Shown here piece after piece: positions 1-64,000 of a DNA stretch of 64,000 nt (positions within the stretch are counted from its first letter, which is position 1; each line of letters begins with the position of its first letter). Location of the stretch: positions 36,781 through 100,780 of the forward strand of contig NZ_NJIC01000018.1 of the NCBI RefSeq assembly GCF_013620825.1, in the 5' to 3' direction. The notes beneath the pieces are model-generated. The model did not search any database and was not told the DNA's origin. It worked only from the letters and a program-made list of their open reading frames with translations. Source of the stretch: Rhodanobacter sp. PCA2 (GTDB lineage Bacteria; Pseudomonadota; Gammaproteobacteria; Xanthomonadales; Rhodanobacteraceae). A program made the translations under genes and the position numbers.

Positions 1-2099
1 GTGTCTTCCAGCGGCTTCAGTTGCAGCGGCTTGCTGAGGCAGTCGTCCATGCCGGCTTCGCGGCAGCGCGCGAGCTCGCCCGCCAACGCGTTGGCCGTGG
101 TCGCGACGATGGGCAGGCGGGAAGCGGCGGCGCTCTCGCGCTCGTGGCGGCGCCATGCACTGGCCAGTTCGTATCCGCTCATCTCGGGCATGTTGCAGTC
201 GGTGAGCAGCAGGGCGTGGTCGCCGTGCTGCAGGGCCGCCAGCGCCTCCCGCCCGTTGTCCACGAGTTCGCAGGGCCAGCCCAGCAGGCCCAGCTGGCGC
301 TGCACGAGTTGCCGGCTCACCGGGTGGTCCTCGGCGACCAGGATGCGCTGCGTGCGGCGCCGTGCGTGCCGCGCGTCGGGGGCGATGGCCTCGATGGCTG
401 CCGGCGCCGGCATGGGCGCCGTCGACGCCGTGTGCCGCGGGTCCAGCGCCAGCGTGCAGGCGCGCAGCAGCGCCTGCCAGCGCAGCGGATTGGCGCCCAG
501 CAGGATGCGTTCGCCGTCGGCGGCGACGATGGGTGCGGGAACGTCGCGCTGGGTGAGCGCCACCACGCGGGCGGGGATGGCGCGGCCGCTGTCGAGGTCG
601 TCCTCGTCCAGGAACAGCAGGTCGGCGGCCACGCCGGTGCGCAGCGGCACGGCGGGGTCGATGCGCTCCACCGTCATTCCCAGCGCGGCGAGGTGCTGCG
701 CCAGCGCCGCCACCAATTCCGGCTCGCGCAGACGCAGCAGCGCGTGCGGCGATGCGGCGCCTGGCAGCCGCACGGCGTCGCGGCTGGCGACCGGGAGACG
801 CAGTTGCAGCGCCACCGTGGTGCCTTCGCCGGGCTTGCTGGCGAGCGTGATCTCGCCGTCCATCAATTGCGCCAGGTGGCGGCAGATCGCCAGGCCCAGG
901 CCGGTGCCGCCGTAGCGGCGCGCGGTCCAGTCCTCGGCCTGGCTGAACGGGGCGAACAGCGCGGCCTGTTTCTCCTCGGCGACGCCTATGCCGGTATCGC
1001 TGACCGCGATGCGAAGCCGCTGGCCGTCTTCGTCTTCGCCGAGAACGCGCCAGGACACGGCGATGCTTCCGCGCTCGGTGAACTTCGTCGCGTTGCCCAG
1101 CAGGTTCAGCAGGATCTGCCGCATGCGCACGCCGTCGCCCAGCAGCAGCCCCGCGACGGCGGCGTCCACCGACACGTCGATGCGCAGGCGCTTGCGGCGC
1201 ATCGCGCCGGCCATCACGCCCACCACGTTGTCCACCAGCGTGCGTGGGTTGAAGGGTTCGCGGTCCAGCCGCAGGCTGCCGGCTTCCAGCTTGGAGAAGT
1301 CCAGCACGTCGTTGAGGATCTGCAGCAGCACGCCGGCCGAGTCCTCCACCGCGTGCAGCAGCTCGCCTTGCGCGGCGTCCAGCGGCGTCTGGCCCAGCAG
1401 TTCCAGCATGCCGATCACGCCGTTCATGGGCGTGCGTATCTCGTGGCTCATGGTGGCGAGGAAATCCGCCCGGGCCTTGGCGGCGCGTTCCGCCGCGTCG
1501 CGCGCCACGCGCAGCGCCTCGCTGTGCGCGCGGGTACGCGAGGTGTCCAGCAGGTAGCCGACCCACTGCTGGCCGCCATCCGCGCGCGGCTGGGCAGCCA
1601 GCGAAACGTGCAGCCAGCGCAGGCCTTCCGGTGCGTGCACGCGGAAATCGGCCGTGCGCGGCCACGGGTCGGCGGCTGCCTCCCGTGAAAACTCCAGCAA
1701 CTGCGCCAGCGCGGCGCGGTCATCGGGATGGACGCGTTCGCGGAAGGTCGGCGTCGTCAGCGGATTCTCGCGCGGCGGGGCCGCGGTCCCCAGGCCGGCC
1801 ACGACGAACGGGTCGCCGACCAGCGGGGCGAACCGCGGCGTGCCATCGGGCGCCACGCGCAGCATGAAGACCGCCACCGGCACCTGCGCGGCGATGCCGC
1901 GCAAATCCTGCTCCACGGCAAGGTAGTGGCGGGCGCGCCGCAGCAGCTGCCGTTGTCCGCGGATGTACCAAAGCAGCCCCAGCGCCAGCAGCGCCACCAG
2001 CACCAGCAGCCCGGCGAGCAGCAGGGTAGGCGCCTGCCACGCGCCGGACGCCGAGTGCAGCCAGTCGGGGGCGGCAGCGGTGGCGGCAAGCTGGCTCAT
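1..2099 (-). CDS. Hybrid sensor histidine kinase with C-terminal receiver (3' end cut by window edge)
   Basis: Inner-membrane two-component sensor. Translating the minus strand from the ATG at 2099 gives one open frame to the window edge. In order it shows a membrane segment near residues 25-45, a PAS-like region (about 60-190), a HisKA domain with the phospho-acceptor motif MSHEIRTPMNG (His near residue 219), a HATPase with N-box (LLNLLGNATKFTERG), DTGIG and GGTGLGLAI, a degenerate receiver-like stretch (about 450-570), and a true receiver with acceptor Asp in LLLTDCNMPEMSG (about residue 633). The architecture is that of BvgS/EvgS/RpfC-type hybrid kinases; an Hpt domain may follow beyond the edge. 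It is divergent from the response regulator at 2359, its probable partner. The ligand is unknown, and no large periplasmic sensor domain is visible. Confidence 0.9.
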   Translation of the reverse strand, partial: MSQLAATAAAPDWLHSASGAWQAPTLLLAGLLVLVALLALGLLWYIRGQRQLLRRARHYLAVEQDLRGIAAQVPVAVFMLRVAPDGTPRFAPLVGDPFVVAGLGTAAPPRENPLTTPTFRERVHPDDRAALAQLLEFSREAAADPWPRTADFRVHAPEGLRWLHVSLAAQPRADGGQQWVGYLLDTSRTRAHSEALRVARDAAERAAKARADFLATMSHEIRTPMNGVIGMLELLGQTPLDAAQGELLHAVEDSAGVLLQILNDVLDFSKLEAGSLRLDREPFNPRTLVDNVVGVMAGAMRRKRLRIDVSVDAAVAGLLLGDGVRMRQILLNLLGNATKFTERGSIAVSWRVLGEDEDGQRLRIAVSDTGIGVAEEKQAALFAPFSQAEDWTARRYGGTGLGLAICRHLAQLMDGEITLASKPGEGTTVALQLRLPVASRDAVRLPGAASPHALLRLREPELVAALAQHLAALGMTVERIDPAVPLRTGVAADLLFLDEDDLDSGRAIPARVVALTQRDVPAPIVAADGERILLGANPLRWQALLRACTLALDPRHTASTAPMPAPAAIEAIAPDARHARRRTQRILVAEDHPVSRQLVQRQLGLLGWPCELVDNGREALAALQHGDHALLLTDCNMPEMSGYELASAWRRHERESAAASRLPIVATTANALAGELARCREAGMDDCLSKPLQLKPLED

Positions 2100-2358
2100 G
2101 GATGGGCGCCTTTCCCGCGGCACGTGGACCGCAGCATGCCCCAATTTCTTGCGCACGGCCGCAGGCCGGCGGTGGGGCCGGGGCGTTCCTTGCGCATGCT
2201 CGCGCGCCTGGCTGGCTTGTGCATGGGCATAGCGTGCAGCCTCGATCGGGCGACGACAAGCACTTCGACCGGAGGGATGGCTGGCGCATGCAGGGCCGGG
2301 ACGGATATGGTGGGGCCGACGGCAGCGGGGCGCCGGTTCGGCAGGAGAAGTTCCCAAC

Positions 2359-3012
2359 ATGCGCATCGTGATCTGCGACGACCACCCCGTAGTGGTGATG
2401 GGCGTCAAGGCCATCCTCGCCAGCCAGGGCAACGCGTTCGAGGTGGTGGGGGAGGCGCACGGGGGCCAGCAACTGCTGCAGCTGCTGGGGACCACGGCGT
2501 GCGACCTGGTGATCACCGATTTCTCCATGCCCGGCGAAAATCGCCAGGACGACGGGCTGCCCATGCTGCGCCGCCTGCGCGAGGCGTGGCCGGAACTTCC
2601 CGTCATCGTGCTGACGATGATCCACAACGCCGCGCTGCTGCAAGGCATGCTCAAGCTGGGCGTGCAGGGCGTGGTGGACAAGACCGGCATGACGACGGAG
2701 CTGCTGCGCGCCGTCCGCGCCATCGCTGCCGGGCGCAACTACGTCAGCACCCATGTGCAGGCCGCCAGCAATCATGGTCGTGCGGCCGAAGTCGACGACC
2801 AGCAGGCGGCGACAGTCGCCGTGCTCTCCGTGCGCGAGGCCGAGGTGGTGCGCCTGTACGCCCAGGGCCTCAGCGTCACCCAGATCGCCGAAACCGTGCG
2901 GCGCAGCGTGAAGACAGTCAGCAAGCAGAAGAACGACGCCATGCGCAAGCTCGGCCTGGAAAGCAACCGCGAGCTGTACGAATTCGCACGCGCCAGCGGG
3001 CTGCTTGCCTGA
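2359..3012 (+). CDS. Two-component response regulator, REC + LuxR-type HTH
   Basis: 217 residues. The N-terminal receiver begins MRIVICDDHPVV (acidic pocket DD) and has the phospho-acceptor Asp in LVITDFSMPGE, then the conserved Thr region VIVLTM. The C-terminal LuxR/NarL-type helix-turn-helix lies around residues 150-210 (LSVREAEVVRLYAQGLSVTQ, then KTVSKQKNDAMRKLG). The KTVSxQKxxAMxKLG recognition helix is characteristic of RcsB/BvgA/FimZ-like regulators, which fits a phosphorelay with the divergent hybrid kinase. Likely a DNA-binding transcription factor; the nearby adhesin gene is a plausible but unproven target. The ATG is the first one in frame and follows an AGGAGAAG ribosome-binding sequence. 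Confidence 0.92.
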   Translation: MRIVICDDHPVVVMGVKAILASQGNAFEVVGEAHGGQQLLQLLGTTACDLVITDFSMPGENRQDDGLPMLRRLREAWPELPVIVLTMIHNAALLQGMLKLGVQGVVDKTGMTTELLRAVRAIAAGRNYVSTHVQAASNHGRAAEVDDQQAATVAVLSVREAEVVRLYAQGLSVTQIAETVRRSVKTVSKQKNDAMRKLGLESNRELYEFARASGLLA

Positions 3013-3280
3013 GGAGCCGGCGCCTTCGCCCGGCGGGGAATGGCCCCGGACGGGCGTGGTAGCCACGTCGCCGGCTGCCGTGGCGGCCTGACCCGACGCT
3101 CCGCCTCGCGCGGCCCACTGCACAACCTCTTTGCCGTCCGCCCCGTATGGCTGGTCGCCGCGTGTCCCGGGCGAACGATGTTCTCGTCGTGCCGGCCGGC
3201 GCCGGGGACTGCGCATTTTCTTTTTCAGAATCGTCTGATTCAAACCGCCTGTGGCCAGCCGCAGAATCGGTCTCAAGAAG

Positions 3281-3296
3281 TGTGATGCGCATCACG
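3281..3296. promoter_or_regulatory. CRP/Clp-like binding palindrome
   Basis: TGTGA-TGCGCA-TCACG matches the CRP-family consensus TGTGA-N6-TCACA at 9 of 10 specified positions; the inner 14 bases GTGATGCGCATCAC are a perfect palindrome. Xanthomonadales carry the CRP homologue Clp, a c-di-GMP-responsive global regulator of virulence and surface genes. The site is about 370 bases upstream of the adhesin start codon. Occupancy is inferred only. Confidence 0.55.
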
Positions 3297-3565
3297 GCGC
3301 TGGATTCATTTGACTTGCCTGTGCGCGGCAGCGCTTCTCCGCCTCCCGCATGCCGAAGGAACGGCATGTGTCGACCCTGGTGTCGGCGGCAGGTGACCCC
3401 TACCCCCTGGGGAGTCGCCTGTCGGGTTCCAATTCGCATGTGAGGGTTGGGGGATACAGAGAGACTGATGGCGCGGGATTTGTCGCGTACGGCTCGGGGA
3501 CTTCGTTGCCAGTTTTCAGATTGAGCTGCAGTCGCGCCCCCCGAGTGCTGCCGCATGCAATACGC

Positions 3566-3599
3566 CGAAGCCCGCATGGAGCGATCCATGCGGGCTTCG
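3566..3599. promoter_or_regulatory. Perfect 15-bp hairpin with GCGA tetraloop in adhesin leader
   Basis: Arms CGAAGCCCGCATGGA (3566-3580) and TCCATGCGGGCTTCG (3585-3599) pair perfectly around a GCGA (GNRA-class) loop. No T-run follows, so it is not a standard intrinsic terminator. It ends 57 bases before the GTG start of the adhesin and could be an attenuator, an RNA stabiliser or a protein-binding hairpin. Confidence 0.6.
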
Positions 3600-3656
3600 A
3601 TGCATATGCCGCCCTGCTGCCACGGTTGGTTTGCCGATTCCATTTGAGGAACGACC

Positions 3657-6600
3657 GTGAACAAGACCTATAGCAAGGTGTGGAGCAAGTCGCTTGGCCA
3701 GGTGGTGGTTGCGTCGGAACTCGCAACCAGCGATGGCGGCGGAGCAGCCAAGGGAGGCGGATGCCTCGGCCTTCGTCTTGGAGCGTTGTCGCTTGCCATT
3801 GTCTTCGGCTTGCAGGCCGTGCCGCAGCGAGCCGTGGCAGCCACTTATGCCGGCAATCCAAGCACCTGCTCCGCAGCGGGCACCAGCACCATAGGTCGCG
3901 TCACCGTGAACGGCACGAACGCCGACCCTGTTGATGGATCCGGCACCTTGTCGAACATCGCGGGGTGCAATGCCAGTGGCAACGGAATGGACGCGGCCAC
4001 CGTTTACGGTGCGTACTCCCAAGCTACCGGGCAGGGGGCGGCGTCCTTCGGTTTTTACGCAACTTCCGCCAAATGGGGAAGCGCTTTCGGTCTCTCCTCC
4101 AGTGCAACGGGCATCGGTTCGACCGCACTCGGCTTCGGCAGCTCCGCAAGCGCTCCGAACTCGGTTGCCATCGGCGGCGCAGGCGGCAATGGCACCGCCG
4201 CACTGAGTGCCGCCAACTCCACGTTGGCATCCGGCGCCGGCGCCATCGCCATCGGCAGCGATGCCGTGAAGGGGGCGCAAGCCACGACGATCAATGCGAT
4301 CGCCATCGGTGGCGAGTCGTCTGTAGGGACAACCGGCACATCCGGCATTGCCATAGGCCGTGGCGCCACGGTAAGTGCGGCCTACGGCATCGCCCAGGGC
4401 GACGGCGTCGCCAGCGGCGCGACTGGCCAGAACGTGGCCATCGGCTCCTCGGGCACCACCGCCAATGGCGGTTCCAGCGCGGGTGGCGCGGTGGCGATCG
4501 GCATGGGCCAGAAGGCGACCGGCAACGGTGCGGTCGCCATCGGCGATCCCAACATTTCCAACGGCACGGGTGCGGTGGCCCTGGGCGCCAACAACACGGC
4601 GGCTGGCGACACGGCCGGCGCAACGGCGGCCAACGGCGCGGTCGCCATCGGCAACAGCAACCAGGCCATCGGGCAGGGTTCGGTGGCGCTGGGCAACGGC
4701 AGCGTGGCGGCCGCGGCCGGTGGTATCGCCATGGGCGACACCGCCAATGCGAAGGCAGCCAATGCCGTCGCCATCGGCAGTGGCGCCACCGTGACCAGCG
4801 TCGGTGCTGTCAACGACACGGGCGGTGCAGCCGGTTTGCGCGGCGTAGCCATTGGCATCAACGCCAGCACCACGATGGCCGACTCCATCGCCATGGGCAA
4901 CGGTGCCCTGGTGCGGAACACCGCCGCCAGCTCGCCGAGCCCGCTCGGCGCGATCGCCATCGGCACGTCGGCGGCCGCGATGGGCACGCAGTCCATTGCC
5001 ATCGGCAACCATACCGGTACCGGTTCCACCGGTTTCAACAATCTTGCGATTGGTGTCACGTCGGGTCAGAACAATGCCTCGTCCGTCAATCTGGCCCTGG
5101 GCTACAACGTGGGCAACAGCGTGTCGAGCACGGGCAACACCGCCATCGGCAACCTGGGCACCGGCAGCAGTGTCTCCGATACCAGCACCCAGCCCGCGGT
5201 GTTTCCGGGCGTCAGCGGGAACAACACCGCCATCGGCCCGGTGGCGGGCAACGGCGTGAAGGGTGCCCTCAATACCGCGCTGGGCTGGAAGGCCGGCGAC
5301 ACCGTCGATGGTTTCAACAACATCGGGATCGGGCCGAATGGCGCGCGCTCCGTGACCGGCAACGCCAATATCGGCATCGGCTCCTTCAGCGGCTCCAGCA
5401 TCAAGGGCAACGACAATACGACCATCGGCAATTTCTCCGGCCAGAACATCACCGGTGCACGGAATACCGCCATCGGCGACAACGCCGGCAACACGGTCTC
5501 GGGCAACGCCAACTATGCCGGCGGCGAAGCCTCCGGCACCAACGTCACGGGCGATTCCAACGCCGCGATTGGCAATGGCGCCGGCCGCTATGTCACCGGC
5601 ACCGGCAACCTTGCCATGGGGTCGAACGCCGGTTCGGGCACGAGCACGACGGCGTTGACCGTCGATCGTTCGACCGCCATCGGCAACGCCGCTGCCGCCC
5701 ATGGCAACGACGGGATCGCCCTGGGTACCAACGCAGTGGCCGGCGTTTCCGGTTCGAACGTGAGCATCGTCGACGACATCGCGCTGGGCAATGGCGCGCA
5801 GGCGACGGGCGGCAATTCGATCGCCATGGGCGCGGGCGCCAATGCTGCCGGCGCGTCGGCCATTTCCATCGGCAACGGCAACAATGTGAGCGGTGCGAGC
5901 TCGGGTGCCATCGGCGATCCGAACACCGTCAGCGGCGCGGGCAGTTACGCGATCGGCAACGACAACACGGTGACCGCGGACAATGCCTTTGTGTTCGGGA
6001 ACAATGTTGCCAACGGCATTGCCAATTCGGTGGCCTTGGGCGCCAACTCCACGGTCGCGGCCGCGAACATGGGGTACTACAACCCCGGTACGGGCGCGTT
6101 GTCGGGAACGGCGGCCGGCGTGGTGAGCGTGGGCGCGGCGGGTGCGGAACGTCAGATCCAGAACGTGGCGCCGGGCAGCAACGCGACGGACGCGGTGAAC
6201 GTCAGTCAGCTGCAGTCCCTGGCGAACGCGGTGGCGGCGGGGCAGACGCATTACTACAGCGTCAACACCCCTGCCGGAACAGGTGCCGGAAGCAACTACA
6301 ACAACGATGGTGCGACGGCGGCATACTCGCTCGCTGCCGGCGGGGGAGCCCAGGCGACCGGTGAGCAGACCATCGCCATCGGCGACAACTCGTTGGCCGA
6401 GGGCGCCGCTCGGGGAGCCATCGCTGTAGGCGTGTCCGCGCATGCAAGCGGGCGGAAACCCGTTGCCATCGGCTTGAGCGCAGCGGCGACGAATGACTAT
6501 ACGGTGGCCATCGGTGGAAATACGACGGCTTCAGGCTGGAACTCCACTTCCATCGGTTCCGATGCGATGGCCAGCGCCAGCAATGCTGCCGGCTTCGGTG

Positions 6601-8759
6601 CCAATTCCAACGCATCCGGTGCCGGTTCGAGCGCAATAGGCAGCTTCTCGAGCGCGAGCGGTCTCAACTCGACTGCGGTGGGCGCCTACGTGGTAGCGAC
6701 GGGTGCGGCCTCGACCGTGGTCGGCAGCCAGGCGACCGACAACGGAAATGCCGACGCGACGGTGCTGGGCCAGGGCGCGAGCATCGCCAGCGGTACCGCG
6801 GGCAGCAACGTGGCGCTGGGCCAGGGCTCGACGGTGGCGGCCGCCGCGGTGGCGACGCCGGGTGGCGTGATCAACGGCACGACCTACACCTATGCAGGCC
6901 AGACGCCCGCAGGCGTGGTGAGCATGGGCAGCGCAGGCAACGAACGCCAGATCGCGAATGTGGCGGCAGGCCAGGTCACGGCCAACAGCACGGATGCGGT
7001 GAACGGCTCGCAGCTGTATGCCACGAACCAGGCCGTGAACCAGCTCGGCAGCCAGATCACCAACATCGACAACGGCGGCGGCATCAAGTACTTCCATGCC
7101 AACTCGAGCGATCCGGACAGCCAGGCGCTTGGCGCAAACAGCGTGGCGATCGGTCCGAACGCCGTGGCGAGCGAGGCTGACAGCGTGGCACTGGGCAACG
7201 GCGCCACGACCACGGCGACCGTGGGCGTGAGCAGCGCGGTGATTGGCGGCAATACCTACGGCTTCGCCGGCGCCGCACCGGTGGGCGTGGTGAGCATCGG
7301 CTCGGTCGGGGCGGAACGCCAGCTGCAGAACGTCGCGGCCGGCCGGTTGAGCAGCAGCAGTACCGATGCGGTCAACGGCAGCCAGCTCTATGCCACCAAC
7401 CAGCAGGTGGATGCCAACACCACCAGCATCAACAACATCAACAACACCGTCACCGGCATCAACAACGGCAGCGCCGGCATGTTCCGGGTCAGCCAGGACC
7501 ACAACACGCCGCCACCCAGTCCGACCGGCGCCAATTCGGCTGCGGGCGGCGCGGGTGCCGTTGCTTCGGGCAGCAACAGCCTGGCCGTGGGCAACAACAG
7601 TGCGGCCACCGGCACGAACGCCACGGCGGTGGGCACCGGCGCCACGGCAAGTGCGGACGGCAGCACGGCACTGGGCCAGGGCGCGGTCGCGAGCACGCCG
7701 GACTCGGTGGCGCTGGGCGCCGGCTCGACTACGGCTACGGCCGTGGCCGTGGGCAGCGCCACGGTGGGCGGCGTGACCTACGGCGGCTTCGCCGGCAACG
7801 CTCCGACCGGCGTGGTCAGCGTGGGTTCGGCGGGCGCCGAGCGGCAGGTCACCAACGTGGCCGCGGGGCAGGTGACCGCGACCAGCACCGATGCGGTGAA
7901 CGGCAGCCAGCTGTATTCGGTGGCGAGCCAGGTTTCGCAGATCGGCAACTCGGTCAGCAACGTCGCCAATCAGGTGAATGCCGACACCACCGACATCAAG
8001 AACCTGCAGCAGGGTTCGGACGGCATGTTCCAGGTCAGCCAGGACGACAACGGCACCAAGCCGGTGGCATCGGGCACGAAGTCGACCGCGGGTGGCAACG
8101 GCGCCGTGGCCTCCGGAAGCGGGAGCACCGCCGTCGGCAACGGCGCGCAGGCGACGGCCGACAACAGCGTGGCGATCGGCGCGAACTCGGTGGCGGATCG
8201 GGCGAACAGCGTTTCCGTCGGCTCCGCCGGCGGTGCGCGCCAGATCACCAACGTGGCGGCTGGCACCCAGGCCACCGACGCGGTGAATGTGAGCCAGCTG
8301 CAGGCATCGCAGGCCGGCAGCGTGCATTACGACACCAATGCCGACGGCAGCGTCAACTACGACAGCATCACGCTCAATTCCGGCGGTTCGCCCACGTCGA
8401 TCCACAACGTCGGGCCCGGCACGGCCGCAACGGATGCGGTGAACGTGGGACAGATGAACCAGGGCATGCAGCAGGTGCAGAACTGGTCGAAGAGCTACAC
8501 CGACCAGGCGGTCACCAACCTCGGCAACAAGGCTTTCGCCGGCGTGGCTTCGGCGATGGCGATGGCGAGCATGCCGCAGGCCTACCAGCCCAACCAGAGC
8601 GCCGCCACGGTGGGTCTCGGCAATTTCCATGGCCAGTCCGGCGTCGCCGTGGGCCTGTCGACGATCTCCGAAAGCGGTCGCGTGATCTTCAAGGTCAACG
8701 CCTCGACCAATACGCGTGGCGACACCGGCGTGGGCGTGGGCGCGGGCGTGGTCTGGTAA
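3657..8759 (+). CDS. Trimeric autotransporter adhesin (YadA-like, type Vc secretion)
   Basis: 1700 residues; GTG start with a GAGGA ribosome-binding sequence about 7 bases upstream. The N-terminus [15 protein letters not shown] is an extended signal peptide region typical of large autotransporters, followed by a hydrophobic core and an AxA cleavage region near residue 60. The passenger is built of YadA-head-type repeats (AIGxxAxA..G). A block at about residues 520-660 has a distinct 16-residue repeat (NTAIGxxAGxxVxGxx). At least six neck/connector motifs of the DAVNxSQL type mark head-to-stalk transitions. The last ~75 residues are the YadA membrane anchor, ending in the outer-membrane terminal aromatic GVVW. 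Predicted role: homotrimeric surface adhesin for attachment, autoagglutination or biofilm. It is paired with the downstream TpgA-like lipoprotein. Low sequence complexity makes the exact repeat number assembly-sensitive. Confidence 0.96.
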
Positions 8760-8769
8760 GTGGAGAGGA

Positions 8770-8794
8770 CGCCCACGCCGCCGTGGCGTGGGCG
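8770..8794. promoter_or_regulatory. Intercistronic hairpin between adhesin and tpgA-like gene
   Basis: CGCCCACGCC (8770-8779) and GGCGTGGGCG (8785-8794) form a perfect 10-bp stem with a 5-base loop. It lies 10 bases after the adhesin stop and lacks a T-run. It may protect the 3' end of the adhesin mRNA or reduce read-through, so that the lipoprotein is made at a different level. Confidence 0.5.
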
Positions 8795-8852
8795 ACGAAC
8801 ATGAGCAATCTCCCGTCCTGCACGGGAGCGTCACGACCTGAAGGGGCATGGC

Positions 8853-9674
8853 ATGAGGGATTCTTTCAAAAACCTGGCACGGGCGACGATGGTGCTTGCG
8901 GCGTTGCTTGCCCTTGGCGGGTGCGGCAACGTGAGCCGGAATGTCGCCACGGACGGCAAGAGCGCGGGCGAACTGGTGTGGCCGAGGATCGGCGACACCA
9001 CGCCGATGCACGCCAACGGCACCTGGCCCAACCCGGACAGCTTGCGCCTGGTGCATGCGGGCCAGACCAAGAACCAGATCGCGGCCCTGGTCGGCTACCC
9101 CCATTTCAGCGAAGGGGTGTTTGCGGTGCGCGAGTGGAACTACGTGTTCCATTTCCGCACGAAGGATCACCCCGACCAGGTGTGCCAGTACAAGGTGCTG
9201 TTCGACGGGCAGAAGATCGCGCAAAGCTTCTACTGGAAGCCCGAGTCATGCGCGGAGTTGCTGAAGCTGCCGCAGCCCGAGGTGGCCGGGAAGCGTTTCA
9301 GCCTGTCCGCCGACGCGCTGTTCGCGTTCGACAAGTCGTCCATCGACGACCTCACCCCGAAGGGGCGCGAGCAACTGGACGAACTGGCCGGCCGGATCGT
9401 GGCGGAGGACAACAGGCTCAGCATGGTCCACGTGGTCGGCTACACCGATCGCCTGGGCAGCGCCGAGCACAACGACCGCCTGTCGCGCCGACGCGCCTAT
9501 ACGGTGATGGAGTACCTGGTCAGGCACGGCGTGCCGTCGAACGTGGTCGTGGCCGAGGGGCGCGGCTCCGTGGCGCCGGTCACCACCGACTGCGAGAGCG
9601 GCAACCGCGCCGAACTCATCGCCTGCCTGGCGCCGGACCGGCGCGTCGAGGTGATCGTGGTGGGGCGGCACTGA
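8853..9674 (+). CDS. TpgA-like lipoprotein: BamE/SmpA-like domain + OmpA-like peptidoglycan-binding domain
   Basis: 273 residues. It has a lipoprotein signal peptide with lipobox LGGC (Cys about 24). The segment at about residues 60-135 resembles the SmpA/OmlA (BamE) fold ([20 protein letters not shown]). The C-terminal OmpA-like domain runs from about 150 to 270 ([40 protein letters not shown]). This order is that of TpgA, the peptidoglycan anchor that helps the trimeric autotransporter AtaA of Acinetobacter to assemble and stay in the envelope. It lies 93 bases downstream of the adhesin on the same strand and is very probably its partner. Family membership rests on domain order and context; a generic OmpA-family lipoprotein is the alternative. 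Confidence 0.88.
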
Positions 9675-9697
9675 GCAGCCGGCCGCCCCGTGCGCGG

Positions 9698-15545
<5,848 letters not shown>

Positions 15546-15565
15546 TCCGGCAGCCTCGCCGCCCC

Positions 15566-15916
15566 ATGTTGCGCTGGATCGCCCTGATACTGGTCCTGCT
15601 CCTGATCGGACTGCAGTTGAAACTGTGGTCCGCGCATGGCGGCATGCACGAGGTGGACGCCTTGCGCGTGTCGATCAAGAAGCAGACCGACGAAAACACG
15701 CGCCTGCAGCAACGCAACCAGGCGCTGGCGGCGGACGTGAGCGACCTCAAGCACGGCGACCAGGCGATCGAGGCGCGCGCGCGCACCGGGCTGGGCCTGA
15801 TCAAGCCCGGCGAAACCTTCTACCAGATCGACAACCAGCCCGCGGGCGCCAGCAGCACGCTGCCGTTGCCGCCGCCGGCCCGGCCCGGTGGCATCACCGG
15901 CCGCGTCGTCCGATGA
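15566..15916 (+). CDS. ftsB: Cell division protein FtsB (septum formation initiator)
   Basis: 116 residues. It has a single N-terminal membrane helix (WIALILVLLLIGLQLKLW), then a periplasmic coiled coil (about residues 30-70: VSIKKQTDENTRLQQRN) and the FtsB/DivIC motif AIEARARTGLGLIKPGE. Partner of FtsL and FtsQ in the divisome. Location between eno and ispD is the standard gammaproteobacterial arrangement. A Pro/Ala-rich tail follows the conserved part. Its stop overlaps the ispD start by four bases (ATGA). Confidence 0.95.
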   Translation: MLRWIALILVLLLIGLQLKLWSAHGGMHEVDALRVSIKKQTDENTRLQQRNQALAADVSDLKHGDQAIEARARTGLGLIKPGETFYQIDNQPAGASSTLPLPPPARPGGITGRVVR

Positions 15917-16605
15917 GTGCCGCCTTGTGGTGCGTGGTGCCGGCCGCCGGGCGCGGCACGCGGATGGGCAGCGACTGCCCCAAGCAATACCTGCCACTGG
16001 CTGGCCGGCCGCTGATCGCGCACACGCTGGAACGGTTGGCCGCACATCCGCGCATCGCCGGCCTCATGGTGGTGCTGGGCGCGAACGACGGACACTGGCC
16101 CGGCACCACGACCCTGCACGGCAAGCCGGTGCGCACTGCAATCGGCGGCGCCGAGCGCAGCGATTCGGTGCTGGCGGGCCTGAACGCGTTGCCGCCTGAA
16201 GTGGGTGATGCCGACTTCGTGCTGGTGCACGACGCCGCGCGCCCCTGCGTGCGCGAGTCCGATATCGCGCGCCTGATCGAGCGGGCCACGCAGGCGGATG
16301 GCGGCCTGCTCGGCGCGCCGCTGCGCGACACGCTCAAGCGCGCGGATCAAGACGCGCGCAGCCTCGCCACCGAGCCGCGCGATCAGCGCTGGCGGGCCTT
16401 CACGCCGCAGATGTTCCGTCGCGGCGAGCTCGTCGCCGCGTTGCGCGCGGTGGCGCGCGATGGGCGGCCGGTCAGCGACGAGGCGATGGCGATGGAATTG
16501 GCGGGCTTCCGGCCGTTGCTGGTCGAGGGCGCCGAGGACAACATCAAGGTGACCACGGCGGCGGACCTCGCGCTGGCCGAATTCCTGCTCGCGAGGACGG
16601 CATGA
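15913..16605 (+). CDS. ispD: 2-C-methyl-D-erythritol 4-phosphate cytidylyltransferase
   Basis: 230 residues. Third step of the MEP isoprenoid pathway: CTP + MEP to CDP-ME. The nucleotidyltransferase signature [20 protein letters not shown] sits at the N-terminus, [11 protein letters not shown] is the metal-binding Asp region, and the C-terminal TDE-like motif occurs as SDEAMAME. It overlaps both ftsB and ispF by ATGA junctions, so the three are translationally coupled. Confidence 0.97.
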
Positions 16606-17081
16606 GCTTGCGCATCGGCAACGGTTTCGACGTGCACGCGTTCGGCGACGGCGACCACGTCGTGCTGGGCGGCGTGCGCATCGCCCACTCGCGCGGGCTG
16701 GTCGCGCACTCCGACGGCGACGTGGTGATCCACGCCCTGTGCGACGCGATCTTCGGCGCGCTGGCGCTGGGCGACATCGGCAGGCATTTCCCGCCCTCGG
16801 ACGAGCGCTGGCGCGACGCCGACAGCCGCCAGTTCCTGCGCCACGCGGCGCTGCTGATGACGCAGCACGGCTATGCGCTGGGCAATGCCGATATCACCGT
16901 GATCGGCGAATCGCCCAGGGTGGGTCCGCACGCGCAGGCGATGCGCGAGATCCTCGCCGCCGATCTCGCATGCGAACCCGGCCGCATCAGCGTCAAGGCC
17001 ACCACCACCGAAAAGCTGGGCTTCACCGGTCGCGGCGAAGGCATCGCCGCGCAGGCCTGCGTGTTGCTGGAACGCCGCTAG
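16602..17081 (+). CDS. ispF: 2-C-methyl-D-erythritol 2,4-cyclodiphosphate synthase
   Basis: 159 residues. Forms the cyclodiphosphate from CDP-ME-2-phosphate in the MEP pathway; works as a trimer with zinc. The N-terminal [13 protein letters not shown] contains the DxH zinc-ligand pair; [12 protein letters not shown] and the C-terminal [17 protein letters not shown] are family signatures. Overlaps ispD (ATGA). Confidence 0.98.
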
Positions 17082-17090
17082 TTCGCTGTC

Positions 17091-17197
17091 GCCATCCCGG
17101 CGGAAGCCGGGACCCGGCAGTGGAACGAATGGGTTTCGCGACTGCACGACCAGCTCCCCGGTCATTCAAGAACGCCTCCGGCCTGCGCCGGAATGAC
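17091..17197. repeat. REP-like pair of palindromic units between ispF and truD
   Basis: Two G+C-rich palindromes: TCCCGGC-GGAA-GCCGGGA (17095-17112) and TCCGGC-CTGC-GCCGGA (17177-17192). The second is bracketed by GTCATTC (17161-17167) and GAATGAC (17191-17197). The CATTCCGGC/GCCGGAATG style is common to extragenic palindromic elements in many proteobacteria. Paired, inverted units suggest a BIME-like element, probably affecting mRNA 3' ends. Confidence 0.6.
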
Positions 17198-17219
17198 GTT
17201 TCCGTACTTCGAGGCAACC

Positions 17220-18254
17220 ATGTCCAGTTCTGAACTTCCTTTTGCACATGGCAACGTCCCGCCGCTCACGGCGAGCTTGCGCAGTACCCCCGAGGATTTC
17301 GTGGTCGAGGAGATTCTGGGCTACGACGCCGACGGCAGCGGCGAACACGCGCTGCTGTGGGTGGAGAAGCGCGGCGCGAACACCGACTGGGTGGCGCGCG
17401 AGCTCGCGAAGTTCGCCGGCGTGCCGCCGCTGGCGGTGGGTTACGCCGGCCTCAAGGACCGCAACGCGGTGACCCGGCAGACGTTCTCGGTGCAGCTGGC
17501 GGGCAAGCCCGATCCGGACTGGTCCGCGTTTCCGCACGCGGACGTGAAGGTGCTGGCGTCCACGCGCCATGGCCGCAAGCTCAAGCGCGGCGCGCTGCGC
17601 GGCAATCGTTTCGTGCTGGTGCTGCGCGAGGTGCGGGGCGAGCGTGAGCGCGCCGGGCAGGTGCTGGCCGCGATCGCCGCGCGTGGCGTGCCGAACTATT
17701 TCGGCGAGCAGCGTTTCGGCCGCGAAGGCGGCAACCTCGCGCAGGCGCGGGCGATGTTCGCAGGGCGCCGGGTGGATCGCGACAAGCGCGGCTTCCTGCT
17801 TTCCGCCGCCCGCTCGCAGATCTTCAACAGCGTGCTCGCCGCCCGCGTCGAGCGCGGCGCGTGGGACGCGCCGCTGGACGGCGAGATCTGGTCGCTCGCC
17901 GGCTCGCGCTCCTGGTTCGGGCCGGAGCCATACACCGACGTTCTGGCGCAGCGCCTCGCCAGCGGCGACATCCATCCGTCCGGCCCCTTGTGGGGGCAGG
18001 GCGAGCCGCCCACCACGGGCGAGGCCGGGGCATTGGAGCGCGACATCGCCGCCGCCCACGCCGATCTTGCCGAAGGCGTCGCTGCCGCTCGCATGGACCA
18101 GGAGCGCCGCCCGCTGCGCCTGCTGCCGAAGGACCTGCGCTGGCGCTGGTTGGCGGACGACGCGCTGGAGCTGGCGTTCGAGCTGCCCGCCGGCGCCTAC
18201 GCCACCGTCGTGGCGCGCGAAGTGGCGGCGCAGGCGGAAGCGCTCAGTTCCTGA
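17220..18254 (+). CDS. truD: tRNA pseudouridine(13) synthase
   Basis: 344 residues from ATG 17220; an upstream in-frame ATG (17193) would add nine residues from the repeat region. Isomerises U13 in tRNA-Glu. The catalytic Asp motif GYAGLKDRNAVTRQ lies around residues 75-90, PEDFVVEEILGY is near the N-terminus, and NYFGEQRFGREGGNL is the TruD signature. Position between ispF and surE matches E. coli and Xanthomonas. The 3' end overlaps the convergent Smr gene by 11 bases. Confidence 0.96.
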   Translation: MSSSELPFAHGNVPPLTASLRSTPEDFVVEEILGYDADGSGEHALLWVEKRGANTDWVARELAKFAGVPPLAVGYAGLKDRNAVTRQTFSVQLAGKPDPDWSAFPHADVKVLASTRHGRKLKRGALRGNRFVLVLREVRGERERAGQVLAAIAARGVPNYFGEQRFGREGGNLAQARAMFAGRRVDRDKRGFLLSAARSQIFNSVLAARVERGAWDAPLDGEIWSLAGSRSWFGPEPYTDVLAQRLASGDIHPSGPLWGQGEPPTTGEAGALERDIAAAHADLAEGVAAARMDQERRPLRLLPKDLRWRWLADDALELAFELPAGAYATVVAREVAAQAEALSS

Positions 18255-18789
18255 GCAGCACCACCACCGCACCGGTGCCGCCTTGCGCGGGCCGTGCGGA
18301 GGCGAAGCCCACCACGTCGTCGCGCCGTCGCAGCAGCCGGTCGGTGAGCGCCTTCAGCACCGGGCCGGCGGCCTTGGAGCGCAGCCCCTTGCCGTGGATG
18401 ATGCGCACGCAGTGCAGGCCGCGCCGCCGCGCCTCGGCGAGGAAGCTGGCGATCGAGGCCTGCGCGGCGGCGACGTTCATCTGGTGCAGGTCCAGTTCGT
18501 CCTGCACGCTGTACTGGCCGCGCTTGAGCTGGCGCAGCAGCTTCGGCGGGTAGCCGTCGCGCAGGTAGGCCAGTTCCTCGCCCACTTCCAGCGTGGCCGG
18601 GTCGAAGGCCATCTCCAGCAGCTCGCCGGGCACCGCGGCTTCGTCGGCTTCCAGCATGCGCGGCAGCGGCGCGGGTTTCGGCACCGGCAGCGGCGCCGCG
18701 ACCGGATCGATGCGGCGCACGTCGCCGATCGCCTCGCGGAACAGGCGGGCATCATTCTCGCTGATCGTGACAGGAGCGCGGCGTTTCAT
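18244..18789 (-). CDS. Smr-domain protein (SmrA/YdaL-like)
   Basis: 181 residues. The basic N-terminus MKRRAPVTISENDARLFREA is followed by a Pro/Ala-rich linker. The C-terminal Smr domain (about residues 95-180) has the DLHQMNVAAA motif and the HGKGLRS loop. Smr domains in proteobacteria act as DNA- or RNA-nicking endonucleases; the E. coli paralogues are YdaL (SmrA) and YfcN (SmrB), the latter a ribosome-collision nuclease. Which paralogue this is cannot be settled by eye. Convergent and overlapping with truD. Confidence 0.92.
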   Translation of the reverse strand: MKRRAPVTISENDARLFREAIGDVRRIDPVAAPLPVPKPAPLPRMLEADEAAVPGELLEMAFDPATLEVGEELAYLRDGYPPKLLRQLKRGQYSVQDELDLHQMNVAAAQASIASFLAEARRRGLHCVRIIHGKGLRSKAAGPVLKALTDRLLRRRDDVVGFASARPAQGGTGAVVVLLRN

Positions 18790-18929
18790 GTCCCGATGCT
18801 AGCAAGCGACGCGGCGCCCGGCGTGTGCCCGATCCGTGAATCCCGGGGTGCGCTCCGGTAAACTCGGGAGGTTGCAGGGTACGCAGGCCGCGAATGGCAT
18901 GCGCTGCACTCGACTCAACACGGATCAGC

Positions 18930-19718
18930 ATGCGAGTTCTTGTCAGCAACGACGATGGCGTGGATGCGAAAGGCATCCACGTGCTTGCCGAGCGTCTCGG
19001 CGAGGTGGGAGAGGTGACGGTGGTGGCGCCCGATCGCGACCGTTCCGGCGCCAGCAATTCACTGACACTGGACGCGCCGCTGCGCGTGCTGCGCATGGAG
19101 GACGGCCGCTACCGCGTGGCCGGCACGCCCACCGACTGCGTGCACCTGGCGCTGTCCGGCCTGCTGGAGCACGAGCCCGACATCGTGGTCTCGGGCATCA
19201 ACAACTCCGCCAACCTCGGCGACGACGTGATCTATTCCGGCACGGTGTCGGCGGCGATGGAAGGGCGCTTCCTGGGCCTGCCGGCGATCGCCGTGTCGCT
19301 GGTCAGCGACGACCACCGCGGCGTGCATTACCACGCGGCGGCGAACGCGGTGCTGCTGCTGATGCGCCGGTTGCTGGTCGACCCGTTGCCCGCCGACACC
19401 ATCCTCAACGTCAACGTGCCGGATCGGCCATGGGGGGAAATCCACGGCTTCGAGGTCACCCGGCTGGGCCGCCGCCACCGCGCCGCGCCGTGCATCGCGC
19501 AGACCGATCCGCGCGGACGTCCGGTGTGGTGGATAGGCCCGGCGGGCGAGGTGGACGACGCCGGCCCCGGCACCGACTTCGACGCGGTGCGCCGCGGCTA
19601 CGTGTCGGTGACGCCCATCCATGTCGACCTGACCCGCTTCCAGGCGCTGGAGAAGATCAGCAGCTGGATGGAATCGCTAAGCGACGACATGGCCGCCCCC
19701 GGCCACAAGGTGGCCTGA
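18930..19718 (+). CDS. surE: 5'-nucleotidase SurE (survival protein)
   Basis: 262 residues. Metal-dependent nucleotide and polyphosphate phosphatase. The N-terminal [16 protein letters not shown] holds the metal-binding Asp-Asp pair and fixes the ATG at 18930. [20 protein letters not shown] holds the Asn/Ser ligands. First gene of surE-pcm-yqaA-nlpD, a stress-survival cluster; the stop is four bases from the pcm start. Confidence 0.97.
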
Positions 19719-19721
19719 GCG

Positions 19722-20417
19722 ATGAGCATGCATCTGCTGCCCCCGGCGGTGTTGAAGGGCGAGGGCATGACCTCGCAGCGCGCACGCGACCGGCTCGCCG
19801 GCCTGCTCAAGGAAAGCGGCATCCGCGATCCGCGGGTGATCGACGTGATCCGCAACGTGCCGCGCCACCATTTCATCGACCAGGCGCTGCACTCGCGCGC
19901 CTACGAAAACACCGCGCTGCCGATCGGCCACGGCCAGACCATCTCCCAGCCCTGGGTGGTGGCGCGGATGACCGAGGCGCTGCTCGAACATTTCGACGCG
20001 CGCAAGGAGAAACCCGGGCGGGTGCTGGAGATCGGCACCGGCTCCGGCTACCAGGCGGTGGTGCTGGCCGCGCTGGTGGAGCAGGTCTACACCGTGGAAC
20101 GGATCGAGGAGCTGCTGCGCCAGGCGCGCCGGCGTTTCCGCCAGCTGGGTCTCGCCAACATCCGTTCGCGCTACGACGACGGCAAGCTCGGCTGGGCCGA
20201 CGAGGCGCCGTTCGACGCGATCATCCTCACCGCCGCGGGCGACACCATCCCCACCCGCATCCTCGAACAGCTCAGCCCCACCGGCGTGCTGGTGGCCCCG
20301 GTGGGCTCGCCCAGCAGCCAGGTGCTGATCCGCCTGCGCGGCGACGGGCAGGGCGACTTCACCCAGGAAGAACTCGGCGCGGTCAGCTTCGTGCCGCTGC
20401 TTGGCGGCATCGGCTGA
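19722..20417 (+). CDS. pcm: Protein-L-isoaspartate O-methyltransferase
   Basis: 231 residues. SAM-dependent repair of isoaspartyl residues in aged proteins. The SAM motif VLEIGTGSGYQAVVLAAL and the substrate-loop GHGQTISQP are present, and LLGGIG is the C-terminal region. An internal ATG at 19767 (MTSQRARDRL), which has a better ribosome-binding sequence, aligns with the E. coli start. I keep the longer form because Xanthomonas-type Pcm proteins have a similar N-terminal extension. Close spacing to surE indicates one operon. Confidence 0.96.
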   Translation: MSMHLLPPAVLKGEGMTSQRARDRLAGLLKESGIRDPRVIDVIRNVPRHHFIDQALHSRAYENTALPIGHGQTISQPWVVARMTEALLEHFDARKEKPGRVLEIGTGSGYQAVVLAALVEQVYTVERIEELLRQARRRFRQLGLANIRSRYDDGKLGWADEAPFDAIILTAAGDTIPTRILEQLSPTGVLVAPVGSPSSQVLIRLRGDGQGDFTQEELGAVSFVPLLGGIG

Positions 20418-20443
20418 TGCATACAGCAAAGGAAACCGACTAG

Positions 20444-21052
20444 ATGCGCCTGTTCGGCAAGCTCTATGCCCGCGCCCTGGTGTGGGCGCGTCACCCGCAC
20501 GCGGTCCGCTACCTGTGCGTACTCAGTTTCGTCGAGGCCTTCATCTTCCCGGTCATGCCGGAAGTGATGCTGGCGCCGATGATGCTGGGCAAGCGGCACC
20601 GGGCGTTCTTCTACGCGAACATCAGCCTCGCGTTCTCGCTGCTGGGCGCGCTGGTCGGTTATGCGCTGGGGCACTGGGCGTTCGAGGCGCTGAAGCCGGT
20701 GCTGGGCACGCTGCACCTGCTGGCGCCGATCGAGCAAGGCGTCGAGAGCCTGCGCACCCAGATGGCCGAGCACCGCTGGGGCATGTTCGGCGTGCTGATC
20801 CTCGCGGCGTTGCAGCCGGTGGTGCCGATGAAGTTCGTGACCTGGGCCTCGGGCATCGTCGGCGTGCCGGTGCTGCCGTTCCTGGGTTGCGTGGCGCTGG
20901 GCCGCGGCAAGCGCGTGTGGCTGCTGGCGCTGCTGATCCGGCTGTTCGGCGAGCGCGCCGAGCAACTTTTGCACAAGTACATCGAGTGGATAGGCTGGAT
21001 CGTGCTGGTGGCGCTGGGCCTGCTGCTGGCATGGTGGATCTGGAGCCATTGA
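20444..21052 (+). CDS. YqaA-family membrane protein (SNARE-associated/DedA-like)
   Basis: 202 residues with several membrane segments. The family pattern of an N-terminal RYLCVLSFVEAFIFPVMPEV followed by AYxxLGALxGYxLG is clear (LLGALVGYALGHWAFEAL), and a C-terminal helix VALGLLLAWWIWS closes it. The VTT/DedA superfamily is implicated in membrane lipid scrambling and proton-coupled homeostasis. The exact function of YqaA is unknown. It sits inside the surE-pcm-nlpD operon. Confidence 0.88.
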   Translation: MRLFGKLYARALVWARHPHAVRYLCVLSFVEAFIFPVMPEVMLAPMMLGKRHRAFFYANISLAFSLLGALVGYALGHWAFEALKPVLGTLHLLAPIEQGVESLRTQMAEHRWGMFGVLILAALQPVVPMKFVTWASGIVGVPVLPFLGCVALGRGKRVWLLALLIRLFGERAEQLLHKYIEWIGWIVLVALGLLLAWWIWSH

Positions 21053-21102
21053 GCAGGGATGGCGCCCCGGAGCGCCGCATGAAAAAACAAGGAAGTCCCA
21101 TT

Positions 21103-22101
21103 ATGCTGCCGCGAATGAATGGTTTTCTTTCCAGGTCGCTGGCTGCGGCTGCGTTGCTGGCGCTGTCGGCCTGCAGCACGGTGGTGGTGGAACCGGCGTC
21201 GAACGCCGGCCATCCGGTGGCGCCGGCCGTGGCGCATGCACCGGCCCCCGGCGGCCACTACGAGGTGCAGCGCGGCGACACGCTGTATTCGATCGCGTTC
21301 CGCAACGGGGTGGATTTCCGCAACCTGGCGCAGTGGAACGGCATCGCCGAGCCGTACACGATCTGGCCCGGCCAGCGCTTGAGCCTGTCGCCGCCTTCCG
21401 GCGCCGCGCCGGCGTCGCACGCCACCGTGGCCGCCGCGCCGCCTGCCAGGCCCGCCCCTGCTCCGGCCGCGCCCGGCGCCCCCATGTTCGAGAACGTGCC
21501 GACGCCGACGCGGGCTTCCACACCGGCCCCGACCGCCACCAGTCATGCGCCGGCGGCCACGGGGGCGGTCGTCGCCGCCGTTCCGCATGCGCCGCCTGCG
21601 CCCGCGGCCGTGGTGAAAGCGCCCGTGCCGGCAACCCCGGCCAGCACCGAAGTGCCGGTGGCGGGCGAGCCCAAGGCCAGCGTGCCGCCGCCGGCCCCGG
21701 CGGTGGCGACCGGCAGTTCGCGCGCCTCCGGGGGCGTGACCTGGCGCTGGCCGGCTGACGGCCAGATCATCAAGCGCTTCACCCCGGGCGATGCGGTGCC
21801 GGGCGTCGAGATCGCCGGCAAGGCGGGCGACCCGGTGCGTGCCGCCGCCGATGGCGTGGTGGTGTACAGCGGCAACGGCCTGGTCGGCTACGGCGAACTG
21901 GTCATCATCAAGCACAACGACAGCCTGCTGTCGGCCTACGGGCACAACAGCAAGCGGCTGGTGAAGGAAGGCCAGCGCGTCAGCGCCGGCCAGGAGATCG
22001 CCGAGATGGGCTCCAGCGGCGCCTCGCGCGTGGAACTGGGTTTCCAGATCCGCAAGGACGGCAACCCGGTCGATCCGCTGAACTACCTGCCCCCGAAGTA
22101 G
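21103..22101 (+). CDS. nlpD: NlpD-like lipoprotein: LysM + degenerate M23 (LytM) domain
   Basis: 332 residues from the ATG at 21103, which has an AAGGAAG ribosome-binding sequence eight bases upstream; an ATG at 21079 lacks one. The signal peptide ends in lipobox LSAC. LysM at about residues 47-90 (YEVQRGDTLYSIAFRNGVDF) binds peptidoglycan. A Pro/Ala-rich linker (about 95-210) leads to a C-terminal LytM domain (about 215-330). The catalytic His/Asp positions are replaced (GVEIAGKAG; VELGFQIRKDG instead of LHFEIR), as in E. coli NlpD, so the protein probably activates an amidase (AmiC-type) rather than cutting glycan strands. rpoS, its usual neighbour, does not follow. Confidence 0.94.
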   Translation: MLPRMNGFLSRSLAAAALLALSACSTVVVEPASNAGHPVAPAVAHAPAPGGHYEVQRGDTLYSIAFRNGVDFRNLAQWNGIAEPYTIWPGQRLSLSPPSGAAPASHATVAAAPPARPAPAPAAPGAPMFENVPTPTRASTPAPTATSHAPAATGAVVAAVPHAPPAPAAVVKAPVPATPASTEVPVAGEPKASVPPPAPAVATGSSRASGGVTWRWPADGQIIKRFTPGDAVPGVEIAGKAGDPVRAAADGVVVYSGNGLVGYGELVIIKHNDSLLSAYGHNSKRLVKEGQRVSAGQEIAEMGSSGASRVELGFQIRKDGNPVDPLNYLPPK

Positions 22102-22150
22102 CCGGCCGGCGTGAAGGCGGCCGCCGTGGAAGACCGCCCGGCTTCCGCGC

Positions 22151-22531
22151 TCAGGGGGCGGCGCCGAGGATGAACCCCGCGACCACGTGCCGCCCTTCGC
22201 CTGCCAGCAGGTTGTAGGTGCGCGCGGCGGCGGCGTTGTCCATCACCTCGATGCCGACGCCCTTGCGCAGGAAGCCGGCCATGAACGCGGCCGCCGGAAA
22301 CACCTGGCGCACGCCGGTGCCCAGCAGCACCAGTTCCGGCTGCAGCTCGAGCAGGGCATTGACGTGCCCTTCATCCAGCGTGCCGGCCGCGTGCACCGGC
22401 CAGCGCTCGACCACGCGGTCCGGCGCCAGCAGGAAGCTTTCGGTGAGCTCGCGGTCGATCAGTGTGATGCCGTGCTCGCCGACCCTGCGCACGTACAGGT
22501 AACCCTCGGGACGGTCGAGCGAAAGGTCCAT
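22151..22531 (-). CDS. Mth938-like domain protein (DUF498/DUF598 family)
   Basis: 126 residues from the ATG at 22531 ([20 protein letters not shown]). The core ELVLLGTGVRQVFP followed by GIEVMDNAAAARTYNLLAGEGR is typical of the Mth938/AAMDC/NDUFAF3 superfamily, small proteins of unknown bacterial function that in mitochondria help complex I assembly. It starts within the stop codon of the upstream yhbY-like gene (TGATG), so the two are coupled. Confidence 0.88.
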   Translation of the reverse strand: MDLSLDRPEGYLYVRRVGEHGITLIDRELTESFLLAPDRVVERWPVHAAGTLDEGHVNALLELQPELVLLGTGVRQVFPAAAFMAGFLRKGVGIEVMDNAAAARTYNLLAGEGRHVVAGFILGAAP

Positions 22532-22827
22532 CAGCGCGGCAGGGCGATCTTCGGTTCGTCCGCATTGCGGCGGAACAGCACGGCGACATGGCCGATCTGC
22601 TGCACCGCTTCGGCGCCGGTGCCGCCCAGCAGGGCGTCGAGCTGGACCTGGCGCTCGTCCTTGTCGCCGCCGGAGAGCTTCACCTTGACCAGCTCGTGGA
22701 TATCCAGGGCCTGGTGCAATTCCTTGACCACGGCATCGCTGGCGCCCTTGTTGCCCAGCAGGACAACCGGGTTCAGGCCGTGGGAAAGGCTGCGCAGGTA
22801 GCGGATCTGCGAGGGGGAAAGGGCCAT
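22531..22827 (-). CDS. yhbY: YhbY-family RNA-binding protein (CRM domain)
   Basis: 98 residues from the ATG at 22827 ([20 protein letters not shown]). The CRM/YhbY domain occupies the whole protein, with the conserved loop [20 protein letters not shown] (a GxxG-type RNA-binding loop) and [10 protein letters not shown]. YhbY associates with pre-50S ribosomal particles in E. coli. It is divergent from rlmE, the same neighbourhood as in E. coli (yhbY next to rlmE-ftsH). Confidence 0.94.
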
Positions 22828-22903
22828 GCGGGGCGGTCGATTCGCGGGGAGTGAGCGGCAAAGGGTATCATGCGGCCTGATTCCCTGTAGCGATGTACCC
22901 CCC

Positions 22904-23550
22904 ATGAGCCGCAGCAAGAGCAGCGCCGGCTGGCTGCGCGAACACTTCAGCGACGCCTACGTGAAGAAGGCGCAGGCCGAAGGCGTGCGCTCGCGCGCGG
23001 TGTACAAGCTGGAGGAGCTGATCGACCGCGACCGCCTGCTCAAGCCGGGCATGGCCGTGGTGGACCTGGGGGCGGCGCCGGGCGGCTGGTCGCAGCTGGT
23101 GCGCCAGCGGCTGGGCGACCGCGGCAAGGTGGTGGCGCTGGACATCCTGCCGATGCAGGGCATCGCGGGGGTGGATTTCATGCAGGGCGATTTCCGCGAG
23201 GAAAGCGTGCTGCGCGCGCTGGAGGCGCGGCTGGAGGGCCAGCAGGTGGATCTTGTGCTCTCCGACATGGCCCCCAATATGAGTGGTGTGGCCTTGGCCG
23301 ACCAGATCCGGGCGATGGATCTGGCCGAACTGGCGCTGGATTTTTCCCGGCAATGGCTGAAACCGGGGGGCGCGTTCCTGATCAAGCTGTTCCAGGGCGC
23401 CGGCTTCGACGATTACCTGCGCAGCTTGCGCGCGGACTTCTCGCGCGTGACGATGCGTAAACCAAAGGCCTCGCGCGCGCGTTCGCGGGAGGTATACGCG
23501 CTCGCTACCGGCCGCAAGGCCGCCGCGGCGCAACCGGGCGAGAACCGCGC

Positions 23551-23554
<4 letters not shown>
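22904..23554 (+). CDS. rlmE: 23S rRNA (uridine-2'-O)-methyltransferase RlmE
   Basis: 216 residues from the ATG at 22904. Heat-shock methyltransferase (FtsJ/RrmJ) modifying U2552 of 23S rRNA. SAM motif [14 protein letters not shown]; the K-D-K-E catalytic tetrad is visible as Lys in [10 protein letters not shown], Asp in [10 protein letters not shown], Lys in FLIKLFQG and Glu in [14 protein letters not shown]. Overlaps the ftsH start by four bases. Confidence 0.97.
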
Positions 23555-25509
<1,955 letters not shown>

Positions 25510-25553
25510 TTCGGACGTCTGGACGTCCATTTGATCTGCGCTGGCGGAGCATG

Positions 25554-25583
25554 CGAAAGGAGCGGCGGTTGTCGCTCCTTTCG
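25554..25583 (+). terminator. Terminator-like hairpin after ftsH
   Basis: CGAAAGGAGCG (25554-25564) pairs with CGCTCCTTTCG (25573-25583), an 11-bp perfect stem with an 8-base loop, about 45 bases after the ftsH stop. The following T-run is poor, so termination may be partial. Confidence 0.55.
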
Positions 25584-25691
25584 TCGTTCGAGGGGCCGCG
25601 TGGCGCGCTGCCATCGTGTCGCACGGCATGTCGCGAAACGGGATGCGGGCAGGGCGCCTGTATGCGATGTGAAAAAAATTCACGAAAGGTG

Positions 25692-25720
25692 TTGACCTTC
25701 GCGGCCCAACCCTGAATAAT
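25692..25720 (+). promoter_or_regulatory. Sigma-70-type promoter of the tRNA cluster
   Basis: TTGACC (-35, 25692-25697), a 17-base spacer, then AATAAT (-10, 25715-25720). Both boxes match consensus at five of six positions with ideal spacing, and the start would fall about 50 bases before tRNA-Arg. It is the best vegetative promoter I see in the window. Confidence 0.75.
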
Positions 25721-25778
25721 TCCGCTCCTTGCTTCGGCGGTCCGGGAAACCGGGTGGCGGAAGCGGCAAGTTTAGTGT

Positions 25779-25855
25779 GCGCCCGTAGCTCAGTTGGATA
25801 GAGTACCTGGCTACGAACTAGGTGGTCGGGAGTTCGAATCTCTCCGGGCGCACCA
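25779..25855 (+). tRNA. tRNA-Arg (anticodon ACG)
   Basis: 77 bases. Acceptor GCGCCCG pairs with CGGGCGC, discriminator A, encoded CCA. Anticodon loop CTACGAA gives ACG; the T-loop TTCGAAT is standard. First of a tRNA array behind a strong promoter; ACG is expected to be edited to ICG to read CGU/CGC/CGA. Confidence 0.97.
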
Positions 25856-25864
25856 TTTTGTACT

Positions 25865-25894
25865 GCAGGCCGAAGCGTCCGTGCTTCGACCTGC
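25865..25894 (+). terminator. Hairpin after tRNA-Arg(ACG)
   Basis: GCAGGCCGAAGC (25865-25876) and GCTTCGACCTGC (25883-25894) form a 12-bp stem with a single C×A mismatch, followed by TTTCG. It could be a weak terminator or a processing signal within the polycistronic tRNA transcript. Confidence 0.4.
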
Positions 25895-26029
25895 TTTCGC
25901 GGAGCAGGCAGTTCGCCGATGCCGCGGAATGGTGGGCATGGTGCTCTGGCAATGCTCGCGGATTGACGGGTGGCATGGTCGGCCGTGACATTTCAAGGCT
26001 CCGTTGATGAAGGCTGTCGCGGGCTCGCT

Positions 26030-26106
26030 CGGGGTATAGCTCAGTCTGGTAGAGCGTTGCGTTTGGGACGCAAAAGTCGGGGGTTCGAATCCCTCTGCCC
26101 CGACCA
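26030..26106 (+). tRNA. tRNA-Pro (anticodon TGG)
   Basis: 77 bases. Acceptor CGGGGTA/TGCCCCG with the C1-G72 pair typical of bacterial tRNA-Pro, discriminator A, encoded CCA. Anticodon loop TTTGGGA gives TGG. Confidence 0.96.
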
Positions 26107-26131
26107 CTCGCGTGTTCTGCCGTAGGCGTCC

Positions 26132-26208
26132 GCGCCTGTAGCTCAACCGGATAGAGCATCGGCCTTCTAAGCCGACGGTTGCAGGTTCGAGTCCTGTCGG
26201 GCGCACCA
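26132..26208 (+). tRNA. tRNA-Arg (anticodon TCT)
   Basis: 77 bases. Acceptor GCGCCTG/CGGGCGC (one G·U), discriminator A, encoded CCA. Anticodon loop CTTCTAA gives TCT, reading AGA/AGG. Confidence 0.96.
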
Positions 26209-26224
26209 CTTGAAGTGTTTTATG

Positions 26225-26300
26225 GTGGACGTAGCTCAGCTGGTAGAGTCCCGGATTGTGATTCCGGTTGTCGTGGGTTCGAGTCCCATCGTTCACCCCA
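26225..26300 (+). tRNA. tRNA-His (anticodon GTG)
   Basis: 76 bases plus a G at 26224 that supplies the G-1 identity base opposite C73. Acceptor GTGGACG/CGTTCAC, encoded CCA. Anticodon loop TTGTGAT gives GTG. Confidence 0.96.
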
Positions 26301-26314
26301 AAATTCAGGTTTCA

Positions 26315-26390
<76 letters not shown>

Positions 26391-26397
26391 ACACCAG

Positions 26398-26428
26398 AAC
26401 GCCGACCTCAGGGTCGGCGTTTTGCTTT
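26398..26428 (+). terminator. Intrinsic terminator of the tRNA cluster
   Basis: AACGCCGACC (26398-26407) pairs with GGTCGGCGTT (26412-26421) around TCAG, then TTGCTTT. A 10-bp G+C-rich stem with a T-rich tail eight bases after tRNA-Lys. Confidence 0.8.
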
Positions 26429-26463
26429 GGTGCGATGCAAGGCTCCCGGACCGCGTCGCATGC

Positions 26464-26493
26464 TTGTGCTGCGCCTCGGCGCGACCGTACAAT
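26464..26493 (+). promoter_or_regulatory. Probable promoter of tRNA-Leu
   Basis: TTGTGC (26464-26469), 18-base spacer, TACAAT (26488-26493). The -10 matches consensus at five of six positions. It lies between the preceding terminator and tRNA-Leu. Confidence 0.5.
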
Positions 26494-26587
26494 GAGCCGC
26501 TTTAGCGCTGGGTAATCATCGACTTAGGCTGCGGCGGGGCAGGTGTCACGGAAACGCCGTTTTTGCCCGCAAGGCCGGCCAGACAAG

Positions 26588-26673
26588 GCGAAAGTGGCGG
26601 AACTGGTAGACGCACCAGATTTAGGTTCTGGCGGGTAACCCCCGTGCGGGTTCGAGTCCCGCCTTTCGCACCA
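26588..26673 (+). tRNA. tRNA-Leu (anticodon TAG)
   Basis: 86 bases with a long variable arm (class II). Acceptor GCGAAAG/CTTTCGC, discriminator A, encoded CCA. Anticodon loop TTTAGGT gives TAG. Confidence 0.96.
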
Positions 26674-26754
26674 CCCGGCACGATGGTTTTCCGGCGCTGC
26701 AGGTTGCCCCAAGGCGCCCGGCGGGTGCCCAACATTCAGGTTTCAGGAGACGAC

Positions 26755-28047
26755 ATGCAGGTTTCGGTTGAGAACATCGGCACGCTCGAGCGCAAGCTCA
26801 CGGTGAAGTTTCCCGCCGAGCGTTACGAGACGCAGGTGAGCGCGCGCATCGCGGAGCTGGGGCGCACGGTACGCCTGAAGGGTTTTCGTCCGGGCAAGGT
26901 GCCGGTGGCCGTCATCAAGCAGCGTTTCGGCGAGCAGGTGCGCGGCGAAGTGCTGTCCGACCTGATCGGCAGCACGCTGCGCGAGGCGGTGACGCAGGAG
27001 AAGCTGCAGCCGGTCGCCAACCCCTCGATCGACACCACCGGCAAGCCGGAGAACGGCGAGATCGCCTACACCGCCACCTTCGAGGTGATGCCGGAATTCC
27101 CCGCGGTCGATGTGGCCGCGCTTGAAGTCAAGCGCCCGCGCGCCGAGGTGACCGACGCCGACGTGGAGAAGATGCTGGAAACGCTGCGCCAGCAGCGCCG
27201 CAGTTTCGAGCTGGTCGACCGCGCCTCTGCCGAGGGCGACTTCGTGATGTTCGAGTACGCCGCCGAGACCGGCGACTACCGTTTCCCGGCCGAAGGCCTG
27301 GAGCGTGCGGGCAGCGTGCTGGGTTCGGGCAACCTGTTCAAGGCGCTGGATGCGGCGCTGACCGGCCGCAAGTCCGACGACAGCTACGAGGCCGACGTCG
27401 AGTTCCCGGCGGATTTCCGCAACGAAAGCCTGGCCGGCAAGACGGCCAAGGTGAGCTTCAAGATCATCAAGGTGCAGGAGCCGAAGCTGCCCGAGATCGA
27501 TGCCGAATTCGCCAAGCTGTTCGGCATCGCCGACGGCGACCTGGAACACTTCCGCAAGGAAGTGCGCGCCAACCTCGAGCGCGAGCTGAAGGCTGCGCTG
27601 ATGGGGCGGCTGAAGTCCGAGGTGGCCGAGAAGCTGGCGGACGCGCATCCCGCGCTGGACGTGCCGAAGCTGATGGTGCAGTCCGAGGCGCAGGCGATGG
27701 CCGCAGGCAGCGTGCCGCGCGGTCAGCAGCCGCCGCCGCAGCTGGTCGAGGCCGCCATGCCGATGGCGCGCAAGCGCGTGACCGCCGGCCTGCTGATGGG
27801 CGAGATCGCCCGCAAGCAGGAGCTGAAGATCGACCGCAAGCGCGTGGCCGAGCAGCTTGCCGCGATCGCCTCGACCTACGAGGAGCCGGAGAAGGTCATT
27901 GAACTCTACAACGGCGACCCCCAGTTGATGTCCGGGCTGCAGAACCGCGTGATCGAGGACCAGGTGGCCGAGTGGGTGGCTGACCACGCCAACACCACCA
28001 ACCTGGACCTGAGCTTCGACGAAGTGATGCGCCCCGCGGGCGCCTGA
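26755..28047 (+). CDS. tig: Trigger factor (ribosome-associated chaperone/prolyl isomerase)
   Basis: 430 residues from the ATG at 26755, with AGGAGA seven bases upstream. The N-terminal ribosome-binding domain carries the signature GFRPGKVP (about residues 43-50), then the FKBP-like isomerase domain (about 150-240) and the C-terminal chaperone arms. Binds near the exit tunnel protein L23. Precedes clpP-clpX-lon, the classic chaperone/protease block of gammaproteobacteria. Confidence 0.98.
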
Positions 28048-28129
28048 TCATCAGGCGCGGGCCGTCGGGTCTGGCGGATGCCGGGCCCGATGGCATACTC
28101 AAGGCACACAACCGGAGAGCGCAAAGACC

Positions 28130-28753
28130 ATGGAACAGATTCAGAACCTCAACCTGGTGCCGATGGTCGTCGAGCAGACCGCCCGCGGCGAGCGCTCCTA
28201 CGACATCTACTCGCGCCTGCTGAAGGAGCGGGTGATCTTCCTGGTCGGCGAAGTCAACGACCAGGTGGCGAACCTGCTGGTCGCGCAGATGCTGTTCCTG
28301 GAGTCGGAGAACCCGGACAAGGACATCCACCTGTACATCAACAGCCCCGGCGGCGCGGTCACGGCCGGGCTGGCGATCTACGACACCATGCAGTACGTCA
28401 AGCCCGACGTCAGCACCATGTGCATCGGCCAGGCCTGCAGTGCCGCTTCGCTGCTGCTGATGGCCGGCGCCAAGGGCAAGCGCTTCTCGCTGCCGAACTC
28501 GCGGGTGATGATCCACCAGCCCTCGGGCGGCGCCCGCGGCCAGGCCACCGACATCGAGATCCAGGCCCAGGAGATCCTGTACCTGCGCCGGCGTCTCAAC
28601 GACCTTTACGTGCACCACACCGGCCAGCCGCTGGACCGGATCGAGCGCGACATGGAACGCGACCGTTTCATGAGCGCCGAGGCGGCCCGCGAGTACGGCC
28701 TGATCGACGCGGTGCTCGACCGCCGCGCCGTCGACACGGTCAAGTCGGCCTGA
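28130..28753 (+). CDS. clpP: ATP-dependent Clp protease proteolytic subunit
   Basis: 207 residues. Tetradecameric serine protease core. Catalytic Ser is in [12 protein letters not shown], His in VMIHQPSGG, and Asp lies in the DMERDRFMS region. The N-terminal propeptide [20 protein letters not shown] is typical. Works with ClpX, encoded 171 bases downstream. Confidence 0.98.
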
Positions 28754-28770
28754 CGCCGATCTTGCGTCGT

Positions 28771-28818
28771 CCTTGATCGCGAAGATCCAACGGGCGGCCA
28801 TCCATGGCCGTACTCTTC
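28771..28818 (-). repeat. Dispersed copy of the 63-bp array element (between clpP and clpX)
   Basis: Read on the minus strand it gives GAAGAGT-ACGGCCAT-GG-ATGGCCGC, then CCGTTGGATCTTCGCGATC. This is almost the same as a unit of the tandem array at 55588-56094, with about two substitutions over this stretch. It lacks the second half of the unit's second hairpin. It is inverted relative to the copy on the other side of clpX. Confidence 0.85.
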
Positions 28819-28834
28819 ACGGTGCGGGTCCTGC

Positions 28835-28864
28835 GGTTCCGCGTCTGCCGGCAGACGCGGAACC
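28835..28864. promoter_or_regulatory. 30-bp perfect palindrome upstream of clpX
   Basis: GGTTCCGCGTCTGCC is followed directly by its exact reverse complement. A TATTCT (28871-28876) close behind could be a -10 box, placing the palindrome over the -35 region. No T-run follows, so an operator or an mRNA hairpin fits better than a terminator. Confidence 0.6.
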
Positions 28865-28924
28865 CTGTGCTATTCTCGGGCCGCACCCTGAACCAGCCAC
28901 AGTTTCACCAGCGGAATCGAAAGT

Positions 28925-30217
<1,293 letters not shown>

Positions 30218-30241
30218 ACCCGACTGTCGCGAGATTCATCG

Positions 30242-30278
30242 AGACGGCCCCGGCGCGCGCGTCGGGGCCGTCTTGTTT
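30242..30278 (+). terminator. Intrinsic terminator after clpX
   Basis: AGACGGCCCC (30242-30251) and GGGGCCGTCT (30264-30273) form a 10-bp stem, followed by TGTTT. It begins 25 bases after the clpX stop. Confidence 0.8.
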
Positions 30279-30302
30279 CTGTCGCGGCTGCGACATCCAG
30301 CC

Positions 30303-30339
30303 GCGGCCATCGATGGCTGCGCGTTTGATCGTCGCGAGC
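30303..30339 (+). repeat. Diverged dispersed copy of the 63-bp array element (between clpX and lon)
   Basis: GCGGCCATCGATGGCTGC then GCGTTTGATCGTCGCGAGC, aligned to the array unit GCGGCCATGGATGGCCGC then CCGTTTGATCTTCGCGATC, shows about six differences in 37 bases. Same relative spacing and order of blocks, so I count it as a homologous element. Confidence 0.7.
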
Positions 30340-30454
30340 CCGGGCCGCATGGCCGCGTTCGCTTGAGTAATCCGCCCGCTGCCTCCACTTGACGAGACAT
30401 GGTGCCCGGCGCAGTGTCGGGCCTGTCCCCCGGATTCCCGCGAGAACCTCCTCA

Positions 30455-32950
<2,496 letters not shown>

Positions 32951-32960
32951 GGCGGCCCTG

Positions 32961-33017
32961 GCGCCAGGCGTCGCGGAGCCGGAAACGGCCCCGCGATGCC
33001 TGGCGCTTTCGTGCTTT
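32961..33017 (+). terminator. Intrinsic terminator after lon
   Basis: GCGCCAGGCGTCGCGG (32961-32976) pairs with CCGCGATGCCTGGCGC (32991-33006), 16 bp with one G·U, then TTTCGTGCTTTT. Strong stem with a T-rich tail. With the hup promoter it accounts for the 340-base gap between lon and hupB. Confidence 0.85.
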
Positions 33018-33116
33018 TCGGAAAATTCTCAGATGACATGCGGCGTTTTGTGACGCGGTCGCCGGCAAACCTGTCCGGTGCCTGCATGTCGCCTGAAAAC
33101 CTTGTCGCAGCTTGTG

Positions 33117-33146
33117 TTGCGGTGCTCGGCGAGGCGCTGGTATAAA
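33117..33146 (+). promoter_or_regulatory. Probable hupB promoter
   Basis: TTGCGG (33117-33122), 18-base spacer, TATAAA (33141-33146). The start would leave a leader of about 140 bases before hupB. The -10 is good; the -35 is weak. Confidence 0.5.
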
Positions 33147-33292
33147 GGCAAAACCGCAATCCCGGCGCCTGCTGCGCAAGGCCGTGATGCGGAGGTTGCG
33201 ATACGGCGCCAAGCAGGCACCAACCATCCACGACGGCTGCGTGCGCCCATGCCACGGGCGCGCCTGCCGCAAAACGCACTAGGGAGCTTTCA

Positions 33293-33565
33293 ATGAATAA
33301 AACCGATCTGATCAATGCCATCGCCGACAAGGCCGAACTGACCAAGGCCGATGCCAGCCGCGCGCTCGAAGCGTTCTTCGAGGTCGTGCAGAAGTCGCTG
33401 AAGAAGGGTGAGGACGTGTCGGTGGTCGGTTTCGGTACGTTCACCGTGCGCAAGCGCGCCGCCCGTACCGGTCGCAACCCGCGTACCAACGAGACGATCA
33501 AGATCAAGGCTTCGAAGGTTCCCGCCTTCAAGGCTGGCAAGACGCTCAAGGACGCCCTAAACTGA
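33293..33565 (+). CDS. hupB: DNA-binding protein HU
   Basis: 90 residues. Nucleoid-associated histone-like protein. [20 protein letters not shown] is the typical start, and the DNA-binding arm carries [20 protein letters not shown]. An AGGGAGCTTTCA ribosome-binding sequence precedes the ATG. Position after lon matches E. coli hupB. Confidence 0.97.
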
Positions 33566-33584
33566 GCGGCTGACGCTTGGTTTC

Positions 33585-33659
33585 GGGTGCTTAGCTCAGC
33601 GGTAGAGCGCCGCCCTTACAAGGCGATGGTCGTAGGTTCGATCCCTACAGCACCCACCA
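33585..33659 (+). tRNA. tRNA-Val (anticodon TAC)
   Basis: 75 bases. Acceptor GGGTGCT/AGCACCC, discriminator A, encoded CCA. Anticodon loop CTTACAA gives TAC. The anticodon stem has an apparent C27×A43 mismatch at its top; otherwise normal. Confidence 0.94.
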
Positions 33660-33668
33660 GAAAACTGC

Positions 33669-33745
33669 GGAGCGGTAGTTCAGTCGGTTAGAATGCTGGC
33701 CTGTCACGCCGGAGGTCGCGGGTTCGAGTCCCGTCCGCTCCGCCA
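33669..33745 (+). tRNA. tRNA-Asp (anticodon GTC), copy 1
   Basis: 77 bases. Acceptor GGAGCGG/CCGCTCC, discriminator G, encoded CCA. Anticodon loop CTGTCAC gives GTC. Nine bases after tRNA-Val, so cotranscribed. A second tRNA-Asp lies at 50767-50843. Confidence 0.96.
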
Positions 33746-33753
33746 CGGTTCGC

Positions 33754-33782
33754 AAGGGCGCCCCTGTGGCGCCCTTGTCGTT
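33754..33782 (+). terminator. Terminator after tRNA-Asp
   Basis: AAGGGCGCC (33754-33762) and GGCGCCCTT (33768-33776), a 9-bp perfect stem, then GTCGTTT. Ends the hupB-tRNA-Val-tRNA-Asp transcript. Confidence 0.7.
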
Positions 33783-33891
33783 TGAACGGCGTTCCAGGGG
33801 AATCCGCCGTGACAGGCGCCTCGCCGGCGCCCGAAGAGTTCGTGCAACGTGCGCCCGGGGGCGCCGATCAACACTGGCAGGAAGGTAGGCA

Positions 33892-35799
33892 ATGCTGCAG
33901 GCAATGCGTAACAAGATGCACGGATGGCCGGCCATCGTCGTTCTCGGCGTGTGCGTCTTCGCCGTCTCGTTCTTCGGCATCGAGGGCTACATCATGTCCC
34001 GCGCCGACACCTATGTGGCGAAGGTGGGCAAGCACGAGATCAGCCAGCAGGATTTCCAGGACCGCATGAACCAGTTGCGCCAGCAACTGAGCGCCGAGCA
34101 GGGCGACAACTTCGACCCGGATGCGTTCGAGAAGCCGGACATGAAGCTGAAGGTGCTGGACGGCATGATCGACCAGCAGCTGCTGCTGCAGGCGAACCAG
34201 AACTGGGGCATCCGCGTACCCGACCAGGCCGTGCGCGACTACATCGCCGGGATCCCCGCGTTCCAGGTCAACGGCCAGTTCGATCCCGCCACCTACCGCA
34301 CCGTGCTGGCCGAGCAGCGCAAGACGCCGGAGATGTTCGAGAACGACGTGCGCGCCTCGCTGTCCACCCAGGCCCTGCCCAACGCGGTCGACGGCAGCAC
34401 CATCATCACCGACGCCGAGATCGACCATTACCTGGACCTGCGCATGCAGCGCCGCGATCTGAGCTACTTCGTGCTGCCCAAGCCGCAGCCCGCGGACGCC
34501 ACGGTCACCGACGCGCAGATCGAGACGTATTACAAGGAACACCTCGCGGATTACATGAACCCCGAGCAGGTGGCGCTGCAGTACGTCGAGGTGAACGGCG
34601 CAGCCCTCGTCCCGGACGCCGCACCCAGCGACGCCGATCTCATGAAACGCTACGAGAACGAGAAGCAGCGCTTCGTGCAGCCCGAGCAGCGCGAGGTGTC
34701 GCACATCCTCGTCAACGTGCCCGCCAACGCCACGCCGGAGCAGCAGAAGGCCGCGATGGCCAAGGCCGACAAGATCGCCGCCGAGGCCACGCCGGAGAAT
34801 TTCGCCAAGCTGGCCGCGCAGGATTCGGACGACCTGGGTTCCAGGCGCCAGGGCGGCGACCTGGGCTGGCTGCAGAAGGGCGTGACCAATGCCGCCTTCG
34901 ACACCGCGATGTTCGCGCTGAAGAAGGGCGAGATCTCCAAGCCGGTGCTGACGCCGGACGGCTACGACATCATCTGGCTGCGCGACACCCGCAGCGGCGA
35001 GGCGAAGTCGTTCGCCGAGGTGCGCAGCCAGCTGCTGGCCGAGGCCACCGCCGGCGACAAGGATCGCAAGTACAACGAGGTGGCCGGCAAGCTGTCGGAC
35101 AGCAGCTACCAGAACCCCTCGTCGCTGGAGCCGGCCGCGCAGGCGCTGGGCCTGACCATCAAGAGCACGGAGCTGTTCTCCGCCAAGGGCGGCGAGGGCA
35201 TCGCCGCGAACCTCAAGGTCGTCAAGGCCGCATTCGGCAACGACGTGCTGGCGCAGGGCAACAACTCCAACCTGATCGAGCTGGGCAACGACGATGCGGT
35301 GGTGATCCGCGTGGCCAAGCACGAGCCCGCCGCGGCGAAGCCGCTGGCTGAGGTGTATGACGCCATCGGCAAGACCATCCTCGCCCAGCGCGTCGAATCC
35401 GCCGCGAAGCAGCAGGCCGATGCCTTGCTTGCGCGCCTGCGCAAGGGCGAGACGATGGCGGCGGTGGGGGCGTCCGCGAATGCGGCGATCAAGAATGTCG
35501 CCGATGCAGTGCGCGTGCAGCCGGACGTGCCGGCGTCGCTGCTCGACCAGGCCTTCCTGCTGCCGCACCCGGTCGACGGCAAGCCGCAATACACCGCGGT
35601 GGCGATGCCGGAGGACGACACCTATGCGCTGCTGGCGGTGGACAAGGTGCAGGGCGCGGATCTGTCCAAGATCCCGGCCGACCAGCGCGACATGCTGCGC
35701 CAGCAGATGATCCAGGCCTACGGTGCGGTGGCTACCCAGGAACTGATCAAGACGCTGCGCAACAGCACCGAGATCAAGATCGCCAAGGACCGGATGTAA
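33892..35799 (+). CDS. ppiD: Periplasmic folding chaperone PpiD (SurA-N/parvulin domains)
   Basis: 635 residues. One N-terminal membrane helix (about 14-34, AIVVLGVCVFAVSFFGI) anchors a large periplasmic part: a SurA-like N-terminal chaperone domain (VGKHEISQQDFQDRMNQLRQ), a parvulin PPIase domain at about 260-360 (REVSHILVN ... SRRQGGDLGWLQKG) and a C-terminal domain. Helps nascent outer-membrane and periplasmic proteins leaving the Sec translocon. The parvulin domain in PpiD is usually inactive. Located after hupB as in E. coli. Confidence 0.96.
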   Translation: MLQAMRNKMHGWPAIVVLGVCVFAVSFFGIEGYIMSRADTYVAKVGKHEISQQDFQDRMNQLRQQLSAEQGDNFDPDAFEKPDMKLKVLDGMIDQQLLLQANQNWGIRVPDQAVRDYIAGIPAFQVNGQFDPATYRTVLAEQRKTPEMFENDVRASLSTQALPNAVDGSTIITDAEIDHYLDLRMQRRDLSYFVLPKPQPADATVTDAQIETYYKEHLADYMNPEQVALQYVEVNGAALVPDAAPSDADLMKRYENEKQRFVQPEQREVSHILVNVPANATPEQQKAAMAKADKIAAEATPENFAKLAAQDSDDLGSRRQGGDLGWLQKGVTNAAFDTAMFALKKGEISKPVLTPDGYDIIWLRDTRSGEAKSFAEVRSQLLAEATAGDKDRKYNEVAGKLSDSSYQNPSSLEPAAQALGLTIKSTELFSAKGGEGIAANLKVVKAAFGNDVLAQGNNSNLIELGNDDAVVIRVAKHEPAAAKPLAEVYDAIGKTILAQRVESAAKQQADALLARLRKGETMAAVGASANAAIKNVADAVRVQPDVPASLLDQAFLLPHPVDGKPQYTAVAMPEDDTYALLAVDKVQGADLSKIPADQRDMLRQQMIQAYGAVATQELIKTLRNSTEIKIAKDRM

Positions 35800-35820
35800 A
35801 CCCCGGCCGCCAGGCGTCGC

Positions 35821-35856
35821 AACGAAGAAGGCGGCCCACGGGCCGCCTTCTTCGTT
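35821..35856. terminator. Bidirectional terminator between ppiD and mltD
   Basis: AACGAAGAAGGCGGCCC (35821-35837) and GGGCCGCCTTCTTCGTT (35840-35856) are a 17-bp perfect inverted repeat between convergent genes. The A-rich and T-rich ends serve both strands. Confidence 0.85.
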
Positions 35857-35880
35857 GCCTGCATCCGGAAACCGTACGCT

Positions 35881-37122
35881 TCAGCCCGGTGCGCCGAGCT
35901 TGAGCACCTGGCCGGGCTTGACGCGCTGGGCCTTCAGGTGGTTCCAGCGCTGCAGGTCGCGCACGCTCACCGAGTAGCGGCGGGCGAGCTGCCAGAGGCT
36001 CTCGCCGGACCGGACCCGGTGCGTGCGCGGGCGTTCCGCGGTCGTCGCCGGCGCCGGGCCGGAGACCTGTTCCGCATCGCTGGCGCCCATGCCCCGGCCG
36101 AGCACCGCATCGGGCAGGCGGTCGGCGCTGGCGCTGGCGGCCTGGGCCAGCAGCGCATCGCGGAATTGCCGCGCGTGGCCCACCGGCATCATCAGGTAGG
36201 TGGTTTCGCGGGTATCGGCGATGTCGCTGCGGAAGGCGGCGTTGAGGTCCTTCAGCTTGTCCAGCGGCATGCCGGCGTGGTCGGCCGCGCGTGCCAGCGG
36301 CATCGAATGCGGCAACGGCACCGAGACGAGGTGCTGGTCGGCCGTGAGCGTGGGCAGCGTGACGTTGAACCGCCCGGGCTCGCGCACCACGCAGGCCATG
36401 GCCAGCAGCCGGGTGAGGTGCTGGCGGGTGACGTCGTGCACGGACCAGCGCGGGATCACCGGCAACTCCGGCGGCAGCCCGTGCCGCTGGACCAGCGCGC
36501 GGGCCCGGAACTCGCCGGCGTTGTACGCGTAGTCGGCGACGCGCCAGTCGTTGAACTGCTCGTGGTAGCGGCTGAGCAGTTTCATCACCGCATCGGCGGC
36601 GGCCTGCACGTCCAGCCGGGCGTCGTAGCGGTGGTCCACCTGCAGGCCCATCGCGGAGGCGGTGACCGGCATGATCTGCCACATGCCGGCCGGGCGGCCG
36701 CGCTTGCCGGGAATGGGGCGGAAACCGCTTTCGACCCAGGGCAGCAGCACGAATTCGCCCGCCACGTTGTGCCTGGCCGCGACCTGCTGCACGTAGGCCA
36801 GCTTGGGCAACGCCGCGCGCGCCTCGTCCTCGAACTGTTCCGGGTTGCGCGTGTAGCGGCGAGCCTGGGCCAGCACCGCGGGCTCGGCATCGCAATCGGC
36901 CATCGCGAAACTGTCGCGCAGGCGGTCCCAGACATTCCCGGCTTGCGGCTGGGTCGGCGCCGCCGCCTCGGCCGGCGCGGCGCTTTCGGCGGCCGGGACC
37001 GGGGCGGGCAGGGCGGCCGGCAGCGCAGGTTCGGGACGCGGCGTCGTCGTGGTGGCGCAGGCGCTGAGCAGGGCCGAGAGCGCCAGCGGCAACAGCCGCT
37101 TCGGATGCAGGGTCCTGTTCAT
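35881..37122 (-). CDS. mltD: Membrane-bound lytic murein transglycosylase D (SLT + LysM)
   Basis: 413 residues from the ATG at 37122 (MNRTLHPKRLLPLALSALLS). Lipoprotein signal with lipobox LSAC. The SLT domain carries the catalytic Glu in LPWVESGFRP and the GMWQIMPVTA motif; one C-terminal LysM (HRVRSGESLWQLARRYS) follows a disordered linker. Cleaves peptidoglycan glycan strands. The start overlaps the gloB stop (ATGA); gloB-mltD is an operon as in many gammaproteobacteria. Confidence 0.96.
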   Translation of the reverse strand: MNRTLHPKRLLPLALSALLSACATTTTPRPEPALPAALPAPVPAAESAAPAEAAAPTQPQAGNVWDRLRDSFAMADCDAEPAVLAQARRYTRNPEQFEDEARAALPKLAYVQQVAARHNVAGEFVLLPWVESGFRPIPGKRGRPAGMWQIMPVTASAMGLQVDHRYDARLDVQAAADAVMKLLSRYHEQFNDWRVADYAYNAGEFRARALVQRHGLPPELPVIPRWSVHDVTRQHLTRLLAMACVVREPGRFNVTLPTLTADQHLVSVPLPHSMPLARAADHAGMPLDKLKDLNAAFRSDIADTRETTYLMMPVGHARQFRDALLAQAASASADRLPDAVLGRGMGASDAEQVSGPAPATTAERPRTHRVRSGESLWQLARRYSVSVRDLQRWNHLKAQRVKPGQVLKLGAPG

Positions 37123-37886
37123 GCGCGGAACGCGTCCTTGGCGGACCGCACGGCGGCGAAGCGCGCCGTGCGGTCCGCCGGATGGCCGGGTTGCTGCCGG
37201 CACCACTCGACCACCGCCGGCGCGTCGGTGCGCAGGAACGGATTGGTCGCCCGTTCGCTGGCCATCGATACCGGCAGGCTGGGGCGTTCACTGGCGCGCA
37301 GCGCCGCGACTTCCTCGACACGCACCGACAGTTCGGCGTTGTCCGGCTCGACCTCGCGCGCGAAGCGGCCGTTGGCGGCGGTGTATTCGTGACCGCAGCA
37401 GAGCAAGGTATCGGCCGGCAATGCCGCCAGCCGGTCCAGCGAAGCCAGCATCTGCGCGGGCGTGCCCTCGAACAGCCGGCCGCAGCCCATGCTGAACAAG
37501 GTGTCGCCGGCCAGCAGCACGCCTTCGCCGAAGTAGGCCACGTGGCTCAGCGTGTGGCCCGGCACCGCGATCACCTCGAAGCTGGCCTGCGGCAGCGGCA
37601 GGTCGATGCGCTCGCCGTCGCGCACGCGCACGGTGGCTGCAGCTATCCGTGCGTCCTCGGGCGCGTACACGGCCGCGCCGTGGCGCTCGCGCAACGCCAG
37701 CGCGCCGCCAACATGGTCGTGATGGTGGTGGGTGAGCAGGATCGCCTGCAGCCGCAGCTCGCGCGCGGCCAGCGCCTGCTCCACCGGCGCGTCGTCGCCG
37801 GGATCGACGACCAGGGCATGACCCTCGTCGTCGTGCAGCAGCCAGATGTAATTGTCGGCCAGTGCCGGTAGCGGTAGGAGATGCAT
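37119..37886 (-). CDS. gloB: Hydroxyacylglutathione hydrolase (glyoxalase II)
   Basis: 255 residues from the ATG at 37886 (MHLLPLPALADNYIW). Metallo-beta-lactamase fold hydrolysing S-D-lactoylglutathione. The zinc motif THHHHDHVGG, GHTLSHVAY, GDTLFSMGCGRLFEGT and CGHEYTAANGRFA are all present. First gene of gloB-mltD, divergent from the methyltransferase-rnhA-dnaQ operon. Confidence 0.97.
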   Translation of the reverse strand: MHLLPLPALADNYIWLLHDDEGHALVVDPGDDAPVEQALAARELRLQAILLTHHHHDHVGGALALRERHGAAVYAPEDARIAAATVRVRDGERIDLPLPQASFEVIAVPGHTLSHVAYFGEGVLLAGDTLFSMGCGRLFEGTPAQMLASLDRLAALPADTLLCCGHEYTAANGRFAREVEPDNAELSVRVEEVAALRASERPSLPVSMASERATNPFLRTDAPAVVEWCRQQPGHPADRTARFAAVRSAKDAFRA

Positions 37887-38088
37887 GCATGCTCCGCTGC
37901 GTTGGTCGAACGGCAAACGCAGCCTGCCTGGCATGCGCGAATCGGACGACTATAAACAGCCTGCCCGGAAGACTCGTTAGCATGCCGTTAATGCCTGATG
38001 TGACGGTTCAGCGACGTGATGAGCGTCCCGCCGGGGATGCGACGCGGTCGGCGTCATCCAACGCTACACTGCACGCTGGATTTCAACG

Positions 38089-38811
38089 ATGACCGCAGGC
38101 CGGGTTCACCGGAGCCGGATCGAGTGCATGCCGCTTCAACGCGATCAGGACATTCACGCAAGCGCCCCCTTGAGGCAATTGCGCAACGGACAATGGCGCA
38201 GCATGGCGCCGTTGCTGCAGCGCGAGACGGGGCGGCGCGCCCTGCGCATAGGGGTGGACGACGATGACGCGGTGCCGCCGCTGCCCGGCGTGACCTGGAC
38301 GCGGCTGTGGCTGGAGCAGGGCGGTTATCGGGGCGACCTGCGCGGCAGCGCCGAGGAGCCGCTGCCGTTCATAGCCGAGGCCTTCGACCTGGTCTGGCTG
38401 CAGCACGCGCTGGAGCCGGCGCCGCAGGTCGCCGGCCTGCTGGGCGAGGTCTGCCGGGTGCTGGCTCCCGGGGGCGTGCTGGCGGTGACGGCAGTGCACC
38501 CGCTGGGCGGCTGGTCGCCCTGGTTCTTCTGGAAGGCGCGCGGGCAGGGACAATCGCTGCAGTGGCCATGGCACCTGTGCCATCGCCTGCGGCGCGAAGG
38601 ACTGGCAATCGAAGACGTGCGCCGGCTGGGTCCGCCATGGCCCGCCCATGGTCGCCCGGCCAGCGGCGACAGCCGCTGGGGCGGCGCCTACCTGCTGCTG
38701 GCCCGCAAGCAACGGCACCTGGTCACGCCCGTGAAACTGCGGCCGCTGCCGGCGCGGGCGCCGGTGAACGCGCACCTGTCGCCGGGCACCCGGCGGCATT
38801 CCGTATCCTGA
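38089..38811 (+). CDS. SAM-dependent methyltransferase-like protein (YafS-type)
   Basis: 240 residues. A type-11 methyltransferase fold is suggested by the region around residues 95-145 ([12 protein letters not shown] and [20 protein letters not shown]). The glycine-rich SAM motif I is degenerate ([14 protein letters not shown]), so activity is uncertain. The E. coli order gloB-yafS-rnhA-dnaQ is preserved, which supports YafS. Start is uncertain: ATG 38089 or ATG 38128 ([10 protein letters not shown]); neither has a strong ribosome-binding sequence. Confidence 0.85.
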
Positions 38812-38828
38812 AGACGATCGGCGTGACG

Positions 38829-39272
38829 ATGGAAGAAGTGGAAGCATTCACCGATGGCGCCTGCCTCGGCAATCCGGGACCCGGCGGATGGGCGGCGCTG
38901 CTGCGCGCCAGAGGGCGCGAGCGCCTGCTGGCCGGCGGCGAGGCCGCCACCACCAACAACCGCATGGAGCTGATGGCGGCGATCGGCGCGCTGGAGGCGC
39001 TGACCCGCCCCTGCGCGGTGGTGCTCACCACCGACTCGCGCTACGTCATGCAGGGCATCGAGCAGTGGCTGCCGAAGTGGCGCGCGAACGGCTGGCGCAC
39101 GGCCGACAAGAAGCCGGTGAAGAACCAGGATCTGTGGGAGCGCCTTTCCTCGGCCTCCGGCAACCACAGCGTCCGCTGGAAGTGGGTGAAGGGCCACAAC
39201 GGCCACGCCGAGAACGAGCGCGTGGACCAGGCCGCGCGCGAACAGGCCGAACAATTCGGGGGCAGGGCATGA
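38829..39272 (+). CDS. rnhA: Ribonuclease HI
   Basis: 147 residues from ATG 38829. Cleaves the RNA strand of RNA:DNA hybrids. The catalytic acidic residues are in [33 protein letters not shown] and NERVDQAAR (D-E-D-D). A GTG two codons earlier (38823) is an alternative start. The stop overlaps dnaQ (ATGA). Confidence 0.97.
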
Positions 39273-40009
39273 GGCAGGTGGTGTTGGACACGGAAACCAC
39301 CGGCCTGGAGGTGCGCCAGGGACACCGGCTGGTGGAAATCGCCTGCGTGGAAATGGTGGGGCGGCGCCTCACCGGCCGCCACTGGCAGACCTACCTCAAT
39401 CCCGAGCGGGCGATGGACGAGGGCGCCAGCCAGGTCACCGGCATCCGCGACGATTTCCTGCAGGACAAGCCCTTGTTCGCCGACAAGGTGGCCGAGTTCC
39501 TGGCCTTCGTCGACGGCGCCGAACTGGTCATCCACAACGCCAGCTTCGACGTGGGCTTCATCGACGCCGAGCTGGCGCGCCTGGGCGGCGCGCAGGGCCG
39601 CCTCACCGACCGCTGCAGCGTGCTCGACACGCTGGCGATGGCGCGCGAACGCTATCCCGGGCAGCGCAACAGCCTCGATGCGCTGTGCAAGCGGCTCGGC
39701 GTGGACAATTCGCGGCGCGACCTGCACGGCGGCCTGATCGACGCCCAGTTGCTGGCCGACGTCTACCTGGCGATGACCTCGGGCCAGGTGGCGCTGGACC
39801 TCGCGTTCGAGCAGCCACAGGAATCGGCGGCGCAGATCGTCGCCCAGCCGCTGCTGCGGCACGGACGGCCGCGCGTGCTGCGCGCGTCCGCCGAGGAGTC
39901 CGCCTTGCACGAACAGCGCCTGGACGCGCTGGACAAGAGCGCCGGCGGCGTCAGTGTCTGGCGCCAGGCGGAAACGCCTGAGGCCGCCGCGGAAACCGGC
40001 TCAGCTTGA
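39269..40009 (+). CDS. dnaQ: DNA polymerase III epsilon subunit (3'-5' proofreading exonuclease)
   Basis: 246 residues. DEDDh exonuclease motifs: Exo[11 protein letters not shown], Exo[16 protein letters not shown], Exo[19 protein letters not shown]-terminal clamp/alpha-binding tail follows. Coupled to rnhA, whereas E. coli has the two genes divergent. The 3' end overlaps the convergent PP2C gene by nine bases. Confidence 0.96.
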
Positions 40010-40702
40010 GCGCACCAGGATCGCGGTGATGTTGTCCTTGCCGCCGCGGTCCAGCGCATCCAGCAGCAACTGATCCACGCACTCCTGCGCGGCCAGGTCG
40101 GTGCGCGACACGGTGTGCGCGATCGACGCCGGGTCCAGTTCCTCGGTCAGCCCGTCGCTGCACAGCAGGAAACCCATGCCCGGCACGATGCGGCCCTGCG
40201 CCATGCCGACGTGCAGCTGGGCGATGGCGGTCACGCCCAGCGCCTGGGTCAGCACGTTGCGCTGCGGATGGCGCGTGGTGTGCGAGGGATCGAGTTGACC
40301 CGCCTCGACCAGCGCCTGCACCAGCGAATGATCGTGGCTGATCTGGCGCAATTCCCGCCCGGTGGTGTAGATGCGGCTGTCGCCTACCCACGCGGCCTCG
40401 TAGCGGTCCTCGCTCACGCGCAGGACCGCGATCGTGCTGCCCATCGGCAGCAGGTCGGCGCCGTCCTGCATCTGCGCCAGCAGGTGTTCGTCGGCGCCGC
40501 GGATCGCTTCCGCCAGGCTGTGCCCGCGACTCACCAGGTCGACCACGCTGTCGCGCACCCGCGCCGCCGCCACCTCGCCGTGCAGGTGCCCGCCCATGCC
40601 GTCGGCTACCAGAAACAGGCCCAGCGCGGCATCGGCGTAATAGGTGTCCTCGTTGCGCGTACGGCGCAAACCGACGTGGGTGGCGTGTCCGAATTCGATC
40701 AT
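40001..40702 (-). CDS. PP2C-family serine/threonine protein phosphatase
   Basis: 233 residues. Mn/Mg-dependent phosphatase with the family motifs RNEDTYYAD, VADGMGGH (metal Asp), VGDSRIY, LCSDGLTEEL and KDNITAILV. Soluble, with no membrane segment. Related to Stp/PrpC/PppA enzymes that oppose Hanks-type kinases. No kinase or type VI secretion genes lie in the window, so its partner is not visible. Confidence 0.94.
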   Translation of the reverse strand: MIEFGHATHVGLRRTRNEDTYYADAALGLFLVADGMGGHLHGEVAAARVRDSVVDLVSRGHSLAEAIRGADEHLLAQMQDGADLLPMGSTIAVLRVSEDRYEAAWVGDSRIYTTGRELRQISHDHSLVQALVEAGQLDPSHTTRHPQRNVLTQALGVTAIAQLHVGMAQGRIVPGMGFLLCSDGLTEELDPASIAHTVSRTDLAAQECVDQLLLDALDRGGKDNITAILVRSS

Positions 40703-40906
40703 GGGCGAAGCATGGCGGATGTTGGTGGAGGGTGCAAAAGCAATCGCAGTGAGCTGAAAGTCGCGTCGGATTGTCCGGTGCGTCCATGAGCCGAACCCCT
40801 TCGCGCTTGCGCACCGTGGGGATGGCTTGCAGTGGTCCAGATTCCAAAGTGGGCGGATGTGCGGTGAATCCTTGATTTGCGTACATGACGAGCCCCAAGC
40901 GGGGTG

Positions 40907-40934
40907 TTGTGCAATGTGTATCGGTGTGTATCAT
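40907..40934 (+). promoter_or_regulatory. hicAB promoter with direct-repeat operator candidate
   Basis: TTGTGC (40907-40912), 16-base spacer, TATCAT (40929-40934) would start transcription at about 40941, one base before the hicA ATG. The octamer TGTGTATC occurs at 40915-40922 and 40925-40932, ten bases apart, and could be bound by HicB. Confidence 0.45.
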
Positions 40935-40941
40935 ATACGCG

Positions 40942-41118
40942 ATGAACAGCGCAGACCTCATCAAGCTGCTGAAGTCCCATGGTTTCGCTGTCGTCGGGGT
41001 TCGCGGCAGCCATCACAAGCTCCGCAACGCCGCCAACGTCACGGTGATTGTCCCGCATCCGAAGAAGGATCTTGGCAAGGGTCTGGTCGCAGCGATACTC
41101 AAACAAGCCGGCCTGTAG
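40942..41118 (+). CDS. hicA: HicA-family mRNA interferase toxin
   Basis: 58 residues from ATG 40942 (MNSADLIKLLKSHGF). The double-stranded-RNA-binding fold has the catalytic His in VRGSHHKLRN and the C-terminal PHPKKDLGKGLVAAILKQAGL pattern of HicA. No ribosome-binding sequence precedes the ATG, which agrees with a leaderless transcript. Toxin first, antitoxin second is the common hicAB order. Normally kept inactive by HicB. Confidence 0.93.
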   Translation: MNSADLIKLLKSHGFAVVGVRGSHHKLRNAANVTVIVPHPKKDLGKGLVAAILKQAGL

Positions 41119-41136
41119 GGCCGGGAGGTGTCCGCC

Positions 41137-41580
41137 ATGTTGTTCCGCTATCCAGTCGCCATTGAAATCGGGAACGAAAAGACAGCGTATGGCGTCGTCG
41201 TGCCCGATCTTCCCGGCGTGTTCAGCGCAGGCGACACGCTGGAAGACGCCCTCGCCAACGCCGAGGAGGCCATCCTGTTCGCGTTGGAAGACATTGTCGA
41301 AAGCGGGGCCGACATCCCACCGCCGACGGAACTGGAATGGATGATGCTGGGCAAGGGCGGCAAGGGCGGTCCCAGGCGTTTCCCGCCGAGCAAGTGGGGA
41401 TGGTTCGTGGTGAACGTGGATACCGGCAAGCTCACCGCCAAAGCCGTGCGCCTGAACATCACGCTGCCCGAGCCGCTGCTGAAGGCGATCGACAAGCGCG
41501 TCAGCGCCCTCGGCGGCACCCGCAGCGGATACCTGGCGGCCCTCGCTCAGCGCGACCTCAACAAACACCGCGCGGCCTGA
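41137..41580 (+). CDS. hicB: HicB-family antitoxin
   Basis: 147 residues from ATG 41137, which has GGGAGG eight bases upstream; a GTG at 41128 overlaps that sequence and is less likely. The N-terminal HicB fold is a degenerate RNase-H-like domain (YGVVVPDLPGVFSAGDTLED). The C-terminal DNA-binding part resembles a ribbon-helix-helix (LNITLPEPLLKAIDKRVSAL). Neutralises HicA and likely represses the operon. 18 bases after hicA. Confidence 0.93.
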   Translation: MLFRYPVAIEIGNEKTAYGVVVPDLPGVFSAGDTLEDALANAEEAILFALEDIVESGADIPPPTELEWMMLGKGGKGGPRRFPPSKWGWFVVNVDTGKLTAKAVRLNITLPEPLLKAIDKRVSALGGTRSGYLAALAQRDLNKHRAA

Positions 41581-41817
41581 AGGGTTTCAACAAAGCCTGC
41601 TGCGACCAGGGCATGACCGACCAGGTTGCCCGCCCGGCCCGCCTCCGCGATGCTGCCGGCTGTACGGGCTGGTGCGGTTTCTGCAGGATAGGAGCGGTGG
41701 CCCCGATGCGTAGGCCAGTCGGCGACATAGACGGGAGGGGGCGCAAGCCCCTTGCCGAGTCTCGACATCCGTACCGAAGGCTGAAAACCACCATCTTGAA
41801 TCTGCAGGGGGATTCAC

Positions 41818-43875
41818 GTGCAACCCAACAAGACCAGTGTCACCGGGCTGTTCAGTACGCCGTACCAGTACCAGATCCCAATTTTTCAGCGTGGCTACGT
41901 CTGGACGCTGGAAAAGCAGGTGGTTCCGTTGTGGGCCGATATACAGGATCGCTCAGATGCGCGGTTGGAGCGCGAGGAAGCGATGCTGCATGGTGTCGTT
42001 GCAACCGACCTCAAGCCCCTCCAAAAGCACTTTCTTGGCTCGCTGGTGCTCACGCCGGTCACGCCGCCGTTCGGCCGCGTACCCGCCTACGAGGTGATCG
42101 ACGGTCAGCAGCGCTCGACGACACTGCAATTGCTGTTGCTGGCGTTCCGCCTTGCGGCGCAACAGCTTGGCGACACTCAGCTACCGAAGATGCTGGACAC
42201 CTTGGTGCGCAACCCCGGCCCGTACACGACGGACACGGACTTCCACAAGGTGTGGCCGACGCAGGCCGGCCAGGATGAGATACAGGCGCTGTACGCAGCG
42301 AAGGATGTCGCCGACATTTGTGCGGCTTACCCGGCACGCACGGGACGCAAGAAGTCCGAGCGGCCGTTGATGGTGCAGACATTCTTGTACTTCTACTTCG
42401 CGTGCCTCGCGTACCTTCAAGGCATTGATCTGGTGGGTTCGGGCGATGCGGACGAGCACACGCCAAGCGACGTGCTGGTCGCGCGGATTCGCCGCGACAA
42501 TGACGTAGTCCCGTTGGATGTGGACAGCACGTTCGAGCCGAAGCGTGCGCAGGCGCTCTACATGGCGCTTTCCGAGAATGTGCAGATCATGACCCTGCAG
42601 TTGGAGGTCGATGATGACCCGCAGATCATCTTCGAGACGCTCAATGCACGTGGTGAGCCGCTGCTGGCTTCCGACCTGATCCGCAACTTCGTCTTTCTGG
42701 CAGCGGCGCGCGCCGGCAAGCCTGTTAGTGCGCTCTACGAGAAGTTTTGGAGCCCATTCGATCTGGTGTCGGCGGGTAGCCAGGGAGTGACCAGCAACCG
42801 CTACTGGGCAGAAAAGGAGCGGCAAGGCCGCTTGACCTATCCACGTATCGACCTGTTCTTCTACAACTACACCGTGTTGCGCAGTCAGGAAGTAACCCTG
42901 GTCGGACGCGTCTTCGATGCTTTCAAGACGTGGTGGCAGAAGCAGCCGAGAGATCTCGAACAGGAACTGCAGGGCATCGTGGTCGCCAGCCGACACTTCA
43001 AGGAACTGGTTTCGCCGGAGGGAACCGGTCACCTTGCCGAGTTTGCGAGGCTGGTCGAGTCACTCGATGTCAGCACCATCACGCCGGTCTATCTGGCACT
43101 GCGGGAGCGATTGTCGGACGACAGTCCGGAGCTGCGGCAGGCCTTGGGCGATATTGCGTCGTACCTGACCCGTCGCTCCGTTTGCGGCATGGAGACCAAG
43201 GGATACAACCGCTTCTTCATGCGTCTGTTGCAGACAGTTTCCGCGGCTTCCGAAGAACCGCACCTCGCGCTTCGCAAGGTACTTCTGGCGGCCACGGCAG
43301 ACAGCGAACTCTGGCCGAGCGACGAGAGGTTCAAGGAGCGGTGGTTGCACCGGCCCGTCTATCAAGAGATGAAGCCGGCGCGCGTGTGCGGCATTCTGCG
43401 CGCACTCGAATACGCGGCACGCGGCACCATGCAGGGCAGCAACCACGTGCCCGTCCAGTCCGCGCTAACAGTCGAGCATGTCATGCCGCAAAGCTGGCGA
43501 ACTGAGCCAAGCTACGAGGCTTCTGAGATGACCGATGCCCAATGTTCGCTCCGCGACGTGGCGATCCACGAGTTCGGAAACCTTACTCTGCTAACTCAGC
43601 CGCTCAACAGCTCGGTCAGCAACGGGCCGTTCAACGACCGACAAAGTCCAGCCGGTGAGGTCGTGCACGGCAAGCGTTCCAAGTTGGGTCAAAGCGCGCT
43701 GTTGATGAACACCTTCTTCAACCAACAAGGCTTGGATGAGTGGAACGAAGATGCGATTGCTGCGCGCGCCAACGCGCTTTACAACGCGGCGCTTCTGGTG
43801 TGGGCACGACCAGCCTCCACCACTGCCACGCCTAAAGCGATAGCTCAGGCATTCTCCAGTAGCGAAAGCAGTTAG
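41818..43875 (+). CDS. GmrSD-type nuclease: DUF262 + DUF1524 (HNH-like) fusion
   Basis: 685 residues; GTG start with AGGGGGA upstream. The N-terminal DUF262 has IPIFQRGYVW, the nucleotide-handling motif VIDGQQRSTTLQLL and FETLNARGEPLLASDLIRN. The C-terminal DUF1524 has an HNH-like core: His in TVEHVMPQSW and Asn in FGNLTLLTQPLNSS. This is the single-chain form of GmrSD/BrxU/SspE-like enzymes, modification-dependent or NTP-regulated nucleases that act against phages. Base composition is visibly less G+C-rich than neighbouring core genes, which supports transfer. It lies in the islet with hicAB next to tRNA-Ser. Target specificity cannot be read from sequence. Confidence 0.88.
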   Translation: MQPNKTSVTGLFSTPYQYQIPIFQRGYVWTLEKQVVPLWADIQDRSDARLEREEAMLHGVVATDLKPLQKHFLGSLVLTPVTPPFGRVPAYEVIDGQQRSTTLQLLLLAFRLAAQQLGDTQLPKMLDTLVRNPGPYTTDTDFHKVWPTQAGQDEIQALYAAKDVADICAAYPARTGRKKSERPLMVQTFLYFYFACLAYLQGIDLVGSGDADEHTPSDVLVARIRRDNDVVPLDVDSTFEPKRAQALYMALSENVQIMTLQLEVDDDPQIIFETLNARGEPLLASDLIRNFVFLAAARAGKPVSALYEKFWSPFDLVSAGSQGVTSNRYWAEKERQGRLTYPRIDLFFYNYTVLRSQEVTLVGRVFDAFKTWWQKQPRDLEQELQGIVVASRHFKELVSPEGTGHLAEFARLVESLDVSTITPVYLALRERLSDDSPELRQALGDIASYLTRRSVCGMETKGYNRFFMRLLQTVSAASEEPHLALRKVLLAATADSELWPSDERFKERWLHRPVYQEMKPARVCGILRALEYAARGTMQGSNHVPVQSALTVEHVMPQSWRTEPSYEASEMTDAQCSLRDVAIHEFGNLTLLTQPLNSSVSNGPFNDRQSPAGEVVHGKRSKLGQSALLMNTFFNQQGLDEWNEDAIAARANALYNAALLVWARPASTTATPKAIAQAFSSSESS

Positions 43876-43972
43876 GTGGGCGCGTAGTTTCCTGACCCAG
43901 CTTCACGACCTGGTGCACGAAACCCTCCAGCAGGCTGTGCGCAGGCTCCGCACGGGATCAAGTGCGGGTTGA

Positions 43973-44095
43973 AGCCGTTGGTTGGTGTACAAATTCCAGA
44001 ATGAGATGAAGCTTGACGATCAGGCGAGAACCTTCGGCTTCAAGAAGATCATCTACACGGATGGCTATGATTCGACGTGGACTCAAGGCCTCTGA
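43973..44095 (+). pseudogene. C-terminal remnant of an unrecognised protein
   Basis: An in-frame stop at 43970 is followed by 40 codons ending at TGA 44093-44095. The translated text (VYKFQNEMKLDDQARTFGFK, then KIIYTDGYDSTWTQGL) looks like real protein rather than chance: mixed composition and no G+C-driven bias. There is no good start; the only ATG (44006) would give 29 residues. I do not recognise the family. Probably debris from an older insertion. Confidence 0.4.
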
Positions 44096-44329
44096 CCACC
44101 TGAGAGGCAGTCTATACGCCCGGCAGCGATGCGCGAAGTACACCCGAGCCCATGCAGCCATGTGCAGGAGCACCTCGCGCGGGTAGAGCGGTGTCTACCT
44201 ACTGCCCCTCGGCCCGCTCGCAGCGAAATCACCGTGTACATTGCGGCCATCCGTGTCCGTAGCCGTCCGTGCGCAAGCGGGTTGTAACGTAGGGACTAAA
44301 GTAGGGGCGACCACAAGAATGCAAGAAAA

Positions 44330-44355
44330 AAGCCGCTGAATTCAGCGGCTTAGTT
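44330..44355 (-). terminator. Terminator of tRNA-Ser
   Basis: AAGCCGCTGAA followed by its exact reverse complement (44330-44351). On the minus strand the stem is followed by TTTTTTC. Lies 12 bases beyond the tRNA 3' end. Confidence 0.85.
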
Positions 44356-44360
44356 CCATT

Positions 44361-44452
<92 letters not shown>

Positions 44453-44642
44453 GAAAGGGGTCGCGTGGTCTGCGCGAGCCGGCAATCTTACGTGGTGGCA
44501 GGGGCCGTGACAAGCGAGGGAATCCAGCTGGCCGTGGTCACCGCGGGATTTGCCTGCCTTGCCCGGCAACCGTTCGGCGGGAAGGGATGGGCACGGGAGC
44601 GCCGCCTGGGTGCCGGTACGTTCGTTCGCAAGCCGGGAAGCT

Positions 44643-45449
44643 TCATGGGGACGGTGCCGCGTCGGGCGGACCTGGGTCCTCCGGGTTGCCATGCGTAAGC
44701 GGATTCGCCGAGACCTCGCGGAACAGCAGCATGTCGCCGATGTGCGACGAGGCGCCGTCGTAGAACCCGGTCGCCGGGGCGAAGTTGCGAGGGTTGTCGA
44801 AGGTCCCGAACAGGATGTCGAACAGCGGCACGTCGGCGTAGTTGTTGCGGTGCCGTCCGCGCGCGTGGTGCCAGGAGTGGCTCTCCGGACGCTGGACGAT
44901 GTAGCCGAGCCAGCGTGGCGTGCGCACGTTGGTGTGCTGGAAGATCGACAACAGGGTGAAGGCGAGCAGCGCCGCCGTCGTCGCCGGCGCCGACAGGCCG
45001 ACGACGAGCGTCAGCGCGAGGCTGGACACGACTGTCCAGCCGATCATGTCGAGCGGGTGGAACCAGAACGCGCTCCAGGTATCGATGCGCTCGGCGCTGT
45101 GGTGCATCTGGTGCAGGCCGCGCCAGAGCACGTCGGAGGCATGCATGCCGCGGTGGTAGAAGTAGCCGATGCCTTCGTAGGTGAGCACGCCGACGAGAGC
45201 GCCGGCTGCGGTGCCGAGATGGCTGAGATCGAGGAACTGCCACCGCAGCAGATGCTCGCTCCAGAGCAGCGGCAGATAGGTGGACAGCGCGAAAAAGAGC
45301 GCGAGCGCGGCGAGCCCGCGCATTTGCCATGCCGGCGCCCGGGGCAACTCACGCGCCGGGAAGAAATGCTCCCAGAGAATCAGCGCCGCATAGGCGGCGA
45401 AAACCGTCAGGGAGGTCGGGTCCAGCAGGACTTCAAGCGGTGTGGGCAT
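44643..45449 (-). CDS. Sterol desaturase/fatty acid hydroxylase superfamily protein
   Basis: 268 residues. Integral membrane di-iron enzyme with at least four membrane segments. The histidine clusters are complete: HRGMH, HQMHH, a downstream His region FQHTNVRT and HSWHH. The substrate may be a fatty acid, hopanoid or other lipid, but cannot be read from sequence. Divergent, 92 bases apart, from the GlxA-type regulator that probably controls it. Confidence 0.9.
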   Translation of the reverse strand: MPTPLEVLLDPTSLTVFAAYAALILWEHFFPARELPRAPAWQMRGLAALALFFALSTYLPLLWSEHLLRWQFLDLSHLGTAAGALVGVLTYEGIGYFYHRGMHASDVLWRGLHQMHHSAERIDTWSAFWFHPLDMIGWTVVSSLALTLVVGLSAPATTAALLAFTLLSIFQHTNVRTPRWLGYIVQRPESHSWHHARGRHRNNYADVPLFDILFGTFDNPRNFAPATGFYDGASSHIGDMLLFREVSANPLTHGNPEDPGPPDAAPSP

Positions 45450-45541
45450 GGGAGCCTCCGGTTTGCCTGGTACGGGTTACGATAGCCCGCACGACAGCCA
45501 TAGCCCCCAGTCATTTCGGCAGCGAATCGGACGGATCGGCC

Positions 45542-46573
45542 ATGACCGCAGCCCGGCAACCCGTGATCGCGATTCTCGCCGTACCGGAGACCTCCGCGTC
45601 GGTCCTGTACGGCATGTACGACCTGTTCCGCTCGGCCGGCCGAGATTGGAGCATGGCCATCGGCGGGGAGGCGGGGCCGGGCCTCGTGCAGCCCGTCGTC
45701 GTCGCCACGCGCGAAGGCTCGTTCCCCATCGTCAACGAGGTCCACGTGCGGCCAGAGACGACGATCGACCGCATCGGCTGCCCCGATGTCGTCGTCATTC
45801 CCGACCTGGCGGTCGATCCGGGCGGCCCTTTCGACCGTGACCGCTTTGCGGCCGAGATCGCCTGGCTCAAGGACTGCCATGCGCGCGGCGCCGTGCTTGC
45901 CTCGGCCTGTTCGGGAGCCCTGTTGTTCGCCGAGGCCGGCCTGCTGGATGGCTACGACGCGACAACGCACTGGGCTTTCGCCGACGCGATCGCCCGGCGC
46001 CATCCGCGTATCCGCATGCGACCGGAGAACGCGCTGGTCGTCACGGGCGAGGGGCACCGCCTGGTCATGGCCGGGGGCGGCACTTCGTGGTCCGATCTCG
46101 CGCTGTACCTGATTTCCCGCCTCGCCGGCGTCCAGCAGGCCATGGACACGGCGCGCATGAATCTGGTCGAGTGGCATGCCGTCGGCCAGCAGCCATATGC
46201 GCGGCTGGCGCGTTCGCGCCAATCCACGGATGCGGTGATCGCGCGGTGCCAGGTCTGGATCGCGGAGCACTACCAGGGACCGGCGCCGGTCGCCGCGATG
46301 GTGCGCCTGAGCGGGCTGCCCGAACGGACGTTCAAGCGGCGCTTCCAGGGCGCCACCGGGCTGTCGCCGCTGGAGTACGTCCACACGCTGCGCCTCGAGG
46401 AGGCCAAGCAGATGCTCGAGGCGGGCAGCGAGCCGGTCGAGGCGATCGCGAATGCGGTCGGCTACGAGGACGCGGGCTTTTTCGGCAAGCTGTTCCGGCG
46501 CAAGGTCGGCCTTGCGCCGGTCCAGTACCGGCGCCGCTTCGGGGCGATGCGGCGCTCGTTGTCCACGGCCTGA
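45542..46573 (+). CDS. GlxA-family transcriptional regulator (DJ-1/PfpI + AraC HTH)
   Basis: 343 residues from ATG 45542. The N-terminal DJ-1/PfpI-like amidotransferase fold (about 1-200) has the elbow ASACSGALLFAEAGLLDG. The C-terminal AraC-type DNA-binding domain (about 240-335) has two helix-turn-helix units (MVRLSGLPERTFKRRFQ; AIANAVGYEDAGFFGKLFRR). Probably senses a small molecule and regulates the divergent hydroxylase gene (inference). Converges on ppsA with 10 bases between. Confidence 0.92.
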   Translation: MTAARQPVIAILAVPETSASVLYGMYDLFRSAGRDWSMAIGGEAGPGLVQPVVVATREGSFPIVNEVHVRPETTIDRIGCPDVVVIPDLAVDPGGPFDRDRFAAEIAWLKDCHARGAVLASACSGALLFAEAGLLDGYDATTHWAFADAIARRHPRIRMRPENALVVTGEGHRLVMAGGGTSWSDLALYLISRLAGVQQAMDTARMNLVEWHAVGQQPYARLARSRQSTDAVIARCQVWIAEHYQGPAPVAAMVRLSGLPERTFKRRFQGATGLSPLEYVHTLRLEEAKQMLEAGSEPVEAIANAVGYEDAGFFGKLFRRKVGLAPVQYRRRFGAMRRSLSTA

Positions 46574-46583
46574 AAACGGCGCC

Positions 46584-48956
46584 TCAGCCGGCCTTTTTCC
46601 GGGCCAGCCGCAGCCAGGTGTCGACCACGGTGTCGGGGTTCAGCGACACGGATTCGATGCCCTGGTCCATCAGCCATTCGGCGAGGTCGGGGTGGTCGCT
46701 GGGGCCCTGGCCACAGATGCCGACGTACTTGCCCTTGGCGCGTGCGGTCTGGATGGCCATGGCCAGCAGCTTCTTCACCGCGAGGTTCCGCTCGTCGAAC
46801 AGGCTGGCGACGATGGAGGAATCGCGGTCCAGGCCCAGGGTGAGCTGGGTGAGGTCGTTGGAGCCGATGGAGAAGCCGTCGAAGATGTCGAGGAATTCGT
46901 CGGCGAGCAGGGCGTTGGAGGGCACCTCGCACATCATGATGACCTTGAGGCCGTGCTCGCCCTGCCTGAGCTCGTTCTTCGCCAGCACATCGAGCACCTT
47001 GCGGCCTTCCTCGAGCGTGCGCACGAAGGGAATCATCACCCACACGTTGTCCATGCCCATGGTCTCGCGCACGCGCTTGACCGCCTTGCACTCCAGCCCG
47101 AACGCCTCGGCGAAGCTGGGATCGACGTAGCGGCTGGCGCCGCGGAAGCCGATCATCGGGTTCTCCTCGTGCGGCTCGTAGCGCGAGCCGCCGAGCAGGT
47201 TGGCGTATTCGTTGGACTTGAAGTCGCTCATGCGCACGATCACCGGCTTCGGGTACACCGAGGCGGCGATGGTGGCGATGCCTTCGGCGAGGCGGTCCAC
47301 GTAGAACTCGACCGGACCCGCGTAGCCGGCGATGCGCGCGTCGATCTTCGCCTTCGTCTCGGCGTCCTGCTTGCCGTATTCCAGCAGCGCCTTCGGGTGC
47401 ACGCCGATGTGGCTGGCGATGATCATTTCCAGGCGGGCCAGGCCGATGCCGGCGTTCGGCAGCATGCCGAAGTCGAACGCGCGTTCGGGGTTGGCCACGT
47501 TCATCATGATCTTCAGCGGCGCCTCGGGCATCGCGCCGAGGTCGGCGGTGATGCGCTCGAACTTCAGCTGGCCGGCGTAGATCGTGCCGGTGTCGCCCTC
47601 GGCGCAGGACACGGTGACGTCGGCGCCGTCGGGGATGCTGTCCAGCGCGTTGTGCGTGCCCACCACGGCCGGTACGCCGAGTTCGCGGGCGATGATCGCC
47701 GCGTGGCAGGTGCGGCCGCCGCGGTTGGTGACGATGGCGCTGGCGCGTTTCATCACCGGCTCCCAGTCGGGGTCGGTCATGTCGGCCACCAGCACGTCGC
47801 CGGGCTGCACCTTGTTCATGTCGGCGAGCGAGCGGATCACGCGCGCCTTGCCGGCGCCGATCTTCTGGCCGATCGCGCGGCCCTCGGCCAGCACCTTGCC
47901 CTTCTCGTTGAGGCTGAAGCGCTCCAGCTGGGTGGCCTGGGCGCGCGATTTCACCGTCTCCGGGCGGGCCTGCACGATGTAGAGCTTGCCGGTATGGCCG
48001 TCCTTCGCCCACTCGACGTCCATCGGGCGGCCGTAGTGCTGCTCGATGATCAGCGCCTGCTTCGCCAGCGATTCCACGTCGGCGTCGCTGATGCAGAAGC
48101 GATTGCGCAGTTCGGCCGGGGTGTCCTCGGTCCGCACGCGCTCGCCGGGCTGGCTGGAATACACCATGCGCAGCTGCTTGGCGCCGAGATTGCGGCGCAG
48201 CACCGCGGGCTTGCCGGCCTTGAGCGTGGGCTTGAACACGTAGAACTCGTCGGGGTTCACCGCGCCCTGCACGACCATCTCGCCGAGGCCGTAGCTGCCG
48301 GTGACGAACACCACGTCGCGGAAGCCCGACTCGGTGTCCAGCGTGAACAGCACGCCGGAGGCGCCCACGTCCGAGCGCACCATCAACTGCACGCCGGCGG
48401 AGAGGAACACGTTCTCGTGGGCGAAGCCCTGGTGCACGCGGTAGGCGATGGCGCGGTCGTTGTACAGCGAGGCGAAGACTTCCTTCACCTTGTGCAGCAC
48501 GTCCTCGATGCCGACCACGTTGAGGAAGGTTTCCTGCTGGCCGGCGAAGCTGGCGTCGGGCAGGTCCTCGGCGGTGGCGGAGGAGCGCACGGCCACGGCG
48601 ATGTCGTCGGCGCCGGCGTCCTTGCAGAGCTTGGCGTAGGCGTCGCGGACCGCCTGGTCGAGCTCGGCCGGCAGCGGGGTCTCGGTGACCCATTCGCGGA
48701 TTTCCTTGCCGGCCCGGGTGAGCGCGTCCACGTCGTCCACGTCGAGGTCGGCCAGGCGGGCCTGGATGCGCTTGGCCACGCCGCTCTTTTCCAGGTACTG
48801 CTGGAACGCGTCGGCCGTGGTGGCGAAGCCGCCGGGCACGGACACCCCGAGCTTGGCGAGGTTGCCGATCATTTCGCCCAGCGACGCGTTCTTGCCGCCG
48901 ACCTTGCCGAGGTCGGTCATGCGCAGTTGGTCGAGCCAAAGCACCAGGTGGTTCAA
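46584..48956 (-). CDS. ppsA: Phosphoenolpyruvate synthase
   Basis: 790 residues. Converts pyruvate + ATP to PEP + AMP + Pi for gluconeogenesis. N-terminal ATP-binding domain ([17 protein letters not shown]), central phosphohistidine domain with the catalytic His in [14 protein letters not shown], and C-terminal PEP-binding barrel ([35 protein letters not shown]). Divergent from ppsR, its regulator; the 300-base gap between them should hold both promoters, but I see no clear boxes. Confidence 0.98.
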
Positions 48957-49256
48957 GGCAATCTCCTAGAGGGAAGGGCGGTAAAGAGTGGAATGCTCGC
49001 ACAACGAAGGCGCGAAGCGGCTTGCAAAGGATTGGTATTGTCTGCTGTCGATGGTGCGAAGCACAAGAAGACCAATGCCAACCGGCGCCGCGCCAACTGC
49101 ATACCAGTCAGTCGGGAGTCGGCGTGGACGGCATGCATGCGGATGATTCTCCGGGCTGGCTGCCATCCTCGCGCGGCGCTCCGGGCGACCGGCGACAGTT
49201 TTCGGGGCTTGCGCTAAGGTGCCCGGCAGGCAGCTTTCCCGACGATCGGACTCTTC

Positions 49257-50072
49257 ATGCAACGCACGGTCTTCTTCATTTCCGACTCCACCGGCATCAC
49301 CGCGGAGACGATAGGCAACAGCATCCTGGCGCAGTTCGAGGGCGTGCGCTTCGACAAGCACCGGCTGCCTTTCATCGACGACGCGCACAAGGCGGAAGCG
49401 GCCGCGCTGCGCATCAAGACCCATTACGCGAAGAGCGGCGAGCGGCCCATCGTGGTCAACACCATGGCCGACCGCGCGCTGTGCGAGATCGTGGGCGCGA
49501 GTGGCGCGCTGATGCTGGACGTGTTCGCGCCGTTCATCGGTCCGCTGGAAGCGGAGCTGGGCGCCAAGCGCTCCGGTGCGGTGAACCGCTCGCATGGCCT
49601 GGTGGATTTCGACAAGTACGAGGCGCGCATCAATGCCACCAACTACGCTTTGACGCACGACGACGGCATCGACGTGGACTACGCGCAATCCGACTTGATC
49701 CTGGTCGGCGTGTCGCGTTCGGGCAAGACGCCGACCTGCCTGTACATGGCCTTGCATTACGGCGTCAGCGCCGCCAATTACCCGTTGACCGACGAGGACC
49801 TGGAAAAGCTGGAACTGCCCGCGCGCCTGCGGCCGTACCGCGACCGCCTGTTCGGGCTGACCATCGAGCCCGAGCGGCTGGCGCAGATCCGCGAGCAGCG
49901 CCGCGCCGGCAGCCGCTACGCCACGCTCAAGCAGTGCCGCTGGGAACTGGAGCAGGCCGACCGGCTGATGCGCCAGGCCGGCATTCCGTTCCTCAACACC
50001 ACGCATGTCTCGATCGAGGAGATCGCGAGCAAGATCTTCGCGAGCTTCGGCATCGAGCGCACCATGTACTGA
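49257..50072 (+). CDS. ppsR: PEP synthase regulatory protein (kinase/pyrophosphorylase)
   Basis: 271 residues. DUF299 family bifunctional enzyme that inactivates PEP synthase by ADP-dependent phosphorylation and reactivates it by phosphorolysis. FFISDSTGITAETIGNSILA at the start, P-loop GVSRSGKTPT at about residues 150-160, and NTTHVSIEEIASKI near the end. The pairing with ppsA is the usual one. Confidence 0.97.
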   Translation: MQRTVFFISDSTGITAETIGNSILAQFEGVRFDKHRLPFIDDAHKAEAAALRIKTHYAKSGERPIVVNTMADRALCEIVGASGALMLDVFAPFIGPLEAELGAKRSGAVNRSHGLVDFDKYEARINATNYALTHDDGIDVDYAQSDLILVGVSRSGKTPTCLYMALHYGVSAANYPLTDEDLEKLELPARLRPYRDRLFGLTIEPERLAQIREQRRAGSRYATLKQCRWELEQADRLMRQAGIPFLNTTHVSIEEIASKIFASFGIERTMY

Positions 50073-50100
50073 AACCGCATCGGAGTAGCCAGTCCCTGCC

Positions 50101-50598
50101 ATGAGTGCCGTACTCGACGATCGCCACAGCCTGCTGCCGGGACGGTTCGAGTTCCTGATGGGGTTGTATGCGGAGAACTACCACCGCCTGACCAGGTTGT
50201 TCGCGCCCCAGGAACTGGCGCCCGGGCGGTACGTGTCGAACGTGGACGACGGACTCAACGTGCATCTGGCCGTGCAGGAGCGCCATCCCTATACGCTGGA
50301 GCTGGAGCTCACCTACGACTTCGTCGACGCGCATACCGGCCACCGCGCGCCGTCGGCGCAGTTGCGCATGTATACGGACGCCCATGTGGCCGAAGCGCTG
50401 CATTGCCATCCGGGCCGGCATCTGTGGCAGGTGCTGGGCCCGTTCGCGCCGGCGCATACGGTGTTCCAGCACCGCCTGCAGATGAACGGCTTTCTTGCGC
50501 GCTGGCTGGAGTACCTGGCCGAGCAAGGGCATTCCAGCGGCACGCTGGAGCCGTGTCGCGGGACGTCGGCGGGGCGCGGGGAACAGCAGGGCCCCTGA
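50101..50598 (+). CDS. DUF1249 family protein (YqiB-like)
   Basis: 165 residues. The family pattern FEFLMGLYAENYHRLTRLF and YTLELELTYDF with PSAQLRMYTDAHVAE is clear, and NGFLARWLEYLAEQGH matches the C-terminal part. Function unknown. In E. coli yqiB lies with nudF/cpdA; here it follows ppsR by 28 bases and may share its transcript. A short low-complexity tail follows the conserved part. Confidence 0.88.
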   Translation: MSAVLDDRHSLLPGRFEFLMGLYAENYHRLTRLFAPQELAPGRYVSNVDDGLNVHLAVQERHPYTLELELTYDFVDAHTGHRAPSAQLRMYTDAHVAEALHCHPGRHLWQVLGPFAPAHTVFQHRLQMNGFLARWLEYLAEQGHSSGTLEPCRGTSAGRGEQQGP

Positions 50599-50720
50599 AG
50601 GAGTATGGAAGCGGGAGACGGCTTCTGCTTCCCGTACTCACCGGCAAGCGCGGCAGTTGCCACGCAGAGCCGTGCGGCCGTTGGTGCATCGGTGCATGCC
50701 GGAGCGGGCGCAGGACAATC

Positions 50721-50766
50721 CCGATAAACAAGAAAGCCGCCCGAAGGCGGCTTTCTTGTTTATCGG
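50721..50766. terminator. 21-bp perfect inverted repeat, bidirectional terminator
   Basis: The arm at 50721-50741 (containing AGAAAGCCGCC) is the exact reverse complement of 50746-50766, with a CGAA loop. T-rich and A-rich ends allow termination on both strands. It directly abuts the tRNA-Asp 3' end at 50767 and ends the DUF1249 gene's transcript from the other side. Confidence 0.85.
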
Positions 50767-50843
50767 TGGCGGAGCGGACGGGACTCGAACCCGCGACCTC
50801 CGGCGTGACAGGCCAGCATTCTAACCGACTGAACTACCGCTCC
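50767..50843 (-). tRNA. tRNA-Asp (anticodon GTC), copy 2
   Basis: 77 bases. Same acceptor and anticodon arms as the copy at 33669 (GGAGCGG/CCGCTCC; loop CTGTCAC); encoded CCA. Confidence 0.96.
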
Positions 50844-50873
50844 ACATTTTTGACTGCTACTGCGTTGTCGACT

Positions 50874-50949
50874 TGGCGTCCCCACGGGGATTCGAACCCC
50901 GGTCGCCACCGTGAAAGGGTGATGTCCTAGGCCTCTAGACGATGGGGAC
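50874..50949 (-). tRNA. tRNA-Glu (anticodon TTC)
   Basis: 76 bases. Acceptor GTCCCCA/TGGGGAC, discriminator G, encoded CCA. Anticodon loop CTTTCAC gives TTC. Confidence 0.96.
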
Positions 50950-50958
50950 GGATCGGGT

Positions 50959-51034
50959 TGGTGGAGCCAGGCGGGATCGAACCGCCGACCTCCTGCATGC
51001 CATGCAGGCGCTCTCCCAGCTGAGCTATGGCCCC
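50959..51034 (-). tRNA. tRNA-Ala (anticodon GGC)
   Basis: 76 bases. Acceptor GGGGCCA/TGGCTCC with the G3·U70 identity pair, discriminator A, encoded CCA. Anticodon loop ATGGCAT gives GGC. First gene of the minus-strand Ala-Glu-Asp array. Confidence 0.96.
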
Positions 51035-51203
51035 GCCGCTGGAAGCCGCAAAGGATAGGTGGGGGTCACAGTTCCGTCAAGCTTTTTTTCCAGAAATCTT
51101 CACGTGGACAGGCAGGCCTGCGTCACCATGGATGCGGTCGGCCGATCCCGGTTCGCGGAGGCCATCGTTTAAGCTTCCCGTCCATACGCGACGAGAGGAA
51201 GAC

Positions 51204-52973
51204 ATGCACGAGATCGGCTTCATCCGCGACCTCGCAATGGTGATGCTGGTGGCCGGCGCCACCACGGTGCTGTTCCAGCGGCTGCGCCAGCCGGTGCTGC
51301 TGGGCTACATCCTCGCCGGCGTGCTGATCGGCCCGCATACCCCGGGCATGCTGGTGGCCGATCCGCGCGCGATCGACGACATCTCCAACCTCGGCGTGGT
51401 GCTGCTGATGTTCACGCTGGGCCTGGAGTTCAGCGTGCGCAAGCTGCGCGAAGTGGGCATAGGCGTGCTCGCGGTGGCGGTGCTGGAAGTGGGCCTGATG
51501 CTGTGGATAGGCATGGGCCTGGGCCACCTGTTCGGCTGGAAGGGCATAGACGCGCTGTTCCTGGGCGCGATCATCGCGCTTTCCTCCACCATGGTCGCCA
51601 CCCGCAACCTCAAGGAAGGCGGGTTGCAGGGGCAGTCGTTCGCGAAGCTGGTGGTGGGCCTGCTGGTGGCGGAGGACGTGCTCACCATCGTGATGCTGAC
51701 CCTGCTCACCGCGGTGGCGATCGGCGGCAGCGTGCAGGCGGACACCGCGCTCGCGCTGGTCGGCCACCTCGGCCTGTTCGTGCTGGTGGGGATGATCCTG
51801 GGCCTGCTGCTGCTGCCGCGGCTGGTGGATTACGTGGCCGGTTTCGGCCGCGACGAAACCCTGCTGGTCAGCGTGCTGGGCATCTGTTTCGGCGCCAGCC
51901 TGCTGGCGGTGTGGATGGGCTTCAGCGTGGCGCTCGGCGCCTTCCTCGCCGGCGCGGTGGTGGCCGAGTCGCGCAGCGTAGACCGTGTGCTGCACCTGGT
52001 CGAACCGTTGCGCGACATGTTCGCGGCGCTGTTCTTCGTCGCGATCGGCCTGAAGATCGACCCGGCGATGCTGGGGCAATACGTGCTGCCGGCGCTGCTG
52101 ATCGCCGCCGTGGTGATCGTCGGCAAGACGCTGGCCTGCAGCGTCGGCATCCTTGCCGTGGGGCACGATGCGCGCACCGCGCTGCGGTCGGGGCTGAGCA
52201 TGGCGCAGATCGGCGAGTTCTCGTTCGTGATCGCCACGCTGGGCCTCTCGCTGGGCGCGATCAGCGATTTCCTCTACCCGATCGCGGTGGCGGTGTCGGT
52301 GCTGTGCATGGCGGCGTCGCCGTACCTGGGGCGTTCGGCCGACCGCCTGGCCGACGGCTTGTCGCGCGTCACGCCGCACTCCATGCGCCTGCTGGTCGAG
52401 AGCTACAGCGGCTGGCTGGAGAACCTGAAGCCGGTGGACGAGAACGCGGTGCTGGCGGCCATGCTGCGCCGGCTGCTGTGGCATATCGCGGTGAACGTGC
52501 TGCTGGTGGTCACGCTGTTCCTGATCGGCGCCTACGTGAACTCGCATGGCTGGAGCTGGTTCAGCCAGCTGGGCATCGAACGCGATCTGCGTCACGAGCT
52601 GATCTGGGCCGCCGCGCTGTTCCTGTCGCTGCCCATGCTGATCGCGGTGTACCGCAAGGCCGAGGCCCTGGGCATGCTGCTGGCCGAGCTGGGCATACGC
52701 GAACGCTTCGCCGGCGCCTACACGCACCGGATCCGCAGCGTGCTGGCGCGGATCATTCCGCTGGCCACCCTGTTCGTGCTGGCCCTGCTGGTGAGCGCCC
52801 TGGGGGCGACGATACTGCCGCCGCGCGGGGTGGCGCTATCGCTGCTGGTGGTCGGCGTGGTGCTGGCGGTGGTGTTGTGGCGCTCGCTGGTGAAGCTGCA
52901 CGCCCGCTTGCAGGCCGCCCTGAAGGAGACGCTGGACAAGCCCGAGACGCCCCGGCCGGGCGATCCGTCCTGA
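51204..52973 (+). CDS. CPA2-family cation:proton antiporter-like membrane protein
   Basis: 589 residues from ATG 51204 with GAGGAAGA upstream. The N-terminal ~400 residues are a Na+/H+ exchanger domain: QPVLLGYILAGVLIGPHTPG, LLMFTLGLEFSVRKLREVG, and the ion-binding region AIIALSSTMVATRNL, as in KefB/KefC/YbaL. Instead of the cytoplasmic RCK/TrkA-N domain usual in those proteins, the C-terminus (about 420-570) has three or four more membrane helices (HIAVNVLLVVTLFLIGAYVN; IIPLATLFVLALLVSALG). It may be a mechanosensitive-like or unregulated transporter. Transported ion unknown. Confidence 0.9.
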   Translation: MHEIGFIRDLAMVMLVAGATTVLFQRLRQPVLLGYILAGVLIGPHTPGMLVADPRAIDDISNLGVVLLMFTLGLEFSVRKLREVGIGVLAVAVLEVGLMLWIGMGLGHLFGWKGIDALFLGAIIALSSTMVATRNLKEGGLQGQSFAKLVVGLLVAEDVLTIVMLTLLTAVAIGGSVQADTALALVGHLGLFVLVGMILGLLLLPRLVDYVAGFGRDETLLVSVLGICFGASLLAVWMGFSVALGAFLAGAVVAESRSVDRVLHLVEPLRDMFAALFFVAIGLKIDPAMLGQYVLPALLIAAVVIVGKTLACSVGILAVGHDARTALRSGLSMAQIGEFSFVIATLGLSLGAISDFLYPIAVAVSVLCMAASPYLGRSADRLADGLSRVTPHSMRLLVESYSGWLENLKPVDENAVLAAMLRRLLWHIAVNVLLVVTLFLIGAYVNSHGWSWFSQLGIERDLRHELIWAAALFLSLPMLIAVYRKAEALGMLLAELGIRERFAGAYTHRIRSVLARIIPLATLFVLALLVSALGATILPPRGVALSLLVVGVVLAVVLWRSLVKLHARLQAALKETLDKPETPRPGDPS

Positions 52974-53156
52974 ACCGGGGCGGGGGAGGCGCCGCCCGGA
53001 GCTGCCGATCCGGGCGCGCTGAACCTTTCCGGGGCTTGACTGTCCCAGCCAGACCCGATTGCAAGCCCGGCGCAGCCGCCTCACAATTGGCGACCATGCC
53101 TCCGCAGTGGGGGCCCGGCCGGCGGCACCGGCATATCCAACACGAGGAAGTTTCAG

Positions 53157-53909
53157 ATGAAGCATTTTCTGCGTCCCACGCTGACCACGGTTGCGATGGC
53201 CGTGGCGCTGGGCATGTCGGCGGGTGTGTGCGCCGCCCAGACGACCACCAAGGCCGCTGCCGGCACGGTCGACAAGGCCAAGGCCAGCTACGTGGTGGGC
53301 TGGGAGATTGCTTCCCAGGTTCCGCCGATCATGCGCGACGAGCTGGACCCGACCGCCGTGTCGAATGCGGTGAAGGCCGCCCTGTCGGGCCAGAAGCCGA
53401 CCATGAGCGAGGCCGAGGCCAAGCAGGTGCATGACGCCTTCATGGCCAAGATCAAGGCCAAGTACGAAGCCGAGATGACCAAGCTGGCGGCCAAGAACAA
53501 GGCCGAGGGCGACGCCTTCCTGGCCAAGAACAAGACCGCCCCGGGCGTGAAGACCACCGCCTCGGGCCTGCAGTACCAGGTGATCAGCCAGGGCACCGGC
53601 GCCCGTCCGGGTCCCAACGACACCGTGAAGATCGACTACACCGGCACCTTCGTGGACGGCCAGGTGTTCGATGCCTCGTCCAAGCACAATCCGCCGGGCG
53701 CGGCCGACATCCCGCTGGCCGGTGTGATCCCCGGCTTCCGCGAAGGCCTGCAGCTGATGCAGGTGGGCGGCCATTACAAGCTGTTCATCCCGTCGGCCCT
53801 GGCCTACGGCGCCGAGCCGCAGCCGCCGATGCCGCCGAACGCCACGCTGATCTTCGACGTCACCTTGGTCAGCACCAAGGCCACGCCGGCGGCGCCTGCG
53901 CAGAAGTAA
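53157..53909 (+). CDS. FKBP-type peptidyl-prolyl isomerase (Mip/FkpA-like, exported)
   Basis: 250 residues. Sec signal peptide (about 1-27, ending GVCAAQ), N-terminal dimerisation helices (about 40-120, rich in Lys/Ala/Glu), and a C-terminal FKBP domain (about 125-240) with VKIDYTGTFVDGQVFDAS, AGVIPGFREGLQLMQVGG and IPSALAYGAEP. Predicted periplasmic folding factor. Xanthomonas and Legionella homologues (Mip) contribute to virulence or stress tolerance. Confidence 0.95.
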   Translation: MKHFLRPTLTTVAMAVALGMSAGVCAAQTTTKAAAGTVDKAKASYVVGWEIASQVPPIMRDELDPTAVSNAVKAALSGQKPTMSEAEAKQVHDAFMAKIKAKYEAEMTKLAAKNKAEGDAFLAKNKTAPGVKTTASGLQYQVISQGTGARPGPNDTVKIDYTGTFVDGQVFDASSKHNPPGAADIPLAGVIPGFREGLQLMQVGGHYKLFIPSALAYGAEPQPPMPPNATLIFDVTLVSTKATPAAPAQK

Positions 53910-53934
53910 TCCTGGCGCAGGCCACCGGCCGCGA

Positions 53935-53967
53935 GAGGGCGCGAAGCGATTCGCGCCCTCTTGTTTT
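53935..53967 (+). terminator. Intrinsic terminator after the FKBP gene
   Basis: GAGGGCGCGAA (53935-53945), GCGA loop, TTCGCGCCCTC (53950-53960), then TTGTTTT. An 11-bp perfect stem with a T-rich tail. Confidence 0.85.
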
Positions 53968-54033
53968 GTCCGTCCCCCGTAACGACCGCGCGGTTAGAAT
54001 GCGCGTTCGCGTTCCACAGGAATCGGCAGCACG

Positions 54034-55377
54034 ATGAAAGTCACGATCTTCGGCACCGGCTATGTCGGCCTGGTCACCGGCGCCTGCCTCGCCGAGATGG
54101 GCAACCACGTGGTCTGCGTCGACATCGACGCCGGCAAGGTCGAGCGGCTGAGGCGCGGCGAGATTCCGATCTACGAACCCGGCCTGGAGCCCATCGTCCG
54201 GCGCAACCATGCCGGCGGCCAGCTCGATTTCACCACCGATGCCGCGCCGGCGATCGCGCACGGCGAGGTGATCTTCATCGCCGTGGGCACGCCGCCCGAC
54301 GAGGATGGCAGCGCCGACCTGCAGTACGTGCTGGGCGTGGCCAGGACCATCGGCCAGCACCTCGATCGCTACGCCGTGGTGGTGAACAAGTCCACCGTGC
54401 CGGTGGGCACGGCCGACCGCGTGCGCACGGCGATCGCGACGGAACTGGCGTCGCGTGGCGCGGGCGTCGAGTTCGACGTGGTCTCCAACCCCGAGTTCCT
54501 CAAGGAAGGCGACGCGGTGGAGGATTGCCTGCGCCCCGACCGCATCGTGATCGGCAGCTCCAGCGCGCACGCCGTGGCCGTGCTGCGCAAGCTGTACGCG
54601 CCGTTCAACCGCAACCACGAGCGCACCGTGGTGATGGACGAGCGTTCCGCGGAGCTGACCAAGTACGCCGCCAACGCGATGCTGGCCACCAAGATCAGCT
54701 TCATGAACGAGGTCGCGAACATCGCCGAGCGCGTGGGCGCCGACGTGGAGCTGGTGCGCCAGGGCATCGGCGCCGATCCGCGCATCGGCTACCACTTCAT
54801 CTATCCCGGCGCCGGCTACGGCGGCTCGTGTTTTCCCAAGGACGTGCAGGCGCTGGAGCGCACCGCGCGCGGCGTGGGCTACCAGGCGCGCCTGCTCGGC
54901 GCCGTCGAGGCGGTGAACCACGACCAGAAGACCAAGCTGTTCGAGCTGATCTCGCGCCACTTCGACGGCGACCTGAAGGGCAAGACCATCGCGCTCTGGG
55001 GCCTTGCCTTCAAGCCGAATACCGACGACATGCGCGAAGCCTCCAGCCGCCGCCTGATGGAGGCGCTGTGGGCCGCCGGTGCGCAAGTGCGGGCCTTCGA
55101 CCCGGAGGCTCGCGAGGAAACCCGGCGCATCTACGGCGAGCGTGCCGACCTGGTGCTGTGCGAGCACGCCTACGATGCGTTGCAGGGCGCCGACGTGCTG
55201 GCCATCGTCACCGAGTGGAAGGCGTTCCGCAGCCCGGACTTCGCGCGCATTCGCGCCGCACTGGGCACGCCGGCGGTCTTCGACGGCCGCAACCTCTACG
55301 ACCCCGCCGTGGTGGAAGAGGCCGGCCTGGCCTACTACGGCATAGGCCGCGGCCGCAGCCTGCGGGTGGCGCGCTGA
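54034..55377 (+). CDS. ugd: UDP-glucose 6-dehydrogenase
   Basis: 447 residues. NAD-dependent oxidation of UDP-glucose to UDP-glucuronate, a precursor of exopolysaccharide and of aminoarabinose for lipid A. N-terminal Rossmann motif [31 protein letters not shown], central dimer helix, and catalytic Cys in [22 protein letters not shown] binds substrate. No other sugar-nucleotide genes are adjacent. Its TGA overlaps the slyX ATG. Confidence 0.97.
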
Positions 55378-55589
55378 TGGACGCGATCGAGCGGCGCCTC
55401 GCCGATCTGGAAGTGCGGCTGACCTTCATCGACGACACCGTGCAGGCGCTGGCCGCCGCCGATGCCGACCAGGCCATGCGCATCGTCGAACTGGAACGCC
55501 TGCTTCACCTGCTGCGCCAGGAACTGCAGAGCGTGCGCCTGGGCGCCGGGCATGACCCGCACAGCGAACCGCCGCCGCCGCACTATTGA
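55377..55589 (+). CDS. slyX: SlyX family protein
   Basis: 70 residues; ATG overlaps the ugd stop (TGATG). A short coiled-coil protein ([20 protein letters not shown], then a leucine/Glu-rich helix to about residue 50) with the Pro/His-rich SlyX tail PHSEPPPPHY. Function unknown. The first unit of the tandem array starts inside its stop codon (55588). Confidence 0.93.
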   Translation: MDAIERRLADLEVRLTFIDDTVQALAAADADQAMRIVELERLLHLLRQELQSVRLGAGHDPHSEPPPPHY

Positions 55590-56094
55590 AGAGTGCGGCC
55601 ATGGATGGCCGCCCGTTTGATCTTCGCGATCATGGATGATCGCAAAAAATGGAAGAGTGCGGCATGGATGGCCGCCCGTTTGATCTTCGCGATCATGGAT
55701 GATCGCAAAAAATGGAAGAGTGCGGCATGGATGGCCGCCCGTTTGATCTTCGCGATCATGGATGATCGCAAAAAATGGAAGAGTGCGGCATGGATGGCCG
55801 CCCGTTTGATCTTCGCGATCATGGATGATCGCAAAAAATGGAAGAGTGCGGCATGGATGGCCGCCCGTTTGATCTTCGCGATCATGGATGATCGCAAAAA
55901 ATGGAAGAGTGCGGCATGGATGGCCGCCCGTTTGATCTTCGCGATCATGGACGGTCGCAAGAAATGGAAGAGTGCGGCATGGACGGCCGCCCGTTTGATC
56001 CTCGCGATCATGGACGAACGCAAAAAAATGGAAGAGTGCGGCCATGGACGACCGCCCGTTTGATCTTCGCGATCATGGACGATCGCCAACGAAA
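55588..56094. repeat. Tandem array of eight ~63-bp units
   Basis: Units begin (GAAGAGTGCGG) at 55588, 55652, 55715, 55778, 55841, 55904, 55967 and 56031. Six of the seven start-to-start distances are 63 or 64, and the spacing from 55652 to 55967 is exactly 63. Units 2-5 are identical. Unit 1 has one extra C; units 6-8 carry substitutions. Each unit contains GCGGC(C)AT-GG-ATGGCCGC and GCGATCAT-GG-ATGATCGC, two hairpins on the same plan, and three GATC sites. No stops interrupt several frames on both strands. There are no unique spacers, so it is not a CRISPR array. Two diverged single copies occur near clpX. Confidence 0.97.
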
Positions 56095-56120
56095 AACACC
56101 AGACACACCGGATCACGATC

Positions 56121-56678
56121 ATGGCCGAATCCCTGCGCGACCAGCTGCTGAAGAGCGGTCTCGTCAAGCAAGTCCGCGAGGAAAAAAAGCGCGGCGCCGA
56201 AAGCAAGGGCAGGCCGGCAGGCAAGCCCCAGGGTCACGGCGGCAAGCAGCCGGCGCCGCGCCGCAGCCAGGAAGACATCGACCTTGCCAAGGCCTACGCG
56301 ATCCGCGCCCAGACCGAGGCGAACGAACGCAAGCGTGCCCAGCAGGAAGCCGAGGAACAGGCGCGCCTGCGTCGAGAGCGCAAGCTGAAGATCCAGCAGC
56401 TTCTGGAAGGCAAGGCCCTGAACAAGGCCGAGACCGAGCTGGTGCGCAACTTCGAGTACGGCGGCAAGATCCGGCGCATCCACGTGGATGCGGACCAGCT
56501 CGCGGCGCTCAACGCCGGCGAGCTGGGCGTGGTGCAGCAGGCGGGGCGCTACGTGCTGGTCGGCCGCGAGATCGCCGAACAGGTGCGGACGATCGACGCG
56601 CATCTCCTGGCCTTGCTGGTCGAACCCGGCGCGGCCGCCAGCGACGACGACGGTGTGCCCGACGACCTGGTGTGGTGA
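56121..56678 (+). CDS. DUF2058 family protein (YaiL-like)
   Basis: 185 residues. The family start MAESLRDQLLKSGLVKQVRE is clear. A highly charged Lys/Arg/Gln-rich helix (about 20-100) precedes the conserved C-terminal part (LEGKALNKAETELVRNFEYG, then GKIRRIHVDADQL). Annotated in databases as a nucleoprotein or polynucleotide-associated protein without firm function. Lies 26 bases after the tandem array. Confidence 0.9.
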   Translation: MAESLRDQLLKSGLVKQVREEKKRGAESKGRPAGKPQGHGGKQPAPRRSQEDIDLAKAYAIRAQTEANERKRAQQEAEEQARLRRERKLKIQQLLEGKALNKAETELVRNFEYGGKIRRIHVDADQLAALNAGELGVVQQAGRYVLVGREIAEQVRTIDAHLLALLVEPGAAASDDDGVPDDLVW

Positions 56679-57205
56679 ACCGGCTTCGCCATCCACGCAA
56701 CCGCGGCCCGGTTGAAATTCCTCATGCGGAGAAACGGCGGCGCGAAGCGCGTCCGCTCCGGGTGGCGCGCGTCGGCGCGGCCGTATCCCCATTCCCATGA
56801 TGCGCTGGCCGGTTTCGGCTGCACGCGCGGCAGCGTGGTTTGCCGTGGCGTGGACATGATGCGCGTCGACGCAAGACGGTGTTGACGGATCGGCGACTGC
56901 TTACGCCGATCCTGCTTCTTTCTGGCGCCCTGGAGAGCGCTCTCCGCCGTTGAAAGCGCGCGCGACCTGCAGTGCCACGCCCCTGAATCCGACGGCTTCA
57001 GGCAATCGCGGTATCAACGTTCCCGCTGACGGCATTCCGGTGGGAGCGCGCATCGGTACGCGGCAGGCAACGGGTGACGCCCGGCATGTTTTCAACGGCG
57101 CGGGTATTTGGCCTTGCGGACATCACCTTCTCCTACCAGCAGGAAGTGGCAAGAAAGGCGTCGATGTCGACCGCGGATCTCGTGGCTGCCCGCAAGCGGA
57201 AGGTT
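56679..57205. other. Intergenic region with no recognised feature
   Basis: About 530 bases between the convergent DUF2058 and fatty-acid oxidation genes. I see no tRNA, no strong terminator and no coding frame with recognisable protein. A plus-strand frame from 57074 runs on into the antisense of the next gene and looks like chance. Confidence 0.5.
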
Positions 57206-59269
57206 TCAGGGGATATCGGCGCTGGCTGCCAGTGCCGGATGATCCCAGCCTTCCTTCGGAGTGAATCGGGCGCCGTGGCGCTGGGCCAGCTGTTCCAGCT
57301 TCGCCTTCACCACCTCGACGCCTTCGCTGCGCAGGTACTGGATCGGGCCGCCGCGGAACGGTGCGAAGCCGGTGCCGAAGATCACGCCGGCGTCGAGCAG
57401 GTCGGCATCGTCCACCACGCCGTCGGCGAGGCAGGCCACCGCCTCGTTCACCATGGACAGGATCATGCGGTCGGCGAGGTCGGGCGCCGGGCTGTAGTCG
57501 GGATCGACTTCCGGCTTGATCGGCTTGCCGTCCTGCCACACGTAGAGCCCTTGGCCGTCTTTCTTGCCGCGCTTGCCCGCGTCGAGTTTTTCCTCCAGGC
57601 CAGGCGGCAGTTCGAGTCCGAGGAAGGGCGCCAGCTCCTTGCCGACCGACGCGCACACATCGAGGCCGACCGTGTCGGCCAGCTCGATCGGTCCCATCGG
57701 CATGCCGAACTGCTTCGCCACCTTGTCCAGCACGGGGCCGGGCACGCCCTCGTTGTAGAGGCGCAGCGCCTCCAGCAGGTAGGGCATCAGGATGCGGTTG
57801 ACCAGGAAGCCGGGCGTGCCCTTGACCGCCACCGGCAGCTTGCCGATGGCCTTGCAGAAGGCCAGTGCGCGTTTCTCGATGGCCGGGTCGAGCGCGTCGT
57901 GGCGCACCACCTCGACCAGCGGCATCTGCGCCACCGGGTTGAAGAAGTGCAGGCCCAGGAAACGCCGGGGCGACGTGAGGTTCCTGCGCAGCTCGTCCAG
58001 CGGAATGCTGGAGGTGTTGCTGGCGAGGATTCCCTCGGCCTTGAATTGCGGTTCGATGCTGGCGTACAGCGCTTCCTTGGCCTCGGCATTCTCGTAGATC
58101 GCCTCGATGGCGAGGTCGGCGTCCTTGATGCCGGCACCTTCCACGTCGGCGCGCAGGCGGCGCGTGGCGGCCTCGATCTTTTCCGGCGCCTTCAGCTTCT
58201 TCTCGTACAGCACACGGGCACGGTCCAGCGCAGGCTGGACGAACTTCAGCTCGCGATCCTGCAGGGTGACCGCGAAACCCTTGAGCGCGGCCCACGCGGC
58301 GATGTCGCCGCCCATCACGCCCGCACCCACCACGTGCACCCGCTCGATGCCGTGCTCGGCGCCGGCGCCCTGGTTCTTCAGCCGCTCCTGCAGGAGGAAC
58401 ACGCGGATCAGGTTGTGCGCGGTGGGCGTCTGCGCCAGCTTCGCCACCGAACGCGCCTCCAGCTTCAGCCGCTGCCGGATGTCGCCGCCACCGCGCTGCC
58501 ACACGTCGATCAGCGCGAACGGGGCGGGATAGTGTTCCTTGCGCACCTTGGCGGCGGTCTGCTTCATCACCATCGGCGCGAGGATCTGCCGCGCGGGCCA
58601 GCAATTGGTGAGCCAGGCCTTGGCGCGTCGCGCGAACGGCCGCGGCTGCGGACGGCGCAGCAGGGCGCGCGCCTCGGCCAGCAACTCGTCGGCAGGCGCC
58701 ACGCGGTCGACCACGCCGAGCGCCAGCGCACGTTTCGCCGACAACGCCCTGCCGGTGAGCATCAGGGGCAACGCCTCGGGTGCGCCGATCAGCCGCGGCA
58801 GGCGCGCCGTGCCGCCCCAGCCGGGATGGATGCCGAGCATCACCTCGGGCAGGGCGATCCGGGTTCGCTCGTCGTCCGCGGCGATGCGCTGGCCGCAGGC
58901 CAGGATCAGTTCCGTGCCGCCGCCCATGCAGGCGCCATGCACGGCGGCAACCGTGGGGCAGGGCAAGCGGGCCAGCGCCTCGTACACCTGCTGACCGTTC
59001 TCGATGTTGTCCAGCACGCTGCCCTGTTTCGCGTACTCCACGAATTCCTTGATATCCGCGCCCACCGCGAAACCGGAGGGCTTGGCGGAATGAATGATCA
59101 CCCCGGCCGGTTTCTCGATTGCCAGCCGCTCGACGATCTGGCCCAGTTCGTCGAGCACGGCGCGGCTGATCGCGTTGACACTGCTGCCGGCGCGGTCGAG
59201 GCTGAGCGTGACGAAACCGCGCTCGTCCAGGCTGGTCTTCCAGTGGTTGAAGCGCAATCCTTCGAACAT
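57206..59269 (-). CDS. Fatty acid oxidation complex alpha subunit (enoyl-CoA hydratase/3-hydroxyacyl-CoA dehydrogenase)
   Basis: 687 residues from ATG 59269 (MFEGLRFNHWKTSLDERGF). N-terminal crotonase domain with oxyanion-hole regions GFAVGADIKEF and GACMGGGTELILAC and the catalytic Glu region ALPEVMLGIHPGWGG. C-terminal dehydrogenase with NAD motif VHVVGAGVMGGDIA, SNTSSIP and the catalytic His in LGLHFFNPVAQMPLVEVV. FadB/FadJ class of beta-oxidation enzymes. No thiolase (fadA/fadI) lies next to it, so FadB versus FadJ is undecided. Confidence 0.94.
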   Translation of the reverse strand: MFEGLRFNHWKTSLDERGFVTLSLDRAGSSVNAISRAVLDELGQIVERLAIEKPAGVIIHSAKPSGFAVGADIKEFVEYAKQGSVLDNIENGQQVYEALARLPCPTVAAVHGACMGGGTELILACGQRIAADDERTRIALPEVMLGIHPGWGGTARLPRLIGAPEALPLMLTGRALSAKRALALGVVDRVAPADELLAEARALLRRPQPRPFARRAKAWLTNCWPARQILAPMVMKQTAAKVRKEHYPAPFALIDVWQRGGGDIRQRLKLEARSVAKLAQTPTAHNLIRVFLLQERLKNQGAGAEHGIERVHVVGAGVMGGDIAAWAALKGFAVTLQDRELKFVQPALDRARVLYEKKLKAPEKIEAATRRLRADVEGAGIKDADLAIEAIYENAEAKEALYASIEPQFKAEGILASNTSSIPLDELRRNLTSPRRFLGLHFFNPVAQMPLVEVVRHDALDPAIEKRALAFCKAIGKLPVAVKGTPGFLVNRILMPYLLEALRLYNEGVPGPVLDKVAKQFGMPMGPIELADTVGLDVCASVGKELAPFLGLELPPGLEEKLDAGKRGKKDGQGLYVWQDGKPIKPEVDPDYSPAPDLADRMILSMVNEAVACLADGVVDDADLLDAGVIFGTGFAPFRGGPIQYLRSEGVEVVKAKLEQLAQRHGARFTPKEGWDHPALAASADIP

Positions 59270-59399
59270 GGGGCGGTCGAAAAGGTGGTGGACGGAGCCC
59301 GAACCATACCGTCCCGTCCGGAGGAATGCGAGATGCGTGCCGGCCGGGCATCGGCGGGTGCGGCGCACGGGCTTGCGACGATTTTCAGACTTTTCCTAT

Positions 59400-59538
59400 A
59401 GGTCGAATGTGAATGGGTTCGCCCTCCCTGGTGGCAGTCAGGCCCCAAGATGGACGCAAACCATGGAAAATGTGCCATGGGAGCCGGCTGCTGGCCCGGC
59501 ATTGCGCCGGCAGCCTCTGAACGACTCGGGGAGCCACG
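59400..59538 (+). promoter_or_regulatory. Structured leader before the GGDEF/EAL operon
   Basis: Two hairpins: CCATGG/CCATGG (59461-59480) and GGCTGCTGGC/GCCGGCAGCC (59486-59515, one G·U). Just before them is GGACGCAAA (59452-59460), a string also found in class I c-di-GMP riboswitches. The other conserved parts of that riboswitch (the GNRA-capped first stem and its 5' strand) are not apparent, so I do not call it one. Confidence 0.3.
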
Positions 59539-60033
59539 ATGACGTCGATGATGGATATGCCGTTGCCATCTTCCGGCCATGATGTCTTCGAACGGATCCT
59601 GGCCGCGCCGGCCGGGGTGGTGGCCGTGCGCAGCGAGGACGGCGTGGCCTTGCTCGAGCAGTTCCGCAACATCGCCCGCCACAGCGGGCAGGCGGTGTAC
59701 GTCTGGCAGCAGGGCGACGGGTTGTCCAGCCTGCGCGACGCGCATGCGCGCGTGCCCGATGCGCAGCGCCTGGGCCAGGCGCTGCGCTACATGCAGCAGA
59801 GCATGCATTTCGGCGTCTACGTGCTGCAGGAACTGGAGCTGCCGCTGGCCCCGGCCGATCTCGCGCTGCTGCGGCAACTCGCGCGGGCGACCACCGGCCA
59901 CCTGCGCCGGGTGGTGCTGCTCAATGCGCCGCTGGCCCTGGTCGAGCAACTGGGCGAACTGATCACCTGCATCGACAGCGAGCCCCAGTTGCCGCAGCGC
60001 CTGCGCCTGCGCGACGGCCGCTGGCTGAGTTGA
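59539..60033 (+). CDS. Uncharacterised 164-residue protein preceding the GGDEF/EAL gene
   Basis: Soluble protein with alternating helices and strands and no signal peptide. The layout VAVRSEDGVALLEQFRNIAR, QAVYVWQQGDGL, then YVLQELELPLAPADLALLRQ and RRVVLLNAP resembles the N-terminal part of Ycf46-type AAA ATPases, but no Walker motifs follow. I do not recognise a named family. The next gene starts 11 bases after its stop, so the two are probably one operon and may act together. Confidence 0.75.
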   Translation: MTSMMDMPLPSSGHDVFERILAAPAGVVAVRSEDGVALLEQFRNIARHSGQAVYVWQQGDGLSSLRDAHARVPDAQRLGQALRYMQQSMHFGVYVLQELELPLAPADLALLRQLARATTGHLRRVVLLNAPLALVEQLGELITCIDSEPQLPQRLRLRDGRWLS

Positions 60034-60044
60034 GCGAGGCAGGC

Positions 60045-62264
60045 ATGGGCACAGGCACAGGTATTCTCGTACTGGCCGCACGGCGCGATCTGCGCCGCCG
60101 CCTGTTCGACGTGTTCGACCAGGCGGGATGCCGGCACATCCACAGCGCCCGCGATGCCCAGCATGCGGCGATCCTGCTGGAGGGGCGCCAGCCGCTGGAG
60201 CTGATGGTGGCCGTGCTGGGGCCCGAGGAGGCGCAGGCGCGCCATTGCTGCGAGCAACTGCGCACCCTGGGCGCCGCCGTCGGCGTGCCGCTGCTGGCGG
60301 TGCTCGACGAGGAGGCGCCGCTGCAGCCGGCGCAGCTGCCCGACGGCCTGGCCGGCTGGCTGCCTGCCGCGCGGATCGAGGCCGATCTGCTGACCCGCTG
60401 GCGGGAACTCCCGGCGGCGACGGAACCGACGCCGGCGCCGGTTCCGGGTGCGGCGGAGCGCGCGCTCGCCCTGCTGGCGCGCATCTTCGCCACCAGCGGC
60501 GGCGGCGCCACCCGCGACGCCACCGCGCGGCTGCTGTTCGACGAACTGGCGCTGGACTACCTCGCGGTGTGGCCGGTGCGCAACGAGGGTGGCGAATATC
60601 CCGTGCCGCTGCTGCAGCTGTGGAACGGGACGGAGCCGGCCTGGCCGCCGGTGGAGGCTCAGGCGCTGCTGCAGCGCGTCCTCGACGGCGAGGTGGTGCT
60701 GTACCGCGACGCGGCGAGGCAGCGCGCTCCCGCCGATGCGCTGCTGCCCTTGCTGGATCTGTCCGGTTTCGTGGGCCTGCCGTTGCTGGACGAGCGCCGG
60801 GTGGTGCTCGGCGCGATGCTGGCCGGCATCCGGCGCGGCTTCGGCGACATGGCGATCGTCGAGCCGCTGCTGCGTTGTGCGGCAGCCCGCTTCGCGCAGG
60901 GCCTGGAACTGGGGCTCACCCGCGAGCAGGGACGCGCCGAAGGCCTGCTCGATGCGCTCACCGGGCTGCCGAACCGGCTGTTGTTCGGCGACCGGCTGGA
61001 GTCGATCCTGCGCGAGGCGGTGCGCAACGGCGAGTGCTTCGCCGTGCTGTTCGTGGACATCGATCATTTCAAGGCGATCAACGACACGCACGGCCACGCC
61101 GCCGGCGACCAGGTGCTGCAGGAAGTCACCCGCCGCCTGCGCGGCAGCGTGCGCGCCTCCGACACGGTGGCGCGCTATGCCGGCGACGAGTTCACCGTGG
61201 TGCTGCGCCACATCGTGAAGAACGACGACGTGCAGCGGGTCGCCGAGAAGATCCTGCAGGTGATAAGCGAGCCGCTGGCGCTGGAGAACGGCACGCGCCT
61301 GCAGATCGGCGTGTCGATCGGCGTCAGCTTTTTCCCGGACGACGCAGCCGACGCGGAAACCCTGCTCAAGCATGCCGACGAGGCGATGTACGCCGCCAAG
61401 CGCCAGGGCCGCAACACCTGCCGCATCTACGAGGTGAGCCCGGAATACGCGCGCGAGCACGGCATGGCGCTGCGCTCGCGCCTGCGCCACGCGCTGGGCA
61501 ACGGCGAACTGCGGCTGGTCTACCAGCCCCAGGTGGGCACCGACAGCGAGGACATCGTGGGGATGGAGGCGCTGCTGCGCTGGGAGCATCCCGAACTGGG
61601 GCCGATCAGTCCCGCGGTGTTCGTGCCGCTGGCCGAGGAAACCGGGCTGATCGTGCCGATCGGCGAGTGGGTGCTGCGCACGGCCTGCCGGCAGGCGCAG
61701 GAATGGGAGCAGCGCCACGGCCTGCGCCTGCGCCTGGGCGTGAACCTGTCCGCCCTGCAACTGATGGAACCCAAGCTGCCGGCCACGGTGTTCCGGGCGC
61801 TGCAGGAAAGCGGACTCGATCCCACCCTGCTGGAACTGGAGATCACCGAAAGCATCAGCATCAAGGCCGCGCCGAACCTGGTGGAGAACCTGCAGGCGCT
61901 GCACCGGCTGGGCTGTCGCATCGCGATCGACGACTTCGGCACCGGCGCCGCCTCGCTGGACTATCTGCGCAAGCTGCCGGCCGACCGCATCAAGGTCGAC
62001 CAGAGCTTCGTGCGCAACATCGGCGTGGATCCGGACGACGAGGCGATCGTGCGCGCCACCATCGAAATGGCGCACCGGCTCAACCGCAGCGTGGTCGCCG
62101 AGGGCGTGGAGACCGAGCAGCACCTGGCCTTCCTCCGCGCGCACCAGTGCGACGAGCTGCAGGGCTACCTGTTCTGCCGCCCGCTGCCGGTGGTCTCCTT
62201 CAGCCGGCTGCTGGACGAGCGCCAGAACCTGCTCGGGCTGCAGGACGCCACCGTCCCGGCTTGA
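60045..62264 (+). CDS. c-di-GMP signalling protein: receiver-like + GAF-like + GGDEF + EAL
   Basis: 739 residues from ATG 60045; a TTG at 60030 overlapping the preceding stop is possible. Residues 1-120 resemble a receiver fold without the phospho-acceptor Asp, and 130-290 a GAF-like domain. The GGDEF domain (about 295-455) has the signature written AGDEF (RYAGDEFTVVL), a variant found in active cyclases. The EAL domain (about 475-725) keeps EALLRW, GVNLSALQL, LEITES, IDDFGTG, RIKVDQSF and VVAEGVET, so phosphodiesterase activity is likely. Cytoplasmic, no membrane segment. Confidence 0.93.
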   Translation: MGTGTGILVLAARRDLRRRLFDVFDQAGCRHIHSARDAQHAAILLEGRQPLELMVAVLGPEEAQARHCCEQLRTLGAAVGVPLLAVLDEEAPLQPAQLPDGLAGWLPAARIEADLLTRWRELPAATEPTPAPVPGAAERALALLARIFATSGGGATRDATARLLFDELALDYLAVWPVRNEGGEYPVPLLQLWNGTEPAWPPVEAQALLQRVLDGEVVLYRDAARQRAPADALLPLLDLSGFVGLPLLDERRVVLGAMLAGIRRGFGDMAIVEPLLRCAAARFAQGLELGLTREQGRAEGLLDALTGLPNRLLFGDRLESILREAVRNGECFAVLFVDIDHFKAINDTHGHAAGDQVLQEVTRRLRGSVRASDTVARYAGDEFTVVLRHIVKNDDVQRVAEKILQVISEPLALENGTRLQIGVSIGVSFFPDDAADAETLLKHADEAMYAAKRQGRNTCRIYEVSPEYAREHGMALRSRLRHALGNGELRLVYQPQVGTDSEDIVGMEALLRWEHPELGPISPAVFVPLAEETGLIVPIGEWVLRTACRQAQEWEQRHGLRLRLGVNLSALQLMEPKLPATVFRALQESGLDPTLLELEITESISIKAAPNLVENLQALHRLGCRIAIDDFGTGAASLDYLRKLPADRIKVDQSFVRNIGVDPDDEAIVRATIEMAHRLNRSVVAEGVETEQHLAFLRAHQCDELQGYLFCRPLPVVSFSRLLDERQNLLGLQDATVPA

Positions 62265-62365
62265 GCCCGGCGCGCCGCGCCCCCATCCCATTGCGGCAGG
62301 GCGCAAGGTCAACCAATGGCAGGCCCGTGCGTCAGGGTGAAGTCGCTACACTTGCGCGCGACGCT

Positions 62366-62392
62366 GAACTTGCGCGCCCGGCCCCGGTCTGA
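62366..62392 (+). promoter_or_regulatory. Sigma-E-type promoter upstream of rpoE
   Basis: GAACTT (62366-62371), 16-base spacer, TCTGA (62388-62392). This is the arrangement of the E. coli rpoH P3 sigma-E promoter. Start would fall about 40 bases before the rpoE start codon, indicating autoregulation. Confidence 0.75.
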
Positions 62393-62436
62393 GCAGCGCG
62401 CTCGTTCTGGCACCAGCTCCGCAGCGGAAAACGGCA

Positions 62437-63051
62437 TTGACGACGGATACGGCCCGCACGGGCGAAAACGAACTGGACCGGGCACTGGTCGAACGCGTTC
62501 AAGGCGGCGACAAGCGCGCCTTCGACCTCCTGGTGCGCAAGTACCAGCACAAGGTGATCGGGCTGGTCTCGCGCTATGTGAGGAGCCATGCCGAATGCGA
62601 GGACATCGCCCAGGAGTCCTTCATCCGCGCCTGGCGCGCCATCGGCTCGTTCCGCGGCGACAGCGCGTTCTACACCTGGCTGTACAAGATCGCGGTGAAC
62701 ACCGCCAAGAACCATCTGGTGGCGATGGGGCGCCGTCCGCCCACCGACGACATCGACGCGGAAGACGCCGTGTTTCTCTCCGGCGCCGAGCGCATGCACG
62801 ACAGCGCCACCCCCGAGCGGGAACTCATGCGGCAGGAGATTGAACATTCGGTGTTTTCCACTGTCCAATCGCTGCCCGAGGAACTCAGGGTGGCCATCAC
62901 GCTGCGCGAGGTGGACGGTCTGAGCTACGAGGAAATCGCCGAAGCGATGGGCTGCCCGATCGGTACGGTGCGTTCGCGCATCTTCCGGGCCCGCGAGGCG
63001 ATAGACGAGAAGTTGCGACCGCTGTTGTCGGATCGCGAGGAGCAGAAATGA
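62437..63051 (+). CDS. rpoE: RNA polymerase sigma factor RpoE (ECF sigma-24)
   Basis: 204 residues; TTG start, preceded by GCGGAAA. Envelope-stress sigma factor. Region 2 (about 25-90): DLLVRKYQHKVIGLVSRYV, CEDIAQESFIRAWRAI. Region 4 (about 140-190): LPEELRVAITLREVDGLSYE and CPIGTVRSRIFRARE. No downstream ATG would leave region 2 intact, which supports the TTG. Stop overlaps rseA (ATGA). Confidence 0.96.
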   Translation: MTTDTARTGENELDRALVERVQGGDKRAFDLLVRKYQHKVIGLVSRYVRSHAECEDIAQESFIRAWRAIGSFRGDSAFYTWLYKIAVNTAKNHLVAMGRRPPTDDIDAEDAVFLSGAERMHDSATPERELMRQEIEHSVFSTVQSLPEELRVAITLREVDGLSYEEIAEAMGCPIGTVRSRIFRAREAIDEKLRPLLSDREEQK

Positions 63052-63728
63052 ACCAGCCAGACCAGCATCAGCATGCGCGCGAGCACCTTTCGGCCGGCAT
63101 CGACGGCGAACTGTCGCACGAGGAACTGCGTTTCCTGCTGCGGCGGCTCGACCACGATGGCGAACTGCGCCGCACCTGGGCGAGCTACCACGTGGCCCGC
63201 GACGGGCTGCGCCGGCAGTTGCCGCCGCTGGCCGAGGCCGGTTTCGTGTCGCGGGTGATGCTGGCGATCGAGCAGGAATCGGTCGCGGCCGCCGCCCCGC
63301 GGCACCGCTGGCTGCGCTGGTCCGCCGGTGGCGCGATCGCGGCCAGCGTGGCCGCCGCGGCCCTGATGGTGACCCAGCCCACCGGCGACGCCGAGCGCCA
63401 CGCCGCGCCGCAGATGGCGCAGGCCGCGCCGGGCATGCCGGTGCGCAGCGCGCCGGTGGCCGCCGCGCCGCAGCCCGACGTGGCAGTGGTGCCGCCGTGG
63501 CTGAGCGGCAAGGCGCCCGGCCTGCTCAGCCAGCGCGCCTCGGCCACGCTGGGGGCGCCGGTGGGCGGCAGCCTGTCCTCGCCCTACGGCAGCCGCGGCA
63601 TGTCGCCGTTCCGCGCCCAGCGTTACCGCACGCTGGACAACCACGACGGCAGCTACCTCATCCTGCTCGACCCTGCCCAGCAACAGGTGCCGGACGCTGC
63701 GCGCCAGGGCAGCGGCAGCGCCCGCTGA
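63048..63728 (+). CDS. rseA: Anti-sigma-E factor RseA
   Basis: 226 residues. The N-terminal cytoplasmic anti-sigma domain (EHLSAGIDGELSHEELRFLL ... LRRTWASYHVARDGLR) binds RpoE. One membrane helix (about 88-108, GGAIAASVAAAALMV) is followed by a periplasmic part ending with an Ala/Gln-rich tail. Released by regulated proteolysis in the sigma-E response. Coupled to rpoE. Confidence 0.93.
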   Translation: MNQPDQHQHAREHLSAGIDGELSHEELRFLLRRLDHDGELRRTWASYHVARDGLRRQLPPLAEAGFVSRVMLAIEQESVAAAAPRHRWLRWSAGGAIAASVAAAALMVTQPTGDAERHAAPQMAQAAPGMPVRSAPVAAAPQPDVAVVPPWLSGKAPGLLSQRASATLGAPVGGSLSSPYGSRGMSPFRAQRYRTLDNHDGSYLILLDPAQQQVPDAARQGSGSAR

Positions 63729-63857
63729 GGCTCGACCGCGTGCGCGTCGCGCGGTCCGTCCACCGCTGCAAATCCCATCCGTTCGCCCACGGCCCGTCCC
63801 GGGCCGCTGGCGGCGTGCGCCCATTCATTCCCTCGTAGCGACAACTCAGGAGGCGTC

Positions 63858-64000
63858 ATGAAATCATCCACCTTGCGCAGCTCCGGGCTGAGCCTGCTGG
63901 TCTGTTGCGCCCTCGCCGGCATGGCGACGGCCGTTCCGGCAGCGGCCTCGGCCGTGCCTGCGGCGCAGGCCGAGCCGGTGGCGGGCGCGGCTGCGTTGCC
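63858..64000 (+). CDS. Start of an exported protein, probably DegP/MucD-type serine protease (cut by window edge)
   Basis: Only 47 codons are inside the window: a Sec signal peptide (MKSSTLRSSGLSLLVCCALA, then an Ala-rich segment) after a strong AGGAGG ribosome-binding sequence. No catalytic motif is visible. In Xanthomonadales and pseudomonads rpoE-rseA is followed by the HtrA-family protease gene mucD/degP, so that identity is inferred from position alone. Confidence 0.6.
   Translation, partial: MKSSTLRSSGLSLLVCCALAGMATAVPAAASAVPAAQAEPVAGAAAL

Follow-up and report, generated by a model that had tools for sequence, protein, structure and literature searches.

An eight-unit tandem array behind slyX in Rhodanobacter sp. 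PCA2 and the dispersed two-hairpin repeat family to which its units belong

In Rhodanobacter sp. PCA2, the genes slyX and DUF2058 are separated by a tandem array of nearly identical units, which lies in a 64,000-nucleotide stretch of genomic DNA analysed here as a whole (the window, to which all positions refer). The locus raises the question of whether such an array is a local peculiarity, which the first-pass annotation had taken it to be when it proposed a recently expanded contingency or typing locus, or one manifestation of something more widespread, and what might keep it where it is.

The array between slyX and the DUF2058 gene

The presence of eight head-to-tail units between the two genes, claimed from the letters of the sequence, was confirmed by TRF, unit splitting and Pfam searches of the neighbouring genes. 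The array occupies positions 55588–56094 of the forward strand; TRF reported 55588–56086 with a period of 63, 7.9 copies, 96% matches and a score of 901, against just 55 for the next array in the window, which is unrelated, and the matches to model R1 range from 71.6 to 88.5 bits. Splitting at GAAGAGTGCGGC placed the unit starts at 55588, 55652, 55715, 55778, 55841, 55904, 55967 and 56031, with lengths of 64, 63, 63, 63, 63, 63, 64 and 64 bases, respectively. The upstream gene is slyX (55377–55589, forward strand; PF04102, 59.5 bits, cut-off 30), whose TGA stop codon runs into the start of unit 1, and the downstream gene is the DUF2058 gene (56121–56678, forward strand; PF09831, 99 bits, cut-off 25); at 62% identity or higher, the DUF2058 protein has 36 matches, 26 of them named Rhodanobacter and five Dyella.

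Unit 1 contains hairpin 1, GCGGCC-ATGGAT-GGCCGC (55595–55612, forward strand), and hairpin 2, GCGATC-ATGGAT-GATCGC (55626–55643, forward strand), both indicated by sequence, covariation and fold. Units 2–5 (55652–55903) are identical to one another and have a one-base deletion in hairpin 1 of each, units 6 and 7 (55904–56030) have the same deletion plus private substitutions, and the diverged unit 8 (56031–56094) is free of it, all on the forward strand. GCGGCAT thus stands in place of GCGGCCAT in six of the eight units, one C of GCGGCC having been lost. The earlier statements that four units are identical and that six share a deletion hold for units 2–5 and 2–7, as do the other points of that description that were checked, with the minor qualification that unit 7 has 64 bases because an additional A, in an A-run one base longer, offsets the loss. 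Column 11 is a gap in just eight of 205 well-scoring copies from three genomes and in six of the window's eight units; since it is so rarely a gap in the family, the missing base is a deletion and not a family form. The simplest reading of the unit pattern is that the array likely grew by local expansion after the deletion, and this part of the earlier interpretation stands; gene conversion could also have produced the pattern. The exact count of eight is uncertain, because the assembly consists of 62 contigs and units 2–5 comprise about 250 identical bases, and is given as assembled. TRF also reported a 31-bp period with 60% matches at 55915–56016, and the two hairpins of a unit may descend from one duplicated hairpin.

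Open frames of 156, 236 and 213 amino acids run through the array. The array was nevertheless judged to be non-coding, and a coding repeat was rejected, because the spacing of units across the family is a multiple of three in only 60 of 160 cases. A Pfam match to VapB_antitoxin (24.1 bits, cut-off 23.4) falls in the translated repeat and was judged spurious; the frame concerned (55583–56224, reverse strand) passes the cut-off and is an annotation hazard. Searches of 55300–56200 for a sigma-70-like promoter and for a terminator-like site (a G+C-rich hairpin followed by a T-run) found none of either. A comparison of 55300–56300 with all Rfam families gave no match above the cut-off, PrrB_RsmZ reaching 13.5 bits against a cut-off of 44; the best match of RF00166 in the PCA2 genome (20.2 bits, same cut-off) lies outside the array, and identity with a known RNA family was rejected.

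The repeat family and its places

The array did not turn out to be an isolated locus, since much of the genus carries dozens to more than 100 scattered copies of its unit in each genome. The whole-genome search recommended in the first-pass annotation, carried out with BLAST and the array as the query, returned 32 places in the PCA2 genome, and a covariance model of the unit found 68 copies at E ≤ 0.001 and 74 at E ≤ 0.01. Two congeners contain 118 and 143 copies at E ≤ 0.001, among 150 candidates scored in each. Model matches were found in 35 of 61 searched genomes (92–93 candidates scored in each, counts near 92 being lower bounds), including 32 of 37 in the family of Rhodanobacter and 3 of 24 outside it, with one to two matches apiece in the latter three. 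Phage and plasmid collections yielded no match, and an origin from phages or plasmids was rejected. A replication-strand orientation bias was likewise set aside, the strands of the matches listed for one genome (G010) being mixed when inspected by eye. The window itself contains a single copy between clpP and clpX, oriented opposite to these genes (28762–28817, reverse strand; R1, 69.7 bits), and a degenerate copy upstream of lon, behind a terminator-like hairpin that follows clpX (30297–30350, forward strand; R1, 31.9 bits; terminator example L105). No description of the family was found within the part of the literature that was covered, and it is provisionally regarded as undescribed so far.

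Each unit comprises two hairpins joined by a linker; both show covariation and share the tip C[A-N-GGA-Y]G, the commonest forms being GCGGCC-ANGGAY-GGCCGC and GCGATC-ANGGAY-GATCGC. The unit model has 57 positions, and the spacing of units is mostly 62–67 bases. Across 63 aligned units, taken from several genomes, 94.4% of the stem cells are paired, and two-sided stem changes number 23, compared with 4.5 in shuffles and no more than 5 when the partners are slid; RNAalifold alone recovered hairpin 2 whole and only three of the six pairs of hairpin 1. Single-strand folding of the window array against shuffles gave z = −2.2 for the GGA strand and a better value, z = −8.7, for its complement. Units below 40 bits were left out when columns and stems were counted (37 of 242 in the column set, 52 of 384 in the stem sets). 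Among the remaining 205 well-scoring units, from three genomes, the first loop reads A (197), N (T 139, A 24, C 23, G 19), G (204), G (198), A (193), T/C (204), and the second reads A (195), N (G 77, T 48, A 48, C 23, nine gaps), G (203), G (200), A (198), C/T (194); the closing C of the loop is present in all 205 units in both hairpins.

The placement of the repeat was studied at 200 loci of nine genomes, with genes predicted by a codon-usage script whose calls matched the genes known from the window locus. The loci of PCA2 were taken down to weak matches and those of the other eight genomes from the top of the match lists, a choice that favours well-conserved copies and possibly shared sites. 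Six loci contained no cluster at the nhmmer threshold; in all, 384 units were found, in 224 clusters, of which 118 are single and 106 tandem (two to eight units). The window array is the longest cluster in this sample, the next longest having five units. As many as 215 clusters are intergenic, six overlap a predicted gene and three lie at edges. With the repeat read as plus, both flanking genes run in the same direction in 59 cases and in the opposite direction in 102, and they are convergent in 42 and divergent in 12. The GGA strand is therefore opposite to the mRNA in 102 of 161 co-directional clusters and has the sense of the mRNA in 59 (p = 0.0009); a first pass over 120 loci of three genomes had the same direction (39 clusters in sense, 61 in antisense, p = 0.035).

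Copies are concentrated just behind genes. Among the 59 sense clusters, 15 have their first model base overlapped by the upstream stop codon and 18 lie within −2 to 0 of it, and a second group of 19 is found 40–70 nt from the stop; antisense clusters start exactly 3 nt after the stop in 17 of 102 cases and at 8–12 nt in 29. In the first arrangement of either orientation the nearest hairpin begins 5 nt past the stop. Altogether, 88 of the 161 co-directional clusters are located no more than 15 nt from the upstream stop, a further 40 are farther off, behind a terminator-like site, and 33 fit neither description; the terminator finder was a simple script, and ten clusters scored both as having a terminator and as lying within 15 nt of the stop may be false, since that scan also extended 30 nt into the gene. 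Such a site accompanies 66 co-directional clusters: 36 have it upstream of the repeat, 19 within the repeat or at the repeat's edge and 11 downstream, so many copies are situated beyond a terminator.

Both flanking genes are common to different species in 55 groups of clusters, and the pairs within these groups have the same orientation in 179 cases and the opposite one in six; at the clpP–clpX junction, a cluster in the same orientation is present in all nine locus-sampled genomes. In 35 of these groups, the members have different numbers of units. Many sites are thus common to species, and the tandem number changes faster than the place; the comparison covered one genome per species, and the differences in unit number are differences between species. 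The comparison of the slyX–DUF2058 locus in relatives, also recommended earlier, gave the same picture: against eight units in PCA2, four of 65 named relatives have 2, 2, 2 and 1 units (one of the two units in L031 is weak, at 14.8 bits), and 61 have none. The distance from the slyX stop to the DUF2058 start was measured by means of a codon motif for the SlyX C-terminus, not gene calls, which matched 64 of the 65 loci (all except L092). At 57 of the 60 measured loci free of the repeat the gap is 6–70 nt, the other three having 107 (L072), 128 (L029) and 135 nt (L091). In L029, a Rhodanobacter denitrificans MAG, a different palindromic sequence of the CGTCATCCCGG...CCGGGATCC type is found behind slyX; therefore, the junction seems to accept several kinds of repeat.

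Relation to REP elements and a possible role at gene ends

The direct observations (the dispersion of the family, its structure, position and shared places, and the between-species differences in unit number) are best joined by the reading that the array probably arose by local head-to-tail amplification from a single copy of a REP-like 3'-end repeat, which is palindromic, non-coding and dispersed in the genomes of Rhodanobacter-like bacteria. The family is REP-like in its behaviour, occupying a narrow zone behind stops and terminators, at the same junctions and in the same orientation across species, with a varying number of tandem units. Tandem growth may have proceeded by slippage or unequal recombination, and the original spread perhaps by a transposition-like process. 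At slyX–DUF2058, where the gap is normally short and operon-like, the array would be transcribed and would place up to 16 hairpins in the mRNA.

According to the accessible text of PMC3733652, GTAG REPs are high-copy, palindromic and extragenic, are located at 3'-ends and have termini able to supply a stop codon (REP elements are also treated in PMC2817692); the same text places a GTAG (or CGTC) tetranucleotide at the hairpin foot and also describes head-tail REP dimers. The repeat is likewise a high-copy extragenic palindrome, it often lies behind stops and sometimes supplies the stop codon, and it forms clusters and shows compensatory stem changes. Unlike REP/BIME elements, it has two hairpins per unit, an exclusively head-to-tail arrangement and conserved A-N-GGA-Y tips. 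The hallmarks of REP elements, whose absence speaks against the preferred reading, were sought in several ways. The 63-unit alignment has no conserved GTAG or CGTC tag at the hairpins, and none of the 106 multi-unit clusters is of mixed orientation, that is, none contains inverted (BIME) pairs. PF01797 (Y1_Tnp) has no match in four of the ten genomes of the genus with at least 65 model hits, and within 1.5 kb on either side of the one Y1_Tnp gene found in PCA2 the best repeat match is partial, at 8 bits. That gene (L095, G000:C27:15409-15735), the only Y1-type transposase match in the PCA2 genome, is not flanked by the repeat. Elsewhere, in a relative (G031), the Y1 transposase family has 18 matches, and the identical scores of many of them suggest a recent expansion of the IS200/IS605 type.

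The shared places in the 55 groups also weigh against amplification of a mobile REP-like repeat, since they also fit a long-standing function. It is a serious, if somewhat less probable, alternative that the repeat is a positively selected 3'-end or boundary element, whose hairpins stabilise the upstream mRNA or aid termination and so keep the copies in place. The placement behind stops and terminators and the common position and orientation across species, such as at clpP–clpX, agree with this, as does the pattern of stem mismatches: on the transcribed strand of co-directional clusters, counted once per cluster, G-U mismatches number 71 and A-C mismatches 39 (p = 0.003; p = 0.004 in the test by context), and linker transitions, which served as a control, show no significant effect of context. 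However, the G-U excess is no stronger where no terminator lies upstream (39 to 24, p = 0.08) than where one does (32 to 15, p = 0.02); since it is not confined to the former clusters, RNA-level selection on the stems is not claimed, and the excess may be mutational in origin. Around the window array there is no terminator-like site at all within 55300–56200, and a site of this kind, separate from the repeat or overlapping it, is found in 65 of 162 co-directional gaps with the repeat versus 32 of 223 without it, although gaps with the repeat are also longer; together with the many copies situated beyond a terminator, this argues against a 3'-end or boundary element.

Hairpin tips, RsmA and the meaning of the family

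RsmX/Y/Z and CsrB RNAs contain several hairpins with A-N-GGA tips, and several such tips are also present in the repeat. One csrA-like gene was found in the PCA2 genome, with 52 of 53 Pfam positions matched and the open frame read. Read as RNA, hairpin 2 gives UCANGGAYGA, which fits the RsmE optimum 5'-A/UCANGGANGU/A-3' (Schubert et al. 2007, as quoted in the part of PMC6849547 available), and its variation is freest at the two N positions that the quoted consensus leaves open. From these features comes the reading that the hairpins are putative RsmA sites and that a transcribed array of 16 hairpins would titrate RsmA, the window array being sense-oriented in a normally short gap; as a precedent, the accessible text of PMC7694677 describes RsmU of Xanthomonas, a 3'UTR-derived RsmA-binding RNA with four GGA motifs.

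Conservation of the tips was assessed in 63 disjoint orthologous pairs of units of at least 25 bits, the most similar unit pair being taken in tandem clusters. Differences occur in 43 of 117 comparisons at the N columns and, about sevenfold less often, in 25 of 504 at the A and GGA columns, although the model scoring, by which conserved copies are favoured, may make this contrast sharper. For the sixth loop base the figure is 33 of 126, for the stems 64 of 1259 when their closing pair is set apart, for that pair itself 5 of 251, and for the linker, its TGA excepted, 119 of 621; in the 21 pairs from single-unit clusters, the values are 15 of 41 for N and 9 of 168 for A and GGA.

The tips are kept, yet RsmA sites in mRNA predict the sense orientation, and the 102 antisense against 59 sense clusters argue against them. 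Nor are the loops better kept in the sense orientation: the A and GGA columns differ in 11 of 120 comparisons in sense pairs and 13 of 272 in antisense pairs, units with two intact loops make up 69 of 91 in sense and 112 of 152 in antisense, and the mean tandem number is alike, at 1.80 and 1.75. In the window, the GGA strand is also the strand that folds less well, and the PrrB_RsmZ score is far below its cut-off; the precedent is weakened as well, since, according to the same part of PMC7694677, RsmA still bound RsmU after all four GGA motifs had been changed. With regard to CsrA/RsmA-sequestering RNAs (RsmX/Y/Z, CsrB, RsmU), the A-N-GGA tips are the sole shared feature; the repeat is dispersed in either orientation to transcription and has no Rfam match above the threshold, and its transcription and binding are putative. 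An RsmA decoy at this locus is consequently unlikely, and it is rather improbable that the whole family evolved as RsmA-binding hairpins whose transcribed copies, above all the 16-hairpin slyX array, act as a distributed sponge tuning RsmA. The puzzle is that a strand-specific tip motif is conserved regardless of the direction of the host gene; a constraint at the DNA level (through a DNA-binding factor or the repeat's own spread), homogenisation of copies or an RNA from the opposite strand are possible causes.

Bacterial VNTR loci are tandem arrays, and the window array resembles them in being one and in having a unit number that differs between species (8, 2, 2, 2, 1); unlike them, its unit is itself a genome-wide hairpin repeat. 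The earlier proposal of a contingency (phase-variation) locus, varying between strains and altering the expression of its neighbours, appears improbable, as no promoter was found in 55300–56200, the array was judged non-coding and the comparison covered one genome per species. That these are genuine REP elements mobilised by a RAYT transposase is very improbable despite the properties shared with GTAG REPs, and RAYT mobility was rejected on the missing tag, the lack of a repeat-flanked Y1_Tnp gene as far as examined and the absence of inverted pairs.

The preferred reading, local amplification of a REP-like 3'-end repeat, leaves a family that behaves as REP elements do without the REP machinery, and whose conserved tips equal the binding consensus of a known regulator. 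These RsmA-like tips are the part of the finding that is worth an experiment. If RsmA does not bind them, the family would be a clear case of a motif resembling a protein site and kept by another constraint; if it does, the copy number of the repeat would act as an inherited control on a global regulon. The repeat may also serve as a marker for typing, and it is a warning against spurious annotation.
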